64,000 nucleotides of DNA from Variovorax sp. OAS795 (GTDB lineage Bacteria; Pseudomonadota; Gammaproteobacteria; Burkholderiales; Burkholderiaceae_C), in the NCBI RefSeq assembly GCF_040546685.1, contig NZ_JBEPOH010000001.1, forward strand, positions 4,526,001-4,590,000, given 5' to 3'. The notes below the pieces were generated by a model that saw only the letters and a list, made by a program, of their open reading frames with translations, was not told the DNA's origin and did not search any database. The translations under genes and the position numbers were made by a program. Below, one piece after another: positions 1 to 64,000 of this stretch (the first letter of the stretch is position 1; every line of letters begins with the position of its first letter).

Positions 1-273
1 GCGGCCAACGTGTTCCTGCTGCGCATCGGCGCGGGCAAGAACCTACCGATGCACACCCACAGCGACTCCGAGCTCACGCAGGTGCTCTACGGCACCTTCC
101 ATGACGGGCGCTCGATGTTCGGACCGGGGGATTTCGACGAGGCCGACGGCAGCTTCCATCACCAGCCGGTGGTGCAGGCCGGCGGCGAATGCATCTGCCT
201 GGCCTCGGTGCGCGGGCGGGTGCTGTTCAACGGCGTGGTGGCGCGCACGCTGGGCGCGCTGGTCGGCATGTAG
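1..273 (+). CDS. ChrR-type anti-sigma factor, C-terminal cupin domain (5' partial)
   Basis: The reading frame is open from the first base and ends at TAG 271-273, so only the last 90 or so residues are present. The visible part is a cupin: HTHSDSELTQVL is the HxHxxxE metal-binding strand, followed by a phenylalanine/glycine-rich strand (MFGPGDFDEADGS) and the late conserved histidines of the ChrR C-terminal domain (FHHQP). In ChrR proteins this cupin follows an N-terminal zinc-binding anti-sigma domain that holds an ECF sigma factor; that part lies outside the window. The downstream convergent operon has a matching ECF promoter, which supports the ChrR call. A stand-alone cupin enzyme is the alternative. 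Confidence 0.75.
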   Translation, partial: AANVFLLRIGAGKNLPMHTHSDSELTQVLYGTFHDGRSMFGPGDFDEADGSFHHQPVVQAGGECICLASVRGRVLFNGVVARTLGALVGM

Positions 274-282
274 CTGATGCCG

Positions 283-304
283 GGCAGGCCCCTTGGGGCC
301 CGCC
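283..304. terminator. Hairpin between convergent genes
   Basis: Ten bases (GGCAGGCCCC) pair with GGGGCCCGCC around a TT loop with one mismatch. The hairpin lies between the convergent stop codons at 273 and 311, so it could end transcription from either side. No strong T-run follows. Confidence 0.5.
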
Positions 305-310
305 GCTGCG

Positions 311-727
311 TCAGCGGCCGGCGCCCAAAGCCAGCGTGATCCTGGCGGCGGCGGCCGCAGCCGCGGCGGTGACGAAAGTGCCCCAGCACAGGTCTGCGAT
401 CGTCACCGTCCACGCCCAGTCCTTGAGCGTTGCCTGGTTGGTCAGGTCGTAGGTCGCATAGGCCATCAGCCCGAGCAGCGCGCCGAGGCCGAGCGCGGTG
501 AGCCATCGGCCGCTCGCGAGCGCGGGCGACACCGCGAACACCACCACGCCGGCCAGGTAGATCGCGTAGAACGCCACCGCCGGGCCGAGCGCGAAACGCT
601 CGAGCATCAGGTGGCCGATCGCGGGGCGATAGAGCCGGTCGGCCATGACGGTGAGCCAGATGGCGTCGAGCACCAGGAAGACCACGGCGGAGGCCGCGTA
701 GGCGATGGCGAATTGCCGGAGGGACAT
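311..727 (-). CDS. DUF2177 family membrane protein
   Basis: This 138-residue protein has four hydrophobic segments and the family features: an N-terminal MSLRQFAIAYA helix, an aspartate-tryptophan motif in LDAIWLTV, and YATYDLTNQATLKDW in the third-to-fourth helix region. Family function is unknown. The ATG at 727 is chosen because the longer frame upstream overlaps the neighbouring gene in another frame and shows no homology. It is the last gene of the five-gene operon that starts with the CFA-like methyltransferase. DUF2177 proteins are commonly found beside ChrR-controlled sigma factor genes, so a role in membrane-lipid response to photo-oxidative stress is an inference. Confidence 0.8.
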   Translation of the reverse strand: MSLRQFAIAYAASAVVFLVLDAIWLTVMADRLYRPAIGHLMLERFALGPAVAFYAIYLAGVVVFAVSPALASGRWLTALGLGALLGLMAYATYDLTNQATLKDWAWTVTIADLCWGTFVTAAAAAAAARITLALGAGR

Positions 728-774
728 GGAACGCTCCTGATGAAACAAGGACAAGAACCGATGGATGCGGCGGA

Positions 775-1419
775 TCACTTCAGGCGATAGGACAGATTGC
801 GCCCGCCGTCGACGGTCGAATCCAGCCCGAGCCACTCGCCCTCGGCCGAATACCAGACGTCGATCGGCTGTGCCGGCCCTTCGATGCGCCAGCGCGTGCC
901 CGCCACGCGCCGTCCGCGCACGTCGAGCATGCCGCCGCCCGCTGCGCGCACCTGCACGCTCTCGCTGCGGCCCGTCTGCGCATTGAGCAGCCGCGCCTGC
1001 CGCTGGATGGCGGGGTTCCAGTACGCGAAGCTCATCACGCAGCCCTTGAGCGCCTGCGTGCCCGCGTCGGTGACCACCGCCAGGCCGTCGCCCTCGGCTT
1101 CGGCGCGCACGCGGCTGGACTTGCCGTCGTCGTCGGTCGTCGCATCGAGCCCGGCCAGGCAGTCGCCCCGCCAGCTCTCGACCGCGCGATGGCGGTAGCG
1201 GTAGACGGTGAGGCCCAGCAGTTTCACATTGAACGCGGCCTCGCTCACCACCTTGCGCGCATCGGCGGGGCCGGCCACGCTGAAGCGGTGCTCGCCGATC
1301 GGCTTCTCGTCGAGAAAGACGCTGAAGTTCCAATCGTTGGCGTGCACGGCAAGGGGCGCCGCCGCGCAGGCGGCCAGCACTGCGGCACGCCGCAGCCAGC
1401 CGTGCCGGCCCGGCGTCAT
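775..1419 (-). CDS. DUF6134-like secreted protein
   Basis: The 214-residue product starts with a basic stretch and a hydrophobic core ending in AVHA, a Sec signal peptide of about 27 residues. The mature part is beta-rich, reading FSVFLDEKPIGEHRF and later YRYRHRAVESW and GLDSTVDGGRNLSYRLK, like the DUF6134/DUF3108 periplasmic proteins that accompany lipid operons. The start ATG overlaps the stop of the DUF1295 gene by four bases (ATGA), so the two are translationally coupled. No enzymatic residues can be assigned. It may carry or shield a lipid in the periplasm, which is inference. Confidence 0.7.
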   Translation of the reverse strand: MTPGRHGWLRRAAVLAACAAAPLAVHANDWNFSVFLDEKPIGEHRFSVAGPADARKVVSEAAFNVKLLGLTVYRYRHRAVESWRGDCLAGLDATTDDDGKSSRVRAEAEGDGLAVVTDAGTQALKGCVMSFAYWNPAIQRQARLLNAQTGRSESVQVRAAGGGMLDVRGRRVAGTRWRIEGPAQPIDVWYSAEGEWLGLDSTVDGGRNLSYRLK

Positions 1420-2222
1420 GGCGCCTCCTTGCGCACGGGGCCGGGCACGAAGGCGTTGGTGCGCGCGATGTAGGCGCGGTACGCGGGGCGACGTTCGGCA
1501 ATGTCTTTCTCGAGCAGGCTCACACCCGAGACCTTGAGCAGCAGCACGGTCATGAGCACCGGCGACACGGCGCTCCATGCGCCGCCCCAGCCCGAGCCCG
1601 CCATGGCCATGAGCCACAGCCCCCACCAGACGCAGGCCTCGCCAAAGTAGTTGGGGTGCCGCGTGTAGCGCCAGAGGCCCCGGTCCATCACCTGGCCCGC
1701 GCTCGCGCGGTCGGCCTTGAAGCGCGCCATCTGCGCATCGCCGACCGCCTCGAAGCCGATGCCGAAAACTGCGATCGCAAGGCCGGCCACGTCGAGCAGG
1801 TTCAACGCGGGGCTGCCCACCATGCCGGCCAGCAGCGGCGCCGAGACGATCCAGGCCAGCACCGCCTGCAAGCCGAACACGAGCCAGAGGCTCTTGAGGC
1901 CGAAGTTCGGCTGGTTGCGCTCGCGGATCATGCGGTAGCGCCGGTCTTCGCCATGGCCCCAGTTGCGGCGCGTGATGAAAAGGCTGAGCCGCAACGCCCA
2001 TGCAGCAGCCACCAGCAGCATGCAGAGCCCGCGCGGCCCCGCCTGCGGCTGCAGCAAGAAGAAATACACCGCGCCCGCACCCGCGATGCACAGCGCCCAG
2101 ACCCGGTCGACCAGGCTCGCATCGCGCCGCACCAGGCTCGCAAGCCAGGTCGCAATTGCCAGCGCCGCGGTGAAGGCGAGCCCGGCGAGGGCCGTGCCGG
2201 CAAGGCCCGCGTTCTCAGCCAC
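1416..2222 (-). CDS. DUF1295 family membrane protein (steroid 5-alpha-reductase / isoprenylcysteine methyltransferase fold)
   Basis: At 268 residues with about six transmembrane segments this has the usual family length. The diagnostic motif RHPNYFGE lies at residues 188-195, preceded by GLWRYTRHP; this is the cofactor-binding signature shared by steroid 5-alpha-reductases, sterol reductases and membrane methyltransferases. The N-terminal part contains the family's W(G)HGEDxRY region near residue 90. It overlaps its upstream neighbour by eight bases and its downstream neighbour by four. In ChrR-linked operons it is thought to modify fatty-acyl or terpenoid chains; the substrate is unknown here. 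Confidence 0.85.
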   Translation of the reverse strand: MAENAGLAGTALAGLAFTAALAIATWLASLVRRDASLVDRVWALCIAGAGAVYFFLLQPQAGPRGLCMLLVAAAWALRLSLFITRRNWGHGEDRRYRMIRERNQPNFGLKSLWLVFGLQAVLAWIVSAPLLAGMVGSPALNLLDVAGLAIAVFGIGFEAVGDAQMARFKADRASAGQVMDRGLWRYTRHPNYFGEACVWWGLWLMAMAGSGWGGAWSAVSPVLMTVLLLKVSGVSLLEKDIAERRPAYRAYIARTNAFVPGPVRKEAP

Positions 2223-2769
2223 GTTGCGGCTCCGGAACGCTGACCCCGTCGAAGCGAACGGAAAGCCACACCAGCGCCGGCATGAGCATCGCCCAGACCA
2301 GCGCCAGCGTGATCAGCGCGGGCTGCGCATCGACGAAGCGCGCGCCGCCAAGCCGCACCCCCGAGGCGAAAGCCAGCGGACCGGCAAGCGCGCCGAGCCC
2401 CGCGGCCAGCCAGGGCCGTGGACGGAGCCAGCGCATCGTCACGTTCAGTGCAATGGCGAGCAACCCCCAGAGCGCCACCATCCAGTAGGGTGCCAGCTGC
2501 GGCACCGGCTGGCCCGACGGATAGGCCACGTGGCCCTGCAGCACGACGGCGGTTTCGATCGCGAAGCCCGCGAGGCAGGCCAGCGCCACCAACCGCGCCT
2601 CCTGCACCGGCCGCGCCGATACGCACAGGTGCCAGCCGATGGCGGCCGCCACGCAGGCCGTGCCGGCCAGTGGCATGCCATGCGCCGCGCCCAGCACCGC
2701 GGCGAACCACGCCAGCTGGAACACGACGAAGTTGGACAGCTGGACGGCGCGCGTGGGCCTTGCCGTCAT
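2215..2769 (-). CDS. DUF2878 family membrane protein
   Basis: This 184-residue protein has five hydrophobic helices and starts NFVVFQLAWFAAVLGAAHG, typical of DUF2878. A conserved charged/aromatic loop (APYWMVALWGLLAI) follows. No function is established for the family, but it is a frequent partner of CFA-synthase-like methyltransferases and DUF1295 proteins. The ATG at 2769 overlaps the stop of the methyltransferase gene by four bases (ATGA), and its own end overlaps the DUF1295 start, so it sits inside one transcript. Confidence 0.8.
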   Translation of the reverse strand: MTARPTRAVQLSNFVVFQLAWFAAVLGAAHGMPLAGTACVAAAIGWHLCVSARPVQEARLVALACLAGFAIETAVVLQGHVAYPSGQPVPQLAPYWMVALWGLLAIALNVTMRWLRPRPWLAAGLGALAGPLAFASGVRLGGARFVDAQPALITLALVWAMLMPALVWLSVRFDGVSVPEPQRG

Positions 2770-3815
2770 GCGCGCCGCTCGAACAGGTAGTGGCTCACCC
2801 ACCAGCGCTGGCCGTCCTCGAAGCCGAACAGCTCGGCCACCGACATGAAGAAAAGCCGCCAGCGGGTCCACCACACCTCGGCGGCGTCGCCGTAGGTCTT
2901 GCGGAACAACGGGAACAGCATGGTGCGGCGGCCGTCCATGTTCCGCAGCCATGCCTCGGCGGTGCGTTGGTAGTGCGTGCCATCCCAGCGCCACTGCTCG
3001 AGCACGCGGAGGTCGTCCTGGCAGCGCAGTGCGAGATCGTCGCTCGGCATCATGCCGCCGGAAAAGAAGTGGCGGCTCATCCAGTCGCTGGCGTCGCGCT
3101 CCTCGAAGGCATAGGGTGCGTCGCGGTGCGCGAACACGTGCATGAAGAAGCGGCCTTCGGGACGGAGCCAGCGCGCCACATTGGCGAAGGCGCGCGGCCA
3201 GTTGCGCAGGTGCTCGAACATCTCGACCGAGACGATGCGGTCGAAGCGCTCGGCCGTGTCGAAGCGGTTGAAGTCGCGGGTGACCACGCTGAGGTTGTGC
3301 AGCCCGAGCCGCGCGGCTTCGATCTCGATGTACTCGCGCTGCGAATGCGAGTTGGAGAGCGCCGTGATCCGGCTCGCCGGGTAGTGCTGCGCCATCCAGA
3401 GCGACAGCGAGCCCCAGCCGCAGCCCAGTTCGAGCACGTCCTGCCCGTTGCGCAGGTCGGCGCGGGCGCAGGTGGCCTGGAGCGCCGCGGTCTCGGCCTG
3501 CGAAAGGCCGTCCACGCCCTCGGGCCAAAAGCAACTGCTGTACTTGCGGTGCCGGCCCAGCACCGCGCCGAAGAAGCCCGCCGGCACTTCGTAGTGCTGC
3601 TCGTTGGCCTTTTCGGGCAAGGGGGCGAGCGCGGCGGAGCGCATGCCGCGCAGGAACTCCCCGGTGAGCTCTGCGGTGCCGGCCGCGGCGCCGCCGTGCA
3701 GCTCGGCCAGCCTCGCCTTCAGCAGGCGGCGGATGCCCAGGCGCACCAGGCGGTCGGGCACCAGGCCCTGCTCGACCGAGCGGATGGCGATTTCTGTGGC
3801 TTGCGGCATGCGCAT
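2766..3815 (-). CDS. Cyclopropane-fatty-acyl-phospholipid synthase-like SAM methyltransferase
   Basis: The 349-residue protein belongs to the CFA synthase family. It has KYSSCFWPEG near residues 91-100, the SAM-binding motif VLELGCGWGS at 127-136, and the later VSVEMFEHLRNW region that in CFA synthases contacts the acyl chain and bicarbonate. It lacks the extra N-terminal lipid-binding extension of classical Cfa, fitting the shorter group that includes furan-fatty-acid methyltransferase UfaM. The start has AAGGA five bases upstream (an in-frame ATG two codons later is possible). It is the first gene of the operon behind the ECF11-like promoter at 3857-3884. The product may be methylated, cyclopropane or furan fatty acids; which one cannot be decided from sequence. 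Confidence 0.85.
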   Translation of the reverse strand: MRMPQATEIAIRSVEQGLVPDRLVRLGIRRLLKARLAELHGGAAAGTAELTGEFLRGMRSAALAPLPEKANEQHYEVPAGFFGAVLGRHRKYSSCFWPEGVDGLSQAETAALQATCARADLRNGQDVLELGCGWGSLSLWMAQHYPASRITALSNSHSQREYIEIEAARLGLHNLSVVTRDFNRFDTAERFDRIVSVEMFEHLRNWPRAFANVARWLRPEGRFFMHVFAHRDAPYAFEERDASDWMSRHFFSGGMMPSDDLALRCQDDLRVLEQWRWDGTHYQRTAEAWLRNMDGRRTMLFPLFRKTYGDAAEVWWTRWRLFFMSVAELFGFEDGQRWWVSHYLFERRA

Positions 3816-3856
3816 GGGTCCTTGTTCGCGGCCCCGGGAGCGGTGCCGCCACGCCC

Positions 3857-3884
3857 TATACGCAGCAACCCGCCGGCTGGATCA
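3857..3884 (-). promoter_or_regulatory. Candidate ECF11 (RpoE-ChrR type) promoter
   Basis: On the minus strand TGATCC (3884-3879) is followed after 16 bases by CGTATA (3862-3857), matching the -35/-10 pair known for RpoE-ChrR sigma factors. It stands about 42 bases before the methyltransferase start. The ChrR-type gene at the other end of the operon makes the match meaningful. Confidence 0.6.
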
Positions 3885-3920
3885 GCGCCCTTTGGCGGGA
3901 ACTGGAACAATGCAGCCACC

Positions 3921-4934
3921 ATGGACGGCCTCGATCTCATCAAAACATTCCGCGAAGTGGCGTTCCGGCGCAGCTTTTCCCGCGCAGCCATCTCGCTGGG
4001 CATGTCGAAAGCCACGGTCAGCCGCTATGTGGCCGAGCTCGAAGAGCGCAGCGGCGTGCGCCTGCTCAACCGCTCCACCCGTTCGCTGAGCCTGACCGAT
4101 GCCGGCCAGGTGCTGCTGGACCGCAGCGCCGAGCTGGTGAACATGGCCGAGGCCACGCTGAACGACCTGCAGGCCCACGCCTCGAGTCCGCGCGGGCGGC
4201 TGCGCATGAGCGCGCCGCACGGGCTGATTGCCGGCTGGCTGTCCGACGTGATCGCGGAGTTCATCCAGCTGTACCCCGACGTGTACGTGAGCCTGGTGTT
4301 CACCAACAGCGAGATCGACCTGATCGAGGAAGGCATCGACATCCACCTGACGGGTGGGCGCATCGACGACATGAACCTCATCGTGCGCCGGCTGGTGCCG
4401 TTCGACATGGTGGTCTGCGCGAGCCCGGCCTACTGGGCCCGGCGCGGCATTCCCCGCGTGCCCGAGGACCTGGCCCGCCACGACGTGCTGAGCTATTCGG
4501 CCAAGCCCACCACCCACCTGCCCTTCGAGACCGATGGCAAGGCCGTCGACGTGCCGGTGCACAGCCGGCTGGAGGCCAACGACGCGGTCGCGCTCATCGA
4601 GCTGGCGCTGCGCGGCGCGGGCGTGGCCTACGTGCCGGAGCCGCTGGCGCAGTCGCACCTGGAGCGCGGGGCGCTGGTGCCGGTGCTGCGCGAGCACATG
4701 CCGCACGACCACTGGCTGTATGCGGCGTACTCGCAGCGGCGCCACAACAGCGCGGCCATGCGCACGATGCTCGATTTTCTCGAAGAGTCGATGGGGCCGG
4801 CCGGCGAGCCGCCCGTGTTCCCGCCGCTGCCGAACCTGGCGCCGGTGACATGCGCCCTTTCCAGGGAAGCCGGCCTTGCGCGAGCCACCGCGTCGGCAGA
4901 TAGAACAGACAGGCCACGACGCCAGGCACGATGA
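3921..4934 (+). CDS. LysR-family transcriptional regulator
   Basis: This 337-residue regulator has the N-terminal winged helix (SFSRAAISLGMSKATVSRYV at about 18-37, then RLLNRSTRSLSLTDAG) and a LysR effector domain. The helix has the SKATVSRYVAELE pattern of the DhcR/CrgA branch. An extended, low-complexity C-terminal tail of about 40 residues runs into the next gene; its TGA overlaps the GNAT start (ATGA), so the two genes are translationally coupled. The ATG at 3921 has no strong Shine-Dalgarno site. The effector is unknown. It diverges from the lipid operon with only about 100 bases between, so it could influence both directions. Confidence 0.85.
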   Translation: MDGLDLIKTFREVAFRRSFSRAAISLGMSKATVSRYVAELEERSGVRLLNRSTRSLSLTDAGQVLLDRSAELVNMAEATLNDLQAHASSPRGRLRMSAPHGLIAGWLSDVIAEFIQLYPDVYVSLVFTNSEIDLIEEGIDIHLTGGRIDDMNLIVRRLVPFDMVVCASPAYWARRGIPRVPEDLARHDVLSYSAKPTTHLPFETDGKAVDVPVHSRLEANDAVALIELALRGAGVAYVPEPLAQSHLERGALVPVLREHMPHDHWLYAAYSQRRHNSAAMRTMLDFLEESMGPAGEPPVFPPLPNLAPVTCALSREAGLARATASADRTDRPRRQAR

Positions 4935-5413
4935 TGCCGATGATGACCACTTCTCCCGCTTCCCTCGTGATCCGCCCTCCCACGCGCGACGACTTCGCGC
5001 GATGGAAGCCGCTTTGGGATGGCTACAACGCCTTCTACAAGCGCGAGGGTCCCACCGCCCTGCCCCACGAGATCACGCAGGCCACATGGCAGCGCTTCTT
5101 CGATGCCTACGAACCGGTGCATGCGCTCGTGGCCGAGCGCAACGGCCAGTTGGTCGGGCTCACGCACTACCTTTTTCATCGCAGCACCACGCGCATCGAA
5201 CCGGTCTGCTACCTGCAGGACCTGTTCACGCTGCCCACCGAGCGCGGCCGCGGCGTGGGACGCCAGCTGATCGAGGGTGTATGCGCGCACGTCAAGGGCG
5301 TGGGCGCACACCGCCTCTACTGGCAGACGCACACCACCAACGCGGCCGGCCGCAAGCTCTACAACAAGGTCGCCACGCACGACGGGTTCATCGTGTATGG
5401 GACTTACGTCTGA
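4931..5413 (+). CDS. GNAT-family N-acetyltransferase
   Basis: The 160-residue protein carries the GNAT core: LVIRPPTRDDF at the start, CYLQDLFTLPTERGRGVG with the acetyl-CoA pyrophosphate loop (RGRGVG, near residue 105), and the C-terminal NAAGRKLYNKVA helix typical of motif B. The length equals a single GNAT domain. Several in-frame ATG codons lie within 4931-4945; 4931 is taken because it overlaps the LysR stop. The substrate is unknown, and control by the co-transcribed LysR protein is inferred. Confidence 0.85.
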   Translation: MMPMMTTSPASLVIRPPTRDDFARWKPLWDGYNAFYKREGPTALPHEITQATWQRFFDAYEPVHALVAERNGQLVGLTHYLFHRSTTRIEPVCYLQDLFTLPTERGRGVGRQLIEGVCAHVKGVGAHRLYWQTHTTNAAGRKLYNKVATHDGFIVYGTYV

Positions 5414-5437
5414 GGGCCTGCCCGGCGCCGTCTTTTC

Positions 5438-5782
5438 TCAGTACTTGATGGTGACCCCGGCCTTCACGCCGTTGTTGGTCTTGCCATCCGACAGCACGCC
5501 GCCCGTGAGGGAGACGTTGCCGCCGGTGCTCGCGCCCAGCGAATAGGTGGGCCGGGGCGTGGAGGTGTCGGTGCCGATGTAGGTTCCGCTGCCGTCGGGC
5601 CGCTGCACGCCCACGGTCGCGCCCTTGGTGTAGGCCGAGGTTTCGGTGGGATTGATGTTGGGGGCCACGTAGAGGGTGCCTTTCTCGTCGCTGTCGACGG
5701 GCAGCTTCACGGGTTCCGCCATGGCAGCGGCGGCGGCCCAACAGGCGGCCGCGCCGAGGCACGCAAGGATCAGTTTGCTCAT
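5438..5782 (-). CDS. Small secreted protein of unknown function
   Basis: The 114-residue product opens with MSKLILACLGAAACWAAAA and an AMAE cleavage site near residue 22, a clear Sec signal peptide. The mature part is rich in Gly, Thr, Ser and Asp, with a run of alternating beta-type strands (YVAPNINPTET, GTYIGTDTST) ending VKAGVTIKY. A terminal aromatic after a beta strand resembles small outer-membrane or cell-surface beta proteins, but the protein is too short for a barrel. I do not recognise a family. It diverges from the Flp-like prepilin and autotransporter genes, which may hint at a cell-envelope role. Confidence 0.7.
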   Translation of the reverse strand: MSKLILACLGAAACWAAAAAMAEPVKLPVDSDEKGTLYVAPNINPTETSAYTKGATVGVQRPDGSGTYIGTDTSTPRPTYSLGASTGGNVSLTGGVLSDGKTNNGVKAGVTIKY

Positions 5783-5965
5783 GCCTCCATCCTCACGGCT
5801 GAGCGACGCCGTGCCTGTAGGACAAGAGGAGGCACGCGGCACGCGACGCCCTTGCGCGGGCAGGCGATTTGTCACCCTTCCCGGCAGATGCCGCGGGACG
5901 CTTGTCTCGCCTCGAAAGTGACGCACGGCCCATGTGCGCGGGCAGCGCAATTCCTACAGTGACTC

Positions 5966-5983
5966 CACGGCGAAACGCCCGTG
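5966..5983 (+). other. Hairpin in the divergent leader region
   Basis: CACGG pairs with CCGTG, extended by CG/CG with a bulged C and an AAA loop. It lies in the 253-base gap between the divergent genes at 5782 and 6036. No canonical riboswitch motifs surround it; it may be a simple leader stem. Confidence 0.3.
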
Positions 5984-6035
5984 CCCAGCGCAGGGAACGG
6001 GCGGCGCCGGTCGGCCATAACCACCGGGGACACGC

Positions 6036-6182
6036 ATGGAACCGCTCGAACCGCGGCAAATAAATTTCGCGAGCCTGCTTCGGGAAGACGCAGGCATGTC
6101 GTTCGTCGAGTTCGCCCTGCTCGGGTCGCTGGCGGTGGTCGTTTTTCTGCTCCTGCTGCTTGCAGCGCGGCGCGCCGCCTGA
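6036..6182 (+). CDS. Flp-like type IVb prepilin (48 residues)
   Basis: This short ORF starts ATG 6036 and ends TGA 6180-6182. It encodes a basic leader, then EDAGMSFVEFALLGS, then a run of about 18 hydrophobic residues and a short basic tail. The GMSFVEF segment matches the Flp prepilin processing motif, glycine plus four residues plus Glu-aromatic (Phe here for the usual Tyr), placed just before the hydrophobic helix. Length and layout are those of Flp/Fap pilins. It sits 36 bases upstream of the autotransporter gene on the same strand. No tad/cpa assembly genes are in view, so the assembly system, if any, must be elsewhere. A generic small membrane protein is the alternative. Confidence 0.55.
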   Translation: MEPLEPRQINFASLLREDAGMSFVEFALLGSLAVVVFLLLLLAARRAA

Positions 6183-6218
6183 AGGCGCGACAGACCGATC
6201 CCACAGGAAGGTGAAACC

Positions 6219-9200
6219 ATGAACAGGATATTCCGCACTCTCTGGAACCCCGCCCGCGACGCCTGGGTGGCCGCACCCGAAATCTCACGCGGCCATGCGC
6301 GCTCGGCCAGCGTGGGCAGTGGCCATCGCGCGGCTGCGCTGTGCGGCCTGCACGCCATCGCCATCGCGGTGCTGTCCCTCAGTGCCGCCACGGCGCTGGC
6401 CGCTGGCGGCGTGGGGGGCCAGCCCACCAACACCGACCTGCACGGCGGATCGGGCGGCAGCGACGGCAGCGGCGGCGCGGGCGGCCTGAACGACATCAAC
6501 CTCGGGGCCCGCGGCGGGGACGGCGGCTCGTCGACCGAGGCAGGCGTGGCAGCGGGGTCCGCCGCGAGCATCGGCTCTTTCGCGGGAGCGACCGCAGGCG
6601 CGGGCGGTGCGGCGGGCGCGTTGCCGGGGGCCGACGGCAGCGCGGGCGAATCGCAGACGGGCGGGTTCGGCGCGGGCAACGGCTATGGCGGCGGGGGCGG
6701 CGGCGGGTCCTACGGGCTTGCGATCGGTCCCGGCACGGCCACGTCCTTCGGCAGCATCACGGGAGGCCGCGGCGGCGCCGGAGGCGATGGCTTCTGGGCG
6801 GCCGGCGGCGGCGGCGCGGGGGGCTACGGGTCGACGCTGACCGGCCCCGTCGGCAACTACCATGCCTTCGGCAACTCGACGGGCGGCGCCGGCGGCAAGG
6901 GCGGCGATGCGTATTCGCAGGGCGGTGGCGGCGGCAGCGGAGGCGGCGGATTCTTCCTCCGCGCAACAGCGCCGGGCCTCGGCTTCGCCAACAGCGGCAC
7001 CATCGCCGGCGGTGCCGGTGGGGCCGGCGGCTCCGAACTGCTGCCGGCCCGCTTCAACGCGGCGGGCGGCGGCGGCGGTGCCGGTGGGCACGGCGTCACG
7101 CTGGCCGGCAGCACCGTGGCGGTCGAGAACACCGGCCAGTTCATCGGCGGCGCCGGGGGCGCGGGTGGTGCCAGCGGCGGCGGAGCGGGCGGCAGCGGCG
7201 GGCCCGGCAGCGGCGGCGATGGAGGCATCGGCTTCTGGTCGACCGGCGCGGGCGCCACGCTGGTCAACGGCGGCACCATCGCCGGAGGAACCGGAGGCAT
7301 CGGTGGCGCCAACAGCAATGGCGGTGCGAGCGGCGCCCATGGCACCGGCGGCGAGGGCGTGGTGGGCGCCAACCTCTCCATCGCCAACAACGGCACCATT
7401 GCAGGTGGCCTCGGCGGCGATGGCGTCACGCGCGCCGCGGCCGTGAGATTCACCGGCGGCAGCAACAGCCTGACGGTGAACGCGGGCTCGTCGCTCACGG
7501 GCGCCATCGGCATCGACAGCGGCGCCACCGCCCGCGTGATCGCCGGCGCCGGCGGCCTGGACATGGCCAACGCGCTGCGGATCGATGGCACCGGCACCAT
7601 CGACACCCACAGCCATGCGATGGCGTGGTCGGGCCCGATCTCGGGCGTCGGCGGGCTCGTGAAGGATGGCGCGGGCACGCTGACGCTCGGCGCAGCCAGC
7701 ACGTACACGGGCCCCACCAACGTCGCCGCGGGCACCCTGCGCGCGGGCGCGGCCAATACCTTCAGCCACGCCAGCAACTTCACGGTGGCGCCGGGCGCCA
7801 CGCTCGACCTGGCCGGCCACAGCCAGACCATCGCATCGATGGCCATCGGCGGCACCGTCTCGCTGCTGAGCAGCGTGCCGGGCGCCACGCTCACGGTGCA
7901 GGGCCCCTGGGTCGGCAACGGCGGCACGCTGCGCCTGGGCACGGCCCTCGGCACGAGCAGCAGCCTGAGCGACCGGTTGATCCTGTGCGGGTGCTCGGCC
8001 GTCGCGAGCGGCACCACATTCATACAGATCACCAACCTGGGCGGCCTGGGCGCGCTGACCACCGGCAGTGGCATCGAGGTGGTGACCGCGATGGACGGGG
8101 CCACCACGACCGCACAGACCACCCGCAGCGCCTTCGTTCTCGCGGGCGGCCACGTCGACGCCGGCGCCTACGAGTACCGCCTGCATGCGGCCGACGCTGC
8201 AGGTGCGGGCGAGAACTGGTACCTGCGCTCCGGCATCATCGTCGTGCCGCCGCCTCCTCCTCCTCCTCCGCCGCCGCCTCCTCCTCCACCTCCACCACCT
8301 CCGCCGCCGCCCGCGCCACCGGGACCGCCTGCGCCTCCAGGACCGCCTGTGCCGCCTGCGCCACCGGCACCGCCTGCGCCACCAGCGCCACCGGGCCCGC
8401 CGACGCCTCCGGCTCCGCCGGGGCCACCACAGGGCAACGGCCGCGACGGCAACCCGCTGGGCGAAGACGTCGGCACGCCATCGACCGTGGCGGTGCCCAC
8501 CTACCGCGTCGAAGTGCCGCTGTACGCCGCGCTGCCCGAGCAGTTCCGCCAGGCCAACCTGGCCATGGTCGGCAACCTGCACCAGCGCGTGGGCGACGAC
8601 GATGGCGCGGCCCATGCCGCCACCGCCGCGAACAGCCAGGGATACCGCCAGGTCTGGGGCCGCCTCATCAGCATGGACCGCACCATCGGCCAGGCCGGCA
8701 CCGCCAGCGCGCGCAGCGAGGGGCGGCTCACGGGCTTCCAGGCCGGCGTCGACCTCTGGGCCAACCCGGCCTGGCACGTGGGCCTGTACGTCGGCGAGCT
8801 CGAGGGCCGCATGGACGTGAACGGCTTTGCGCGCGGCCTGCCGAACTACGCGGTCGGTTCCAGCCAGCTGCGCAGCCAGTACCTCGGTGCCTACGCCACC
8901 TGGAAGAACGACGGCGGCCTGTACCTGGACGGCGTGCTGCAGGCCGGCCGCCACCGCTACACCGCATCGACCGCGCTGGGTTCCGCGGGCTCGGGCAAGG
9001 GCAACAGCCTGCTGGCGTCGATCGAGGTGGGCCAGGGCTTTCGGATCTCGCCGGACTGGATCGTCGAGCCGCAGCTGCAGCTGGTGCACCAGCGCGTGAG
9101 CCTGGACGACGCCAGCATCGCCGGGGCGCTGGTGCAGCAGGACAGCCACAGCGGATGGGTGGTGCGCGCGGGTGTCCGCATCAAGGGCGAGATGACCACG

Positions 9201-9470
9201 GGTGCCGGCCCGCTGCAACCCTATGCGCGGCTGAACCTCTACCGCAGCAGCAGCGGCACGGACGTCACGCGCTTCATCGGTCCGGCGGGCTACACCGACA
9301 TCGCCAGCCGCACCGGCGGCACCAGCACCGAGCTGGCCGCGGGCGCCACGCTGCGGCTCACCCCGGCCATGAGCCTCTATGGCGAGGTGGGCAAGCTGTG
9401 GGCCTCGGGCGGCGGGGCGCGCGTGAAGAGCGGCATCAACGCCAGCGTGGGGCTGAAGGTCCGCTGGTGA
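6219..9470 (+). CDS. Glycine-rich autotransporter (type Va secretion) with PATR repeat and pertactin-like barrel
   Basis: The 1,083-residue product begins with an extended signal peptide: MNRIFRTLWNPARDAWVAA is the ESPR motif, followed by a hydrophobic core ending ATALA near residue 61. The passenger (about 62-420) is built of GGxGG-type repeats, AGGAGGxGG being the commonest. A passenger-associated transport repeat (GGLVKDGAGTLTLG, then TYTGPTNVAAGTL) lies near 477-505. A proline/alanine linker occupies about 675-738, and the translocator barrel runs from about 805 to the end, finishing in SVGLKVRW with the terminal aromatic required for BAM insertion. AGGAAGG stands just before the ATG. The passenger likely acts as a surface adhesin or matrix protein; no protease or lipase motif is visible. 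Confidence 0.92.
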   Translation: MNRIFRTLWNPARDAWVAAPEISRGHARSASVGSGHRAAALCGLHAIAIAVLSLSAATALAAGGVGGQPTNTDLHGGSGGSDGSGGAGGLNDINLGARGGDGGSSTEAGVAAGSAASIGSFAGATAGAGGAAGALPGADGSAGESQTGGFGAGNGYGGGGGGGSYGLAIGPGTATSFGSITGGRGGAGGDGFWAAGGGGAGGYGSTLTGPVGNYHAFGNSTGGAGGKGGDAYSQGGGGGSGGGGFFLRATAPGLGFANSGTIAGGAGGAGGSELLPARFNAAGGGGGAGGHGVTLAGSTVAVENTGQFIGGAGGAGGASGGGAGGSGGPGSGGDGGIGFWSTGAGATLVNGGTIAGGTGGIGGANSNGGASGAHGTGGEGVVGANLSIANNGTIAGGLGGDGVTRAAAVRFTGGSNSLTVNAGSSLTGAIGIDSGATARVIAGAGGLDMANALRIDGTGTIDTHSHAMAWSGPISGVGGLVKDGAGTLTLGAASTYTGPTNVAAGTLRAGAANTFSHASNFTVAPGATLDLAGHSQTIASMAIGGTVSLLSSVPGATLTVQGPWVGNGGTLRLGTALGTSSSLSDRLILCGCSAVASGTTFIQITNLGGLGALTTGSGIEVVTAMDGATTTAQTTRSAFVLAGGHVDAGAYEYRLHAADAAGAGENWYLRSGIIVVPPPPPPPPPPPPPPPPPPPPPPAPPGPPAPPGPPVPPAPPAPPAPPAPPGPPTPPAPPGPPQGNGRDGNPLGEDVGTPSTVAVPTYRVEVPLYAALPEQFRQANLAMVGNLHQRVGDDDGAAHAATAANSQGYRQVWGRLISMDRTIGQAGTASARSEGRLTGFQAGVDLWANPAWHVGLYVGELEGRMDVNGFARGLPNYAVGSSQLRSQYLGAYATWKNDGGLYLDGVLQAGRHRYTASTALGSAGSGKGNSLLASIEVGQGFRISPDWIVEPQLQLVHQRVSLDDASIAGALVQQDSHSGWVVRAGVRIKGEMTTGAGPLQPYARLNLYRSSSGTDVTRFIGPAGYTDIASRTGGTSTELAAGATLRLTPAMSLYGEVGKLWASGGGARVKSGINASVGLKVRW
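8242..8433 (+). repeat. Proline-codon repeat in the autotransporter linker
   Basis: A near-uninterrupted CCN run (CCT/CCG/CCA with GCG/GCC) encodes a polyproline tract, then PPAPPG-type units. It is prone to slippage, so copy number may vary among strains. It joins passenger and barrel and probably spans the periplasm or cell wall as a stiff rod. Confidence 0.8.
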
Positions 9471-9471
9471 G

Positions 9472-9489
9472 GCGCCGCGCCTCCGGCGC
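9472..9489. terminator. Hairpin after the autotransporter gene
   Basis: GCGCCG and CGGCGC pair perfectly around a six-base loop, between the TGA of the autotransporter gene and the convergent stop at 9489. There is no T-tract, so it may act as a weak bidirectional terminator. Confidence 0.4.
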
Positions 9490-10151
9490 TACGGCCTTGG
9501 CTGGGTCGTCACGGCCGCGGGCGCACCCGGCATCGCGAGCGGGTTGAGTCCCGGCGCCGCCACGCGCGTCAGCGTGTTGCGATCGGTGTGGTGGAACGGC
9601 TCGGCCTGCCCCTGGATCTGCATCACGGTGTCCTGGTCGTACGACCAGGTGCCGTCGGCATTGAGGGTCACCGTGATGTTCCACGCCACCGTGGTGAAGG
9701 CGTGCTCGATGAAGGGGTTGGACACGATGCCGTTCACCAGGCTGCCGCGCTCGGCACTGAGCGTGAAGCGCGTGTCGCCGGCCTTGGCATGGCCGCTGGC
9801 CATGGCCACCTGCCCGCGCGGGATGGCCAGCGTGTGCAGCACGGTCTCGGTGGCCGGCTCCCAGAGCCAGTAGCCCACCTGGTCGTGGTACATCTTGGTG
9901 AGGCCGGGCTTGTGGATGTAGGTGTGGTAGCGCAGCCCATACAGCAGCTGCGGGCCGTTGGTCTGCGGATCGATCGGCTGGAGCTCGTAGCGCTCGATGT
10001 AGACCTGCGTCTTCGGGCCTTCGCGCTTGGGCTTGACGTCCACGCCGCGGCTGCCCTCCCAGACGCCGGCCATGGCCCGGAGCGGCCCGAGGTTGGCCAG
10101 CGTGTCGGGGTCGGCGTCGGGCTCGGTGTAGATGTCTTCGGACGGGTTCAT
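9489..10151 (-). CDS. Nitrobindin-like heme-binding beta-barrel (FABP/THAP4 family) protein
   Basis: The 220-residue protein has the nitrobindin layout: GPLRAMAGVWEGSRG supplies the GxWxGxG strand near residues 22-36, then IERYELQPIDPQTNGPQLLYGLRYH, a strand pattern ending GYWLWEPATETVLHTLAIPRG. The C-terminal part ends in an unstructured Ala/Pro tail. Known members bind ferric heme in a ten-stranded barrel through a histidine and react with nitric oxide or peroxynitrite; which histidine serves here cannot be fixed by eye. It is the last minus-strand gene after the PurA-like gene, 58 bases downstream, so co-transcription is possible. No signal peptide is present. Confidence 0.75.
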   Translation of the reverse strand: MNPSEDIYTEPDADPDTLANLGPLRAMAGVWEGSRGVDVKPKREGPKTQVYIERYELQPIDPQTNGPQLLYGLRYHTYIHKPGLTKMYHDQVGYWLWEPATETVLHTLAIPRGQVAMASGHAKAGDTRFTLSAERGSLVNGIVSNPFIEHAFTTVAWNITVTLNADGTWSYDQDTVMQIQGQAEPFHHTDRNTLTRVAAPGLNPLAMPGAPAAVTTQPRP

Positions 10152-10209
10152 GGTGGGCTGTCGGTCGTGGTGATGGCTTCGGATTCTGCTTCAGAGCCGG
10201 GCGGCTTCT

Positions 10210-11562
10210 TCAGGAATCGTTCCCCGCATGCAAGGACCGCACCGCGCCGCGCGTGGGCCCGAACGCGCCATGGCGCACGCGCCGGCCGCTCAGCGCTTCG
10301 ACACGCTCGATCCATGCCTCGGCATCGGCGATGGCATCGGGCTCGTAGAGCGGCTGCGCGCTTTCCAGCAAGCGGGTCAGGCGATGCTGCCGGTCGAGAT
10401 CCGGCGCACCGCCGGTGAACGGAAGCGATGCAAGGCGGGTCCCGTCATCGGCGCTGCGATAGCCCGCGCACCAGCGCAGGCCCGCACCGGCCACCGCGTC
10501 CAGGTGGCTCGCCACCAACCCGTCGAGCGGGCCGACCGCGTCGAGCGCATAGCGCAGCAGCACCGCATCGGGATGGCCGCGGCGGAACGCGCCCTGCCAG
10601 CCTTCGTCCGCGTTGTGCGGTTCCGCCATCCGCGCGTCGAGCGCGCGGTCGTGCGTGGGCAGCGGCCCGGGGCCGTGGCGCGTGAGATAGCTGCGCAGCA
10701 CGCCCAGGTGCTGCACGGGGGCGCCGATGCCGGCGTCCCGCAGCACGGCTTCGACGGCGGCGGTGGAGATGGTGCTCCAGGTGGTGTGCGGATGAAAGCC
10801 GCGCCACTCGTCCAGCAGCACGCCCTGCGCGCCTTCGAACAGCACGCTGCCGGGACGCGCGAGGCGCTGGCCGATGGCATCGGCACTTGCGGGCGGCGAC
10901 AGCCGCAGGCATGGCGCCGCCGCATCGAGCCAGCGCCGTCCAACCCCCGCATCGCCGAGCAGCGCCAGCTCCTGCGCGGCTTCGGCATGCGGCGCTGCGA
11001 AGCCTTCGAATTCGCGCCGCAGCGTGATGCGCAAGGCCTCGAGCTTGTCGAGCGCGAGCGAGGGCTGCCGCAGGTCGCCGTAATGCAGGGCCGTGCCGGG
11101 TGAGGCCAGCGCCTGCCGCACCGTTTCGCCGACACCCACGCCGCAGCTGCCATGCGCCGCCGCGCCCCGGGCCCATTCGCGCAGGCGACCCGCGGCCTGG
11201 TGGAACGGCGTGGTGACGCGGCAGCGCGCATCGACCAGCAGGCGAGCGAAGGCGTCGCCCACGCCCACGCGGCAGAGCGCTTCTTCCTCGACGCGCAACG
11301 CGGTCGGGTGCACCACGACGGGGCTGGCGAGCACGGTCGCCACGCCGGCGTGGAAGCTGCCGGCGCCGAACTGGGAGAAGGTGTGGTGGCGGCCATCGGC
11401 CAGCACGACGTTGTGGCCGGCCTGCGCGCCGCCGTTGAAGCGCACCACGGTGTGGGCGCGCAGCGCGCCGCACAGGTGGTCGGTGAAGAGGCCCTTGCCG
11501 CAGTCGCCGAAGCCGAGGCCGAGCAGCGAGACGTAGCGCGCCGGGTGCGCCGCGGAGCTCAC
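10210..11562 (-). CDS. Divergent adenylosuccinate-synthetase homologue (PurA superfamily)
   Basis: This 450-residue protein keeps PurA hallmarks: the N-terminal P-loop-like GFGDCGKG (17-24; housekeeping PurA has WGDEGKGK, and the catalytic Asp is kept), NGGAQAGHN with the catalytic His at 50, FEGAQGVLLD (242-251) and YLTRHGPGPLPT (292-303). It lacks the TTxRGIGP signature, having GSCGVGVGET (138-146) instead, and its C-terminal third differs, so the substrate is probably not plain IMP plus aspartate. GTG 11562 is used because the VWA gene stops at 11570 and no ATG fits. The gene is co-directional and nearly contiguous with the VWA and pseudokinase genes, which argues against a housekeeping role. 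Confidence 0.75.
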   Translation of the reverse strand: MSSAAHPARYVSLLGLGFGDCGKGLFTDHLCGALRAHTVVRFNGGAQAGHNVVLADGRHHTFSQFGAGSFHAGVATVLASPVVVHPTALRVEEEALCRVGVGDAFARLLVDARCRVTTPFHQAAGRLREWARGAAAHGSCGVGVGETVRQALASPGTALHYGDLRQPSLALDKLEALRITLRREFEGFAAPHAEAAQELALLGDAGVGRRWLDAAAPCLRLSPPASADAIGQRLARPGSVLFEGAQGVLLDEWRGFHPHTTWSTISTAAVEAVLRDAGIGAPVQHLGVLRSYLTRHGPGPLPTHDRALDARMAEPHNADEGWQGAFRRGHPDAVLLRYALDAVGPLDGLVASHLDAVAGAGLRWCAGYRSADDGTRLASLPFTGGAPDLDRQHRLTRLLESAQPLYEPDAIADAEAWIERVEALSGRRVRHGAFGPTRGAVRSLHAGNDS

Positions 11563-11569
11563 ACTGCCG

Positions 11570-12541
11570 TCAACCGAAGAGACGCTTCCACCACGAGGAG
11601 CGCGGCGCCGAGCCGGCCGAAGGCGGCGCACGCCGGGGCGCCAGCGGGTCGAGCAGCGCGGCATAGCCATCCAGCGCATGCAGCACGCCGGCGACGCGCT
11701 GCTTTTCCATGCCGGTGGCGGACATCACGCGGGCCAGGCCGTCGAGATTGGGCACGGCCTTTTCGGTCAGCGCCACGATGCCGGCCGCCACGGCGCAGGC
11801 ATCGTCGGGCGAATCCATGCAGATCACGTGGTCGCCGAGCAGCTCGCGCCAGCGCGGCTCGCAGCGGCGGCGGCGCTGCGCATCGGGAATCAGGAAGAAC
11901 AGGTGGCAGGTCTCGGCCGCGGCGGCGATGGCTTCCTCGATCGGGATGTCTTCATCGAGCTTTTCGCCGATCAGCCCCTCGACCTGGCGGTGCGAGACGG
12001 CGGGATACGGCAGCTCGTCGCCCGTGACGAACAGGTAGCCCCGCTTGCCGCGCTTGACCCAGCAGTCCATGTCGGTGTGCTGCGCCATCACGTAGAAGGC
12101 CAGCTCGTAGCTTTCTTCGCCGCTGCCGCCGCCCCCGCCTTCGAGGTAGCTCCAGGTCAGCCACTGGTCCATGAGCGGCGCGGTCGATTCGAACTGGCCC
12201 ACCTGCAGCGGCGCATGGTCGGAGTTGGCGTCGCCGATGGCCATGAACAGGAGCTGCGGATCGGCCACGCCGCAATCGGTCAGCAGCTTCATGAAGGTGG
12301 GCAGTTCGCGCCGCGCGAGGATCTGCGGGATGTCGCCCATCGAGCCCGTGACGTCGAGCGCGAACGCAATGCCCAGCGAATTGGGATGGTCGGCGTTGTC
12401 GCGCGACTCGCGCACCTTGAGCCCGTGCGGGTTCATCAGCGGGTGCGTGGCGGTCTGGGTGAACACCTCGGAGCCGGACTTGGCCGCGCGGTCGGCAATG
12501 AGTGCCGTATGAGCGGCGTGCGAGTAGTTTCCGTAGCCCAT
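11570..12541 (-). CDS. VWA-domain protein with MIDAS-like motif
   Basis: The 323-residue protein has a von Willebrand A core: a hydrophobic strand, then ALDVTGSMGD with the MIDAS-like DxTxS at residues 63-67, a later TWSYLEGGGGGSGEESYELA segment, and GYLFVTGDELPYP (169-180) whose Asp can complete the metal site. The N-terminus (MGYGNYSHAAHTALIADRAA) resembles VWA proteins that occur beside kinase-like genes rather than integrin-like ones. There is no signal peptide or TM helix, so it should be cytoplasmic. It lies between the pseudokinase (38 bases) and the PurA homologue (seven bases). The likely role is a metal-dependent scaffold or chaperone for its neighbours; this is inference. Confidence 0.85.
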   Translation of the reverse strand: MGYGNYSHAAHTALIADRAAKSGSEVFTQTATHPLMNPHGLKVRESRDNADHPNSLGIAFALDVTGSMGDIPQILARRELPTFMKLLTDCGVADPQLLFMAIGDANSDHAPLQVGQFESTAPLMDQWLTWSYLEGGGGGSGEESYELAFYVMAQHTDMDCWVKRGKRGYLFVTGDELPYPAVSHRQVEGLIGEKLDEDIPIEEAIAAAAETCHLFFLIPDAQRRRRCEPRWRELLGDHVICMDSPDDACAVAAGIVALTEKAVPNLDGLARVMSATGMEKQRVAGVLHALDGYAALLDPLAPRRAPPSAGSAPRSSWWKRLFG

Positions 12542-12579
12542 GGGTGTGTGCTCCTCTGTGTTTTTCTGCCGGGTTGTCT

Positions 12580-13557
12580 TCAGGCGCCGGGCGTCGGATC
12601 GAAGTGGACGAACTGCGGCGCGCCGAAGGCTTCGTGCGACGCGCTGGAGAGCGCCTGCTCGATGCCGCGCGCGCCGAGCCGCTGGCATTCGGCGGCGTCT
12701 TCGCTGCAGCGGCGCAGCAAGGCGGCCAGCGGCGCGGGCGTGCGGGCGCCGAGGCCGGGGCTGTCGTCCGACGTGCCGCCGTGCAGCACTGCGCGCACGG
12801 TCCAGGCGCTTTGCATCAGGTCGCGCGCCGCGGCGGCGGCATGCGCCGAGCCCGATGCCTGCCGCGCCCGCGACCAGCCGACGAGCAGGACGCCATGGTC
12901 GCGCGGATGCACGAGCGCATGCGCGGGTGACAGGTCGCCGTGGGTCCAGTCGGCGTCGTGCACGAAGGCCAGCACCTCGAGCATGCGGCGCCAGAGCCAC
13001 ACGGCATGGCGCGCATCGATGCCATTCGGCTGGGCCTGCCGCACGTCGTGCAGGCTGCCCCAGAAACCCGCCGGGTGGCGCAGCACCAGGGCCTGGCGTA
13101 CGCCTTCGGCAAGCCCTTCGGCCAGCCCGGTGCCCACGGGTTGCGGCAGGCGCCGGGTGAAATACGCAGCGCCCGGCAGGGCCAGCGCCTGCAGGGCTTG
13201 CAGCACCGCGGCCTCGCGCAGCAGCACCGCGCCATCGGCGGACTCGCGCGCCAGCTTGACCGTGACGCGCTCGGGCAGTGCGCCGAGCCGCTGGGCCAGC
13301 AGCACCTCGCTGTGCTCGCCGAGGGCCAATGGTGCCAGCACCCGGTAGCGCGCGCCGCGCCATTGCAGCATGCGCCCGGTGTCGCCATTCGCGGCATTCG
13401 CCCGGCGCAGCGCTGCGCGGAAGCTCTCGCGTTCGACGGTTTCCCCGCCGCGCGTGATGGTGGCGCCGCAATAGCTGCAATTGACGGTGCGCCAGCGCGC
13501 GGCACGCGGCAAGGGCGCCGAGCATTGCGGGCAGGCAAGGGCAAGCAGCGTGAGCAT
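12580..13557 (-). CDS. Zinc-ribbon protein-kinase-like (probable pseudokinase) protein
   Basis: The 325-residue product starts with a zinc ribbon, CPQC (9-12) and CSYCG (27-31), followed by a kinase-like fold: a Gly-loop region LALGEHSEV (77-85), VTVK with the ATP-binding Lys at 101, an alpha-C Glu in LLREAAV (115) and HGDLSPAH (206-213). The metal-binding residues are altered: the catalytic-loop Asn is His213, and the DFG motif reads VGW (226-228). Catalysis is therefore doubtful, though nucleotide binding is possible. The same zinc-ribbon-plus-kinase layout occurs in TerY-P-type VWA/kinase triads. The start is nine bases after the CNNM/CorC gene stop, so the genes are in one operon. Confidence 0.75.
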   Translation of the reverse strand: MLTLLALACPQCSAPLPRAARWRTVNCSYCGATITRGGETVERESFRAALRRANAANGDTGRMLQWRGARYRVLAPLALGEHSEVLLAQRLGALPERVTVKLARESADGAVLLREAAVLQALQALALPGAAYFTRRLPQPVGTGLAEGLAEGVRQALVLRHPAGFWGSLHDVRQAQPNGIDARHAVWLWRRMLEVLAFVHDADWTHGDLSPAHALVHPRDHGVLLVGWSRARQASGSAHAAAAARDLMQSAWTVRAVLHGGTSDDSPGLGARTPAPLAALLRRCSEDAAECQRLGARGIEQALSSASHEAFGAPQFVHFDPTPGA

Positions 13558-13566
13558 CGCGAGGGC

Positions 13567-14877
13567 CTAGTCGTTCTTCGACGCCAGCGCGTCGGGCGCC
13601 GCCAGCACGCGGTCGATGCGGCGCCCCTCGAGCGCGGCAATTTCGAAGTGCCAGCCGGCGCAGTCGATGACCTCGCCGGTTTCGGGCAGGTGGCCCGACA
13701 CGGCCATGAGCAGGCCGGCAACGGTGTTGTAGCGCCCGCGCTCCTCGTCGGGCAGCTCGCGGATGCCGAGCCGCGCCCGCAGCTCGGAGACGGGCATCAG
13801 GCCGTCGAGCTCCCACACGCCGTCGGGCCGCTCGCGCGCCCAGGCGTCGGTGAGGGTGCCGGGCTGGAGTTCGCCGGTGATGGCTTCGAGCATGTCGCGC
13901 GGCGTCATGAGGCCCTGCACCACGCCGTATTCGTCGACCACGAAGACCAGCCGGCCGCCGCGCTCGCGGAACTGCTCGAGCAGCTCCATGCCGGTCAGCG
14001 TCTCGGGCACGAACACCGCGGGCGCGGCTTCCTGCCCGAGCACGCCGTCATGCGCGGTGCCCAGGCGCAGCAGGTGCGCCACGCTGATGACGCCCACCAC
14101 GTCGTCGAGCGAATTGCGGCACACGGGGTACCACGAATGCACGATGTTGAGGGCTCCCGCGTCCGCCACCTTCTGGAGCGCCTCTGCCACGGTGTCCGAC
14201 GCGTCGAGCCATTCGATGTCGGCGCGCGGGATCATCAGCGACGACAGCCGGCGGTCGTCCAGGTGGAACACGTTGCGCACCATCTGGTGCTCGTGCTGCT
14301 CGATCACGCCGGCATCCACGCCTTCTTCGAGGCTGGCGGAGATTTCTTCCTCGGTCATGGAGCGCGCGGCGTTGGCGTCGATGCGCAGCAGCTTGAGCAC
14401 GGCGGCCGTGGCGCTCGCAAGCAGCCAGACGAAGGGCTTGGCGCCCTTGGCCAGGCCGCGCATCGGGCGCGACACCCACAGCGCCACGGGCTCCGGGTAG
14501 AGCTGGCCGATGCGCTTGGGCACCAGCTCGCCGAAGATGATGGTGAAGAAGGTGATGCCGGTCACCACCACCGCGGTGGACACCACGCTGGCCGTGCCGC
14601 GGCCCATGCCCAGGCCCTCCATCCAGACCGCGAGCGGCGCCGCAAAGGCGGCCTCGCCCACGATACCGCTGAGCATGCCGATCGAGGTGATGCCGATCTG
14701 CACGGTCGAGAGGAAGTGCGTAGGCTCCTCCATGAGCCTGAGCGCAGCCTCGGCGCCGGCGTCCCCTGTCTCGGCCAGCGCCGCCAGGCGCGCGCGCCGG
14801 CTGGTTGAAAGGGCCATTTCGGACATTGCGAACAGCGCATTCAGCGTGGTCAGCAAGGCCAGCAGGAGAACATCCAT
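13567..14877 (-). CDS. CNNM/CorC (HlyC) family transporter-associated protein
   Basis: The 436-residue protein has an N-terminal CNNM domain (four hydrophobic segments within residues 1-160, containing the TVQIGITSIGMLSG and FGELVPKRIG signatures), two CBS domains (LMIPRADIEWLD and GVVQGLMTPRDMLEAI) and a C-terminal CorC/HlyC FAD-fold domain. Family members handle Mg2+/Co2+ efflux or sense adenine nucleotides via CBS. The ATG at 14877 starts MDVLLLAL; an upstream in-frame ATG would run into the apaH promoter. It may be a housekeeping member or the membrane partner of the VWA/pseudokinase/PurA-like operon; the close spacing makes co-transcription likely. Confidence 0.88.
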   Translation of the reverse strand: MDVLLLALLTTLNALFAMSEMALSTSRRARLAALAETGDAGAEAALRLMEEPTHFLSTVQIGITSIGMLSGIVGEAAFAAPLAVWMEGLGMGRGTASVVSTAVVVTGITFFTIIFGELVPKRIGQLYPEPVALWVSRPMRGLAKGAKPFVWLLASATAAVLKLLRIDANAARSMTEEEISASLEEGVDAGVIEQHEHQMVRNVFHLDDRRLSSLMIPRADIEWLDASDTVAEALQKVADAGALNIVHSWYPVCRNSLDDVVGVISVAHLLRLGTAHDGVLGQEAAPAVFVPETLTGMELLEQFRERGGRLVFVVDEYGVVQGLMTPRDMLEAITGELQPGTLTDAWARERPDGVWELDGLMPVSELRARLGIRELPDEERGRYNTVAGLLMAVSGHLPETGEVIDCAGWHFEIAALEGRRIDRVLAAPDALASKND

Positions 14878-14900
14878 GAACGGGGGGTGAAAATGAGGAC

Positions 14901-15752
14901 ATGGCACTTTACTTGATCGGCGATATCCAGGGCTGCGACGCCGCGCTCCAGAGGCTGCTCGCGACGATCGGTTTTTCCCCCAGCCGAGACACTGCCGTGC
15001 TGCTGGGCGACCTGGTCAACCGCGGGCCCGACTCGGCGGCCGTGCTGCGGCGCGTGCAGGGCTACGGCGCCTCCGCGCTGAGCCTGCTCGGCAACCACGA
15101 CCTGCACCTCTTGGGCGTGGCACACGGCGCGCGCAAGCCCGGCCGCAAGGACACGCTGGCGGCGCTGCTCGAGGCGCCCGACAGCGAAGCCATGCTCGAA
15201 TGGGTTCGCCAGCAGCACATGGCGCTGCACATGCAGATCGGCGGCGGCGACCTGCTCATGGTGCACGCAGGCGTGCTGCCGCAGTGGACGGTGGGCGACA
15301 CGCTGGTGCTGGCGGCCGAAGTCGAATCGGTGCTTCGCGGCCCGGCGCTGGGCGAGTTCCTGCTGGACATGTACGGCAACGAGCCGGCGCAATGGAACGA
15401 CGCGCTCGCGGGCAGCACTCGGCTGCGCGCCATCGTCAATGCGCTCACGCGCATGCGCTTCTGTTCGGCCGATGGCGTGATGGAGTTCGACGCCAAGGAC
15501 GGGGCCGCGACCGCGCCCGACGGCTTCATGCCCTGGTTCGACGTGCCCGGCCGCAAGACCGCCGGTGCCACGGTGGCCTTCGGACATTGGTCCACGCTCG
15601 GCTGGCTTTCACGGCCCGACCTGCTCTCCACCGACACCGGCTGTGTCTGGGGCGGCTGCCTGAGCGCCGTGCGCATCGGCGGCACGCTGGACGAGCGCGA
15701 GCTCATCCAGGTGAAGTGCGAGCAGGCGCAGAAGCCCGGCCAGCCAGGCTGA
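14901..15752 (+). CDS. apaH: Bis(5'-nucleosyl)-tetraphosphatase (symmetrical)
   Basis: This 283-residue phosphoesterase cleaves diadenosine tetraphosphate to two ADP, and in Gram-negatives also removes Np4-type RNA caps. The metallophosphoesterase motifs are in place: GDIQGC (7-12), GDLVNRGPDS (37-46), GNHDLHLLG (64-72), MVHAGVLPQW and FGHWS near residue 232. Length is typical of ApaH. It is divergently transcribed from the CNNM/CorC gene with 23 bases between starts, so both promoters overlap the coding region of the other gene. No rsmA/apaG neighbours are present, unlike the enterobacterial order. Confidence 0.95.
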   Translation: MALYLIGDIQGCDAALQRLLATIGFSPSRDTAVLLGDLVNRGPDSAAVLRRVQGYGASALSLLGNHDLHLLGVAHGARKPGRKDTLAALLEAPDSEAMLEWVRQQHMALHMQIGGGDLLMVHAGVLPQWTVGDTLVLAAEVESVLRGPALGEFLLDMYGNEPAQWNDALAGSTRLRAIVNALTRMRFCSADGVMEFDAKDGAATAPDGFMPWFDVPGRKTAGATVAFGHWSTLGWLSRPDLLSTDTGCVWGGCLSAVRIGGTLDERELIQVKCEQAQKPGQPG

Positions 15753-15758
15753 AGATCG

Positions 15759-16475
15759 TCAGGTGCGCGGCAAGCGGAAGCGGTCCAGCGCAATGCGCTG
15801 TGCGCCTTGCGCATCGAAGTTCCCGGGCGCCAGCCAACGTTCGAAAGCGGTGCGCAGCGCCGGCCACTCGCCGTCGGTGACCGAGAACCACGCGGTATCG
15901 CGGCTTCGGCCCTTGTAGACGATCGCCTGCCGGAAGATGCCCTCGAACTGGAAGCCCAGCCGCGTGGCCGCGCGCCTCGACGGTTCGTTGCAGCTGTCGC
16001 ATTTCCATTCGTAGCGCCGGAAGCCGAGTTCGTCGAAAGCCAGCTTCATCAGCAGGTACTGGGCTTCGGTCGACATCGGCGTCTGCTTCAGCAGCGGCGA
16101 GAAAACGACGGCGCCGACCTCGATCGTGCCGTGCGCCGGGTCGATGCGCATCAGCGCCAGCGTGCCGACGGCCCGGCCGCTCTGGAGGTCGATGACCGCG
16201 AAGTGCATCGGATCGGTGCCCTGCGCGGCGCGTTCGACGTAGGCGCGGGTGCTGGCCAGGTCGGCGGGCCGTTCGAAGAACAGGTACGTCCAGTCGCGAG
16301 CGTCGGGTGCCAGCGCATAGGCGGCGTGAAGGTCGTCGGCGTGCCTGGCGGCATCAAGCGGTTCGAGCACGCAGTAGCGCCCCACGATGGGGCGGCGCGG
16401 CGGCTGGGAACGGGGCGTCCATCCGGGCACCAGGGGACCGATGGATTGGCCGTATTCGTTGTGGCGAGCTGACAT
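15759..16475 (-). CDS. GNAT-family N-acetyltransferase (RimJ/RimL-like)
   Basis: At 238 residues it is a long GNAT of the acetyltransf_3 group: PIVGRYCVLEPLDAARHADDLHAAY begins the domain, followed by GTLALMRIDPAHGTIEVGAVVFS and, near residue 180, the helix with the paired NEPSRRAATRLGFQFEG motif. The substrate may be a protein N-terminus, or an amino-acid or drug amine; nothing in the context decides. The ATG at 16475 is supported by the conserved SARHNEYGQSIGPLVPGW opening. It converges on apaH with only six bases between stop codons. It is divergent from the MocR gene, so the two may share control. Confidence 0.85.
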   Translation of the reverse strand: MSARHNEYGQSIGPLVPGWTPRSQPPRRPIVGRYCVLEPLDAARHADDLHAAYALAPDARDWTYLFFERPADLASTRAYVERAAQGTDPMHFAVIDLQSGRAVGTLALMRIDPAHGTIEVGAVVFSPLLKQTPMSTEAQYLLMKLAFDELGFRRYEWKCDSCNEPSRRAATRLGFQFEGIFRQAIVYKGRSRDTAWFSVTDGEWPALRTAFERWLAPGNFDAQGAQRIALDRFRLPRT

Positions 16476-16512
16476 GGGAAGGCTTTCGGAAGCAAGGGAG
16501 CGGCGGTGCCGG

Positions 16513-16585
16513 GGAACGCTAAAGTACGTTCCTCGTGGCGCTACAGGAAGTGCCACGCCATAGCCAATTCATGGTGCCACGTTCC
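16513..16585 (+). promoter_or_regulatory. Repeat-rich operator region of the MocR gene
   Basis: GGAACG (16513-16518) pairs with CGTTCC (16527-16532), and CGTGGC (16534-16539) with GCCACG (16552-16557). GCCACG recurs at 16576-16581, overlapping a second ACGTTCC at 16579-16585. MocR/PdxR proteins bind direct and inverted repeats of this kind near their own promoter, so this may be the autoregulatory operator and may also affect the divergent GNAT gene. Confidence 0.5.
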
Positions 16586-16590
16586 AACGC

Positions 16591-18072
16591 ATGAGCAAGC
16601 TGCCCCACCTCGACGCCGCCGCACTGTTCGAATCCCCGCTGGCCCGGCATCGCGAGGCCGGCCCGATGCAGCGCCAGCTGCACGAGCGCCTGAAGCGGGC
16701 CATTCTCGACGGCAGCCTGGCGCCGGGCTGCCGGCTGCCCGGCTCGCGCGCACTGGCGGAAGCGCTCGCGATCTCGCGCAACACCGTCACCGCCACCTAC
16801 GAGCACCTGGCCGCCGAGGGCTACGTGCGGCCGGACCGCCAGGGCACGCGCGTCATCGAATTGACATCGCCGGCATTGCCGGAGCACATCGGCAAATCCA
16901 CCGGCGCGCCGGCCACCGCGCGTCGCCTGGCCGGCATCAAGCCGGGCACGCCCTTCCCGATACCGGACGCGGCCCTGCGCCCCGGCGTGCCCGCGCTGTC
17001 GCACTTTCCGTCCGCGGCCTGGCGCGGTGCGCTGGACCGGGCCATGCGTGCCGCGGGCCCGGCCACGCTCGGCTACGGAGATCCGCTGGGCGAACCGCCG
17101 CTGCGCGCGGCCATTGCACGGCACCTGGCGCTTGCGCGCGGCGTCCGATGCGACCCCTCGCAGGTGGTGATTGCCGAGGGCGCGCAGGAGGCCATTTCGC
17201 TGTGCGTGCGGCTGCTCGCGAATCCCGGCGACACGGGTTGGGTCGAAGACCCGGGCTATCGCGGAGCGAAGGCGGCCATGCATGCCGGCGACATGCGCAT
17301 CGTGCCCATGCGGGTCGACGCCGAAGGCCTGTGCGCCAGTGCGGCCGACTGGCGGAAGCACCCGCCCCGCCTGGTCTACACCACGCCTTCGCACCAGTAC
17401 CCCGCTGGCGCGGTGCTGAGCATCGCGCGCCGCCTGGCGCTGATCGCAGAGGCCCGGCGGCACGGCGCATGGATCATCGAGGACGACTACGACAGCGAAT
17501 TCCGCCACACCGGCGAACCCATCGGCGCCATGCAGGGGCTGGTGGACGACGCACCGGTGCTCTACATCGGCACCTTCAGCAAGACGATGTTCCCGTCGCT
17601 GCGGCTCGGCTTCCTGGTGCTGCCGCGGCAGCTCATGGCGGTGGTGCAGGCGGCGCTCGGGGAAATGCTGCGCGGCGGCCACCGCCACGAGCAGCTGGCC
17701 ATGGCCGGCTTCATCGAGAGCGGGCAGTTCAGCCGCCACCTGGGCCGCATGCGGCGGCTCTACCGCGAGCGGCAGCAGGCCTTGCGGCTGGCGCTGGCCC
17801 GGCACCTCGAGGTGCCGCACGAGATCGACGGCGGCCACTGCGGGCTGCACCTCACGGTGCGGCTGCCGCCGCGCTTCGACGACCGGCGGATCGCCGAAGA
17901 GGCACTGCGCCATCGACTCGCGCCCGTGCCGCTGTCGAGCTTCGCGATGGAGCCGACGGCGGCGGACAACGGCCTGGTGCTGGGCTACGGCAACACCTCG
18001 GCGGAACGCTTCGAGCCGCTGGTCAAGCGGCTGTCGCAGCTGGTGCGGGCCGCGGGGCGCGGCCGTGCATGA
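16591..18072 (+). CDS. MocR/PdxR-family regulator (GntR HTH plus aminotransferase-like domain)
   Basis: The 493-residue protein has an N-terminal GntR winged helix (LKRAILDGSLAPGCRLPGSRALAEALAISRNTV near 33-66) and a fold-type-I aminotransferase-like effector domain. PLP-binding elements are visible: EDDYDSEFRH (near residue 295) and FSKTMFPSLRLGF with the PLP-lysine (near residue 330), followed by the RLG arginine. MocR proteins usually sense PLP or an amino-acid adduct and control pdx or amino-acid genes. The start is supported by the MSKLPHLDAAALFES opening; the SD site is weak. No pdx gene is adjacent; the divergent GNAT gene is the nearest candidate target. Confidence 0.9.
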   Translation: MSKLPHLDAAALFESPLARHREAGPMQRQLHERLKRAILDGSLAPGCRLPGSRALAEALAISRNTVTATYEHLAAEGYVRPDRQGTRVIELTSPALPEHIGKSTGAPATARRLAGIKPGTPFPIPDAALRPGVPALSHFPSAAWRGALDRAMRAAGPATLGYGDPLGEPPLRAAIARHLALARGVRCDPSQVVIAEGAQEAISLCVRLLANPGDTGWVEDPGYRGAKAAMHAGDMRIVPMRVDAEGLCASAADWRKHPPRLVYTTPSHQYPAGAVLSIARRLALIAEARRHGAWIIEDDYDSEFRHTGEPIGAMQGLVDDAPVLYIGTFSKTMFPSLRLGFLVLPRQLMAVVQAALGEMLRGGHRHEQLAMAGFIESGQFSRHLGRMRRLYRERQQALRLALARHLEVPHEIDGGHCGLHLTVRLPPRFDDRRIAEEALRHRLAPVPLSSFAMEPTAADNGLVLGYGNTSAERFEPLVKRLSQLVRAAGRGRA

Positions 18073-19053
18073 TCAACCCTGCGCCGCGACGCCGAAGCCC
18101 GAGTCGAAGGTGCCCTTCACATCGAGCGGCTGCCTGATGAGACCGACCTGGCGGTAGAAGTCGGCCGTGCCCTGCTGGTCGGCGACGACCTGTGCATCGA
18201 TGGGCACCCACTTCTGCTGCCGGCGCTCGAACTGGAGCTTCGCCGCTTCGGGCGGGATGCCGATGATGCGCGCCAGCGCGGCCGAGTAGGCGTCGACATT
18301 GCGGTACGACCAGAGCTGCGCCTTCACCACGCGCTGCAAGAAATCCTGCAGCACCGGCCGCTTGGCGGCAATGGCCGCATCGGTGGCCGCGAGGTAGCTG
18401 AGCCCGGGCAGCAGCCCGCGCCCGCTGACGAGCACGCGCGCGTGATGGCTCACCTCGGCCAGCGCGGTGTAGGGCTCCCAGGTGGCCCACGCATCGACCG
18501 AGCCTTGCGTGAGCGCGAGCTTGGCGTCGGCCGGCGCAAGGAAGCGGATGTTCACCTCCTCCGGCTTCAGGCCGGCCGCGGTGATGGCCTTGAGCGTGAC
18601 GTAGTGGCCGATGGAGCCGCGGTTGGTCGCGATGCTCTTGCCCTTGAGGTCGGCGGCGGTCTTGAGCGGCGAGTCGGGCCGCACCAGCACCGCCGTGCCG
18701 TAGGAATCCGAGCGGTTCGCACCGATGGCCTTGACCCGTGTGCCCGCGGCGAGCGCGAAGATGAGCGGCGCATCGCCGATGGGCCCGGAGTCGACCGCGG
18801 CCGCGTTGAGCGCCTCGGCCAGCGGCGCGGCCGCGGGAAACTCCGACCACTGGATGTCGTAGCCGAGGCCTTCGAGGCCGTTGGCCGCTTCGAGCAACGC
18901 GCGCAGTCCGCCCTTCTGGTCGCCGGCCTTGAGCACCGGGCGGCCCTGCGCGCGGGCCTGCAATGAGAAAGCCGGCAAGGCCAGCGCCGTGGCGGCGGCA
19001 AGGCCCTGCGCGAGAAGTTGCCTGCGTGGCCGGCTGGGTTGCAATGGGTTCAT
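18073..19053 (-). CDS. ABC-transporter receptor, sulfonate/taurine type (SBP1)
   Basis: The 326-residue protein has a twin-arginine-like leader (RPRRQLLAQGLAAATA, cleaved after ARAQ near residue 36) and a SsuA-like fold: VLKAGDQKGGLRALLEAANG, the conserved SGPIGDAPLIFALAAG, VLVRPDSPLKTAADLKGKSIATNRGS, and NIRFLAPADAKLAL. The ATG at 19053 has no strong SD. It is the last gene of the minus-strand organosulfur arm, after the cytochrome c gene. It is clearly paralogous to SBP4 at 27520 (both contain GDQ-GGLRAL and AAPL-EA). It converges on the MocR gene with no gap. Confidence 0.85.
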   Translation of the reverse strand: MNPLQPSRPRRQLLAQGLAAATALALPAFSLQARAQGRPVLKAGDQKGGLRALLEAANGLEGLGYDIQWSEFPAAAPLAEALNAAAVDSGPIGDAPLIFALAAGTRVKAIGANRSDSYGTAVLVRPDSPLKTAADLKGKSIATNRGSIGHYVTLKAITAAGLKPEEVNIRFLAPADAKLALTQGSVDAWATWEPYTALAEVSHHARVLVSGRGLLPGLSYLAATDAAIAAKRPVLQDFLQRVVKAQLWSYRNVDAYSAALARIIGIPPEAAKLQFERRQQKWVPIDAQVVADQQGTADFYRQVGLIRQPLDVKGTFDSGFGVAAQG

Positions 19054-19090
19054 GGGTTCTCCGTGTGCGGTCGAGAAAAGAAAAAAGAAA

Positions 19091-19237
19091 TCAGTGGATG
19101 AAGCCGCCCTTGACGAAGCGCACCGGCTGCGCATCCATGCGCGCGATCAGTGCGCCCAGGCCGTCGGGCGGTTGCGCGCCGCGCTGCGCCGCTGCGGCGG
19201 GCGCTCCTTCGCTGCGGCACAGCAGGTCGTCGTCGGA
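19091..19237 (-). pseudogene. Coding-like tail downstream of the cytochrome stop (49 codons)
   Basis: After TAG 19240-19238 of the cytochrome gene the same frame stays open for 48 codons to TGA 19093-19091. It reads SDDDLLCRSEGAPAAAAQRG and ends PVRFVKGGFIH. Third codon positions are almost all G or C, as in real genes here, and the end fits the normal spacing to the next gene (SBP1 starts at 19053). A TGG-to-TAG change, readthrough or a sequencing error would explain it. No good independent start is present except the ATG of its last 16 codons. Confidence 0.45.
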
Positions 19238-20251
19238 CTAGGCCCCGCTGCCCGGTTGGCTGCGCGCGCGCAGCCAGCCGTCGCGGTCGGCAATCAGCTG
19301 CGTACCGGCCAGTTCGTCTGGGCCGGCGATCAGCGCCAGCGCCTGCCATGCAGCGGGCGCATCGGCCACGCAATCGCCATCGGCTCCGCCGCCGGCCGAA
19401 GGCAGCAGCCGCACGGTGACAAGCCGCGGGTCTTCTGCGGTTGCTTCGGTGCCGGCCACGATGCGCACGCGCTGTCCGCGCCAGCTCGCGAGCGTGCGCA
19501 CAGGCTGCGAACCGCAGCGCACCGCCATGTCCGGCAGGCCGATGGGCTGCGGCCAGTTGCCGAGCGCGCGCAGGCTCTGGCCCGCGCCGAGCGCCTTCAT
19601 GTAGTCGATCAGTGCCCAGGCGTCGGCCTCGTCGAGCACCGCGCCGAAGCCGGGCATCGCCGCCCCGCCAGCCTGCCGCGCACCGGGCGTGCCGTGAAGA
19701 ATGCGCCAGAGCAGGTCGCCGTCGGCGCGCCGCCAGAGCAAGGGACCGCCGAGGTTCGGCGGCCACACCGCCAGCGATGCCGCGCGCGGTCCTTCACCCT
19801 TGCCGTCGGCGCCGTGGCAGGCCGTGCAGTTCTGCGCATAGAGCGTGCGGCCCCTGGCAATCGAAGCGGCCGTGAAGCCGGTCGGCGACGACTGGAAGCT
19901 GGTGGGCGTGGCCGGCACCAGCACCACGCGTGCGTCCGGCCAGGGCGCGGCGATCAGCAGCATCGGCACCAGCGCGAGAAAGTAGAGGCGCGCACGCCGC
20001 CAGGCCAGCGCCAAAAGCAGCGCCAGCACCGCCACGGCGACGAACCCCAGCGTCCACGCAAGGTTTCGCGCCTGTCCCAGGTCGATCAGCAGGTTCTCGC
20101 CCGACAGCCGGTGCGGCCACGGCCATGCCGGCTGGCCATGCACCTGCGCTGCGAGCCCGAGCGCATCGAGCGCGCGCAAGAGCTGCAGCTGCGCGCCCTG
20201 GAGCAGGCCGATCAGCAGGTTGAGCCAATCGGCCCCGGGTGCGCCGTTCAT
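19238..20251 (-). CDS. Membrane-anchored c-type cytochrome with C-terminal extension
   Basis: The 337-residue protein has two hydrophobic helices near residues 64-102 (VAVAVLALLLALAW, then FLALVPMLLIAAPW), a flexible region, and a periplasmic cytochrome c domain with the heme motif CTACH (142-146) and a candidate axial Met in AAMPGFG. The remaining 120 residues are not a recognised domain. The start ATG is one base after the ATPase stop, showing co-transcription with the transporter. It could accept electrons from sulfite or thiosulfate oxidation linked to the locus, but no dehydrogenase is adjacent. The ORF may be prematurely cut (see 19091-19237). Confidence 0.75.
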   Translation of the reverse strand: MNGAPGADWLNLLIGLLQGAQLQLLRALDALGLAAQVHGQPAWPWPHRLSGENLLIDLGQARNLAWTLGFVAVAVLALLLALAWRRARLYFLALVPMLLIAAPWPDARVVLVPATPTSFQSSPTGFTAASIARGRTLYAQNCTACHGADGKGEGPRAASLAVWPPNLGGPLLWRRADGDLLWRILHGTPGARQAGGAAMPGFGAVLDEADAWALIDYMKALGAGQSLRALGNWPQPIGLPDMAVRCGSQPVRTLASWRGQRVRIVAGTEATAEDPRLVTVRLLPSAGGGADGDCVADAPAAWQALALIAGPDELAGTQLIADRDGWLRARSQPGSGA

Positions 20252-20252
20252 G

Positions 20253-21041
20253 TCACCACGTTGCGTCGAGCCCCAGGTGCCGCAGCGCTTCGTGCCGAAG
20301 CTCGGCCAGGCGCGCATGGCCGCGATGGCGCGGGTACGGCAGGTCGACCACGATCTCCGCCGCGATGCGCGCCGGCCGGTCGCTCAGCACGATCACGCGG
20401 TTGGCGAGGAACAGCGCCTCTTCCACGTCGTGCGTGACCAGGAGCGCCGAGAAGCCCGCGCGCTGCCACAGGTTGACGAGCTCGCTCTGCATCGCGATGC
20501 GCGTGAGCGAGTCGAGCTTGCCGAGCGGCTCGTCGAGCACCAGCAGCTGCGGATCGTTGACCAGCGCGCGCGCCAGTGCCACGCGCTGCGCCATGCCGCC
20601 CGAGAGCTGGTGTGGAAAGGCCTTGGCAAAGTCGGTGAGGCCGACGAGCCTGAGCGCCTCGTCGACACGCCCGCGCTGCGCCTTGAGCACGCCGCGCGCC
20701 TGCAGGCCGAGCGCCACGTTGTCCCATACGCTGCGCCAGGGGTAGAGCGTCGGGTCCTGGAACACCACGATGCGCGACGGATCGGGCTTCGTGATCGGCG
20801 CACCGTCCTGCGCGATGCGCCCGGCCGTGGCGGGTTCGAGCCCGGCCACCAGGCGCAGCAGCGTCGACTTTCCGCAGCCGCTGGGCCCCAGCAGCGCGAC
20901 GAACTCGCCCGGCTTCACCGTGAGGTCGATGTCGTCGAGCACCTGCAGCGGCCCCGCCGGCACGTCGAACCAGTGGCTCACGCCGCGGATGTCGATGCGG
21001 GCGCCGGCCGGGCGCACGCCTGCTTCGGCAACGGCTACCAC
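20253..21041 (-). CDS. ABC-transporter ATP-binding protein, sulfonate/taurine type
   Basis: This 262-residue ATPase matches the SsuB/TauB/NrtD group: Walker A GPSGCGKST (52-60), Q-loop VVFQDPTLYPW (92-102), signature LSGGMAQR (146-153), LLVLDEPLGKLD (166-177) and H-loop LLVTHDVEEALF. The GTG at 21041 overlaps the permease stop by seven bases and is the best start; a downstream GTG is possible but would lose the conserved IDIRGVSHWF strand. It is the only ATPase gene in the sulfur locus, so the four substrate receptors nearby presumably share it. It is co-transcribed with the permease and cytochrome genes. Confidence 0.9.
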   Translation of the reverse strand: MVAVAEAGVRPAGARIDIRGVSHWFDVPAGPLQVLDDIDLTVKPGEFVALLGPSGCGKSTLLRLVAGLEPATAGRIAQDGAPITKPDPSRIVVFQDPTLYPWRSVWDNVALGLQARGVLKAQRGRVDEALRLVGLTDFAKAFPHQLSGGMAQRVALARALVNDPQLLVLDEPLGKLDSLTRIAMQSELVNLWQRAGFSALLVTHDVEEALFLANRVIVLSDRPARIAAEIVVDLPYPRHRGHARLAELRHEALRHLGLDATW

Positions 21042-22117
21042 TTCACGGTCCCCTTCTGCCACGACAGCACGCGGTCGCGCACCTTGAAGAGCAGCGTGAT
21101 CAGGCCCGAGCACAACACGGCCATGACGATGAGCGCGGCATACATGTTCGAGTACGAGGCCCAGCCCTGCGCCCACGACAGGTAGAAGCCGAGGCCGGCC
21201 TTCACGCCCATCATCTCGGCCGTGACCAGCACCGAGAACGCTGCGCCCAGCCCCATGAAGAGCCCCACGAACACCTGCGGCAAGGCCGCCGGAATGGCCA
21301 CGCGCAAGACCAGGAAGCGCTCGCTCGCACCCATGGTGCGCGCCACGTCGTAGTAGTTGCGGTTGACGCCCGCGACACCCGACCAGGTGAGCACCGCAAC
21401 CGGGAAGCCGGTGGCCAGCGCGATCAGGAACACCGCGGCCGCATAGCTCGATGGAAAGAAGAAGAACGCCAGCGGCAGCAGCGCCGAGGCCGGCACGGGC
21501 CCGAGAAATCGCAGCACCGGGTGCACCCAGTAGCCCGCGATGCGCGACCAGCCGATGGTCACGCCCGTGAGGAAGCCCGCGAGCGCACCCAGCACGAAGC
21601 CGTGCCCGAGCAGGCGCGCCGAGTGCAGCAGGCTCTCGCCCAGGCGGCGCCAGTCGTCGATGTAGGTTTCGACGAGGCTCTGCGGCGGTGCGAAGAACGG
21701 CGTGGGAAGCAGCGCGAGCTTGGCCGTTGCGATCTCCCAGACGGCGAACAGCACGGGCAGTGCGACGAGCCAGGGACCGGCCGGCCGCAATGCGCGTTCG
21801 ATGCGGCCGGCGCGCGGGCCGAGCAACGCGACGGCCAGCAGCAGTGCACCGCCCACGAGGGCGGCGATGCCGAACTCGTCGGTGTAGGCCCAGTCGCTGA
21901 AGCCCACGGCATGGTTCGGCCAGTAGAGGGTGACGAGGCCGAGGGCGAACCATGTGGCGGCGGCGACGAAGCCGATGTGCCATAGGGGCAGCGCTGCCTG
22001 GCTACGGCGCGATGCCGAAGCAGGAGCGGTCGTGCGTTCGGGCGCCGTGGCTCCTTGCCTCGCCCTCTCCCGGAAAGGGTGGGCATCGAAGCCCAATGCG
22101 GGATCGGGGGTGCTCAT
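21035..22117 (-). CDS. ABC-transporter permease, sulfonate/taurine type
   Basis: The 360-residue protein has an unusually long, proline-rich cytoplasmic N-terminus of about 45 residues, then eight or so TM segments. The BPD_transp_1 core carries the EAA loop (YDVARTMGASERFLVLRVAIPAALPQVFVGLFMGL near 265-300) that docks the ATPase. The first two helices (residues 47-100) are extra relative to SsuC, and may be an accessory membrane unit. The start overlaps the receptor gene stop by four bases (ATGA), and its own stop overlaps the ATPase start by seven. Confidence 0.88.
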   Translation of the reverse strand: MSTPDPALGFDAHPFRERARQGATAPERTTAPASASRRSQAALPLWHIGFVAAATWFALGLVTLYWPNHAVGFSDWAYTDEFGIAALVGGALLLAVALLGPRAGRIERALRPAGPWLVALPVLFAVWEIATAKLALLPTPFFAPPQSLVETYIDDWRRLGESLLHSARLLGHGFVLGALAGFLTGVTIGWSRIAGYWVHPVLRFLGPVPASALLPLAFFFFPSSYAAAVFLIALATGFPVAVLTWSGVAGVNRNYYDVARTMGASERFLVLRVAIPAALPQVFVGLFMGLGAAFSVLVTAEMMGVKAGLGFYLSWAQGWASYSNMYAALIVMAVLCSGLITLLFKVRDRVLSWQKGTVKW

Positions 22118-23115
22118 GCGAGGGGATCGAAAGAGACGTGCTCGGCGAAGCGCACCGGGTCGGTGGTCTTCTTGAGTACGCCGACACCGCGGAAATCACG
22201 CGCATAGAACTCCACCTCGTCGCGCAGCTTCCTGCCCAGCGGATGGTGGTTGTGCGTGAGCGTGCCGAGCAGCGCCCGCAGGTCCTCGATCGGCACCTTG
22301 GGCGAATACCTGGCGAAGAGCCTGGCCGATTCGTTGGGGTTCTCCGCCACGTAGTCGGAGGCCTGCGCAATCGCGCGCACCAACGCCGCCACCGCCGGCT
22401 TGTCCTTGCGCACCAGTTCGCCGCGCGCGCCGACGATGCAGCAGACCTTGTCCTTGTATTCGCCCGAGAGGTTGCTCGCGATCTCCACGAACGCGCCCTT
22501 GTTGCGCTTCTCGATCAGGTAGACGTTCGGATCGCCATCGGCAATGGCGTGGATCTCGCCCTTCTGCACGGCGATGTCGAGCAGGTCGGCCGGGTATTGG
22601 CGCCAGGTCACGTCCCGCTCGGCATCGATGCCGTTCTTGGCGAGCAGGATCGAGAAGAAGTTCTTGCCCGGGCTCGCGATGTCCGACACGCCGATGATCT
22701 TGCCCTTGAGGCTCGCGAGACTGGTGGCGCCCGCGGCCTTGGCGCCCACCAGCCGCACGCAGCCGCCGTGCGAGCTGCCGACGATCTTCACGTCGAAGCC
22801 CGACTCCAGCGGCTTCAGCCAGCGATGGATCATGCCCACCGCCGCATCGGCCTTGGCCGTGGCCAGCGACTCCAGCAGCTGGTCGGTGGAGCCGGTGTAG
22901 TTGATCAGGTCCACCTGCAGGCCGTTGCGCTCGAAGTAGCCGCGCTCCTGCGCAACGACCACGGGCGACAGGCAGAACGCCGCGGCGTTCCATGCGAAGG
23001 TGAGCTTGCGGGCCTGCTGCGAGAACGCCTGCGAGGCGATCAGGCCGCCCGAGGCGACCACCGCGGCAGCGCCGCCCGCGCGCAGCACGCCGCGGCGTGA
23101 AAGAGAGACTGTCAT
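22114..23115 (-). CDS. ABC-transporter receptor, NMT1/SsuA type (SBP2)
   Basis: The 333-residue protein has a twin-arginine leader (SRRGVLRAGGAAAVVASGG) and then a NMT1/THI5-like fold: LTFAWNAAAFCLSPVVVAQERGYFERNGLQVDLINYTG, GMIHRWLKPLESGFDVKIVGSSHGGCVRLVG and VSDIASPGKNFFSILLAKNGID. The arrangement differs from SBP1 and SBP4 and so suggests a different ligand. It overlaps the permease start by four bases, giving the strongest link to that permease. It follows the class II aldolase gene by about 20 bases. The ATG at 23115 starts MTVSLSRRGVLR. Confidence 0.88.
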   Translation of the reverse strand: MTVSLSRRGVLRAGGAAAVVASGGLIASQAFSQQARKLTFAWNAAAFCLSPVVVAQERGYFERNGLQVDLINYTGSTDQLLESLATAKADAAVGMIHRWLKPLESGFDVKIVGSSHGGCVRLVGAKAAGATSLASLKGKIIGVSDIASPGKNFFSILLAKNGIDAERDVTWRQYPADLLDIAVQKGEIHAIADGDPNVYLIEKRNKGAFVEIASNLSGEYKDKVCCIVGARGELVRKDKPAVAALVRAIAQASDYVAENPNESARLFARYSPKVPIEDLRALLGTLTHNHHPLGRKLRDEVEFYARDFRGVGVLKKTTDPVRFAEHVSFDPLA

Positions 23116-23137
23116 CGGGAACTCCGGTAGTTTTTCT

Positions 23138-23962
23138 TTAGAGCAGCAGTTCGGGTTCCGCTTCGACCAGGCCTTCATAGAGGCTGTCGAAGGAATGGAT
23201 GGCCCCCTCCGGGCCGCCGATCTGGCTGTGCGTGTGGCGCGCCGTCGCCTCGTCGATGGGCTGCGGCTTGCCCGCGGCTTCGGCCAGCAGCTGCGTGTGG
23301 CAGGCGTTGTCCAGCGCGATGTACCACCATGCCGCGGCCTCCACCGTCGGACCCGCGGTCAGGATGCCGTGGTTCTTGAGGATCGCGCCCTTCCTGTCGC
23401 CCAGCGCGTGTGCGATGCGGTCGCCTTCGCTGGTGTCGACCACCATGCCCGTGAAGTCGTCGAACAGCGCCACGTCGTCGTGGAACACGCAGCCGTCCTG
23501 GGTGATCGTGTCGAGCTTGCGGCCCAGCGTGGACCAGGCCTTGCCGTAGGTCGAGTGCGTGTGCGCGGCGGCAACGATCTTCGGGTTGTGCTCGTGGATC
23601 GCGGCGTGGATCGCGAACGCGGCCTTGTTGAGCGGCCTGTCGCCGATCACCGTCTCGCCCTTCGCATTGACCAGCAGCAGGTCGGAAACCCTGATGCGCG
23701 AGAAGTGGATGCCCAGCGGGTTGACCCAGAAATGGTCGGCAAGCTCCGGGTCGCGCGCCGTGATGTGGCCCGCAAGGCCCTGCGCAAAGCCGAAGCGTGC
23801 GAACAGGCGGAAGGCGCCTGCGAGGCGCTCCTGCCGGTGGCGGCGCTCGGCCTGCACGCTGGTGCGCGGCGGGATGGGGTCGAACCAGTATTTCTGCTGC
23901 GGGTTCGGGTTGAGCCGGAGCGGCTGCGGCGCCTGGCGGTCGATGGAAAGAACGGCACTCAT
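23138..23962 (-). CDS. Class II aldolase/adducin-family protein
   Basis: The 274-residue protein has the class II aldolase/adducin core: LARFGFAQGLAGHITARDPE, the metal-binding pair AAAHTHSTYGKAWS near residues 133-146, and the third histidine in KNHGILTAGPT near residue 197. These residues bind Zn2+ in fuculose-phosphate aldolase-like enzymes; in this soluble bacterial group the reaction is often decarboxylation or retro-aldol cleavage. The length is usual for the family. It sits between the LLM monooxygenase and SBP2 genes, so it may act on the carbonyl compound released from the sulfonate; that is inference. Confidence 0.85.
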   Translation of the reverse strand: MSAVLSIDRQAPQPLRLNPNPQQKYWFDPIPPRTSVQAERRHRQERLAGAFRLFARFGFAQGLAGHITARDPELADHFWVNPLGIHFSRIRVSDLLLVNAKGETVIGDRPLNKAAFAIHAAIHEHNPKIVAAAHTHSTYGKAWSTLGRKLDTITQDGCVFHDDVALFDDFTGMVVDTSEGDRIAHALGDRKGAILKNHGILTAGPTVEAAAWWYIALDNACHTQLLAEAAGKPQPIDEATARHTHSQIGGPEGAIHSFDSLYEGLVEAEPELLL

Positions 23963-24024
23963 GAACAGGAACTCCTCGGTATTCGGTATTGCTCCTTCCC
24001 CCGAAGGGGAGGGAGAAAGACAAG

Positions 24025-25134
24025 CTAAGCCGCTTTGCGGATCGACGCCGCGCGCTGCGCCACCAGCTCACGCGTGCGCGGAATCAGCTCGCGCCCGTAG
24101 TCCGCCGCATCCTCCAGCGGATCGAAGCCGCGGATCAGGAAGGTGGTCACGCCCAGGTCGTAGTAGTCGAGCAGCGCATCGGCCACCTGCTCGGGCGTGC
24201 CGACCAGCGCGGTGCTGTTGGAGCGGCCGCCGATTTCCTGCGCCACCGCGGTCCACAGCCGCTTGTCCAGGCGCGAGCCTTTCTCGGCCGCGGCCAGCAG
24301 GCGCTTTGCGCCCTCGCTCTGCTGCGGGCCGCCGCGGTTGTAGCCCTGCACCACGCGCAGGCGTTTTGTCTCGGCCAGGATGCGTTCGGCGCGCGCCCAT
24401 GCGGCGTCTTCGGTCTCCGCGAGGATCGGCCGGAACGACACCGAGAAGCGCACGCTTCGCCCATGCTTCGCGGCTTCTGCGCGCACGCGCGTGGTGAGTT
24501 CGCGTGCCTGGTCCAGCGACTCGCCCCAGAGCGCGTACACGTCGGCGTACTTGCCGGCCACGGGAATCGCAGCCTCCGACGCACCGCCAAAATACACCGG
24601 CACATGCGGCTTGCCATGGCGCGTCTGCACCGGCTTCACTTCGGAGAACGCGTTCTGGAAACGGTAGTGCGCGCCTTCGTGGTCGAAGGGCTTCTCGGCG
24701 GTCCACACCTTGTGCAGCACCTCCAGGTATTCGTCGGTGCGGGCATAGCGCTGGTCATGGTTGAGCCAGTCGCCGTCGCGGCGCTGCTCCTCGTCGGAGC
24801 CGCCCGAGATGTAGTGCACGCCGAGCCGCCCGCCGCTGAACTGGTCGAGCGAGGCGAACTGCCGCGCGGCCAGCGTGGGCGCGACGAAGCCGGGGCGATG
24901 CGCGAGCATGAAGTGGATGCGCTCGGTGACGGAGGCGGCGTAGGCCACCGTCAGCGTGGCATCGGGGCTGGTGGAATGGTGCGGCACCAGCACGCGGTCG
25001 AAGCCCGCGTTCTCGTGGGCCTGCGCAAAGGCGCGTACATACTCGCGGTCGATGGCCGGGCCCTTGGCCGCGTGGATCTCCGAGACCTTCTGGCCCTGGA
25101 TCATGCCGATGAATTCAACGTCGTTCTGGCTCAT
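24025..25134 (-). CDS. LLM-class flavin-dependent monooxygenase (SsuD/DszA-like)
   Basis: The 369-residue TIM-barrel protein of the bacterial luciferase family has the usual motifs: RVLVPHHSTSPDATLTVAYAAS, AHRPGFVAPTLAARQFASLDQFSGGRLGVHYISGGSDEEQRRDGD and FGGASEAAIPVAGKYADVYALWGE. This matches SsuD-type alkanesulfonate monooxygenases, which use FMNH2 and O2 to cut the C-S bond and release sulfite. No reductase (SsuE) gene is nearby. It is immediately downstream of SBP3 on the same strand, so it is probably under the same divergent promoter. DszA-type sulfone activity is the alternative. Confidence 0.88.
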   Translation of the reverse strand: MSQNDVEFIGMIQGQKVSEIHAAKGPAIDREYVRAFAQAHENAGFDRVLVPHHSTSPDATLTVAYAASVTERIHFMLAHRPGFVAPTLAARQFASLDQFSGGRLGVHYISGGSDEEQRRDGDWLNHDQRYARTDEYLEVLHKVWTAEKPFDHEGAHYRFQNAFSEVKPVQTRHGKPHVPVYFGGASEAAIPVAGKYADVYALWGESLDQARELTTRVRAEAAKHGRSVRFSVSFRPILAETEDAAWARAERILAETKRLRVVQGYNRGGPQQSEGAKRLLAAAEKGSRLDKRLWTAVAQEIGGRSNSTALVGTPEQVADALLDYYDLGVTTFLIRGFDPLEDAADYGRELIPRTRELVAQRAASIRKAA

Positions 25135-25170
25135 GGTGTCCTCGTGTTGTCAGTGTGGATGCGGGGGTGT

Positions 25171-26172
25171 TCAGGCGGCGGGGAGGCGCAGCACGTTCTC
25201 GAAGCTGCGGTCCCACAGCGGCCTCACGTCGGCCGGCCCGTCGAGCACGCCGATCTTCAGGAAGGTGTCGGCCACCTGCTGGTGGCTGCGCACCACGGCG
25301 TCGGTGACGGGGCCGAGGCTGTAGTCGCCGCTGCGGCCGTTGAAGAGTTCGACCAGGTCGCCGACCGGCACGCGCGTCTCGGCCGATTGCGCGCGCGCAT
25401 AGGCCAGGAAGTTGCCATTGATCCATGCGAACGACCGCTGCAGCCGCTGCAGCAGGTCGCTCAATGCCGCGCGCCGCAGCGCGTCGTCCAGCGCGCGCGG
25501 GTTGGCGTAGATGGGAAAGTTGCCCGACAGATAGCCCACGCCGGTCTTGATGGTGCGCGCGCCGTACTGCGTGCGCGCAAGCTGGCCGTTGTAGCCATAG
25601 ATGGCCCAGGCATCGAGGTCGCCGCGCGCAAAGGCAGAAAGACCGTCCGACGGCGTGAGGCTCACGGCCTGGATGTCGCTGAACGAGAGCCCCGCCTCGG
25701 CCAGTTGCCGGGCCAGGTAGTAGTGCGAGGTGGTGGCGCGCACATAGCCCACGCGCTTGCCCTTGAAGTCGGCAATGCTGCGGATCGGCGAATCCTTGCG
25801 TGCCAGCGTGGCCTGGTTGTTCAGGTCTTCATGCGTCACCGCCACCAGCTTCACGCTCGATTTCTGGCGCGCCGCGAAGACCGGCGGAATTTCGCTGCCC
25901 GAGCCCAGGTCGAGCGCATCGCCGTTGATGGCCTCGATGTGCAGCACGCCGTTGTTGAGCTCGCGCCAGTCGATCCTGTAGGGCGTGTTGGCCTGGCCCG
26001 ATGCCTGCAGCAGCGGCCGCCAGAGCCCCTTGTAGGTGCCCACGCGCAAGGTCACGCCCGCGAGGTCGCGCGCCGGCGCCGCGGCCTGCGCCCCGGCTGT
26101 CGCGACCACCGTGCCCCAGGCCGCGGCGGCCTGGAGCAGTCGCCGCCGGTCCATCGATAAATCAGTTTTCAT
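25171..26172 (-). CDS. ABC-transporter receptor, sulfonate type (SBP3)
   Basis: The 333-residue protein starts MKTDLSMDRRRLLQAAAAW, with a twin-arginine motif and a signal ending GAQAA. The mature part is SsuA-like: LRVGTYKGLWRPLLQASGQ, the conserved LDLGSGSEIPPVFAAR and KDSPIRSIADFKGKRVGYVRATTSHYYLARQLAEAGLS. It is the first gene of the minus arm, placed before the LLM monooxygenase. The start is 110 bases from the divergent acyl-CoA dehydrogenase start, so both arms are likely induced together. An alternative start six codons later (MDRRRLL) would also keep the leader. Confidence 0.86.
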   Translation of the reverse strand: MKTDLSMDRRRLLQAAAAWGTVVATAGAQAAAPARDLAGVTLRVGTYKGLWRPLLQASGQANTPYRIDWRELNNGVLHIEAINGDALDLGSGSEIPPVFAARQKSSVKLVAVTHEDLNNQATLARKDSPIRSIADFKGKRVGYVRATTSHYYLARQLAEAGLSFSDIQAVSLTPSDGLSAFARGDLDAWAIYGYNGQLARTQYGARTIKTGVGYLSGNFPIYANPRALDDALRRAALSDLLQRLQRSFAWINGNFLAYARAQSAETRVPVGDLVELFNGRSGDYSLGPVTDAVVRSHQQVADTFLKIGVLDGPADVRPLWDRSFENVLRLPAA

Positions 26173-26281
26173 GGCCCGGACGGTACCGAGGCGGGCACCG
26201 AAAGCGAACGCAGAAAAACGAGTTTGCATATGCGGGATGCGTCGTTTTCGTGGCGCCCGGCCGCCGCTAACGTGCCGGACC

Positions 26282-27523
26282 ATGAGTGCACTCCCCTTGC
26301 GCCGCCCGCCGGCCACGAAAGAACATCCCGCCCCTGCCGCCGTCGATGCCGTCGACGTAGCCCTGCTCGCGCGGCTGTCGGCGCAGTTCGCCGCCACCGC
26401 GGCCGACCACGACCGCAGCGCCGCCTTTCCGCGGCCGAACTTCGAGGCGCTGCAATCGCACGGCCTCGTCGGCCTGGTGGCACCCGCGGCGTACGGCGGC
26501 CAGGGCGCCACGCTGGCCACGGCGCGGCGCGTGATCGCGGCGGTGGCACGCGGCGAGCCGGCCACCGCGCTGATCCTCACGATGACCTACCTGCAGCACC
26601 ACGCCATCGCACGCAGCCACAGCCGCTGGCCGCCGCACCTGCGCGAACGCGTGCTGCGCGAGGCGGTGGACCGCGGTGCGCTCATCAACGCGCTGCGCGT
26701 GGAGCCCGCGCTGGGCTCGCCCGCGCGTGGCGGTTTGCCGGCCACGGTCGCTCGCCGCGAAGGCAGCGGCTGGAAGATCGACGGGCACAAGCTCTACACC
26801 ACCGGCATCGAAGGCCTCTCTTGGCTCGCCGTGTGGGCGCGCACCGACGAGACCGCACCGCGCACCGGCGTGTTCCTGGTGCCGCGCGACGCGCCCGGCG
26901 TGCGCGTGATCGCGAGCTGGGACCACCTGGGCCTGCGCGCGTCGGGCAGCCACGAGGTGGTGTTCGAGAACGTGGCGGTCGACCTCGGCCATGCCGTGGA
27001 CCTGCGTGCGCCGGCCGACTGGGCGCCCGACGCCGGCAGCCAGACCGACATCGACGCCCATGCCACGCAGCAGGCCTGGATGACGGTGCTGCTCGCGAGC
27101 CTCTATGACGCGGTGGCACAGGCCGCGCGCGACTGGCTCGTGAACTTCCTGAACCAGCGTGCGCCCGGCAGCCTGGGCGCGCCGCTCGCGAGCCTGCCGC
27201 GCGTGCAGGAGCATGTGGGCGAAATCACCGCGCTGCTGCGCACCAACCGCGTCTTGCTCGACGATGCCACCCGCGCCGTGGACGAAGGCCGCGCACAGCC
27301 CGCCGCCGAGAGCGGCCTCGTCAAGTACACCGTGACGAACAACGCGATACGCGCCGTCGAGCTCGCGCTCCAGCTGAGCGGCAACCATGGCCTCACGCGG
27401 CAGAACCCGCTGGAGCGGCACTACCGCGACGTGCTGTGCAGCCGCATCCACACGCCGCAGAACGACGCAATCCTCATTGCCGCAGGCGTGCGTGCCTTGC
27501 TGAACCCTGGAGCCGCCGCATGA
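26282..27523 (+). CDS. Acyl-CoA dehydrogenase-like monooxygenase (SfnB/DszC group)
   Basis: The 413-residue protein has the acyl-CoA dehydrogenase fold but looks like the SfnB/DszC branch that oxidises sulfur compounds: LQSHGLVGLVAPAAYGGQGATLATARRVIAAVARGEPATALI, the flavin-binding WKIDGHKLYTTGIEGLSWLAVWAR and WDHLGLRASGSHEVVFENVAVD. The catalytic Glu of true acyl-CoA dehydrogenases is not evident. It opens the plus arm of the organosulfur locus and overlaps SBP4 by four bases (ATGA). The ATG 26282 gives the expected N-terminus; earlier in-frame codons belong to the divergent promoter. Confidence 0.85.
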   Translation: MSALPLRRPPATKEHPAPAAVDAVDVALLARLSAQFAATAADHDRSAAFPRPNFEALQSHGLVGLVAPAAYGGQGATLATARRVIAAVARGEPATALILTMTYLQHHAIARSHSRWPPHLRERVLREAVDRGALINALRVEPALGSPARGGLPATVARREGSGWKIDGHKLYTTGIEGLSWLAVWARTDETAPRTGVFLVPRDAPGVRVIASWDHLGLRASGSHEVVFENVAVDLGHAVDLRAPADWAPDAGSQTDIDAHATQQAWMTVLLASLYDAVAQAARDWLVNFLNQRAPGSLGAPLASLPRVQEHVGEITALLRTNRVLLDDATRAVDEGRAQPAAESGLVKYTVTNNAIRAVELALQLSGNHGLTRQNPLERHYRDVLCSRIHTPQNDAILIAAGVRALLNPGAAA

Positions 27524-28500
27524 CCGACCTGATCTTTTCGAAGGCCTCGCGCCGCAACTGGCTCAAGCAGGGCGCCGCCTTCTCCCTCGCCGCCACTGGC
27601 GCGCTGCGCGCATGGGCGCAGCCGCAGGCCGCGCTGGTGCTCGGCGACCAGGCGGGCGGCTTGCGCGCGCTGTTCGAGGCATCGAAGGCACTCGAGGCTG
27701 CGCCCTTTGCCTACAAGTGGGCCAACTTCCAGGGTGCGGCGCCGCTCTTCGAGGCGCAGCGCAGCGCGGCAGTCGACACGGCCGTGGCCGGCGACCTCCC
27801 GGTGCTGGCCGCGGCTGTCGGCCGCACGCCGCTCAAGATCGTCGCCACGCGCGTGGGCAAGGCCGATGCGCTCGGCATCGTGGTGCAACCCGATTCCCCG
27901 TTGCAGAAGGTGGCCGACCTGCGCGGCAAGACCGTGATCGTGTCGTCCGCGCGCGGCAGCATCTCGCAGTACCAGCTCTACGGCGCGCTCGAAGAAGCCG
28001 GCGTGCGGCGCGACGAGGTCACGGTGAAATTCGTGCTGCCGACCGATGCGGCCGCAGCCTTCGCCTCGAAGCAGATCGATGCCTGGGCCGTCTTCGATCC
28101 CTACTACACGATCGCGCTGCAGCAGGGCGGGCGCATCCTGCGCGACGGGCGCGGCATCAACACGGCGCTGGGCTTCATCACCGCCAGCGAGCCGTCGCTG
28201 GCCGACCCGACCAAGCGCGCGGCCATCGTGCAGTTCCTGGACCGGCTCGCGCGCGCCGGCGAATGGGCGCTGGCCAATCCGGAGGCCTATGCGCAGGCCT
28301 ACAGCCAGCTCACGCGCCTGCCGATCGAATCGGCCCGGATCATCACGGCGCGCGCCTCGGTCACGGGCCGTCCGGTGTCCGAGGCCGACATCGTCGCCCT
28401 GCAGACGGTGGCCGACCGATCGGCGCGCGACGGCATCCTGCCGGTGCGCGTGGACGTGCGCGCCATCACCGACGCGCAGGTCTGGAAACGGCCGGCGTGA
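27520..28500 (+). CDS. ABC-transporter receptor, sulfonate type (SBP4)
   Basis: This 326-residue protein has a short leader with the pattern SRRNWLKQGAAFSLAATGA and a cleavage site after RAWA. The mature fold is a close paralogue of SBP1 (VLGDQAGGLRALFEASKALE, AAPLFEAQRSAAVDTAVAGDLPVLAAA), then VVQPDSPLQKVADLRGKTVIVSSARGS. Its position between the SfnB-like monooxygenase and a thiol dioxygenase suggests a thiol- or sulfone-containing ligand. No permease follows it, so it must rely on the minus-arm transporter or another one. It overlaps the dioxygenase start by four bases (GTGA). Confidence 0.87.
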   Translation: MTDLIFSKASRRNWLKQGAAFSLAATGALRAWAQPQAALVLGDQAGGLRALFEASKALEAAPFAYKWANFQGAAPLFEAQRSAAVDTAVAGDLPVLAAAVGRTPLKIVATRVGKADALGIVVQPDSPLQKVADLRGKTVIVSSARGSISQYQLYGALEEAGVRRDEVTVKFVLPTDAAAAFASKQIDAWAVFDPYYTIALQQGGRILRDGRGINTALGFITASEPSLADPTKRAAIVQFLDRLARAGEWALANPEAYAQAYSQLTRLPIESARIITARASVTGRPVSEADIVALQTVADRSARDGILPVRVDVRAITDAQVWKRPA

Positions 28501-29114
28501 GCGCGGCACCCGGCATTGCGCCGCTGCGCGAATTCGTGGGCGCGTTCGGCCGCCTGCTCGACGCTGCGCCCGACGAGCCCCGCATCCTTCATGAAGGCGG
28601 GGCCCTGCTGCGGGCGCTGGTCGCACGCGACGACTGGCTGCCCGATGCCTTCGCCCAACCCGACCCGGTGCACTACCGGCAGTTCCTGCTGCACGCCGAC
28701 AGCACCGAACGCTTCTCGGTCGTGAGCTTTGTGTGGGGGCCGGGCCAGGCCACGCCGGTGCACGACCACACGGTGTGGGGCCTGATCGGCATGCTGCGCG
28801 GCGCCGAATACAGCCAGGGCTACGCGCTGGGGCCCGATGGCCATGCCCGCCCCGAGGGCCCGGTCGTGCGGCTGGATGCGGGGCGCGTCGAGGCCGTGTC
28901 GCCCCGCGTCGGCGACCTGCACCGCGTGCACAACGCGCACGCCGACCGCGTGTCGATCAGCATCCACGTGTACGGCGCCAACATCGGCGCCGTGCGGCGT
29001 CATACTTACCCGGCCGAGGGCGGACGCAAGCCCTTTGTCTCGGGTTACTCCAACACGCTTCTTCCCAATCTGTGGGACCGCTCCGCCGAACTCAGACCGA
29101 CGACCGCCGCATGA
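28497..29114 (+). CDS. Cysteine dioxygenase-family thiol dioxygenase (3-mercaptopropionate type likely)
   Basis: The 205-residue cupin has the three-histidine iron site of the family: TPVHDHTVWG supplies His89 and His91, and GDLHRVHN supplies His142. Thiol dioxygenases add O2 to the thiol sulfur, giving a sulfinate. A rhodanese gene follows in the same operon, as described for 3-mercaptopropionate dioxygenase loci, which favours that substrate over cysteine; the call is inference because the two are hard to tell by eye. The start is GTG 28497, overlapping the SBP4 stop. The stop overlaps the rhodanese start (ATGA). Confidence 0.85.
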   Translation: MSAAPGIAPLREFVGAFGRLLDAAPDEPRILHEGGALLRALVARDDWLPDAFAQPDPVHYRQFLLHADSTERFSVVSFVWGPGQATPVHDHTVWGLIGMLRGAEYSQGYALGPDGHARPEGPVVRLDAGRVEAVSPRVGDLHRVHNAHADRVSISIHVYGANIGAVRRHTYPAEGGRKPFVSGYSNTLLPNLWDRSAELRPTTAA

Positions 29115-30739
29115 CGACCACTGCATCCGCCTTTCCCCTCGTGACCTTTGCCGCCGTTCGCGCACGCCTCGACGCGCGGAGCGAAACCGCGCTGCTCGAC
29201 GTGCGCGAGGAAGATCCCTTTGCGCAGGAACATCCGCTGTGGGCCGCGAACCTGCCGCTCTCGCGCATCGAGATCGAAGCCTGGCGGCGCATTCCGCGGC
29301 TGGACACCTTCATCGTGCTGTACGGTGCGCACGGCGGCACCGACCTCGCGCCGCTGGCCGCGCGCACGCTGGCCTCGCTGGGCTACACCAACCTGCACCT
29401 GCTCGAAGGCGGCCTCGATGGCTGGCGCGCGGCCGGCGGCGAGCTGTTCCGCGACGTGAACGTGCCGAGCAAGTCCTTCGGCGAACTGGTCGAGCACGAG
29501 CGGCACACGCCGTCGCTCTCCGCGCCCGAGGTGAAGGCGCTGGTCGATGGCAAGGCCGACGTGGTGGTGCTCGATGCGCGCCGCTTCGACGAGTACCGCA
29601 CCATGAGCATCCCGTCGGCCACCAGCGTGCCCGGGGCCGAACTGGTGCTGCGCGTGCGTGAGCTCGCACCCGATCCCGCCACGCAGGTGATCGTCAATTG
29701 CGCGGGCCGCACGCGCAGCATCATCGGCACGCAATCGCTGGTGAACGCGGGCATACCCAACCCGGTGGCGGCGCTGCGCAACGGCACCATCGGCTGGAAG
29801 CTCGCGGGGCAGGCGCTCGACCATGGCGCGGACCGCAAGGCCCCCGCTGCGGTGTCCGATGCGCATCGCGCGCAGGCACAGGCCGATGCGCGGCGCGTGG
29901 CGGACAAGGCTGGCGTGCGCCGCATCGCGCTCGATGCGCTGCACGCGCTCGAAGCACCGGACCGCACGCTGTACCGCTTCGACGTGCGCACGCCCGAGGA
30001 ATACGACGCAGGCCACCTGCCCGGCTTCGCGAGCGCGCCGGGCGGGCAGCTGGTGCAGGAAACCGATCACCAGGTGCCGGTGCGCGGCGCACGCATCGTG
30101 CTGGCCGACGACGACGGCGTGCGCGCGTCAATGACTGCGTCGTGGCTCGCGCAGATGGGGTGGGAGGTGTATGTGCCCGACACGGTGCCGGCCGCCTCGG
30201 TCTTCGGCGAGAAGGCCGCGCCGCCGCCGGCCTATCCGCTGCCTCCGCTCGCCATCCGCGAGATCTCGCCCAACGACCTCGCGGGCTTGCTGAAGCAGCA
30301 GGCCGCCACGGTGATCGACGTGACCACCAGCGCCAACTACGTCAAGCGGCACATTCCGGGCGCCTGGTATGCCATTCGCGCCCAGCTGGCAGCGGCGGTG
30401 GGCACGGCCATTCCGCCGGCGCCGCGCTACGTGCTGACCTGCGGCAGCAGCCTGCTCGCGCGCTATGCCGCGGCAGACCTGCGCCAGCTTCTCGATGCGC
30501 GCGGCCAGCACGATGTGGAAGTGCTGGTGCTGGCGGGAGGCAACGCGGCATGGTTTGCAGCGGGCTTCGAAGCCGAGGCCGGCGAGACGCGGCTCGCGAC
30601 GCCGCGCACCGACCGCTACCGGCGGCCCTACGAAGGCACGGACGCGCCGGCGGAAGCCATGCAAGCGTACCTGGACTGGGAGTACGGCCTGGTCGCGCAA
30701 CTGGGCCGCGACGGCACGCACCATTTCCATGTGATCTGA
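29111..30739 (+). CDS. Four-domain rhodanese (sulfurtransferase) protein
   Basis: The 542-residue protein consists of four rhodanese-homology domains: about residues 10-125 (FIVLYGAHGG), 135-265 (VIVNCAGRTRS), 280-390 (RIVLADDDGVRA) and 395-525 (YVLTCGSSLLA). Only the second and fourth have a cysteine at the active-site loop; the first has Gly-Ala and the third Asp. The protein ends in a conserved, single-rhodanese-type tail (GLVAQLGRDGTHHFHVI). In this operon it may transfer sulfur from a persulfide or release thiosulfate/sulfite produced by the dioxygenase. No signal peptide is present, so it is cytoplasmic. Confidence 0.9.
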   Translation: MTTTASAFPLVTFAAVRARLDARSETALLDVREEDPFAQEHPLWAANLPLSRIEIEAWRRIPRLDTFIVLYGAHGGTDLAPLAARTLASLGYTNLHLLEGGLDGWRAAGGELFRDVNVPSKSFGELVEHERHTPSLSAPEVKALVDGKADVVVLDARRFDEYRTMSIPSATSVPGAELVLRVRELAPDPATQVIVNCAGRTRSIIGTQSLVNAGIPNPVAALRNGTIGWKLAGQALDHGADRKAPAAVSDAHRAQAQADARRVADKAGVRRIALDALHALEAPDRTLYRFDVRTPEEYDAGHLPGFASAPGGQLVQETDHQVPVRGARIVLADDDGVRASMTASWLAQMGWEVYVPDTVPAASVFGEKAAPPPAYPLPPLAIREISPNDLAGLLKQQAATVIDVTTSANYVKRHIPGAWYAIRAQLAAAVGTAIPPAPRYVLTCGSSLLARYAAADLRQLLDARGQHDVEVLVLAGGNAAWFAAGFEAEAGETRLATPRTDRYRRPYEGTDAPAEAMQAYLDWEYGLVAQLGRDGTHHFHVI

Positions 30740-30744
30740 GTGGG

Positions 30745-30771
30745 CCGGCCTGCAACGGGCCGGTCACAATA
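30745..30771 (+). terminator. Terminator after the plus arm of the sulfur locus
   Basis: CCGGCC (30745-30750) pairs with GGCCGG (30758-30763) around a seven-base loop, followed by TCACAATATTT. The hairpin is six bases after the rhodanese stop. Confidence 0.55.
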
Positions 30772-30854
30772 TTTCGGCGGGGTAAAGGCGGTCATCCGCC
30801 GCTCGCGCGGGGCGTTTCCTGGGAATACCGATCCACTCTTTCCAGGAGCATCCC

Positions 30855-31076
30855 ATGAGACTGCCTGTACTCGCACTCCCCGCCGCCGCGCTGGCGGCCG
30901 CTCTCAGCGGCTGCGTGGTCGCACCTGCGCAACCGGTCTATGCCGCGCCACCCGGGGTGGCCTATGTGGCACCGACCTATGCGTCGCCGGGCGTGGGCTT
31001 CGTATGGAACTACAACCCGCGCTACGGCTACGGCTGGCACCATCCGCGCTACGGTTGGCACCGCGGATGGAGATAG
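30855..31076 (+). CDS. Small lipoprotein, Tyr/Gly/Trp-rich
   Basis: The 73-residue precursor has a lipobox (LSGC with Cys20) after a hydrophobic leader, so it should be a lipidated envelope protein. The mature part is rich in Pro, Ala and Tyr, then ends with aromatic/histidine repeats (YNPRYGYGWHHPRYGWHRGW) that may bind metals or cell-wall material. Function is unknown. AGGAG is seven bases before ATG 30855. It converges on the RhlE-like gene, 12 bases away. Confidence 0.75.
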   Translation: MRLPVLALPAAALAAALSGCVVAPAQPVYAAPPGVAYVAPTYASPGVGFVWNYNPRYGYGWHHPRYGWHRGWR

Positions 31077-31088
31077 CCCGAAGCGGGT

Positions 31089-32555
31089 TCAGAGGGTCTC
31101 GGCGCTCTTGAACAGGGCCGCGACCTTGCGCTTGCTCTTGATGTTGCTCGAGATGCCGCGCGCGGGGGCCGCCTTGGCGGCGGCTTCCCAGGCTGGCGTG
31201 GCGTCGGCCTGGCCCGGTTCGTAGGGCTTGTCGAAGAACGGATCGCGCGATGCCTGCGGCGCGCGGTGCGGGCGTCCGCCGCCGCGGCGCGCATCGGCGC
31301 CGATGCTGCTGCGTTCGCGCGGCTGGTCGAGCACGTCGCGCGCGTCGCCGGCCTCGCCCTCTTCGCGCCAGTGCCGGCGGCCGTCGTTGATGCGGCCGCG
31401 CGGCTTGTCTTCCTCGAACTCGACCGGTTCGAGCTCGATCTTCTTCTTGATCAGCTTCTCGATGTCGGCCACCAGGCGCGCATCGTTGCCGCCGCTTGCA
31501 AAGCTCACGGCCAGGCCAGAGGCGCCGGCACGGCCCGTGCGGCCGATGCGGTGCACGTAGTCTTCGGCGTTGAACGGAATGTCGAAGTTGAACACCGCCG
31601 GCACGTCCTTGATGTCGAGCCCGCGGGCCGCGACGTCGGTGCACACCAGCAGGTCGACTTCGCCAGCCTTGAAGGAGGCCAGCGCCTTCAGGCGCTCGTC
31701 CTGGCTCTTGTCGCCATGCAGCGCGGTGGTGCGAAGGCCATCGCGCTCCAGCGAGCGTGCGAGGCGCGCGCAGCCGAGCTTGCTGTTGACGAACACGAAC
31801 GCCTGCGTGATGCCGCGCTGCGTGACGATCTGCTTGAGCGCGCGGCGTTTGTCGTCGTCGGACACGCTGTAGAAGTGCTGCTCGACGGTGGAGGCCGTCT
31901 CATTCGGCCGCGCCACCTCGATGGTGACGGGGTTCTGCAGGTAGCTGCCCGCAAGCCGCTTGATCTCGGGCGAGAACGTGGCCGAGAACAACAGCGTGGT
32001 GCGCTGCTTGGGCAGGTAGCTGAGGATGCGCTGCAGGTCGGGCAGGAAGCCGATGTCGAGCATGCGGTCGGCCTCGTCGAGTACCACGTACTCCACCTGG
32101 TTGAGCACCGCGTTCTTGGCCTCGATGTGGTCGAGCAGCCGGCCCGGCGTGGCCACCAGCACTTCGACGCCCTTCTTGAGCTCGAGGGTCTGCGGCTTCA
32201 TGTCGATGCCGCCGAACACCACCGTGCTGCGCAGGTTGGTGTACTTGGCATACAGCTTGACCTGCTGGGCCACCTGGTCGGCCAGTTCGCGCGTGGGCAG
32301 CAGCACCAGTGCACGCACCGGGTGCCGCGCGGGCGACGTGGACGTGTTCTCGTGCTTGAGCATGCGTTGCAGCAAAGGCAGCGAGAAAGCCGCGGTCTTG
32401 CCGGTGCCGGTCTGCGCGGCCCCCATCACGTCCTGGCCCGAAAGCACGACCGGAATGGCCTGCTCCTGGATGGGAGTCATGGTCTCGTAGCCCATTTCGG
32501 CTACGGCGCGCGCCAGCGGTTCCGCCAGCGATAGATTGGAGAAGGAGCTTGTCAT
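31089..32555 (-). CDS. DEAD-box RNA helicase, RhlE-like
   Basis: The 488-residue protein has the full DEAD-box core: Q-motif region (GYETMTPIQEQAIPVVL), motif I AQTGTGKT near 52-59, Ia PTRELADQV, II VLDEADRMLD, III FSATFS, IV region and VI HRIGRTGRAG. The last 130 residues are a basic, disordered tail with an Arg-rich region, as is common for RhlE proteins involved in RNA turnover and ribosome assembly. It starts MTSSFSNLSLAEPL, typical of RhlE. No SD is evident except a weak purine run. The gene is single, between the lipoprotein and the metallopeptidase. Confidence 0.92.
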   Translation of the reverse strand: MTSSFSNLSLAEPLARAVAEMGYETMTPIQEQAIPVVLSGQDVMGAAQTGTGKTAAFSLPLLQRMLKHENTSTSPARHPVRALVLLPTRELADQVAQQVKLYAKYTNLRSTVVFGGIDMKPQTLELKKGVEVLVATPGRLLDHIEAKNAVLNQVEYVVLDEADRMLDIGFLPDLQRILSYLPKQRTTLLFSATFSPEIKRLAGSYLQNPVTIEVARPNETASTVEQHFYSVSDDDKRRALKQIVTQRGITQAFVFVNSKLGCARLARSLERDGLRTTALHGDKSQDERLKALASFKAGEVDLLVCTDVAARGLDIKDVPAVFNFDIPFNAEDYVHRIGRTGRAGASGLAVSFASGGNDARLVADIEKLIKKKIELEPVEFEEDKPRGRINDGRRHWREEGEAGDARDVLDQPRERSSIGADARRGGGRPHRAPQASRDPFFDKPYEPGQADATPAWEAAAKAAPARGISSNIKSKRKVAALFKSAETL

Positions 32556-32686
32556 TAAGCCTTCTATTGTCGCATTGCCGCAAAAAATGGCAGTGACGAT
32601 GGTGTGACAACGCCCGCGATGGCGGCGTTGCTATTTATTCAATAGCACCGAATCCAGGTATGACGGGCCTTCAAGCCGATCAATTG

Positions 32687-33562
32687 TCAAAGGCTGCGTG
32701 CGTTGAAGGTGTCGCAGGACTTGATGTCGCCGCTCTGGTACCCCGCGCCGAACCAGCGTTGGCGCTGCGCGCTGGACCCGTGGGTGAAGCTGTCGGGCAC
32801 CACGGCACGGCCCGCGGAACGCTGCAAAGCGTCGTCGCCGATCTTCTGCGCAGCATTCATCGCGGCCTCGATGTCGCCCGGATCGAGCCACTTCTTCGAC
32901 TCCTGCGAATGATGGGCCCAGATCCCCGCGAAGCAGTCGGCCTGCAGCTCGACGCGAACGCTCAGCGCATTGTTCTGCGACTGGCTCAGGCGACCGCGCA
33001 TGCCGTCGACCTTGGCGGTGACGCCGAGCTCGTCCTGCACGTGGTGGCCGACCTCGTGCGCAATGACGTAGGCCTGGGCGAATTCGCCGGGCGCGCCGAG
33101 CTGGTTCTTCATCGTGTCGTAGAAGCCCAGGTCGATGTAGACCTTCTTGTCGCCGGGGCAGTAGAACGGCCCCATGGCCGCCTGGCCCGTGCCGCACGCC
33201 GTGGCCGTGGCGCCGCGGAACAGCACCAGCCGCGGCGGCTGGTAGGTGCCGCCGTTCTGCTTGAAGATGGCAGTCCAGACCACTTCGGTGTTTCGCAGCA
33301 CGGTCGATACGAACGCCGCCTCGCGATCCCCGGAAGGCGGCTTGGGCGCGGGGCCTTGCTGCACCTGCGCCTGCTCGACGCCGCCACCGCCGCTCAGCAT
33401 GCTGAGCACGGTCAGCGGATTGATGCCGAAGATCCACCCCGCGACCAGCGCCACCGCGATGGTGCCGATGCCGATGCTGCGCCCGCCGAAGAAGCTGCCG
33501 CCGCCCCCGCTGCTGCGCCGGTCCTCGACGTTCTCCGATTGTTCGTTGCCTTCCCATCTCAT
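32687..33562 (-). CDS. YpfJ-family neutral zinc metallopeptidase
   Basis: The 291-residue protein has an N-terminal acidic tail, one hydrophobic segment (IGIGTIAVALVAGWIFGI, residues 30-47) and a Zn_peptidase domain with HEVGHH at 169-174. The downstream Glu (ELQADCFAG) supplies the third ligand. Family members are membrane-anchored with the catalytic part in the periplasm; a cysteine pair in the domain (FYCPGDKK and the C-terminal CDTF) could form a disulfide. The ATG at 33562 is preceded by AGGAG. No partner genes. Confidence 0.88.
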   Translation of the reverse strand: MRWEGNEQSENVEDRRSSGGGGSFFGGRSIGIGTIAVALVAGWIFGINPLTVLSMLSGGGGVEQAQVQQGPAPKPPSGDREAAFVSTVLRNTEVVWTAIFKQNGGTYQPPRLVLFRGATATACGTGQAAMGPFYCPGDKKVYIDLGFYDTMKNQLGAPGEFAQAYVIAHEVGHHVQDELGVTAKVDGMRGRLSQSQNNALSVRVELQADCFAGIWAHHSQESKKWLDPGDIEAAMNAAQKIGDDALQRSAGRAVVPDSFTHGSSAQRQRWFGAGYQSGDIKSCDTFNARSL

Positions 33563-33710
33563 CGCGGTCTCCTTGCCGGCGTTGCTGAAGTTGCCGGAGC
33601 GTCGCTGGATGGTACTTTGTCCGTGCCGGGCCCTTGTAAGCAAAACAGGCATTCGGATGCCTGCGGGGACGCCGTCGGAAAGCGGGCGCCGCGCAGGCTC
33701 CCGGGGGTGC

Positions 33711-34277
33711 TCAGGTCTTGGGCAGCGTGACGCCGCGCTGGCCCTGGTACTTGCCGCCGCGGTCCTTGTAGCTGGTTTCGCAGACCTCGTCGCTCTCGAA
33801 GAACAGCACCTGCGCGCAGCCTTCGCCCGCGTAGATCTTCGCCGGCAGCGGCGTGGTGTTGCTGAATTCGAGCGTCACGTAGCCTTCCCATTCGGGCTCG
33901 AACGGGGTCACGTTGACGATGATGCCGCAGCGCGCATAGGTGCTCTTGCCAAGGCAGATGGTGAGCACGTTGCGCGGGATGCGGAAGTATTCGACCGTGC
34001 GCGCCAGCGCGAAGCTGTTGGGCGGAATGATGCAGAAGTCGCCGTGCATGTCGACGAAGCTCTTCTCGTCGAAGTTCTTCGGATCGACCACGGTGCTGTG
34101 GATGTTGGTGAAAACCTTGAATTCAGGTGCGCAGCGGATGTCGTAGCCGTAGCTCGAAGTGCCGTAGCTGATGATCTTGTGGCCGGCGGCCTCGCGCACC
34201 TGGCCGGGCTCGAAGGGCTCGATCATGCCGGTCTGCTCGGCCATGCGCCGGATCCATTTGTCGCTCTTGATGCTCAT
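33711..34277 (-). CDS. dcd: dCTP deaminase
   Basis: The 188-residue protein is full-length dCTP deaminase, which makes dUTP for thymidylate synthesis. It starts [24 protein letters not shown] and carries the family motifs [20 protein letters not shown], the catalytic-Glu region [37 protein letters not shown], and [13 protein letters not shown] at the end. ATG 34277 is well placed. The gene stands alone between the peptidase and guanine deaminase genes, 82 bases after the latter. Confidence 0.96.
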
Positions 34278-34359
34278 ATGCGGTCGCTGATCTGCGGGGG
34301 GAGGAATGGCACGAATTGTGGCATGCGCATGACCGCGCCCCCGCCGCGGCGGGCCGCGG

Positions 34360-35646
34360 CTAGCCCGCCTGCGAGATCACCGTGCGCTCGACCAGGCGGT
34401 CGTCGCCGAGCACGATCATCGCGAACAGCAGCTCCTCGAGGCTCTCGGCGCGCGCGGCCTTGCGCCCCAAAAGCGGCGTGGAGGCCGGGTCGAGCACCAG
34501 GAAGTCGGCCTCGCAGCCGGGCTGCAGGTTGCCGACCACGCCATCCAGGCCCAGCGCGCGCGCCGCGCCGCCGGTGTGGCGCCACCAGAGCTGCGAAGGC
34601 GCGATGCTCACGCCCGTCTTGGTCTGGCCCTCACGGCCCACGTAGTAGGCAGCCATCATCGTGTGGAAGGGGCTGAAGCTGGTGCCGCCGCCCACGTCGC
34701 TGGCCAGCCCGTAGGGATATCCGACGCGGTCGGCCGCGTCGAAGTCGAAGAAGCCGCTGCCCAGGAACAGGTTGCTGGTCGGGCTCACGGCCGCGGCGGT
34801 CTTCGTGTCGCGCAGCAGCGCGCGGTCGGTGTCGTCCAGGTAGATGCAGTGCGCGTACACCGCGCGTTCGCGCATGAGGCCGAAGCCCGCATACACGTCG
34901 AGGTACGAACGCGCCTCGGGATAGAGCTCGCGCACCCACGCCACCTCGTCGCGGTTCTCGGCCACGTGCGACTGGATCCAGGTGTCGGCGTACTTGGCGG
35001 CCAGCTCACCCGCGCCGCGCATCTGGGCATCGGTGCTCGCAGGCGCAAAGCGCGGCGTGATGGCATAGCCCAGGCGATCGACGTTGTGCCATTTGCGAAT
35101 CAGCGCCTCGGAGTCGATCAGGCTCTGCTCGGTCTGGTCGCGCACGCCGTCGGGCGAGTGCCGGTCCTGCAGCACCTTGCCGCTGATCATGCGCAGGCCG
35201 CGGCGCTGCGCGCCTTCGAAGAACGCATCGACCGACGCCACGTGCGAGGTGGCGAAGGTGAGCGAGGTGGTCACGCCGTTGCGCAGCAGCTCGTCGAAGA
35301 ACACGCCTGCCACCTCGTTCGAATGCGCGGGATCGGCAAACTTCGCTTCCGCGGGAAAGGTGTAGTTCTCGAGCCAGGGCAAGAGCCCGGACGACGGCGC
35401 GCCGATGATGTCGGTCTGCGGGAAGTGGATGTGCATGTCCACGAAGCCCGGCGCGAGGATGCGGCCAGGCAGATGCGTCAGCTCCGCATCGGCGTGGCGC
35501 GGCGCCACGGCGGCATGGCTGCCGGCATCGAGCACGCGCTGGCGGCCGGCGCCGTCGGGCGCCACGACCAGGAGGCCGTCTTCATCGAAAACCGGCAGGC
35601 CGGCATCGTCGAATCGCAGGAGGGAGGCGCGGTAGGCTTTTTTCAT
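34360..35646 (-). CDS. guaD: Guanine deaminase
   Basis: The 428-residue amidohydrolase converts guanine to xanthine. The metal-site motif [20 protein letters not shown] is near residues 66-85 (HxH), followed by [23 protein letters not shown] and the late SDVGGGTSF. It ends with a family-typical [16 protein letters not shown] segment and [12 protein letters not shown]. The ATG at 35646 begins [12 protein letters not shown]. It is followed on the other side by the BMP receptor gene, 92 bases upstream, suggesting co-expression with purine uptake. XdhAB in the same window then oxidises the xanthine. Confidence 0.93.
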
Positions 35647-35738
35647 CGTTGCCGTGGAGGGTAAACCAGCCCCGGCGCGCCGCAATTTCCATGCGCGTAT
35701 GAGTGCTATATGCCAAAGCCGCTCGGGGCTCGCAGACG

Positions 35739-36851
35739 CTAGCGCCCGGCGCGCCCCTGCACGCCCTCGGCCAGCCAGTTCATCTTCAGGACCTGCTCGT
35801 CGGTCAGCTGCGCGCCCCTGGCAATGGCGACGCGGCCTTCGTTGTCGCGCACGTCGCCCGCCACGGCGCGGAACGGCTGCAGCCTGCCGGCCGCGATGTC
35901 CTGCTGGCGCGCGAGCACTTCCTGCTGCACGGCCTGCGGCACCTTGCTGCCGAAGTCGCCGACGCGGATCATTCCTTCCTTCACACCGCCCCAGATGTTG
36001 CCGCTCTTCCAGCTGCCATCGAGCACCGCCTGCGCGCGCTGCGTGTAGTAGCCGCCCCATTGGTGCGTAACGGCGACGATCTGCGCGTCGGGCGCGATCT
36101 TGCGCATGTCGGAGTGGTAGGCGACGGCCATCTTGCCGCGCTCCTGCGCCGCGGCCATCACCGCGGTGGAGCCGGTGTGGAAGGCGAGCACGTCGGCGTT
36201 CTGGTTGAACAGCGCCATGGCGGCGTCGCGCTCCTTCGGCGGATCGAACCATTCGTTGAGCCACACCACGACGACCTTGGCGTTCGGATTGACCGAGCGC
36301 ATGCCGAGCGTGAACGCATTGATGCCCTGCAGCACCTCGGGAATCGGAAAGCCCGCCACGTAGCCCGCGATGTTCGTCTTCGTCATGCGGCCTGCCGCAA
36401 TGCCCGCGAGGTAGCGGCCCTCGTAGTAGCGCGCATTGGCGGTCGCCACATTGGGCGCGGCCTTGTAGCCGGTGACCGACTCGAACTTCACGTCGGGAAA
36501 GTCTTTCGCCACCTTGAGCGTCGGCTCCATGTAGCCGAAGCTGGGCGTGAAGATCAGCCGGTTGCCCTGATGCGCCAGGTCGCGGATCACGCGCTCGGCG
36601 TCGGCGCCCTCGGGCACGTTCTCGACGAAGGTGGTCTTCACCTTGGCGCCCAGCGCCGCTTCGACGGCCTTGCGGCCTTCTTCATGCTGGCGCACCCAGC
36701 CGGCATCGGTCACGGGCGTGACGTAGACGAAGCCGATCTTCAGCGGCTCTTTCGGCGCCTGAGTCTGCGAAAAAACGGGAGATAAAAAACAGGCGAAAAA
36801 GCAAGCGGCCAACCACGCCAGGACGGCGCGGCCCGCGAGGTTTTTGTACAT
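35739..36851 (-). CDS. BMP-family ABC-transporter receptor (purine nucleoside type), copy 1
   Basis: The 370-residue protein has a Sec leader (MYKNLAGRAVLAWLAACFFACF, cleaved after VFSQ) and a BMP fold of the Med/PnrA type: IGFVYVTPVTDAGWVRQHEEG, TTFVENVPEGADAERVIRDL, TPSFGYMEPTLKVAKDFPDVKFESVTGYK and MTKTNIAGYVAGFPIPEVLQGINAF. The fold binds purine nucleosides through conserved aromatics. A second receptor with the same pattern lies at 44619, next to the permease genes. Here the gene is adjacent to guaD and divergent from nothing, so it may be an orphan receptor with a separate ligand (for example a purine base). Confidence 0.9.
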   Translation of the reverse strand: MYKNLAGRAVLAWLAACFFACFLSPVFSQTQAPKEPLKIGFVYVTPVTDAGWVRQHEEGRKAVEAALGAKVKTTFVENVPEGADAERVIRDLAHQGNRLIFTPSFGYMEPTLKVAKDFPDVKFESVTGYKAAPNVATANARYYEGRYLAGIAAGRMTKTNIAGYVAGFPIPEVLQGINAFTLGMRSVNPNAKVVVVWLNEWFDPPKERDAAMALFNQNADVLAFHTGSTAVMAAAQERGKMAVAYHSDMRKIAPDAQIVAVTHQWGGYYTQRAQAVLDGSWKSGNIWGGVKEGMIRVGDFGSKVPQAVQQEVLARQQDIAAGRLQPFRAVAGDVRDNEGRVAIARGAQLTDEQVLKMNWLAEGVQGRAGR

Positions 36852-36925
36852 GGTGGTCCTCTACATGGCCCCGGAAAAGCACGAACCCGCAGCCGGCCGG
36901 GACGCCCGGCTGCGGGGTGCGGATT

Positions 36926-37861
36926 CTAGTGCGCCGCCGCCTGCACATGCTGGCGCACGGCTTCGAGCAGCAGCGTGGCCAGCCGCCCCACGGGCGCTTC
37001 CGCCGACGCCTGCGCGCGATAGAGCATGAGCGACATCTGCGGCAGCGCCGGCAGGCCGACCGCGGTGCGGTCGATGGCGCGCACGTGCGCAGGCAGGCCG
37101 AACGGCGTGCGCACCGAGAGCCCGAGACCGGCCGAGGTGGCGGCCCACAATGCCGCGAGGCTGGCGCTGGTGAATGCGTGGCGCCATGGGGTGCCGGCAC
37201 GGTCGAGCGCGGCGGTGACGATCTCGCGCAGCGGGCACGGCGCATCGAGCAGCACCAGCGGCAGCGGCTCCCTGCTCTTGCGCGCACCGGCGCGCTGCTC
37301 CCGCTCCTTCCACCAGGCCGCGTCGAGCGCGTCGGGCGACCGGGGGCCGATCCATTGCAGCGGCAGGCGCGCCACGCGCTCGCCATGTGGCGTCATCTGC
37401 TCGCCGGTGTCCCACGCGAGCGCCAGGTCGAGCTGCCGCAGTTCGAGCCGTTCACGCAATTCGGCGCTGCGCGCCACGCAAGCCTCGATGCGCACCTTGG
37501 GATGCGCGCGCGAAAAGCGGCCCAGCACCGCGGGCAGCAGCGTCTCGCCGAAATCTTCCTGCAGGCCGAGCCGCACCCAGCCCTGCAGGTCGGCACCGCG
37601 CATCGCAGCGCCGGCTTCTTCGTTGAGCTCGAGCATGCGGTGCGCATAGGCCAGCAGCGTTTCGCCCGCGTCGGTGAGCTCCAGGCCCCGGCCGGCCTTG
37701 CGGAACAGCACGGTGCCGGCCTGCGTCTCCAGCTTCTTGAGCTGCGCGCTCACGGCCGACGTGGAGCGGCCCAGCTTGTCGGCCGCGCGCGCATAGCTGC
37801 CGAGCGCGATGCCGGTGGAAAAGCTGCGCAGCACATCGAGATCGAACATCACCTGGGACAT
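36926..37861 (-). CDS. LysR-family regulator
   Basis: The 311-residue protein has the LysR winged helix (GSYARAADKLGRSTSAVSAQLKKLETQAG near 24-52) and an effector domain with the pattern RIEACVARSAELRERLELRQLDLAL. The ATG at 37861 is preceded by AAGGAGAAGG, whereas an in-frame TTG 18 bases upstream lies inside that SD. It is divergent from the MFS gene (start 37959) and lies 74 bases after the BMP receptor gene on the same strand. It probably controls the MFS carrier; the effector may be the carrier's substrate. Confidence 0.87.
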   Translation of the reverse strand: MSQVMFDLDVLRSFSTGIALGSYARAADKLGRSTSAVSAQLKKLETQAGTVLFRKAGRGLELTDAGETLLAYAHRMLELNEEAGAAMRGADLQGWVRLGLQEDFGETLLPAVLGRFSRAHPKVRIEACVARSAELRERLELRQLDLALAWDTGEQMTPHGERVARLPLQWIGPRSPDALDAAWWKEREQRAGARKSREPLPLVLLDAPCPLREIVTAALDRAGTPWRHAFTSASLAALWAATSAGLGLSVRTPFGLPAHVRAIDRTAVGLPALPQMSLMLYRAQASAEAPVGRLATLLLEAVRQHVQAAAH

Positions 37862-37958
37862 GGATACCTTCTCCTTCAACCGTCCTGTTTTTTGGAACGA
37901 TCACCTCATTATTTTCTGATTTTCAAAACCTTTGCAACCGCGGAAACTGCGCCTCGAC

Positions 37959-40713
<2,755 letters not shown>

Positions 40714-40716
40714 CCG

Positions 40717-41901
40717 TCACCACGCCGCCGCGTCCTCTTCCAGCGCACGCCGCGCCAACAGGAAGGTCGCGGCATTCCAGCTCTGGCCGGCCATGCCCAT
40801 CGGCGCCAGCGTGCGGCCGTGGAACCATTCGGTGAAGCGCCAGCCGCCGAGCTGGTTCACATGCGCGAGGCGCGCGAGTTCGGACCAGGCCATCTCGTGC
40901 AAGCCCACGCGGGCCAGTGCCATGACCCAGAACCCGCCGACGAAGGGCCAGATGCCGCCGTTGTGGTACTGGTGCACCACGTTCTGCTGGTGGCGCGCCA
41001 TGTAGGGCCGCCAGAGCTCATGCTCGCGCGTGAGAGGGTGCAGCACCACGCGTATCGGGTAAGGATCGCAGGCGCGCGCCGCGGCAATCGTCTTGACGAT
41101 GCGCTTCGCCATCGCGGCATCGGCCAGCCCGCTCTGGATGGCCAGCACGTTGCCGAACACGTCGCCCTCGTTGCCGACGAAGGAAAGATTCACGAAGCTG
41201 AGGTACAGGCCCGGATCGGTTCGGCCGCGGCGCGCATAGTGCCGCAGCAGCCGGGCGCGGTGGTACTCGGGCAGGTCCTGCTGGTAGGGGTGGAACAGGT
41301 GGTTGAAGTGATGCCCCGTGGCTTCGGCATGGTCGAGCGCGAAGCGGCGCTTCACCTCGTACCAGAGCGCATTGGTGTACAGCACATAGCCGGAGCGCGG
41401 CATGATGTCGGCCCAGTCGCTGGCCTCGTTCTGCTGCAGCAGCCGGAAGTGCTGGTGCTCCTGCGCCAGCAGCCAGCCGATGGCGCGCTCCACCCCGCCG
41501 CTCCAGTGCGAGGCGCCGACCTGGCCATGGCGCCGCACGTGGTCCACCGCAAGCAGCCACCACAGCGTGGCGTCGATGCAGCCCAGGTACCAGAAGTCGG
41601 CGTCCTGGCCTTCGGGGTCGACGTACTTGGGAATCTGGCCGTTGGCCGCCTGCTGGCCCGCGAGCGCGTCGAGGCTGGCCACCGCACCCTCTTCGAGCGC
41701 GGGCACGCCGCTGCCGCACATGGCCATCACGCAGATGGCCGCGTCGCGCCCGAAGATGCGCGTGTAGCGCCGCGCCACGGCCGCCTCGGTCCGGCTGGCG
41801 GCCAGGATGCCGTGCGGCGTGAGGTTGTGTTCCAGCAGCTGGAGGGAAGCCCGCGTGCAGTCGTCGATCAGCGCGCGGCCGGAGGCATCAGGATGGGTCA
41901 T
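40717..41901 (-). CDS. Glycoside hydrolase 100-like / amylo-alpha-1,6-glucosidase-like (alpha/alpha)6-barrel protein
   Basis: The 394-residue protein has the features of the GH100/GH63/debranching-related barrel: TRIFGRDAAICVMAMC near residues 48-63, YLGCIDATLWWLLAVDHV, NEASDWADIMPRSGYVLYTNALWYEV and QYHNGGIWPFVGGFWVMALARVG. The conserved Asp and Glu in these segments are plausible catalytic residues. GH100 in bacteria is described as invertase or glucosylglycerate hydrolase; the substrate cannot be chosen by eye. No sugar transporter is adjacent, and the setting within purine genes is unusual. No signal peptide. Confidence 0.65.
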   Translation of the reverse strand: MTHPDASGRALIDDCTRASLQLLEHNLTPHGILAASRTEAAVARRYTRIFGRDAAICVMAMCGSGVPALEEGAVASLDALAGQQAANGQIPKYVDPEGQDADFWYLGCIDATLWWLLAVDHVRRHGQVGASHWSGGVERAIGWLLAQEHQHFRLLQQNEASDWADIMPRSGYVLYTNALWYEVKRRFALDHAEATGHHFNHLFHPYQQDLPEYHRARLLRHYARRGRTDPGLYLSFVNLSFVGNEGDVFGNVLAIQSGLADAAMAKRIVKTIAAARACDPYPIRVVLHPLTREHELWRPYMARHQQNVVHQYHNGGIWPFVGGFWVMALARVGLHEMAWSELARLAHVNQLGGWRFTEWFHGRTLAPMGMAGQSWNAATFLLARRALEEDAAAW

Positions 41902-41923
41902 GGATTCGATAGGCTTGCGGCGT

Positions 41924-41940
41924 GAGGCCGTCTCGGCCTC
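41924..41940. terminator. Hairpin in the gap before the GH100-like gene
   Basis: GAGGCCG and CGGCCTC pair perfectly around a TCT loop, 76 bases after the DUF1501 stop. It may end that transcript or lie in the leader of the glycosidase gene. No T-run follows. Confidence 0.3.
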
Positions 41941-42015
41941 GAGCGCACGCGGACAGCGAGCGCCTTCACCGGGAGATTGTGCTGCGGATGCGCGCGGGTC
42001 CGGGCCCGATGGCGC

Positions 42016-43167
42016 TCACGCCGACGAGCGCAGCAGGCCCGGCAACGGCTTGCCACGCGTGCCGTGGGGGAACAGCACCCGCGCAAGCCGTTCCGGCTCC
42101 AGCGCGAAGCTCTCCGCGCACGCGGACGTGACCAGCGCGTCGAGCGCCAGCGTCGGCTTCAGGTCGCGTCCGTCGAGCAGGTTGGCGCTGGCAAGACCGG
42201 GCCAGTCGGCCACGACGCGCCCGCCCTGGACCGCACCGCCGGCCATCATCGCGACCGCACCGGTGCCGTGGTCGGTACCGCCGGTGCCGTTGGCCGCCAC
42301 GGTCCGGCCGAACTCGGTGGCCACGAGGATCACGGTCTTGTCCCATGCCGCGCCCAACCCTTCCTGGAGCGCACCGAGCAGGTTGTCCAGGTTCCTGAGC
42401 TGGGCCGCCAGCCGTGCGTTCTGGCCGCTGTGCGTGTCCCATCCGCCGGTCTCGATCATCGCGATGCGAGGGCCGTCGGCCCGGCCGAGGAAGCCCGCCG
42501 CCATGCGTCCCAGCGCGGCCGCGTCCTGCCGCTTGGCGCCATCGGCCATGCCGCCCGCCATGCCGCGGGCCTCCAGGGCCGAGGACCACAGCGCATGCAG
42601 CTGGCCGTCCGTGGCATAGAGCTGCGCCACGCGCGCCATCAGGTCTTCGTTGGCCTGGGGCAGCGCGGAAGGCGCATACGACGTCACCTCGACCGCGCCG
42701 CGAAGCGCCATGGGAATGGCGGGCGAGAACGCAATCGCCTCCTTGCCCGTGCGCGGCAGCACGCCCAGCAACCGGTTCATCCAGCCGTCCTTGACCTGGT
42801 AGGGCGCGTTGCCACCGGTCTCCAGCACATTCTGGCCGTCGAAATGGGAGCGCTCGCGGTAGGGGGAAGCGACCGCATGGAAGAAGCTCGCCTGCCCTGA
42901 CGCGTACAGCCTATGGAGATTCGCGAGCGAGGGATGCAGTGCGAAGGTGCCGTCCAGCTTCAGGGCGCTGGCGGGGTCGATCGCCAGGGCGCCGCGCGCA
43001 CTCGCGTAGGCCGGCTCCGCATAGGGAATGACGCTGTTCAGGCCGTCGGCCGCGCCGCGCTGGACGATGAAGACGAATCGCCGTTCGGTGGCGGCCTGCG
43101 CAAACAGCACGGTGGGGGCGGCGAGCAGCGCGGCGGCGCCCAGGAAGCTGCGTCGGTGCAGGGTCAT
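42016..43167 (-). CDS. DUF1501 family secreted protein
   Basis: The 383-residue protein has a twin-arginine-like leader (HRRSFLGAAALLAAPTVLFAQ) and then a DUF1501 domain of the alkaline-phosphatase superfamily fold: VFIVQRGAADGLNSVIPY, the SHFDGQNVLETGG motif and VATEFGRTVAANGTGGTDHGTGAVAMM. Metal-binding Asp/His residues are present in these motifs. It is usual for DUF1501 to be paired with DUF1800, as here, and both are exported. Function is unknown; a role in cell-surface or extracellular polymer handling is guessed in the literature. It begins two bases after the DUF1800 stop. Confidence 0.88.
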   Translation of the reverse strand: MTLHRRSFLGAAALLAAPTVLFAQAATERRFVFIVQRGAADGLNSVIPYAEPAYASARGALAIDPASALKLDGTFALHPSLANLHRLYASGQASFFHAVASPYRERSHFDGQNVLETGGNAPYQVKDGWMNRLLGVLPRTGKEAIAFSPAIPMALRGAVEVTSYAPSALPQANEDLMARVAQLYATDGQLHALWSSALEARGMAGGMADGAKRQDAAALGRMAAGFLGRADGPRIAMIETGGWDTHSGQNARLAAQLRNLDNLLGALQEGLGAAWDKTVILVATEFGRTVAANGTGGTDHGTGAVAMMAGGAVQGGRVVADWPGLASANLLDGRDLKPTLALDALVTSACAESFALEPERLARVLFPHGTRGKPLPGLLRSSA

Positions 43168-43169
43168 GC

Positions 43170-44537
43170 CTATCTCCTCAGGAACTCGGGGGAGACCAGC
43201 AACAGCGCCAGGGCGGTGCTGCCGCTGTCCGCGCGGGCGATCGCGTCCGCGGTGGCCGCGCCCAGCGCGCCGCCCGGCAGGACCCGGGGCGCCAGCGCCC
43301 TGGCGTCGACGGCATCGCCGGCCTGCTCGGCAAAGCGCTGCGCGGCTTCCACGCGCCGGATCAGCGCGTCGGGCGCGGCCCAGGTGCCGGCCAGGTCGCC
43401 ATAGCCGGCCGGCGAGCCGGGCCGCCACACGGGCTGGCCGAGCTGGTTCATGAGCGTGGTGGATTGCCTCGGCGGCAGCTCGCGCCGTCCTGCCGCGCGC
43501 AGGCTGGAAATGCCCCAGTCCCACGGCGACTTGAACTTGGCCGGCACGGGCTGCCAGGCCTCGGGCGACGCGACCAGTTCGCGGTACACGCGCGGCAGGT
43601 CTCCGCCGGTGCGTGAGAAGGTGTCGGCCAGGCGCTGCACCAGCGCGGGCGGGGGATCGTCGGCAACGAAGTGGCGCGCGAGCTTGGTCGCGACGTGGCG
43701 GGCCGTTGCCAGTGCGGTGGCCAGGTCGTGGATGATGGCCAACGCCTGCTCTTCGCCGCCCTCGGCGTAGCTGCGGCCGAGCACCGTCCGGGCGCCGGGC
43801 TCATGCAAGGCGCGCACGAAGCGGAAGGGGGCTTCATTGCCCTTGTCCGGTTCATCGGCCGGCAGCGTCAAGCCGGTGAGTGCGCGCGCGAACTCGGTCA
43901 CGTCGTCTTGCGTGTAGCCGCTGCGCACGCCCAGCGTGTGCAGCTCGAGGATCTCGCGCGCCAGGTTCTCGTTGAGGCCGCGCACGCGCGCCTGCCGCTC
44001 CTGCGCACGCTGGGCGGCGGGACTGCCGGGGCCGACCGATTGGGCCTGGTCCAGGTACAGCAGCATGGCCGGGTGGCGCACCGCGGCCAGCAGCAGGTCT
44101 TCGAAGCGGCCGAGCACGTTCGGGCGAATCGCGTCGGCTTCGAAACCGCCCGCAAGGCCCACCACCAGCAGCTTGTCGACCGACACGGCAAAGTGGTTGG
44201 ACCAGAAGTGAACGAGGCGCTCCACGAAGGGCGCGGAGGCCTGCAGGGCGCTGTGGGTGCGCGCGGCCACGGCCGCCACGTAGTCGTCCCGGCCCTGGCG
44301 AAGGTAGGCTTCGCGAATGCCGGCGCGCTGGCCCTCGGGGGCCTGCCTGACCGCGCGCTGCTGCGCGAGCCAGGCCTCGACCAACGCGGGCGTGTGCGCC
44401 GCGGACTGCCACGGCGCGGGCAACGCCTCGAAGCGATCGAGCTGCGAAAGCAGCCACCGCTGCGGGTCGGCCGGCGCCGGCTCGTCGGGCCGGGCGCCGA
44501 GGCCGAACCGGTTCAGGGCAATCGCGGGAGCGCTCAT
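43170..44537 (-). CDS. DUF1800 family protein
   Basis: The 455-residue protein fits DUF1800: N-terminal ALNRFGLGARPDEP, then RQAPEGQRAGIREAYLRQG, the core FVERLVHFWSNHFAVSVDK and ENLAREILELHTLGVRSGYTQDDVTEFARALTGL. No signal peptide is evident at the chosen start ATG 44537. It is the upstream member of the DUF1501/DUF1800 pair, which are always adjacent in beta-proteobacteria. It starts 81 bases after the BMP receptor gene stop, with its own possible promoter. Confidence 0.9.
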   Translation of the reverse strand: MSAPAIALNRFGLGARPDEPAPADPQRWLLSQLDRFEALPAPWQSAAHTPALVEAWLAQQRAVRQAPEGQRAGIREAYLRQGRDDYVAAVAARTHSALQASAPFVERLVHFWSNHFAVSVDKLLVVGLAGGFEADAIRPNVLGRFEDLLLAAVRHPAMLLYLDQAQSVGPGSPAAQRAQERQARVRGLNENLAREILELHTLGVRSGYTQDDVTEFARALTGLTLPADEPDKGNEAPFRFVRALHEPGARTVLGRSYAEGGEEQALAIIHDLATALATARHVATKLARHFVADDPPPALVQRLADTFSRTGGDLPRVYRELVASPEAWQPVPAKFKSPWDWGISSLRAAGRRELPPRQSTTLMNQLGQPVWRPGSPAGYGDLAGTWAAPDALIRRVEAAQRFAEQAGDAVDARALAPRVLPGGALGAATADAIARADSGSTALALLLVSPEFLRR

Positions 44538-44618
44538 CGCGGCATTGTGATGCCGCGGGTCGCAACTGAAAATGTCGCGCGCGTTTCCGGAAGGTAAAGC
44601 GAGCGCGGCTGCTGCTGC

Positions 44619-45791
44619 CTACTTCTTGTCGCCGCCCGGCACCTTGCCTTCCACGCCCTTGACGTAGAAGTTCACGCCCGAAAGAAACTTGTCGTCGGCC
44701 ACGGCGTCCTTGGCAACCACTTCCTTGCCATCCTGGCCGAGGATCGGGCCCTTCCAGATCACGAAGCTGCCGTCCTTCAGGCCCTTCTTCACTTCCTCGA
44801 CCTTGGCCTTGGTTTCGGCCGGCACGTCTTCGGCGATCGAGACGATGTCGATGGCGCCTTCCTTCACGCCCCACCAGCTCTGGCCCGTGGCCCACTTGCC
44901 GTCGAGCGCGTCCTGCGTGGCCTTGATGTAGTACGGGGCCCAGTTGATGGTGGCCGAGGCCAGGTGGGCCTTGGGGCCATAGGCGGTCATGTCCGAATCC
45001 CAGCCGAACGCGCGCTTGCCTTTTTCCTGCGCGGTCTTGAGCACGGCCGGCGAGTCGGTGTTCTGGAACAGCACGTCGGCGCCGCCGTTGATGAGGGCGG
45101 TGGCGGCTTCGGTTTCCTTCGGCGGGCTGAACCATTCGTTGACCCACACCACCTTGGTGGTGATCTTCGGGTTGACCGACTGGGCACCCATCGTGAAGCT
45201 GTTGATGTTGCGCAGCACCTCGGGAATGGGCACCGAGCCCACCACGCCCAGCGTGTTGGTCTTGGTCATGGCACCGGCGATCACGCCGGCCATGTAGGCG
45301 CCTTCATAGGTGCGGCTGTCGTAGGTGCGCATGTTCTCGGCCGTCTTGTAGCCGGTGGCATGCTCGAACTTCACGTCCTTGCTGTCGGTCGCCACCTTGA
45401 GCATGGGCTCCATGTAGCCGAAGGTGGTGCCGAAGATCAGCTTGTTGCCCTGGCCGACCATGTCGCGGAACACGCGCTCGGCGTCGGCGCCTTCGGGCAC
45501 GCTCTCGACGAAGGTGGTCTTGATCTTGTCGCCGAATTCCTTCTCGAGCGCCTTGCGGCCGTTGTCATGCGCAAAGGTCCAGCCGCCGTCTCCCACCGGG
45601 CCGATGTAGGCGAATGCGATGTTGAGCGGCGCAGCCGGTGCCGGTGCGGCGGCCGCGGGTGCCGGCGCCGGTGCGGGCGTGGCGGCCGGTGCAGCGGCTT
45701 CCTCTTTCTTGCCGCAGCCGATCAGGGCCGCCGAAGCGACCGCCGTGAGGGCGGCCAGCTTGAGCAGGGAGCGCTTGTTCAGATCATTCAT
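44619..45791 (-). CDS. BMP-family ABC-transporter receptor (lipoprotein), copy 2
   Basis: The 390-residue precursor has a lipobox (ALIGC, Cys26) and an Ala/Pro-rich spacer, so it is a lipid-anchored receptor. The BMP domain matches copy 1: IAFAYIGPVGDGGWTFAHDNGRK, TTFVESVPEGADAERVFRDM, GTTFGYMEPMLKVATDSK, MTKTNTLGVVGSVPIPEVLRNINSF. Ligands of this family are nucleosides or purine bases. It is 49 bases after the permease gene (45841) on the same strand and forms the receptor of the nucleoside ABC system; the ATPase gene is 48244-49782. Confidence 0.92.
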   Translation of the reverse strand: MNDLNKRSLLKLAALTAVASAALIGCGKKEEAAAPAATPAPAPAPAAAAPAPAAPLNIAFAYIGPVGDGGWTFAHDNGRKALEKEFGDKIKTTFVESVPEGADAERVFRDMVGQGNKLIFGTTFGYMEPMLKVATDSKDVKFEHATGYKTAENMRTYDSRTYEGAYMAGVIAGAMTKTNTLGVVGSVPIPEVLRNINSFTMGAQSVNPKITTKVVWVNEWFSPPKETEAATALINGGADVLFQNTDSPAVLKTAQEKGKRAFGWDSDMTAYGPKAHLASATINWAPYYIKATQDALDGKWATGQSWWGVKEGAIDIVSIAEDVPAETKAKVEEVKKGLKDGSFVIWKGPILGQDGKEVVAKDAVADDKFLSGVNFYVKGVEGKVPGGDKK

Positions 45792-45840
45792 TGTCGGAAA
45801 TCCTCAAAAAGGACAGGTTGGCGGAAATCGAGATGCGAGA

Positions 45841-46761
45841 TTATGAGCCGGGGTAGAACGGCTTCCCTATCGAGGCCGGCATGTTGATGCGGATGAAGGC
45901 CGGATTGCGCGAGATCAGCGCCAGCACCACGATGGGCGCGATGTACTGCAGCATGCTGAGAAACTGCGGCGGCACGTCGACGCCGCTGCTCTGAAGGTGG
46001 AAGCCCAGCATCGAGACGCCGCCGAACAGGTAGGCGCCCAGCAGCACGCGGATCGGCCGCCAGGTGGCAAAGGTGGTGAGCGCCAGCGCGATCCAGCCGC
46101 GGCCGGCCACCATGCCTTCGACCCAGAGCGGCGTATACACGGTCGAGAGGTAGGCACCGGCGAGCCCGCACAGCGCACCGCCGACGATGACCGCCAGGAA
46201 GCGGATGCGCCGCACCGGATAACCGAGCGCATGCGCCGATTCGGGCGACTCGCCGACCGAGCGCAGCACCAGCCCGGCGCGTGTGCGGTAGAGAAACCAG
46301 ATGAGCCCGAAAGTCAGGACGACCGCGAAATACACCATGGGGTGGTGGCGGAACAGCGCGGGTCCGACGAGCGGAATGTCGCTGAGCACCGGCACGGCAT
46401 AAGACACGCTCTCGGGCAGCTTGGCCTGCACGAAGTTGATGCCCACGAAGGCCGAGAAGCCGACGCCGAAGAGGCTGAGCGCAAGCCCGGTCGCGTACTG
46501 GTTGGTGTTGAGCCAGATCACCAGCACCCCGAAGAAGGCCGCGAGCAGCGCCCCGGCCGCCATGCCTGCCAGGAAGCCGAGCCAGGGGTTGTGCGTGATG
46601 ACGACCGTCGCGAAGCCCGCGATGGCGGCGCAGAGCATCATGCCCTCGGCGCCGAGGTTGACGATGCCGGCTTTCTCGTTGATGAGGAGGCCCAGTGCGG
46701 CGATCGCCAGGACGGTGCCGGCGCTGAGGGTGGAACCTAGCAGGAGTGCGTAGCTGTCCAT
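45841..46761 (-). CDS. Nucleoside ABC-transporter permease (YufQ/NupQ type)
   Basis: The 306-residue protein has eight or more TM helices of the BPD_transp_2 (branched-chain/nucleoside) family. Motifs include LGSTLSAGTVLAIAALGLLINEKAGIVNLGAEGMMLCAAIAGF, GESPESAHALGYPVRRIRF (EAA-like loop) and VEGMVAGRGWIALALTTFATWRPIRVLLGAYLFGG. It is the second permease of the heterodimeric pair with the gene at 47100. The two permease genes are split by the palindromic repeats at 46812-47042. The ATG at 46761 starts MDSYALLLG. Confidence 0.92.
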   Translation of the reverse strand: MDSYALLLGSTLSAGTVLAIAALGLLINEKAGIVNLGAEGMMLCAAIAGFATVVITHNPWLGFLAGMAAGALLAAFFGVLVIWLNTNQYATGLALSLFGVGFSAFVGINFVQAKLPESVSYAVPVLSDIPLVGPALFRHHPMVYFAVVLTFGLIWFLYRTRAGLVLRSVGESPESAHALGYPVRRIRFLAVIVGGALCGLAGAYLSTVYTPLWVEGMVAGRGWIALALTTFATWRPIRVLLGAYLFGGVSMLGFHLQSSGVDVPPQFLSMLQYIAPIVVLALISRNPAFIRINMPASIGKPFYPGS

Positions 46762-46811
46762 GTCATTTGCTCCAGCACTGGTTGCTTGATTGACGTTGTT
46801 GTTCAGGGCGA

Positions 46812-46905
46812 GTGCACAGGCCACCGGGTACTCCCCTCCGCGAATGTCCCCCGGCTTCGCCTCCTCCTTTATTTCGCTGCGGGGAGCACCCGGCGCCCTG
46901 TGCAC
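46812..46905 (-). repeat. Palindromic interspersed repeat, copy A
   Basis: Read on the minus strand, the unit begins TGCACAGGGCGCCGGGT and ends ACCCGGTGGCCTGTGCA, so its ends are inverted repeats differing at only two positions. The core has GCGAAATAAAGGAGGAGG, then GGGGACATTCGCGGAG. The same core is in copy B, in the opposite direction. No ORF; probably a REP/BIME-like or MITE-like element. Confidence 0.75.
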
Positions 46906-46958
46906 ACCAGGCGCTGCGGTTGTTCCGCCCGATCAACCACCGCCGTGTACAACGAGCA

Positions 46959-47042
46959 CGCCGATGGGGTGCCTTGCGCAGCGAAATAAAGGGGGAGGCC
47001 GCAGGCCGGAGGACATTCGCGGAGAAAGGTACCCCGTCGGCG
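46959..47042 (+). repeat. Palindromic interspersed repeat, copy B
   Basis: The unit has ends CGCCGATGGGGTGCC and GGTACCCCGTCGGCG, which pair apart from two positions. The core reads GCGAAATAAAGGGGGAGG and GAGGACATTCGCGGAG, the same as copy A with small changes but different outer ends. The two copies face each other across a 53-base spacer, like a paired REP/BIME. Confidence 0.75.
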
Positions 47043-47099
47043 GGATCGCGCCCCGAACAAGTACGCACAGCGCGGCGAACATAAGTACAGGCGTTCATC

Positions 47100-48251
47100 C
47101 TAGAGCGCTCCTTCAGTAGAACGCGCAGCAGGCGCAGTCATCGGCGTGCTGGCCTGCAGCGAAGAAGTCGCCCCTCCGGCCGTGGGTGCCTTGACGGCCG
47201 CCTTGCCCCGGATGCGATAGGCGATGAGCGTGTCGCAGGCCAGCAGCGTGAACAGCAGCAGCCCCTGGAACACGCCCGTGAGCGACTTGGGCAGGCCGAG
47301 CCGCGATTGCGCGAGCTCGCCGCCGATGTAGAACATGCTCATGAGGATGGCCGAGAACACCATGCCCACCGGATGCAGCCGGCCGACGAAGGCCACGATG
47401 ATGGCCGCGAAGCCATAGCCCGCCGGCACGTACGGCGTGAGCTGGCCCAGCGGGCCCGCGACTTCGAGTGCGCCGGCCAGGCCCGCCGCGCCGCCCGAGG
47501 TGAGCAGCGCGATCCAGATGGCGCGCCGTGCCGAGAAACCCGCATACCGCGCGGCCGCCGGCGCAAGACCGCCGACCTGCTGCGCAAAACCCGCGCGCGT
47601 GCGGAACAGGAACACCCAGAGCGCACCCACGCCCAGCAGCGCGATGATCAGCCCGATGCTCACGCGCGAACCCTTGAAAAGGCGCGGGATCTGCGTCACC
47701 GCCTCGAAGGTCTTGGACTGCGGGAAGTTGTAGCCCTGCGGATCCTTCCAGGGGCCGAACACCATGTAGCCGAGCAGCAGCGTCGCCACGTACACCAGCA
47801 TCAGGCTCACCAGGATTTCGTTCGCGTTGAATCGGTCGCGCAGGAACGCCACGATACCGGCCCACAGCATGCCGCCGACCGTGCCCGCGACCAGGATGGC
47901 CACCACGATCCACGAGCCCGTGGTCTTGTCGGCCAGCAGCGCCACGCCGCCCGCGGCAATCGCGCCGAACACGAACTGGCCCTCGGCGCCGATGTTCCAG
48001 ACATTCGAGCGGAAGCACACCGCGAGGCCGAGCGCGATGATGAGCAGCGGCGTTGCCTTGATCGTGAGTTCGCCGATCGCGTAGCCGCTCTTGATGGGTT
48101 CGTAGAAGAACACCAGCAGGCCCTTCACCGGGTCCTTGCCGAGCGCGGCGAACAGCGCCACGCCGATCAGCACCGTGATCAGCAGCGCCAGGATCGGCGA
48201 GGCGAAGGTCCAGAAGCGCGAAAGCTCCGGACGGGGTTCGAGCTTAAGCAT
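47100..48251 (-). CDS. Nucleoside ABC-transporter permease (YufP/NupP type)
   Basis: The 383-residue protein has an N-terminal helix (ILALLITVLIGVALFAALG), then the BPD_transp_2 core: PLLIIALGLAVCFRSNVWNIGAEGQFVFGAIAAGGVALLA, RDRFNANEILVSLMLVYVATLL, GAAGLAGALEVAGPLGQLTPYVPAGYGFAAIIVAFVG. It is the first permease of the pair. It has a long hydrophilic tail (about 30 residues) rich in Ala/Pro/Thr that is probably disordered. Its start overlaps the ATPase stop by eight bases, showing coupling. Confidence 0.92.
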   Translation of the reverse strand: MLKLEPRPELSRFWTFASPILALLITVLIGVALFAALGKDPVKGLLVFFYEPIKSGYAIGELTIKATPLLIIALGLAVCFRSNVWNIGAEGQFVFGAIAAGGVALLADKTTGSWIVVAILVAGTVGGMLWAGIVAFLRDRFNANEILVSLMLVYVATLLLGYMVFGPWKDPQGYNFPQSKTFEAVTQIPRLFKGSRVSIGLIIALLGVGALWVFLFRTRAGFAQQVGGLAPAAARYAGFSARRAIWIALLTSGGAAGLAGALEVAGPLGQLTPYVPAGYGFAAIIVAFVGRLHPVGMVFSAILMSMFYIGGELAQSRLGLPKSLTGVFQGLLLFTLLACDTLIAYRIRGKAAVKAPTAGGATSSLQASTPMTAPAARSTEGAL

Positions 48252-49782
48252 GGGTGGGTTCCTTCACTGCGGCCGATGCGCCGCCGCGGTCCCAGAGGCC
48301 GCTCATCCATTCACCGATCTGCGGCAGCGTGGCGGCGGCGCGGTCGATCGAGGGCGACAGCCGCCCCTTGGCAATCACGTGCAGCCGGTCGCTGATGTCG
48401 AACAGCTCGTCGAGCTCTTCGCTGACCACCAGCACCGCGCAGCCCGCATCGCGCAGCGCAAGGATCTCGCTGCGGATCAGCGCCGCCGCGCCCACGTCCA
48501 CGCCCCAGGTCGGCTGCGAGACGATGAAGAGCTTGGGGTTGGCGTCGATCTCGCGGCCGACGATGTACTTCTGCAGGTTGCCGCCCGAGAGCGAGCGCGC
48601 CGCCGCGCCGGGCCCGCCCGCCTTGACGTTGAAGCGCGCAATGATGGCCTTGGCATGCGCCTCGAGCGCCGCCGTCCGGATCCACCCGCCCTTGCCCACC
48701 GCGTTGCTGCGCGTGAGCAGCAGGTTGTGCGCGAGCCCCAGCGTGGGCACCGCGCCGCGGCCCAGCCGCTCCTCGGGCACGAAGTGCAGGCCCATGGCGC
48801 GCCGCGCGCGCGGCCGCAGCCGGCCGGCCGGTTTGCCGAACACCTGCACCATGGCCGCATCGGCCCGCACGTCTTCGCCCGAAAGCGTGTAGAGCAGCTC
48901 CTTCTGGCCGTTGCCCGACACCCCCGCGATGCCGACCACCTCGCCGGCCCGCACCTGGAACGAGATGCCTTCGAGGTCCACCCCGAACTGGTCTTCGCGC
49001 GCAAGCGTGAGCGCATCGACGCGCAGCGCCACCGCGCCAGCATGCACCGGCCGGTGCTGCAGGGGCGGCGGCTCGCTGCCGATCATCAACCGCGAGAGCG
49101 ACTCGTTGCTTTCGTTCTGCGGGTTGCACACGCCCGTGACCTTGCCGCCGCGCAGCACCGTGCAGGCCGTGCACAGCTCGCGGATCTCGTGCAGCTTGTG
49201 GCTGATGTAGAGAATGCTGCAGCCTTCGGAAGACAGCTTGTTGAGCACGCCGAACAGCTTGACCACGGCCTGCGGCGTGAGCACCGAGGTCGGCTCGTCC
49301 AGGATCAGCAGCTTGGGGTTGGTGAGCAGCGCGCGGATGATCTCGACCCGCTGCATCTCGCCCACCGACAGCGTGTGCACCGGCCGCGAAGGATCGATGT
49401 CCAGCCCGTATTCGCTCGCCTTGGCCGTGATGCTGCGCGCCACCTCGGCCAGCTGCAGCGACTTGTCAAGGCCCAGCCACACGTTCTCGGCCACGGTGAG
49501 CGTGTCGAACAGGCTGAAGTGCTGGAACACCATGCTGATGCCCAGCGCCCTCGCCTGCTGCGGATTCTTCAACGCAACGGCCTGGCCGTCGAAGGTGACC
49601 GTGCCTTCGTCCGGCTTGACCGAGCCGTAGATGATCTTCATCAGCGTCGACTTGCCGGCGCCGTTCTCGCCGAGCACGGCATGGATCTCGCCCGGTGCCA
49701 CGGCCAGCGAGATGTCGCTGTTGGCCACCACCGCGGGGTAGCGCTTGGTGATGTTCGCGAGCTGGAGTCTGGGGGTTGTCAT
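48244..49782 (-). CDS. Nucleoside ABC-transporter ATPase (YufO/NupO type, two nucleotide-binding domains)
   Basis: The 512-residue protein has two ABC domains. The first has Walker A LGENGAGKST (37-46), signature LSVGEMQR and LLILDEPTSVLTPQ; the second is degenerate, with IAGVSGNGQKELLYTLSG in place of Walker A and signature LSGGNLQK. This is the usual pattern for purine nucleoside and ribose-type ATPases. It ends with DRAAATLPQIGEWMSGLW. ATG 49782 starts MTTPRLQLANITKRYPAVVAN. It is 98 bases after the AzgA-like permease gene. Confidence 0.94.
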   Translation of the reverse strand: MTTPRLQLANITKRYPAVVANSDISLAVAPGEIHAVLGENGAGKSTLMKIIYGSVKPDEGTVTFDGQAVALKNPQQARALGISMVFQHFSLFDTLTVAENVWLGLDKSLQLAEVARSITAKASEYGLDIDPSRPVHTLSVGEMQRVEIIRALLTNPKLLILDEPTSVLTPQAVVKLFGVLNKLSSEGCSILYISHKLHEIRELCTACTVLRGGKVTGVCNPQNESNESLSRLMIGSEPPPLQHRPVHAGAVALRVDALTLAREDQFGVDLEGISFQVRAGEVVGIAGVSGNGQKELLYTLSGEDVRADAAMVQVFGKPAGRLRPRARRAMGLHFVPEERLGRGAVPTLGLAHNLLLTRSNAVGKGGWIRTAALEAHAKAIIARFNVKAGGPGAAARSLSGGNLQKYIVGREIDANPKLFIVSQPTWGVDVGAAALIRSEILALRDAGCAVLVVSEELDELFDISDRLHVIAKGRLSPSIDRAAATLPQIGEWMSGLWDRGGASAAVKEPTHA

Positions 49783-49880
49783 GCCGGGTTTCGTGGGTTT
49801 GTCTCGTTCAACATCAACATGCGGGAACAGCCATGAGTTTAATGACGTCCCGCGTCCATCGGCGCCCGACGGCGCTCCGC

Positions 49881-51287
49881 TCAGTGTCCTCCTACATAGG
49901 CGAACTTGAACAGGAAAATCGCCGCGATCACCCACACCATCGCATGCACTTCCCGTGCCCGGCCCGTGAAAAGCTTGAGCACCGCGTAGGTGATGAAGCC
50001 GAAGGCCAGGCCGTTGGCGATCGAGTAGGTGAAAGGCATGGCCAGCGCGGTCACCACGGCCGGGATCACCTCGGTCGTGTCTTCCCATTCGAGCTCGACC
50101 AGGTCGCGCAGCATCAGGCAGCCCACGAAGAGCAATGCCGGTGCGGTGGCATAGGCCGGCACCGAGCCCGCGAGCGGCGAGATCATGAGGCAGGCGAGAA
50201 AGAGCACCGCCACCACCACGGCCGTGAGGCCGGTGCGCCCGCCGGCCTGCACGCCCGCCGCGCTTTCGACGTAGGCCGTGGTGCTCGAGGTGCCGAGCAG
50301 CGAGCCCGCGAAGATGGCGCCGCTGTCGGCCAGCAGGGCCTTGTTCATGCGCTCCATCTTGCCGGGCACGAGCAGGCCGGCGCGCTTGGCCACGCCCATC
50401 AGGGTGCCGGTGGCGTCGAACATCTCGACCAGGAAGAACACCAGCACCACGTTCAGGATGCCGCCCTTGAGCGCGCCCAGTATGTCCAGCTGCATGAAGG
50501 TGGGCGCGATCGACGGCGGCGCATCGAACACGCCATGGAACTTGTTGCCGCCGAAGAAGAACGACAGCACCGTCACCAGCATGATGCCGATCAGGATGGC
50601 GCCGCGCACCTTGAGCCGGTCGAGCACCACGATGACCAGGAAGCCCAGCGTCGCGAGCACCACCGGCGCCGAATGCAGGTCGCCCAGCGTGACGAAGGTG
50701 GCCGGCGAGGCCGCCACCACGCCCGCGCTCTTGAGCGCGATGAGCGCGAGGAACATGCCGATGCCCACGGTGATCGCCGTTCGCAACGAATGCGGTATGC
50801 CCTGTATGAAAAGCTCCCGCAGCCCCGTGACCGTGACGATGAGGAACAGGCAGCCCGAGATGAACACCGCCCCCAGCGCCACCTGCCAGGTGTAGCCCAT
50901 GCCCAGCACCACCACGTAGGCGAAGTAGGCATTCAGGCCCATGCCCGGCGCCATGGCGATCGGATAGTTGGCGTACAGGCCCATGATCAGCGTGCCCAGC
51001 GCCGCGATCAGGCAGGTGGCCACGAAGACCGCGCCCTTCGGCATGCCGGCATCGCCGAGGATCGACGGGTTCACGAAGATGATGTAGGCCATCGTGAGGA
51101 AGGTGGTCAGCCCCGCGATGACTTCGGTGCGCACGGTGGTGTTGTGCTCGGTGAGCTTGAACATGCGTTCAAGCCAGTTCGCGTTGGCGTACGGCGCGGT
51201 GCCGGCCGCGCTGCGCGTGCGCGCGGCCTCGGTGCTCCCCGAGGCACGGGAGTCGGTGACCTTGGGCACCTCTTCAAACCTGTTCAT
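49881..51287 (-). CDS. NCS2/AzgA-family purine-base permease
   Basis: The 468-residue membrane protein matches the AzgA group (adenine/guanine/hypoxanthine): LTTFLTMAYIIFVNPSILGDAGMPKGAVFVATCLIAA, NYPIAMAPGMGLNAYFAY, GTSSTTAYVESAAGVQAGGRTGLTAVV, and RDLVELEWEDTTEVIPAVVTALAMPFTYSIANGLAFGF. About 13 TM helices. The ATG at 51287 has GGAG nine bases upstream; the earlier in-frame ATG at 51338 has none. It imports purine bases for the deaminases and XdhAB, and is adjacent to a LysR gene that may control it. Confidence 0.92.
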   Translation of the reverse strand: MNRFEEVPKVTDSRASGSTEAARTRSAAGTAPYANANWLERMFKLTEHNTTVRTEVIAGLTTFLTMAYIIFVNPSILGDAGMPKGAVFVATCLIAALGTLIMGLYANYPIAMAPGMGLNAYFAYVVVLGMGYTWQVALGAVFISGCLFLIVTVTGLRELFIQGIPHSLRTAITVGIGMFLALIALKSAGVVAASPATFVTLGDLHSAPVVLATLGFLVIVVLDRLKVRGAILIGIMLVTVLSFFFGGNKFHGVFDAPPSIAPTFMQLDILGALKGGILNVVLVFFLVEMFDATGTLMGVAKRAGLLVPGKMERMNKALLADSGAIFAGSLLGTSSTTAYVESAAGVQAGGRTGLTAVVVAVLFLACLMISPLAGSVPAYATAPALLFVGCLMLRDLVELEWEDTTEVIPAVVTALAMPFTYSIANGLAFGFITYAVLKLFTGRAREVHAMVWVIAAIFLFKFAYVGGH

Positions 51288-51365
51288 GTCGCTTGTCTCC
51301 AGCTGTTGTATTTGGCGATTGATTTCATCGTTGCCCATGCCGCGTCGCCGGCGCGGCCGAAGGCT

Positions 51366-52364
51366 TCAGGGCGGATCCGGAATCTCAGAGAAGGCGGCGC
51401 CGCGCGAGGCCGGGGCCGAGGCGGGTGGCGGCGCCGCAGGCCGCAGCGACGCCGCCACGCCCTTGATGCAGTCGCGCAGCCAGCGCGCGGAGCTCGACGA
51501 GTGGGTGCGCTCGTGCCAGAGCTGGTAGTACATGAGGCGCGGCAGCGCCACGGGGCAATCGAGGATCTTCACCGGCAGCCGCGCCGCGAAGCGCTCGCAA
51601 TACTGGCGGCCGGTGGTGAGCACCAGCAGGCTCGACGCCACCATGTCGGGAATGAGGCTGAAGTGCGCGCAGCGCGCGGTGATGTTGCGTTGCCGCCCGA
51701 GCTCGTCGAGCATCTGGTCGATGATGCCGCGCCCGCCCGGGTGCATGGGCGTGGGCGCGATGTGCTCGGCCGCGAGCCAGGTTTCCAGGTCCCAGCCGCG
51801 GCGCACCGCCGGATGGTCCTGGTTCACCAGAGACACCACCTCGTCGCCGAAGAGCCGCGCCATGTGAAGGTCTTCCGGCGGCTTCAGCCAGTTGCCGATC
51901 ACCAGGTCGACCTGCCCCAGGGCCAGGTGGCCGTGGTAGTCCGAATCGGGCGTGAGCGCGTGGATCTCGATCTGGCACAGCGGGGCTTCGCGCTTCACGT
52001 GCGCCACCAGCATCGGCAGGAAGAGCGGGTCCATGTAGTCGCTCGCCGCGATGCGGAAGGTGGTGGCCGCCGACTGCGGCTCGAAGCCGCGCGCATCGGA
52101 GAACAGCATCTCGGCGGCGCGCAGGATGCTGGCCGCGGGCTCGATCATGCGCAGGCCCGCATCGGTCGGCACCATGCCCGAGCCCGAGCGCACCAGCAGC
52201 GGATCGCCCGACAGCTCGCGCAAACGCTTCAGCGCGGCCGACACGGCCGGCTGGTACATGCCCAGGCGGATGGCGGCACGGGAGACGCTGCGGTCGGTCA
52301 GCACGGTGTGGAGCACCCGTATCAGATGAAGATCGATCTTGTCGAACAGGGCCTGGTCACGCAT
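51366..52364 (-). CDS. LysR-family regulator (purine locus)
   Basis: The 332-residue protein has the LysR helix DRSVSRAAIRLGMYQPAVSAALKRLRELSG (about 25-55) and an effector domain ending in a proline/alanine-rich tail of about 20 residues. The effector-domain segment PLFLPMLVAHVKREAPLCQIEIHALTPDSDYHGHLALGQVDLVIGNW is of the NodD/PcpR type. It lies between xdhB and the AzgA-like permease gene, all on the minus strand, so it may be in the same transcript and regulate purine genes. The effector is unknown (urate or hypoxanthine are plausible). Confidence 0.88.
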   Translation of the reverse strand: MRDQALFDKIDLHLIRVLHTVLTDRSVSRAAIRLGMYQPAVSAALKRLRELSGDPLLVRSGSGMVPTDAGLRMIEPAASILRAAEMLFSDARGFEPQSAATTFRIAASDYMDPLFLPMLVAHVKREAPLCQIEIHALTPDSDYHGHLALGQVDLVIGNWLKPPEDLHMARLFGDEVVSLVNQDHPAVRRGWDLETWLAAEHIAPTPMHPGGRGIIDQMLDELGRQRNITARCAHFSLIPDMVASSLLVLTTGRQYCERFAARLPVKILDCPVALPRLMYYQLWHERTHSSSSARWLRDCIKGVAASLRPAAPPPASAPASRGAAFSEIPDPP

Positions 52365-52487
52365 GGCGGTCCCCCGCGGCAGCGGCCACCCGCGGCCCGG
52401 CAGGGCCGGTTCCGCGCTGTTTCGCGAAGGTGATCAGGACGTAGGGCATTGGGAGGACTTTGGACATGCGCCAAAGTCTACGAGTGG

Positions 52488-54938
52488 CTAGGCAGACTGC
52501 ACGGCGGTGACCGCGCGAAGAATCGACTCGCTCGTGGCCGGCGCCTGGAGCGGCGGATCGACCCTGTGGCCGCCTGCAGCGGACACCGCATCGCGGATCG
52601 CGAAGAAGACCGAGAACGGCAGCAGGAGCGGCGGCTCGCCCACGGCCTTGCTGCGGTGGATCGAGTCCTCGAAATTCTGGCCTTCGAACAGGCGCACGTT
52701 GAACACCGGCGGGCAGTCGTTGGCCGTCGGGATCTTGTAGGTGCTGGGGGCGTGCGTGGTGAGCAGCCCGGTCTTCGGATGCCACACCAGCTCTTCGGTG
52801 GTGAGCCAGCCCATGCCCTGGATGAACGCGCCTTCGACCTGGCCGATGTCCACGGCCGGGTTCAGCGACTTGCCCGCGTCGTGCAGGATGTCGGCCCGCA
52901 GCAGTTTCCATTCGCCGGTGAGCGTGTCGACGATCACCTCGCTCACCGCCGCGCCGTAGGCGTAGTAGTAGAACGGACGGCCCTGCATCTTGTCCTTGTC
53001 CCAGCTCAGGCCGGGCGTGGCGTAGAAGCCGTCGGACCAGAGCTGCTTGCGGTCGAGATACGCCTCGCCCACCACGGTGCTGAAGGCCAGCGAGCGGCCG
53101 TTGACCTCGACCTTGTCGTTGGCAAAGCGCACCTCGGCCGCCTTGCCGCCGTGGCGCTCGGCCGCGCTTTCGGCCAGCCGCTCGCGGATCTGCCGGGCCG
53201 CATCCTGCGCAGCCTTGCCGTTCAGGTCGGCGCCGGTCGATGCGGCCGTGGCCGAGGTGTTGGCCACCTTGGTGGTGTCGGTCGCGGTGACGCGCACGCG
53301 CTCGAAGCTCACGCCCAGCTCGTGCGCCACCACCTGCGCCACCTTGGTGTTGAGGCCCTGCCCCATCTCGGTACCGCCGTGGTTCACGAGGATCGAGCCG
53401 TCGGTGTACACATGCACCAGCGCGCCGGCCTGGTTGAAGTGCTTCACATTGAACGAGATGCCGAACTTGAGCGGTGCCAGCGCCAGGCCGCGCTTGAGCA
53501 CAGTGCTCTTGGCGTTGAAGGCGGCAATCTCCTCGCGCCGCGCGCGGTAGTCGCTGCTGGTCTCGAGCTCGGCGACCAGCTCGTGCACGATGTTGTCGGT
53601 CACGGTCTGCCGATAGGGCGTGACGTTGTTCTCGGCCTTGCCGTAGAAGTTGATGCGCCGCACGTCGAGCGGATCGCGCTTCAACTCGCGCGCCACCGAG
53701 TCCATGATGTTCTCGACCGCGATCGCGCCCTGCGGCCCGCCAAAGCCCCGGAACGCCGTGTTGCTCTGCGTGTTGGTCTTGCCCGAATAGCCGTGCATCG
53801 CCACGTTGGGCAGCCAGTAGGCATTGTCGAAGTGGCACAGCGCGCGCGTCATCACCGGGCCCGAGAGATCGGCCGAGTGGCCGGCGCGCGAGACCATGGT
53901 GATCTCCGCACCGAGGATGCGGCCCTCGTCGTCGTAGCCCACCTCGTACTCGTACCAGAAGCAGTGGCGCCGGCCGGTGATCATGAAGTCGTCGTCGCGG
54001 TCGAGCCGGAGCTTCACGGGACGGCGCAGCTTGCTGGCCGCCACCGCCGCCACGCAGGCAAAGAGCGCCGACTGCGATTCCTTGCCGCCGAAGCCGCCGC
54101 CCATGCGCCGGCATTCGACATGCACCTCGTTCGACTGCAGGTGCAGCGCGTGCGCCACCAGGTGCTGCATCTCGCTCGGGTGCTGCGTGGAGCAGTGGAT
54201 GTGCAGCGCGCCGCCTTCCTTCGGAATGGCGTAGCTGATCTGGCCTTCGAGGTAGAACTGCTCCTGACCGCCCACGTCCAGCGTGGCCTTGTGGCGGTGC
54301 GGTGCCTTGGCGATGGCCGCGCGCACGGCGGCCTCGTCGCCCTCGTTGGCCGCGCCGCCGCTGCGCACGATGTGCATCGGCGGCACCACGTACTGGCCGC
54401 GCGCATGCGCGTCCTGCGGGGTGAGCACGGGGGGCTCTGCCTCGATGGTCATCGCCTCCCTGGCCTTGGAAGCGGCGCGGCGCGCGGCCTCGCGCGTTTC
54501 GGCAATCACCGCGAACACGGGCTGGCCGAGGTAGCGGATCTCGCCGCCCTCGTTCACGGGCAAGAGGATCGGGTCATCGTGGATGATGGAGCCGCAGTCG
54601 TTGGTGCCCGGGATGTCGTCGGCGGTGAGCACCGACACCACGCCCGGCATGGCGCGGATCGCATCGAGCGACAACGCCGTGACGCGCCCGTTGGCCGCGG
54701 GCGAGAGGCCGAGCGCGCAATGCAGCGTGCCGGTGATTTCGGGAATGTCGTCGATGTAGGTCGCTTCACCGGCCACGTGCAGGTGCGCCGATTCGTGCGG
54801 CCGGCTGATGCCGACACGCGCGCCCTGGTCGTGCGCCAGGGATTCGGCGCCCTGGTCGATGCGGGCGGCGGTGTTCTTGAGGTAGTCGGAAAAAGCCTCG
54901 GAGGGCTGCAGCAGGCGGGCGTCGATGGGCTTGTTCAT
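52488..54938 (-). CDS. xdhB: Xanthine dehydrogenase, molybdenum-binding large subunit
   Basis: The 816-residue subunit binds the molybdopterin cofactor and oxidises hypoxanthine and xanthine to urate. It has the N-terminal AVGISRPHESAHLHVAGEATYIDDIPE region, then GGGFGGKESQSALFACVAAVAA, TAFRGFGGPQG (with the conserved Gly/Arg loop), and the late LYKGKLFHN-like segment VGEPPLLLPFSVFFAIRDAVSAAG with the catalytic Glu nearby. It is one base after the xdhA stop. No xdhC follows; the next gene is a LysR regulator. Length is typical. Confidence 0.94.
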   Translation of the reverse strand: MNKPIDARLLQPSEAFSDYLKNTAARIDQGAESLAHDQGARVGISRPHESAHLHVAGEATYIDDIPEITGTLHCALGLSPAANGRVTALSLDAIRAMPGVVSVLTADDIPGTNDCGSIIHDDPILLPVNEGGEIRYLGQPVFAVIAETREAARRAASKAREAMTIEAEPPVLTPQDAHARGQYVVPPMHIVRSGGAANEGDEAAVRAAIAKAPHRHKATLDVGGQEQFYLEGQISYAIPKEGGALHIHCSTQHPSEMQHLVAHALHLQSNEVHVECRRMGGGFGGKESQSALFACVAAVAASKLRRPVKLRLDRDDDFMITGRRHCFWYEYEVGYDDEGRILGAEITMVSRAGHSADLSGPVMTRALCHFDNAYWLPNVAMHGYSGKTNTQSNTAFRGFGGPQGAIAVENIMDSVARELKRDPLDVRRINFYGKAENNVTPYRQTVTDNIVHELVAELETSSDYRARREEIAAFNAKSTVLKRGLALAPLKFGISFNVKHFNQAGALVHVYTDGSILVNHGGTEMGQGLNTKVAQVVAHELGVSFERVRVTATDTTKVANTSATAASTGADLNGKAAQDAARQIRERLAESAAERHGGKAAEVRFANDKVEVNGRSLAFSTVVGEAYLDRKQLWSDGFYATPGLSWDKDKMQGRPFYYYAYGAAVSEVIVDTLTGEWKLLRADILHDAGKSLNPAVDIGQVEGAFIQGMGWLTTEELVWHPKTGLLTTHAPSTYKIPTANDCPPVFNVRLFEGQNFEDSIHRSKAVGEPPLLLPFSVFFAIRDAVSAAGGHRVDPPLQAPATSESILRAVTAVQSA

Positions 54939-54939
54939 G

Positions 54940-56583
54940 TCAGACCCCTTGCGCGGCCTTGTCGGCCTTGATCGTTGTCGAATGCGGCATCGCGCTCCAG
55001 ACACTGGTTTCTTCGAGCGACAGCGCGTCTTCGGTGCGGGTTTCGAGCCAGAAGCGCTGGATCAGGTTCTGCGCCACCTGCAGGCGGTAGCCGGCCGAGG
55101 CACGCATGTCCGACAGCGGCTGGAAGTCTTGCGAGAGCGCCTGCCTGGCGGCGTTGACGCTGGCCTGGGTCCACGGCTTGCCCACGAGCGCGGCCTCGGC
55201 GGCCGCGGCACGCTTGACCGTGGCGGCCATGCCGCCGAAGGCCAGGCGCACGGCTTGGACCATGTCGCTGCCGGCGTCGAATTCGATCGCGAAGCCCGCG
55301 CACAGCGCCGAGATGTCGCAATCGAAGCGCTTGCTGATCTTGTAGGCGCGAACCTGGCGCTGCATGGCCGCGAGCGGAACCGCCAGGCCCTGCACGAACT
55401 CGCCGGACTGCAGCTGGTTCTTCATGTAGTCGACATAGAACGCCGAGAGCGGCATGCGGCGCACGGCGTCGCCGCGGCGCAGTTCGATCTCGGCATCGAG
55501 CGACATCAGCACCGGCGGCGAATCGCCGATGGGCGAGCCGTTGGCCACGTTGCCGCCCATGGTGCCGGCATGGCGGATGGGCGGCGAGGCAAAGCGCAGC
55601 CATACGTCCTCGAGGCTGGGCACGCGCTGGACCAGCGCCTCGAAGGCGGATTCGAGCGAGGCGCCGGCGCCGATGTAGAGCTCGCCGTCCGTATCGTCCT
55701 GGCGGACTTCGACGGTCTTCATCTCGGCCACGTCGCCGACATAGATGATGTCGCCCAGGTCGCGGAACTGCTTGTTCACCCACACGCCGACGTCGGTCGA
55801 GCCCGAGAGCAATTGCGCACCCGGCTTCTCCTGGCGCAGCGCCGCGAGCTGCGCGATCGTCCGGGGCGCATGGAAATGGTCCATGCGGGCGCCGAGCGGC
55901 GCGGCGTAGTCGAAGCCCTCGCTGCCGCGCAAGGCCGTGAGCGCGGCCACCACGGGCTCGGTATCGAGCCGCACCGCGGGCAGGTCGAACATGCGCTGGC
56001 CCGCGTCCAGGATCGGCCGGTAGCCGGTGCAGCGGCACAGGTTGCCCGACAGCTCGTCGGCCAGCTGCTGGCGCGTGGGCTGGGTGCCCTCGGCCTGGTG
56101 GTGCTCGTACGCGGACCACAGCGACATCACGAAGCCCGGGGTGCAGAAGCCGCATTGCGAACCGTGGCAATCGACCATGGCCTGCTGCACCGGATGCAGG
56201 CGGTGCACGGGATGCGGGCGCTTGTCCTGCCCCTGCACTTCGGTGGCGGCGGGTGCATTGGCGGGGCACTGGTCCTTGAGGTCTTCGACGGTGAAGAGCG
56301 CCTTGCCGTGCAGCGTCGGCAGGAACTGGATGCAGGCATTGACCGTCTGGAGCTGCAGCCCGCCGACAGCGCCGGGCGCATCGGCAGCCGAGGCCAGCTC
56401 GCCGATGACGACCGTGCAGGCGCCGCAGTCCCCCTCGTTGCAGCCTTCCTTGGTGCCGGTGCAGTGCGCGTCCTCGCGCAGCCAGTCGAGCACCGAGCGG
56501 GTCGGATGCACGCCGCGGATCTCGACGATCTTGCCGCGATGGAAGAAGCGGACCGGTTGGATGTTGTTGCGCTCTGTGCTCAT
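54940..56583 (-). CDS. xdhA: Xanthine dehydrogenase, FAD/iron-sulfur small subunit
   Basis: The 547-residue subunit carries two [2Fe-2S] clusters: CNEGDCGACTVV (about 48-59) and CGFCTPGFVM plus CRCTGYRP (about 143-180). It is followed by the FAD-binding domain (LLSGSTDVGVWVNKQFRDLGDIIYVGDVAEM, AGTMGGNVANGSPIGD) and a CO-dehydrogenase-like C-terminal domain. It feeds electrons from the Mo subunit to NAD+. ATG 56583 begins MSTERNNIQPVRFFHRGK. It is the first gene of the xdh operon; the promoter region is at 56584-56730. Confidence 0.95.
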   Translation of the reverse strand: MSTERNNIQPVRFFHRGKIVEIRGVHPTRSVLDWLREDAHCTGTKEGCNEGDCGACTVVIGELASAADAPGAVGGLQLQTVNACIQFLPTLHGKALFTVEDLKDQCPANAPAATEVQGQDKRPHPVHRLHPVQQAMVDCHGSQCGFCTPGFVMSLWSAYEHHQAEGTQPTRQQLADELSGNLCRCTGYRPILDAGQRMFDLPAVRLDTEPVVAALTALRGSEGFDYAAPLGARMDHFHAPRTIAQLAALRQEKPGAQLLSGSTDVGVWVNKQFRDLGDIIYVGDVAEMKTVEVRQDDTDGELYIGAGASLESAFEALVQRVPSLEDVWLRFASPPIRHAGTMGGNVANGSPIGDSPPVLMSLDAEIELRRGDAVRRMPLSAFYVDYMKNQLQSGEFVQGLAVPLAAMQRQVRAYKISKRFDCDISALCAGFAIEFDAGSDMVQAVRLAFGGMAATVKRAAAAEAALVGKPWTQASVNAARQALSQDFQPLSDMRASAGYRLQVAQNLIQRFWLETRTEDALSLEETSVWSAMPHSTTIKADKAAQGV

Positions 56584-56652
56584 GCTTTTTGGCTCGTGGT
56601 CGACCGGTTTTCCCGGCCATGCCCGGACGTTAGCCGGTTGCGCCCCGGCCCA

Positions 56653-56693
56653 CATACCGTGGGAGCCATATTGCGTATGCCGGCGCGGGTATG
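56653..56693. promoter_or_regulatory. Inverted repeats upstream of xdhA
   Basis: CATACC (56653-56658) pairs with GGTATG (56688-56693), and a third element, GTATG at 56675-56679, lies between. The spacing and T/A content are compatible with a LysR-type or other regulator site in front of xdhA, which starts at 56583. No sigma70 promoter is obvious by eye. Confidence 0.4.
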
Positions 56694-56729
56694 CGACCTA
56701 GGGAGAAACCCTCAAAAGCAGGAGCAATT

Positions 56730-56749
56730 CCCGGGCCATGGGGCCCGGG
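56730..56749 (-). terminator. Terminator after the Nramp gene
   Basis: CCCGGGCC pairs perfectly with GGCCCGGG around a four-base loop, just after the Nramp stop (56759). On the minus strand the sequence continues AATTGCTCCTGCTTTT, giving a short T-run. Confidence 0.6.
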
Positions 56750-56758
56750 GGGACCCTT

Positions 56759-58012
56759 TCAGCGCACCAGGTCCCATCCCATCATCAGCGCCGCGAAGCC
56801 CATCAGCGCCGTGCCGCCCCAGCCGAGCCAGCGCGTGCGCCGCCCCGAGGTGAACGCGCCCATTACCTTCTCGCGCGTCACCAGGATCATCATGGCCGCC
56901 ATGATCGGCACCGCGACCACGCCGTTGATCACGGCGCTCCAGTAGAGCGCCTTCATCGGGTCAATGGGCGTGAAGTCGAGCGCGGTGCCGACGAGCGTGG
57001 CGACCGCGATGATGGCGTAGAACTCCTTGGCCTCGCGCCAATGCCGCTCGAGCCCCTCCTCCCACCCGAAAGCCTCGGCCACGGCATAGGCAGCCGATGA
57101 AGCCAGCACCGGAACGGCCAGGAGGCCGGTGGCGATGATCCCGCCGGCAAAGAGCCAGAAGGCGAAGTCGCCGGCCAGCGGCCGCAGCGCCTCGGCCGCC
57201 TGCGCTGCCGAGGTCACGTCGTGCACGCCTGCCGCAAACAGCACCGAGGCCCCGACCACCATCACGAAGAACGCGATCAGGTTGGAGAAGGTCATGCCGA
57301 TCCAGGTGTCGAGCCGCACGCGCCGCAGGTCGCGCCGCACGTCGTGCTCGGTGCCGCGCTGGCCGCCCTTGAGCCGCAGCTCCTCGACTTCCTGCGAGGC
57401 CTGCCAGAAGAACAGGTAGGGCGAGATCGTGGTGCCGAGCAGCGCGACGATCATCATCCAGTAGTCCCCGCTCCATTGCAGCCGGGGCACGACCAGGTCG
57501 TGCAGCACCCGCCCCCACTCCACCTGCACCGAGAACACCGCCGCCACGTAGGCGAACAGCGTGAGCGTCAGCCACTTGAGGATGTGGGCCAGCTTGCGGT
57601 AGGGAACGAACACCTGCAGCAGCACCGTGACCACGCCGAAGACCAGCGAATAAAAGTGCGCGCCGCCGCCCGCCACCAGTTGCATGGCCTCGCCCATCGC
57701 CGAGATGTCGGCCGCGATGTTGATGGTGTTGGCCGCCACCAGCAGCGCCACCAGCACGACCAGGAAGCCGCGCGGCATGTGTTCCCGCATGTTGGCCGCC
57801 ACCCCCTTGCCCGTGACCCGGCCGATGCGCGCCGACACCAGCTGGATCGCCACCATGAAGGGCAGCGAAAGAAACACGGTCCAGAGCAGCCCGGTGCCGA
57901 ACTGCGCCCCCGCCTGCGTGTAGGTGGCAATGCCCGACGGATCGTCGTCCGCCGCACCGGTGACCACACCGGGACCCACGTGGCGCAGGAAGGAGGGAAT
58001 GCGTTTCTTCAT
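56759..58012 (-). CDS. Nramp-family divalent metal transporter
   Basis: The 417-residue protein (start 58012; MPPSPP start at 58030 possible) has 11 helices and the Nramp helix-1 motif GAADDDPSGIATYTQAGAQFG, with the DPSG variant of the DPGN metal-site motif. The helix-6 region (LALAGLTLFAY-like LTLTLFAYVAAVF) and FWQASQEVEELRLKGG are also typical. The variant may indicate Mg2+ or Al3+ (NRMT) rather than Mn2+/Fe2+; this is an inference from family knowledge. It stands alone, followed by a LysR gene. No metal-responsive element is obvious. Confidence 0.85.
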   Translation of the reverse strand: MKKRIPSFLRHVGPGVVTGAADDDPSGIATYTQAGAQFGTGLLWTVFLSLPFMVAIQLVSARIGRVTGKGVAANMREHMPRGFLVVLVALLVAANTINIAADISAMGEAMQLVAGGGAHFYSLVFGVVTVLLQVFVPYRKLAHILKWLTLTLFAYVAAVFSVQVEWGRVLHDLVVPRLQWSGDYWMMIVALLGTTISPYLFFWQASQEVEELRLKGGQRGTEHDVRRDLRRVRLDTWIGMTFSNLIAFFVMVVGASVLFAAGVHDVTSAAQAAEALRPLAGDFAFWLFAGGIIATGLLAVPVLASSAAYAVAEAFGWEEGLERHWREAKEFYAIIAVATLVGTALDFTPIDPMKALYWSAVINGVVAVPIMAAMMILVTREKVMGAFTSGRRTRWLGWGGTALMGFAALMMGWDLVR

Positions 58013-58065
58013 GGGCGGCGATGGTGGCATCCCAGCCTGACCGCTGCATGAACGGGGGTCCGGCT

Positions 58066-58980
58066 TCACGAGCGCTCCGAGAACAATGCCGTGATCGCCT
58101 GGCGCAGCCACCGGTTGGCCGGATCGGCCTCGAAGCGCTTGCTCCAGTGCAGCGACACCGTGAAGTCGCGCAGCGGGAACGGCGGCTCCACGATGGCGTA
58201 GCCCCCTCCCTCGGCAAAGCCGCGCGCGATGTTGCGGGGCATCACGACGGCCAGGTCGGTGGCGCGCACGATGGCGGGCAGCACCATGAAATGCTCGGTG
58301 GTCAGGCGCAGCCGGTCCTCGAGGTTCAGCAGCTGCAGGATGCGCAGGGTGTCCGCATGGGTGCGCACCGCCACGTAGTCCAGCTCGTGCAGCGCCTCGA
58401 GCAGCGCCTGTCCGCTGCGCCGCCGCCTGGCGAAGGGATGGCCCTCGCGCAGCAGCACGATGTAGCGGTCCTTCAGCAGCTGGGCGCGCTGCGTGTCCTT
58501 CACCCGGGGCAGGAAACCGAAGGCGAAGTCGATGCGCCCGCCGTCGAGAGCCGCGGCGATGTCGCCGGTGGCCAGCGGCATGGTCTCGACGCGCACGCCC
58601 GGCGCCAGCTCGCGCAGCCGGGCCATCAGCGCCGGCAGGAAGCGGCCCTCGCCGATGTCGCTCATGTGGATGCGGAACAGCTTGCGCGACGTGGCCGGGT
58701 CGAAGCGCTCGGGTTCCGACAGGGCCTGCTGCAGCATGGCCAGCGCCGCCTGCACGGGCACCGCCAGCCGCTCGGCCCGGGGCGTGGGCGCCACGCCGCC
58801 GGGCGTGCGCGTGAAGAGCGCATCGCCCAGCAACAGGCGCAGCCGCGTGAGGCCGTGGCTGGCCGCCGGCTGGGTCAGGCCCAGCGCCTCGGCCGCACGG
58901 CTCACGCTGCGGGCCCGGAAGACCGCATCGAAGAGCCGCAACAGGTTGAGGTCGAGCTTTTCAATATGCATGAGGTTCAT
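58066..58980 (-). CDS. LysR-family regulator (divergent from iorA)
   Basis: The 304-residue protein has the LysR helix RSVSRAAEALGLTQPAASHGLTRLR (about 22-46) and an effector domain with PLATGDIAAALDGGRIDFAFGFLPR and IVRATDLAVVMPRNIARGFAEGGGY. It is of the type that sits opposite the iorA genes. The ATG at 58980 or 58971 are both possible; neither has a strong SD. The gap to iorA is 80 bases and AT-rich. It likely controls iorA-iorB-tctC; the effector may be an aromatic 2-oxoacid or its product. Confidence 0.87.
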   Translation of the reverse strand: MNLMHIEKLDLNLLRLFDAVFRARSVSRAAEALGLTQPAASHGLTRLRLLLGDALFTRTPGGVAPTPRAERLAVPVQAALAMLQQALSEPERFDPATSRKLFRIHMSDIGEGRFLPALMARLRELAPGVRVETMPLATGDIAAALDGGRIDFAFGFLPRVKDTQRAQLLKDRYIVLLREGHPFARRRRSGQALLEALHELDYVAVRTHADTLRILQLLNLEDRLRLTTEHFMVLPAIVRATDLAVVMPRNIARGFAEGGGYAIVEPPFPLRDFTVSLHWSKRFEADPANRWLRQAITALFSERS

Positions 58981-58985
58981 GTCGC

Positions 58986-58998
58986 ATAGCTTGCTTAT
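58986..58998 (+). promoter_or_regulatory. Possible LysR box between the regulator and iorA
   Basis: ATA-N7-TAT (ATAGCTTGCTTAT) is a T-N11-A-type site in an AT-rich stretch (TTATTTTATTGATGTAT follows), the only AT-rich island in this gap. It lies between the divergent starts. Needs footprint evidence. Confidence 0.3.
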
Positions 58999-59060
58999 TT
59001 TATTGATGTATGGCGATGCGGCGACCACACTGCACGGCTCCCACGAGAAAAAGAGACACG

Positions 59061-61220
59061 ATGGAAGTTTCATTCAGCAAGGAAGTCGAGCTGCTGCGCC
59101 TGGGCGCCGGCGACACCTTCCATGGCGAGGGCATCCTCGCGATCACCAAGGGCCTGCTGCAATCGGGCGTGGCCTACGTGGGCGGCTACCAGGGCGCGCC
59201 GGTGTCGCACCTGCTCGACGTGATGGTGCAGGGCAAGGCCTACATGGACGAGCTCGGCGTGCATGTGGAGGCCTGCTCCAACGAGGCCTCGGCCGCGGCC
59301 ATGCTCGGCGCGTCCATCCACTATCCGCTGCGCGGCGCCGTCACGTGGAAGTCGATCGTCGGCACCAACGTGGCGGCCGATGCGCTCTCCAACCTCTCGT
59401 CGCCGGGCGTGACCGGCGGCGTGCTGGTGGTGGTGGGCGAGGACTACGGCGAGGGCGCCAGCGTGATCCAGGAGCGCACGCATGCCTATGCGCTCAAGTC
59501 GAGCATGTGCCTGCTCGATCCGCGGCCCGACCTGGGCGTGATGGTGCGCATGGTCGAACACGGCTTCCGGCTCTCGGAGGCCTCGAACATGCCCTGCCTC
59601 ATGGAGCTGCGCATCCGCACCTGCCACGTGCGCGGCAGCTTCGAATGCAAGGACAACGTCGCGCCCGCGGTCTCGACCCGCGCACCGATGAACGAGCCCG
59701 CGGGCTTCGACTACATGCGGCTCGCGCACCCGCCCGTGACCTTCCGCCACGAAAAGCTCAAGGGCGACGAGCGCATTCCGGCGGCGCGGCGCTACATCGT
59801 CGAACAAGGGCTGAACGAGCTCATCGCGGGCGACCGGCATGCCGACCTCGGCATCGTGGTGCAGGGCGGGCTCTACAACGCGCTGGTGCGCAGCCTGCAG
59901 CAGCAGGGCCTGGCCGATGCGTTCGGCGAGACCGACATTCCCATCCTGGTGCTGAACGTGGCCTACCCGCTGGTGCCCGAACAGGTGGCCGACTTCTGCG
60001 TCGGCAAGCGCGCGGTGCTGGTGGTGGAAGAAGGCCAGCCCGAATACATCGAGCAGGACATCGCGACCCTGCTGCGCCGGCGCGATATCCAGGCGCCGCT
60101 GCACGGCAAGGACATGCTGCCCTCGGCGGGCGAATACGGCGTCGAGGTGCTCGCGGGCGGCATCGGCAAGTTCGCGGCACGGTACATCGAACATGGCGAA
60201 GCGCTGTCCTCGGCCGAGGCCTGGCTGGCCGGCAACAGGGAGCGCCGCGAAGCGGTGGCGCGGCAACTGGCAACGCTGCTGCCCGCCCGGCCGCCGAGCT
60301 TCTGTGTCGGCTGTCCCGAGCGCCCCGTGTTCTCGGCCCTGAAGCTCGCGCAGCTGGAGACCGGACCGGTGCACATCGCCGCGGACATCGGCTGCCATGC
60401 CTTCGGCACCTTCGAGCCGTTCTCGATGGGGCATTCGATCCTCGGCTACGGCATGAGCCTGGCCAGCCGCGCGGGCGTCGCGCCGATGATGAACCGCCGC
60501 ACGCTGTCGATCATGGGCGACGGCGGCTTCTGGCACAACGGCCTGCTCACCGGCGTGCAGAGCGCCCTCTTCAACGGCGACGACGCGGTGCTGCTGATCT
60601 TCAAGAACGGCTACACCTCGGCCACCGGCACGCAAGACATCATCTCCACGCCCGACGACGAAACCAAGGAGCGTGCCATCGACAAGCAGCAGAGCCTGGT
60701 CGACAAGAACCAGACCATCGAGGCCACGCTGACGGGCCTGGGCGTCAAGTGGATGCGCACCGTCACCACCTACGACGTGGAGCGCATGCGCAAGACGCTG
60801 ACCGAGGCCCTGACCAGCGACTTCGACGGCCTGAAGGTGGTGATTGCCGAGGGCGAATGCCAGCTCGAGCGGCAGCGCCGCATCAAGCCCTGGATCGCCA
60901 GCCTGCTGAAGAAAGGCGAACGGGTGGTGCGCGTGAAGTACGGCGTCGACGAAGACGTGTGCAACGGCGACCACGCCTGCATCCGCCTTTCAGGCTGCCC
61001 CACGCTCACACTCAAGGACAACCCCGATCCGCTGAAGGTCGACCCGGTGGCCACCGTGATCGACGGCTGCGTGGGCTGCGGCCTGTGCGGCGAAAACGCC
61101 CACGCGGCCACGCTGTGCCCGAGCTTCTATCGCGCCGAGGTGGTACAGAACCCCAAGTGGCACGAGCGCCTGCTGCATTCGCTGCGCGGCGCCTTCGTGC
61201 GCGCGCTGCAACCCGCATGA
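59061..61220 (+). CDS. iorA: Indolepyruvate ferredoxin oxidoreductase, alpha subunit (long form)
   Basis: The 719-residue protein converts aryl pyruvates to aryl-acetyl-CoA with reduced ferredoxin. It has the N-terminal pyrimidine domain (TFHGEGILAITKGLLQSGVAYVGGYQGAPVSHLLDVM), a middle region with FCVGCPERPVF and DIGCHAFGTFEPFSMGHSILGYG, the TPP-binding MGDGGFWHNGLLTGVQSAL and KNGYTSATGTQD, and a C-terminal ferredoxin-like domain with CNGDHAC and CVGCGLC...CP cysteines. The ATG at 59061 has GAGA upstream. It overlaps iorB by four bases (ATGA). Confidence 0.92.
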   Translation: MEVSFSKEVELLRLGAGDTFHGEGILAITKGLLQSGVAYVGGYQGAPVSHLLDVMVQGKAYMDELGVHVEACSNEASAAAMLGASIHYPLRGAVTWKSIVGTNVAADALSNLSSPGVTGGVLVVVGEDYGEGASVIQERTHAYALKSSMCLLDPRPDLGVMVRMVEHGFRLSEASNMPCLMELRIRTCHVRGSFECKDNVAPAVSTRAPMNEPAGFDYMRLAHPPVTFRHEKLKGDERIPAARRYIVEQGLNELIAGDRHADLGIVVQGGLYNALVRSLQQQGLADAFGETDIPILVLNVAYPLVPEQVADFCVGKRAVLVVEEGQPEYIEQDIATLLRRRDIQAPLHGKDMLPSAGEYGVEVLAGGIGKFAARYIEHGEALSSAEAWLAGNRERREAVARQLATLLPARPPSFCVGCPERPVFSALKLAQLETGPVHIAADIGCHAFGTFEPFSMGHSILGYGMSLASRAGVAPMMNRRTLSIMGDGGFWHNGLLTGVQSALFNGDDAVLLIFKNGYTSATGTQDIISTPDDETKERAIDKQQSLVDKNQTIEATLTGLGVKWMRTVTTYDVERMRKTLTEALTSDFDGLKVVIAEGECQLERQRRIKPWIASLLKKGERVVRVKYGVDEDVCNGDHACIRLSGCPTLTLKDNPDPLKVDPVATVIDGCVGCGLCGENAHAATLCPSFYRAEVVQNPKWHERLLHSLRGAFVRALQPA

Positions 61221-62848
61221 AGGGCCAGGACATGGAACAGAACCGTCCCCTCACCCTGCTCGTCTGCGCCCTGGGCGGCGAAGGCGGCGGCGTGCTCACC
61301 GAATGGCTGGTCGACATCGCCCGCCATGCGGGCTATGCGGTGCAGAGCACCTCGATTCCCGGCGTGGCGCAGCGCACCGGCGCCACCACCTACTACATCG
61401 AGGTGTTTCCGGTGCCGTTCGCGCAGCTCGGGGGCAGGCGCCCGGTGTTCAGCCTGAGCCCGGTGCCGGGCACGCTAGACGCCATCGTGTCGTCGGAGCT
61501 GCTCGAGACCGCGCGCCAGATCGGCAATGGCATGAGCGCGCCGCTGCGCACGCTGGTCATCAGCTCGTCGGCGCGCATCTTCACCACGGCCGAGCGCATG
61601 CAGCCCGGCGACGGTCGCGCCGATGCGCAGCAACTGCTCGACGTGGTCAAGGCGTTCAGCCGGGAGCACCATGTGTTCGACATGAACGCCGTGGCGCGCG
61701 AGGCCGGCACCGTGGTCAGCGCCGTGATGCTCGGCGCCATCGCGGGCAGCGGCCTCTTTCCGTTTCCGCGCGCGGCCTATGAGCACGTGGTGCGCGGCGG
61801 CAACACCAGCGCGCCCGAGAAGCTGGGCAAGATGGCGGCGGCCAGCCTGCGCGGCTTTGCGGCCGCCTTCGATGCGGTGAGCGCGCCGCGTGCACAAGCC
61901 GCCTTCGTGAGCAGCGTGATGGCGGGCGATACGCACGATGCGCCGCCGCCCGCGCGTCCGCTCGCCGATGAACTCGCACAGCGCTTTCCGCCCGCCGTGC
62001 ACGACATGCTCGCGCTCGGCCATGCGCGCGTGCTCGACTACCAGGACGCCGCCTATGCCGAACTCTATGCGGCGAGGCTCGCCAGGGTGCTCGATGCCGA
62101 GCGCATCGCCGATCCGGCAGGCGCCCAAGGCTTTGCCGTCACCCGCGAAACCGCGCGCTGGCTCGCGCTGTGGATGGCCTTCGACGACATCGTGCGCGTG
62201 GCCGCGCTCAAGGGCCGCGCGAGCCGCGCGCAGCGCGTGCGGCAGGAAGTGCGTGCCACCGACGACGACCTCGTGAAGGTCTACGACCACTTCAAGCCCG
62301 GCACCGCCGAGTTCGCCGCCCTGCTGCCGCCGGGCCTCGCGCGCCGCATCACGGCCTGGGACCGCCGGCGGCAGGCCAGCGGCCGGGAGCCCTGGGCGCT
62401 GCCGCTCAAGGTGGGCAGCCATTCGGTCTTCGGCATGGCGTCGCTGCGGCTCCTGTCGTCGCTCAAATGGCTGCGCCGGCGCGGCCAGCGCTTTGCCGAC
62501 GAGCAGGTGCTGATCGAACGCTGGCTCGCGGCCGTGGAGACCGGCACGCGCGAAGCTTGGGCCCTGGGCCGCGAGCTGGCGCTGTGCGGCCGGCTCATCA
62601 AGGGCTACGGCAGCACCAACGAGCGCGGCAAGCACAACCTTCTGCACGTGATCGACGAGCTCGCGGCCCGCGCGGCCTTGCCGGCGGCAACGCGCGCCGA
62701 CGCGATCGCCGCGGCACGCGAGGCAGCCCTGGCCGACGAAGGCGGCAAGGCGCTCGACGCCGCGCTGGTGCGCCACGGCGCGGCGCCGCGGCCCATGCAG
62801 GCGCAGCCCATCCGCTGGATGAAGCGGCCGCCGTCCACCACCGCCTGA
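61217..62848 (+). CDS. iorB: Indolepyruvate ferredoxin oxidoreductase, beta subunit with C-terminal DUF6537-like domain
   Basis: The 543-residue protein is nearly three times the classical IorB length. Residues about 10-210 are the gamma-type POR domain (LLVCALGGEGGGVLTEWLVDIARHAGYAVQSTSIPGVAQRTGATTYYIEV, GNTSAPEKLGKMAAASL). The rest, about 225-540, is an alpha-helical domain found fused to IorB in beta-proteobacteria (RVLDYQDAAYAELYAARL, KVYDHFKPGTAEFAALLPPGL, LIKGYGSTNERGKHNLLHV). Its role is unknown. It overlaps iorA, and 36 bases separate it from the TctC-type gene. Confidence 0.9.
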   Translation: MKGQDMEQNRPLTLLVCALGGEGGGVLTEWLVDIARHAGYAVQSTSIPGVAQRTGATTYYIEVFPVPFAQLGGRRPVFSLSPVPGTLDAIVSSELLETARQIGNGMSAPLRTLVISSSARIFTTAERMQPGDGRADAQQLLDVVKAFSREHHVFDMNAVAREAGTVVSAVMLGAIAGSGLFPFPRAAYEHVVRGGNTSAPEKLGKMAAASLRGFAAAFDAVSAPRAQAAFVSSVMAGDTHDAPPPARPLADELAQRFPPAVHDMLALGHARVLDYQDAAYAELYAARLARVLDAERIADPAGAQGFAVTRETARWLALWMAFDDIVRVAALKGRASRAQRVRQEVRATDDDLVKVYDHFKPGTAEFAALLPPGLARRITAWDRRRQASGREPWALPLKVGSHSVFGMASLRLLSSLKWLRRRGQRFADEQVLIERWLAAVETGTREAWALGRELALCGRLIKGYGSTNERGKHNLLHVIDELAARAALPAATRADAIAAAREAALADEGGKALDAALVRHGAAPRPMQAQPIRWMKRPPSTTA

Positions 62849-62884
62849 CCTGCAATCTTCATAACGAACAGGAGACACCACACC

Positions 62885-63874
62885 ATGACCCGCAACACCC
62901 TCGCCTGGCGCCGAAGCCTGCTCGCCGCCGTGGCCTGCGCGCTGCTCCCCGCGGTGCAAGCACAGACGCAGCCCACCGCCTGGCCCACCAAGCCGATCAA
63001 GGTGGTCGTCAACTTTCCGCCGGGTGGCGCCGCCGACCAGATCGCCCGCGCGGTGTCGCAGCCCTTGCAGGAATTCCTCAAGCAGCCCGTGGTGGTCGAG
63101 AACCGCGCGGGCGCCAACGGCAACGTCGGCGGCGAGGCCGTGGCGCGCGCGCCGGCCGACGGCTACACGCTGCTCATGAGTTCGGGCGGCATGGTGTCGG
63201 TCAATCCGCACCTGTATGCGCGCATGAGCTTCGACCCGGCCAGGGACCTGGTGCCGGTGGCCGCGGCCGCGCGCGTGCTGGTCTTTCTCGTGACCCGGCC
63301 TTCGCTGCCGCCCACCAACGTGCGCGAGTTCATCGCCTACCTCAAGGCCAATCCGGGCAAGCTCTCCTATGGCTCTCCCGGCAACGGCAGCTCGCCGCAC
63401 CTGGCGGGCGAGATGTTCAAGGGCCAGGCCGGCGTCTTCGCGCTGCACGTGCCGTACCGCGGCGCGGCGCCTGCGCTGCAGGACCTGCTGGCGGGCCAGA
63501 TCGACTACGCCTTCGACCCCGGCATCGGACTGCAGCAGGTGCGCGCCGGCAAGCTCCGGCTGCTGGCGGTGGGCAGTCCGCACCGCTCCGCGCAGTTTCC
63601 CGACGTGCCCACGCTCGACGAGGCGGGCCTGCGCGGCTTCGACGCCGATACCGTGTTCGGTTTCTACGCGCCTGCCGGCACGCCGCCCGAGGTGGTGGCG
63701 CAGCTCAATGCGCAGATCAACCGGGCGCTCGCGCTGCCGGCCGTGAAGGAGCGCATCGCTGCGCTCGGCGGCGAAGCGGTGCCGGGCTCGCCGGCCGAGT
63801 TCCACCAGCGCGCCGCGGCCGATTCGCAGCGCTTCGGCGCGGTGATCCGCGACCGCAAGATCAGCGCGGACTGA
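62885..63874 (+). CDS. Bug/TctC-family solute receptor
   Basis: The 329-residue protein has a Sec leader (SLLAAVACALLPAVQAQ) and a Bug fold: WPTKPIKVVVNFPPGGAADQIARAVSQPLQEFLKQPVVVENRAGANGNVGGEAVARAPADGYTLLM, then HVPYRGAAPALQDLLAGQIDYAFDPGIGLQQVRAGKLRLLAV. No TctA/TctB permease genes are adjacent, as is usual in beta-proteobacteria with many orphan Bug receptors. It may bind an aromatic acid linked to the ior genes. SD AGGAG precedes ATG 62885. Confidence 0.92.
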   Translation: MTRNTLAWRRSLLAAVACALLPAVQAQTQPTAWPTKPIKVVVNFPPGGAADQIARAVSQPLQEFLKQPVVVENRAGANGNVGGEAVARAPADGYTLLMSSGGMVSVNPHLYARMSFDPARDLVPVAAAARVLVFLVTRPSLPPTNVREFIAYLKANPGKLSYGSPGNGSSPHLAGEMFKGQAGVFALHVPYRGAAPALQDLLAGQIDYAFDPGIGLQQVRAGKLRLLAVGSPHRSAQFPDVPTLDEAGLRGFDADTVFGFYAPAGTPPEVVAQLNAQINRALALPAVKERIAALGGEAVPGSPAEFHQRAAADSQRFGAVIRDRKISAD

Positions 63875-63894
63875 ACGCCCTCGACAATGACCCG

Positions 63895-64000
63895 ATGAGC
63901 AGCAGCAAAGAAATCACCTACACCGCGCGCGTCGAGTTCGGCGACTGCGATCCCGCCGGCATCGTCTGGTTCCCCAACTTCTTCCGCTGGATCGATGCGG
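63895..64000 (+). CDS. 4-hydroxybenzoyl-CoA thioesterase-family protein (3' partial)
   Basis: The 35 visible codons read MSSSKEITYTARVEFGDCDPAGIVWFPNFFRWID, with the hot-dog fold motif EFGDCDPAGIVWFPNF in which the aspartate is catalytic in 4HBT-type thioesterases. It starts 20 bases after the Bug receptor stop and would hydrolyse the acyl-CoA formed by IorAB, which makes sense in this operon. The gene is cut by the window end. Confidence 0.85.
   Translation, partial: MSSSKEITYTARVEFGDCDPAGIVWFPNFFRWIDA

Follow-up and report, generated by a model that had tools for sequence, protein, structure and literature searches.

A recurrent triad of a divergent adenylosuccinate synthetase homologue, a VWA protein and a pseudokinase, probably an undescribed nucleotide-processing system

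The gene triad and its recurrence

We found that in the window, the whole stretch of 64,000 nucleotides that was analysed from the genome of the soil bacterium Variovorax sp. OAS795, three genes on the minus strand encode a zinc-ribbon pseudokinase (12580..13557, 325 aa, the first gene of the triad, described from its ORF, alignments and a motif table), a VWA (integrin I-like) protein (11570..12541, 323 aa) and a divergent enzyme of the adenylosuccinate synthetase fold with a GTG start, here termed PurA2 (10210..11562, 450 aa). The first-pass annotation had read the locus as a kinase-like gene, a VWA gene and a PurA homologue, which is confirmed, and the cassette recurs elsewhere with a fixed order.

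The pseudokinase, which matches phrog_3043 'kinase' (E 6e-16), carries a sequence-defined zinc ribbon, C9-x2-C12 ... C27-x2-C30 (13468..13533, minus strand). The HRD aspartate is present in 10/29 kinase-like rows and the DFG aspartate in 8/29, with the protein in the window having the former and lacking the latter. Judged from these residues, the kinase-like protein is degenerate, its catalytic residues being mostly lost, and it does not qualify as an active protein kinase. The zinc ribbon gives way to a possible DnaJ-like HPD helix in some members from actinobacteria, rhizobia and phages, the J-domain call being weak (Pfam E 0.025 and 0.008, below cut-off), the HPD being picked up by a loose regular expression and the window's own locus being counted three times in the tally of N-termini (as L002, L005 and L094). 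The VWA protein has the fold, the MIDAS motif DxTGS and the downstream aspartate of a vWA (integrin I-like) domain; its motif reads DVTGS (residues 63-67; 12341..12355, minus strand), and in a residue table of 50 rows D63, G66, S67 and D175 are each found in 50/50 and T65 in 49/50. By sequence, no relative with a solved structure was found for it at E up to 1.

Upon searching with the VWA protein, PurA2 was found to be encoded at 148/159 kept loci, and 7 of the 11 loci lacking it seem to be cut by contig ends; in the reverse search, the VWA protein was present at 77/80 PurA2 loci, the three misses lying at contig edges. The order is pseudokinase-VWA-PurA2, the kinase gene lying upstream in 116/119 cases and PurA2 downstream in 160/163, where the counts of 148/159, 116/119 and 160/163 still include near-duplicate Variovorax loci, which were removed before neighbour clustering. 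Gene calls for the order counts, for ten called loci and for the Massilia loci came from an in-house codon-bias gene caller. Furthermore, VWA and PurA2 distances are correlated over 50 loci (Mantel r 0.87, 0/999 permutations as high). These results bear out the expectation that a divergent PurA would keep VWA and kinase-like neighbours across many distant genera.

The cassette is found in bacterial genomes and plasmids, with ordinary genes around it at the ten called loci, and its bacterial spread is patchy (8/25 genus genomes; 6/299 phylum genomes, one of the six weak). Among viral contigs, 313 relatives were found by the VWA search and 493 by the PurA2 search, and named phages carry it as well, with 190 mycobacterial phage records matched, including those of cluster C mycobacteriophages. 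The kinase-like gene was undetected at 48 of 80 viral loci found through the VWA protein, and with a second kinase profile it was detected at 62 of 80 viral loci found through PurA2. A CorC relative was found at 28 loci, all of them Variovorax as judged by title or genus, two of which are the window's own genome again, and at loci L115 and L167 it lies downstream on the opposite strand. The proposal that the upstream CNNM/CorC gene supplies a membrane part of the triad was rejected on this restricted and inconsistent placement.

PurA2 clade and active site

Next, we consider the placement of PurA2 relative to its characterised relatives. All 65 PurA2 rows fall on one side of a branch of length 1.64 (SH-aLRT 99), in a quick tree search without bootstrap that carries a long-branch warning and includes four PurZ and no PurZ0. 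In this tree PurA2 forms a separate clade that includes neither housekeeping PurA nor PurZ, and the outcome named beforehand as fatal to the idea, a position within housekeeping PurA with no conserved neighbourhood, did not arise. The copy in the window scores 134.9 and 116.6 bits against the NCBIfam PurA equivalogs (cut-offs 402 and 395.55) and 24.6 bits against PurZ (cut-off 300), below the cut-off in every case.

On an alignment of 106 PurA2 sequences, the catalytic aspartate and histidine that had been read from the single sequence are retained, Asp13 in 103/106 (3 gaps) and His41 in 105/106 (1 gap), and the absence of TTxRGIGP is likewise upheld. Q224 is present in 106/106 and D333 in 104/106, and the guanine aspartate is retained. 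The place of TTxRGIGP is occupied in the alignment by the stretch HGSCGVGVGE (11125..11154, minus strand), for which the narrow pattern GS[CTS]GxG[IVFY] matches just 58/106. Housekeeping PurA binds aspartate through the loop TTTGRxR. This loop is absent from 106/106 PurA2 sequences, its place being taken in the window by an N...WQGAFR loop (10582..10614, minus strand; N..QG in 102/106), with Q at the T301 place and a gap at the R303 place in all 106, and TT[GA]R occurs anywhere in the sequence in only 1/106. The phosphate pocket is also altered, N38 being replaced by Q in 103/106 and T129 by C or V in 104/106, and K331 is replaced by H or C. PurA R305 is retained in 103/106, and an amino-acid carboxylate may therefore still bind. 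With the catalytic and guanine residues kept, the aspartate loop lost and the phosphate pocket changed, PurA2 probably couples a different amine to a different oxopurine nucleotide.

Linkage to NAD and ADP-ribose genes

In two lineages the same operon or the same palindrome joins the triad to NAD genes. In Accumulibacter-type bacteria a single operon holds both, the triad sitting at the end of an NAD-salvage operon in which the upstream nicotinate phosphoribosyltransferase (3/3 scanned) and NAD synthetase (2/2 scanned) score above curated cut-offs, while the NMN adenylyltransferase/Nudix proteins reach at best 325.6 and 321.5 bits, below the cut-offs of 397 and 409. The first gene of this operon can be called nicotinamidase-like at most, since the L119 protein gives one weak nicotinamidase match (4e-6), its L162 counterpart gives none, and the L119 and L324 proteins have no Pfam match at E<=1e-3. 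In 2/3 Massilia genomes, one palindrome precedes the triad's NrtR-type repressor, the NAD-salvage operon and a PARG gene, in a search that returned 24 sites against 11 with a reversed control, 9 of the 24 lying away from NrtR promoters; in the third genome (L132), the triad's NrtR has no such site within 3 mismatches. Genes for NrtR, PARG, ADP-ribosylglycohydrolase and KptA lie at or beside the same Massilia palindromes, the ADP-ribosylglycohydrolase of L322 being beside another NrtR, away from the triad. An actinobacterial palindrome common to NAD genes was discarded as a candidate, having been seen solely before the triad's own NrtR (2/3 genomes searchable). A NADAR gene lies near the triad copy of a Vibrio phage.

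When partitioned by source, the 20 loci with an NrtR-like neighbour comprise 15/79 genome loci, 4/6 plasmid loci, 1/80 viral-contig loci and 0/3 named phage loci, and no NrtR domain was found in the window's own genome. With NrtR near few triads and absent from this genome, the NAD link may hold for some lineages only. ADP-ribose is given as the NrtR ligand in M. smegmatis (PMC6800001), and we infer both the binding of NrtR to the predicted palindromes and the identity of its inducer.

Interpretation and comparison with known systems

That many bacteria and large phages carry the triad with one gene order, in some bacteria under an NAD switch, suggests that it is probably an undescribed nucleotide-processing system, and no description of it was found in the openly licensed literature, which omits most subscription papers. 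Our best explanation, which in full we place at a probability of about 45%, is a module of one enzyme and two accessory proteins acting on an NAD- or ADP-ribose-related substrate. The idea of a nucleotide enzyme controlled by two partners thus survives in spirit, with a link to NAD/ADP-ribose metabolism added for some relatives. In the chemistry and roles that we infer, PurA2 would be a GTP-dependent synthetase that, as PurA does, places a phosphate on the 6-oxo group of a hypoxanthine-type nucleotide, after which an amine, probably not free aspartate, would displace this phosphate. Rather than plain IMP, the substrate is probably a nucleotide related to NAD or ADP-ribose, for example the inosine form of either. 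The other two proteins would most likely serve as co-chaperone and scaffold, the VWA protein acting by way of its Mg site and the pseudokinase carrying a J-domain or a zinc ribbon, and would present a protein-bound substrate or switch PurA2 on. Where a bacterium has NrtR, the module would be made upon ADP-ribose accumulation, that is, NAD turnover, and in phages it would serve the same chemistry while they infect their hosts. More tentatively, PurA2 could add a third functional branch to the PurA superfamily. Its product would be a new nucleotide, plausibly an NAD- or ADP-ribose-type dinucleotide that has been repaired or given a C6-amino modification, and its setting an NAD/ADP-ribose stress pathway, itself undescribed, common to bacteria and large phages, for which the VWA co-chaperone and the pseudokinase would be essential.

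These proposals are weighed against four other readings. A conflict system in an NAD/ADP-ribose arms race, with hosts undoing and phages countering ADP-ribosylation or NAD depletion and the VWA protein acting as a peptide-binding chaperone for modified proteins, as in ARG-Nudix-vWA systems (PMC9503650), fits the abundance in viral contigs and named phages, the patchy bacterial spread, the company of NrtR, PARG, ADP-ribosylglycohydrolase and KptA at the Massilia palindromes and the phage NADAR. However, no effector appeared among the neighbours scanned, and PADLOC on four window proteins gave weak matches for the kinase only (best PD-T4-6, E 4.9e-7), on which an anti-phage annotation was rejected; we regard the arms-race reading as somewhat unlikely. 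A conflict role may also hold together with the nucleotide-processing module, and the defence role suggested by the first-pass annotation is a possibility for a cassette that is itself common in phages. It is unlikely that PurA2 is a second adenylosuccinate synthetase, using IMP, aspartate and GTP to supply AMP to NAD or phage DNA synthesis with its partners tuning it, considering that the aspartate loop is lost throughout, the phosphate-pocket residues are altered, the NCBIfam PurA score is far below cut-off, the window's genome already has a housekeeping PurA and a plain enzyme would need no such constant VWA neighbour.

A nucleotide-binding switch devoid of synthetase activity, signalling via the VWA protein and the pseudokinase, would agree with the loss of the aspartate site and with partners that resemble signalling or scaffold proteins, but the near-invariance of the catalytic Asp, His and Gln makes it improbable. 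RefSeq labels the mycobacteriophage copies '2-aminooxy adenylosuccinate synthetase', and at 12 phage loci (one scanned) PurA2 has a gene of the R2K ATP-grasp type nearby, both of which would suit a PurZ-like enzyme making a modified DNA base; this is the least probable of the readings, with a Z-DNA function unlikely on Asp13, whose place is Ser in 4/4 PurZ, and on the separate clades, and with the module also present in genomes and plasmids of bacteria, among ordinary genes at the ten called loci.

PurA is a textbook enzyme, and its known functional sidestep in phages is PurZ, the maker of Z-DNA; NAD and ADP-ribose metabolism is a major arena of conflict between phages and bacteria. PurA2 represents a separate and widespread branch with a rebuilt aspartate site, rarely found without the VWA protein and carried by cluster C mycobacteriophages under a RefSeq name fitting PurZ, for which the NrtR link in some bacteria provides a concrete substrate lead.

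Among known systems, the TerY-P triad of Ter systems combines a VWA protein and a zinc-ribbon kinase-like protein with a PP2C phosphatase partner. The present triad shares the first two, whereas PurA2 stands in place of PP2C and the kinase is degenerate. Scans of five adjoining proteins of the window and of some representatives of recurrent neighbour clusters found no PP2C, and no Ter families appeared among the proteins scanned; membership in TerY-P was rejected on the lack of PP2C in these scans and on the degenerate kinase. The likeness to the PD-T4-6 kinase of PADLOC is a weak similarity of the kinase-like protein, which differs in its gene company and in mostly lacking catalytic residues. 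Iyer et al. 2022 predict ARG-centric systems with a Nudix (NrtR-type) regulator and a vWA chaperone (PMC9503650), and the triad resembles these in its vWA protein, in the Nudix-HTH regulator of some lineages and in the ADP-ribose theme. The triad itself lacks an ADP-ribosylglycohydrolase, none having been found among the scanned window neighbours, and the words 'PurA' and 'adenylo' do not occur in the main text of that paper. Of 767 homologues in a 2026 survey, 251 are named PurA and 151 PurZ (PMC12884076), which by subtraction leaves 365 in neither group, and we would guess that these include PurA2. PurA2 resembles the PurZ and PurZ0 of Z-DNA phages in being a PurA-superfamily enzyme carried by phages, and differs from PurZ in its Asp13 and its clade. 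Overall, compared with PurA (PF00709), PurA2 has neither TTTGRxR nor TTxRGIGP, carries the substitutions at N38, T129 and K331, and is set apart by a near-constant VWA neighbour and a separate clade.

Gene content and order of the cassette

The triad in the window consists of three minus-strand genes: 12580-13557 encodes a zinc-ribbon pseudokinase, 11570-12541 a VWA protein and 10210-11562, from a GTG start, the divergent PurA homologue PurA2. As in the first-pass annotation, the intervals between them are 38 and 7 bases long. PurA2 is recognised by Pfam (173.9 bits), the VWA protein matched no Pfam family and the kinase gave sub-threshold Pfam matches only; against PHROGs, PurA2, the VWA protein and the kinase matched phrog_1211 (8e-66), phrog_2971 (4e-47) and phrog_3043 (6e-16), respectively. 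The genome carries a second, ordinary PurA elsewhere (577 bits), and the VWA protein is 96% identical to its counterparts in Variovorax sp. Root318D1 and OV700. Next after PurA2 is a THAP4-like heme-binding beta-barrel protein (9489-10151; 4.5e-22), with relatives in 4 loci only, one being the window's own, and a plus-strand 1083-aa ORF (6219-9470) has long glycine-rich and polyproline stretches and, by eye, an autotransporter-like C-terminus.

We find that the triad is a real, widespread three-gene system. A search of genome contigs with a 4-row VWA alignment returned at least 546 relatives, of which 79 were kept (kept loci carry L numbers), and profile HMMs found all three genes in 71/79 and VWA with PurA2 in 2 more. 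Among viral contigs, 80 of 313 relatives were kept, with all three genes in 29/80 and VWA with PurA2 in 46/80; "viral" here is IMG/VR's own label, and L014 and L015 look like Variovorax chromosome (VWA and CorC each 89-90% identical). PurA2 was missing at 11 loci, and at 7 of these (five viral, L153 and L169) the VWA gene lies at or near a contig end, as judged from coordinates, with most doubt over L062. At L144, L155, L164 and L170, PurA2 appears to be truly absent. The reverse search from PurA2 in viral contigs gave 493 relatives; of the 80 kept, 77 had VWA and 62 gave a kinase match, and in each of the three VWA-less loci PurA2 lies <900 bases from the contig edge. The kinase is upstream of VWA in 116/119 cases and PurA2 downstream in 160/163, always on the same strand. 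Across 50 loci, VWA and PurA2 distances were correlated (Mantel r 0.87; 0/999 permutations as high), the pattern that joint inheritance of the two genes should give.

Distribution among bacteria, plasmids and phages

The distribution of the triad is patchy. Positive genomes, each count taking in the window's own, were 8/25 within the genus and 0/16 others in the genus-level search, 2/150 at family level (both within the genus) and 6/299 at phylum level (one weak, 3.9e-4), and in a PF00709 search of 56 class genomes the window's was the only genome with two matches. The VWA-found genome matches listed span at least 14 named genera (Variovorax, Polaromonas, Accumulibacter, Pseudoduganella, Xenophilus, Rugamonas, Massilia, Janthinobacterium, Archangium, Myxococcus, Leptolinea, Planomonospora, Planobispora and Actinomadura), and VWA was also found in assemblies labelled Verrucomicrobia, Acidobacteria, Fibrobacteria, Chloroflexi, Myxococcota, Eremiobacterota and Uhrbacteria. 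Two VWA matches per locus were seen in L150-L152, L154, L155, L159, L166 (three frames) and L168, mostly myxobacterial or delta-proteobacterial. A PurA2 tblastn against 50,697 phage records matched 226, including phages of mycobacteria (190), Rhizobium (10) and Vibrio (6); judged by eye, some of the remainder seem to be bacterial sequence deposited under a phage label and matched through an ordinary PurA. The gene order in Mycobacterium phage Sebata is kinase, VWA, small gene, PurA2, and the three genes follow one another in the same order on plasmids of Rhodococcus, Tsukamurella and Agrobacterium.

Links to NAD and ADP-ribose genes

Genome context shows that the triad is tied to NAD/ADP-ribose genes in two lineages, and NrtR neighbours suggest the same tie in others. 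At three loci, L119 (from Rhodocyclaceae), L123 (from Accumulibacter) and L162 (from an assembly of Pseudomonadota), the triad is preceded by nicotinamidase-like, nicotinate phosphoribosyltransferase and NAD synthetase genes, joined in L119 and L123 by an NMN adenylyltransferase/Nudix gene, with a divergent NrtR opposite the NAD-salvage and triad genes. Nicotinate phosphoribosyltransferase was above cut-off in 3/3 scanned and NAD synthetase in 2/2 (those of L119 and L162); the NMN adenylyltransferase/Nudix proteins had strong E-values (4e-97 and 6e-96) yet fell below cut-off, and the nicotinamidase match was weak. NrtR-like genes neighbour the triad at 15/79 genome, 4/6 plasmid, 1/80 viral and 0/3 named phage loci, compared with an estimated chance, rather than a test, of ~0.6% per 14-kb locus given three NrtR genes per 7.5 Mb. 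The winged-helix domain was above cut-off in 6/7 neighbours scanned (L006 reached 0.0037 only), and the lineages are Accumulibacter-type, Massilia/Janthinobacterium, Planomonospora/Planobispora, Actinomadura, Rhodococcus/Tsukamurella and Rhizobiaceae. A domain search of the window's own genome found no NrtR domain, and its triad is therefore controlled otherwise.

A palindrome read off intergenic regions, TTAGTTKCANNNTGMAACTAA, occurs at 24 sites in six genomes at ≤3 mismatches versus 11 with a reversed control, with 15/24 at NrtR promoters and 9/24 elsewhere by our own arithmetic. In Massilia it precedes the triad's NrtR in two genomes (in L132 that NrtR has no site at ≤3 mismatches), a second NrtR transcribed divergently from a NAD-salvage operon and neighboured by KptA, and a third NrtR that diverges from a gene for microbial PARG, near which L322 has an ADP-ribosylglycohydrolase gene; one example per family was scanned. 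In M. smegmatis, binding of NrtR to DNA is relieved by ADP-ribose (PMC6800001). In Massilia L129 (5026-6018), L131 and L132, a gene situated between those for NrtR and the pseudokinase encodes an SPFH/Band 7 protein that has a SHOCT tail.

Phage neighbours and known PurA relatives

In phages the NAD links are looser: NADAR lies near the Vibrio phage copy, the gene upstream in a Rhizobium phage is annotated NMN adenylyltransferase/Nudix, and the phage-side locus L031 encodes a Nudix protein that weakly matches a nucleotidyltransferase. An R2K-clade ATP-grasp ligase family is found near PurA2 at 12 phage loci (one member scanned, L057:8130-8960, PF18299, 1e-19). A small charged protein (~110-127 aa) occurs in L046 (6618-7001), directly preceding the VWA gene, and in 32 other phage loci; the one member scanned had no Pfam or PHROG match, and the 30 listed of these 33 loci gave no kinase match. 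The several kb around the phage triad encode TROVE/Ro60-like proteins (L004:12566-14074, L020, L023-L025, L027, L029, L069), DUF2828-type proteins (L021, L022, L026, L063, L091), RtcB relatives (L032, L047) and a polynucleotide kinase (L003), a set that hints at RNA repair; among these loci, several closely duplicate one another.

The triad is apparently undescribed so far: no account was found in a search of open-licence literature. The consulted part of a jumbo-phage survey does not mention adenylosuccinate (PMC7824862), and a Kuttervirus paper gives an adenylosuccinate synthase in one table and a VWA protein in another (PMC10892097). In one section of a 2026 survey, 767 phage PurA homologues include 251 PurA and 151 PurZ, leaving, by subtraction, 365 in neither named group (PMC12884076). 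Within its superfamily, PurA2 forms a third branch. RefSeq names mycobacteriophage PurA2 (e.g. NC_041993.1 gene 263) '2-aminooxy adenylosuccinate synthetase', also its name for phage PurZ; PurA2 lacks the Ser characteristic of PurZ.
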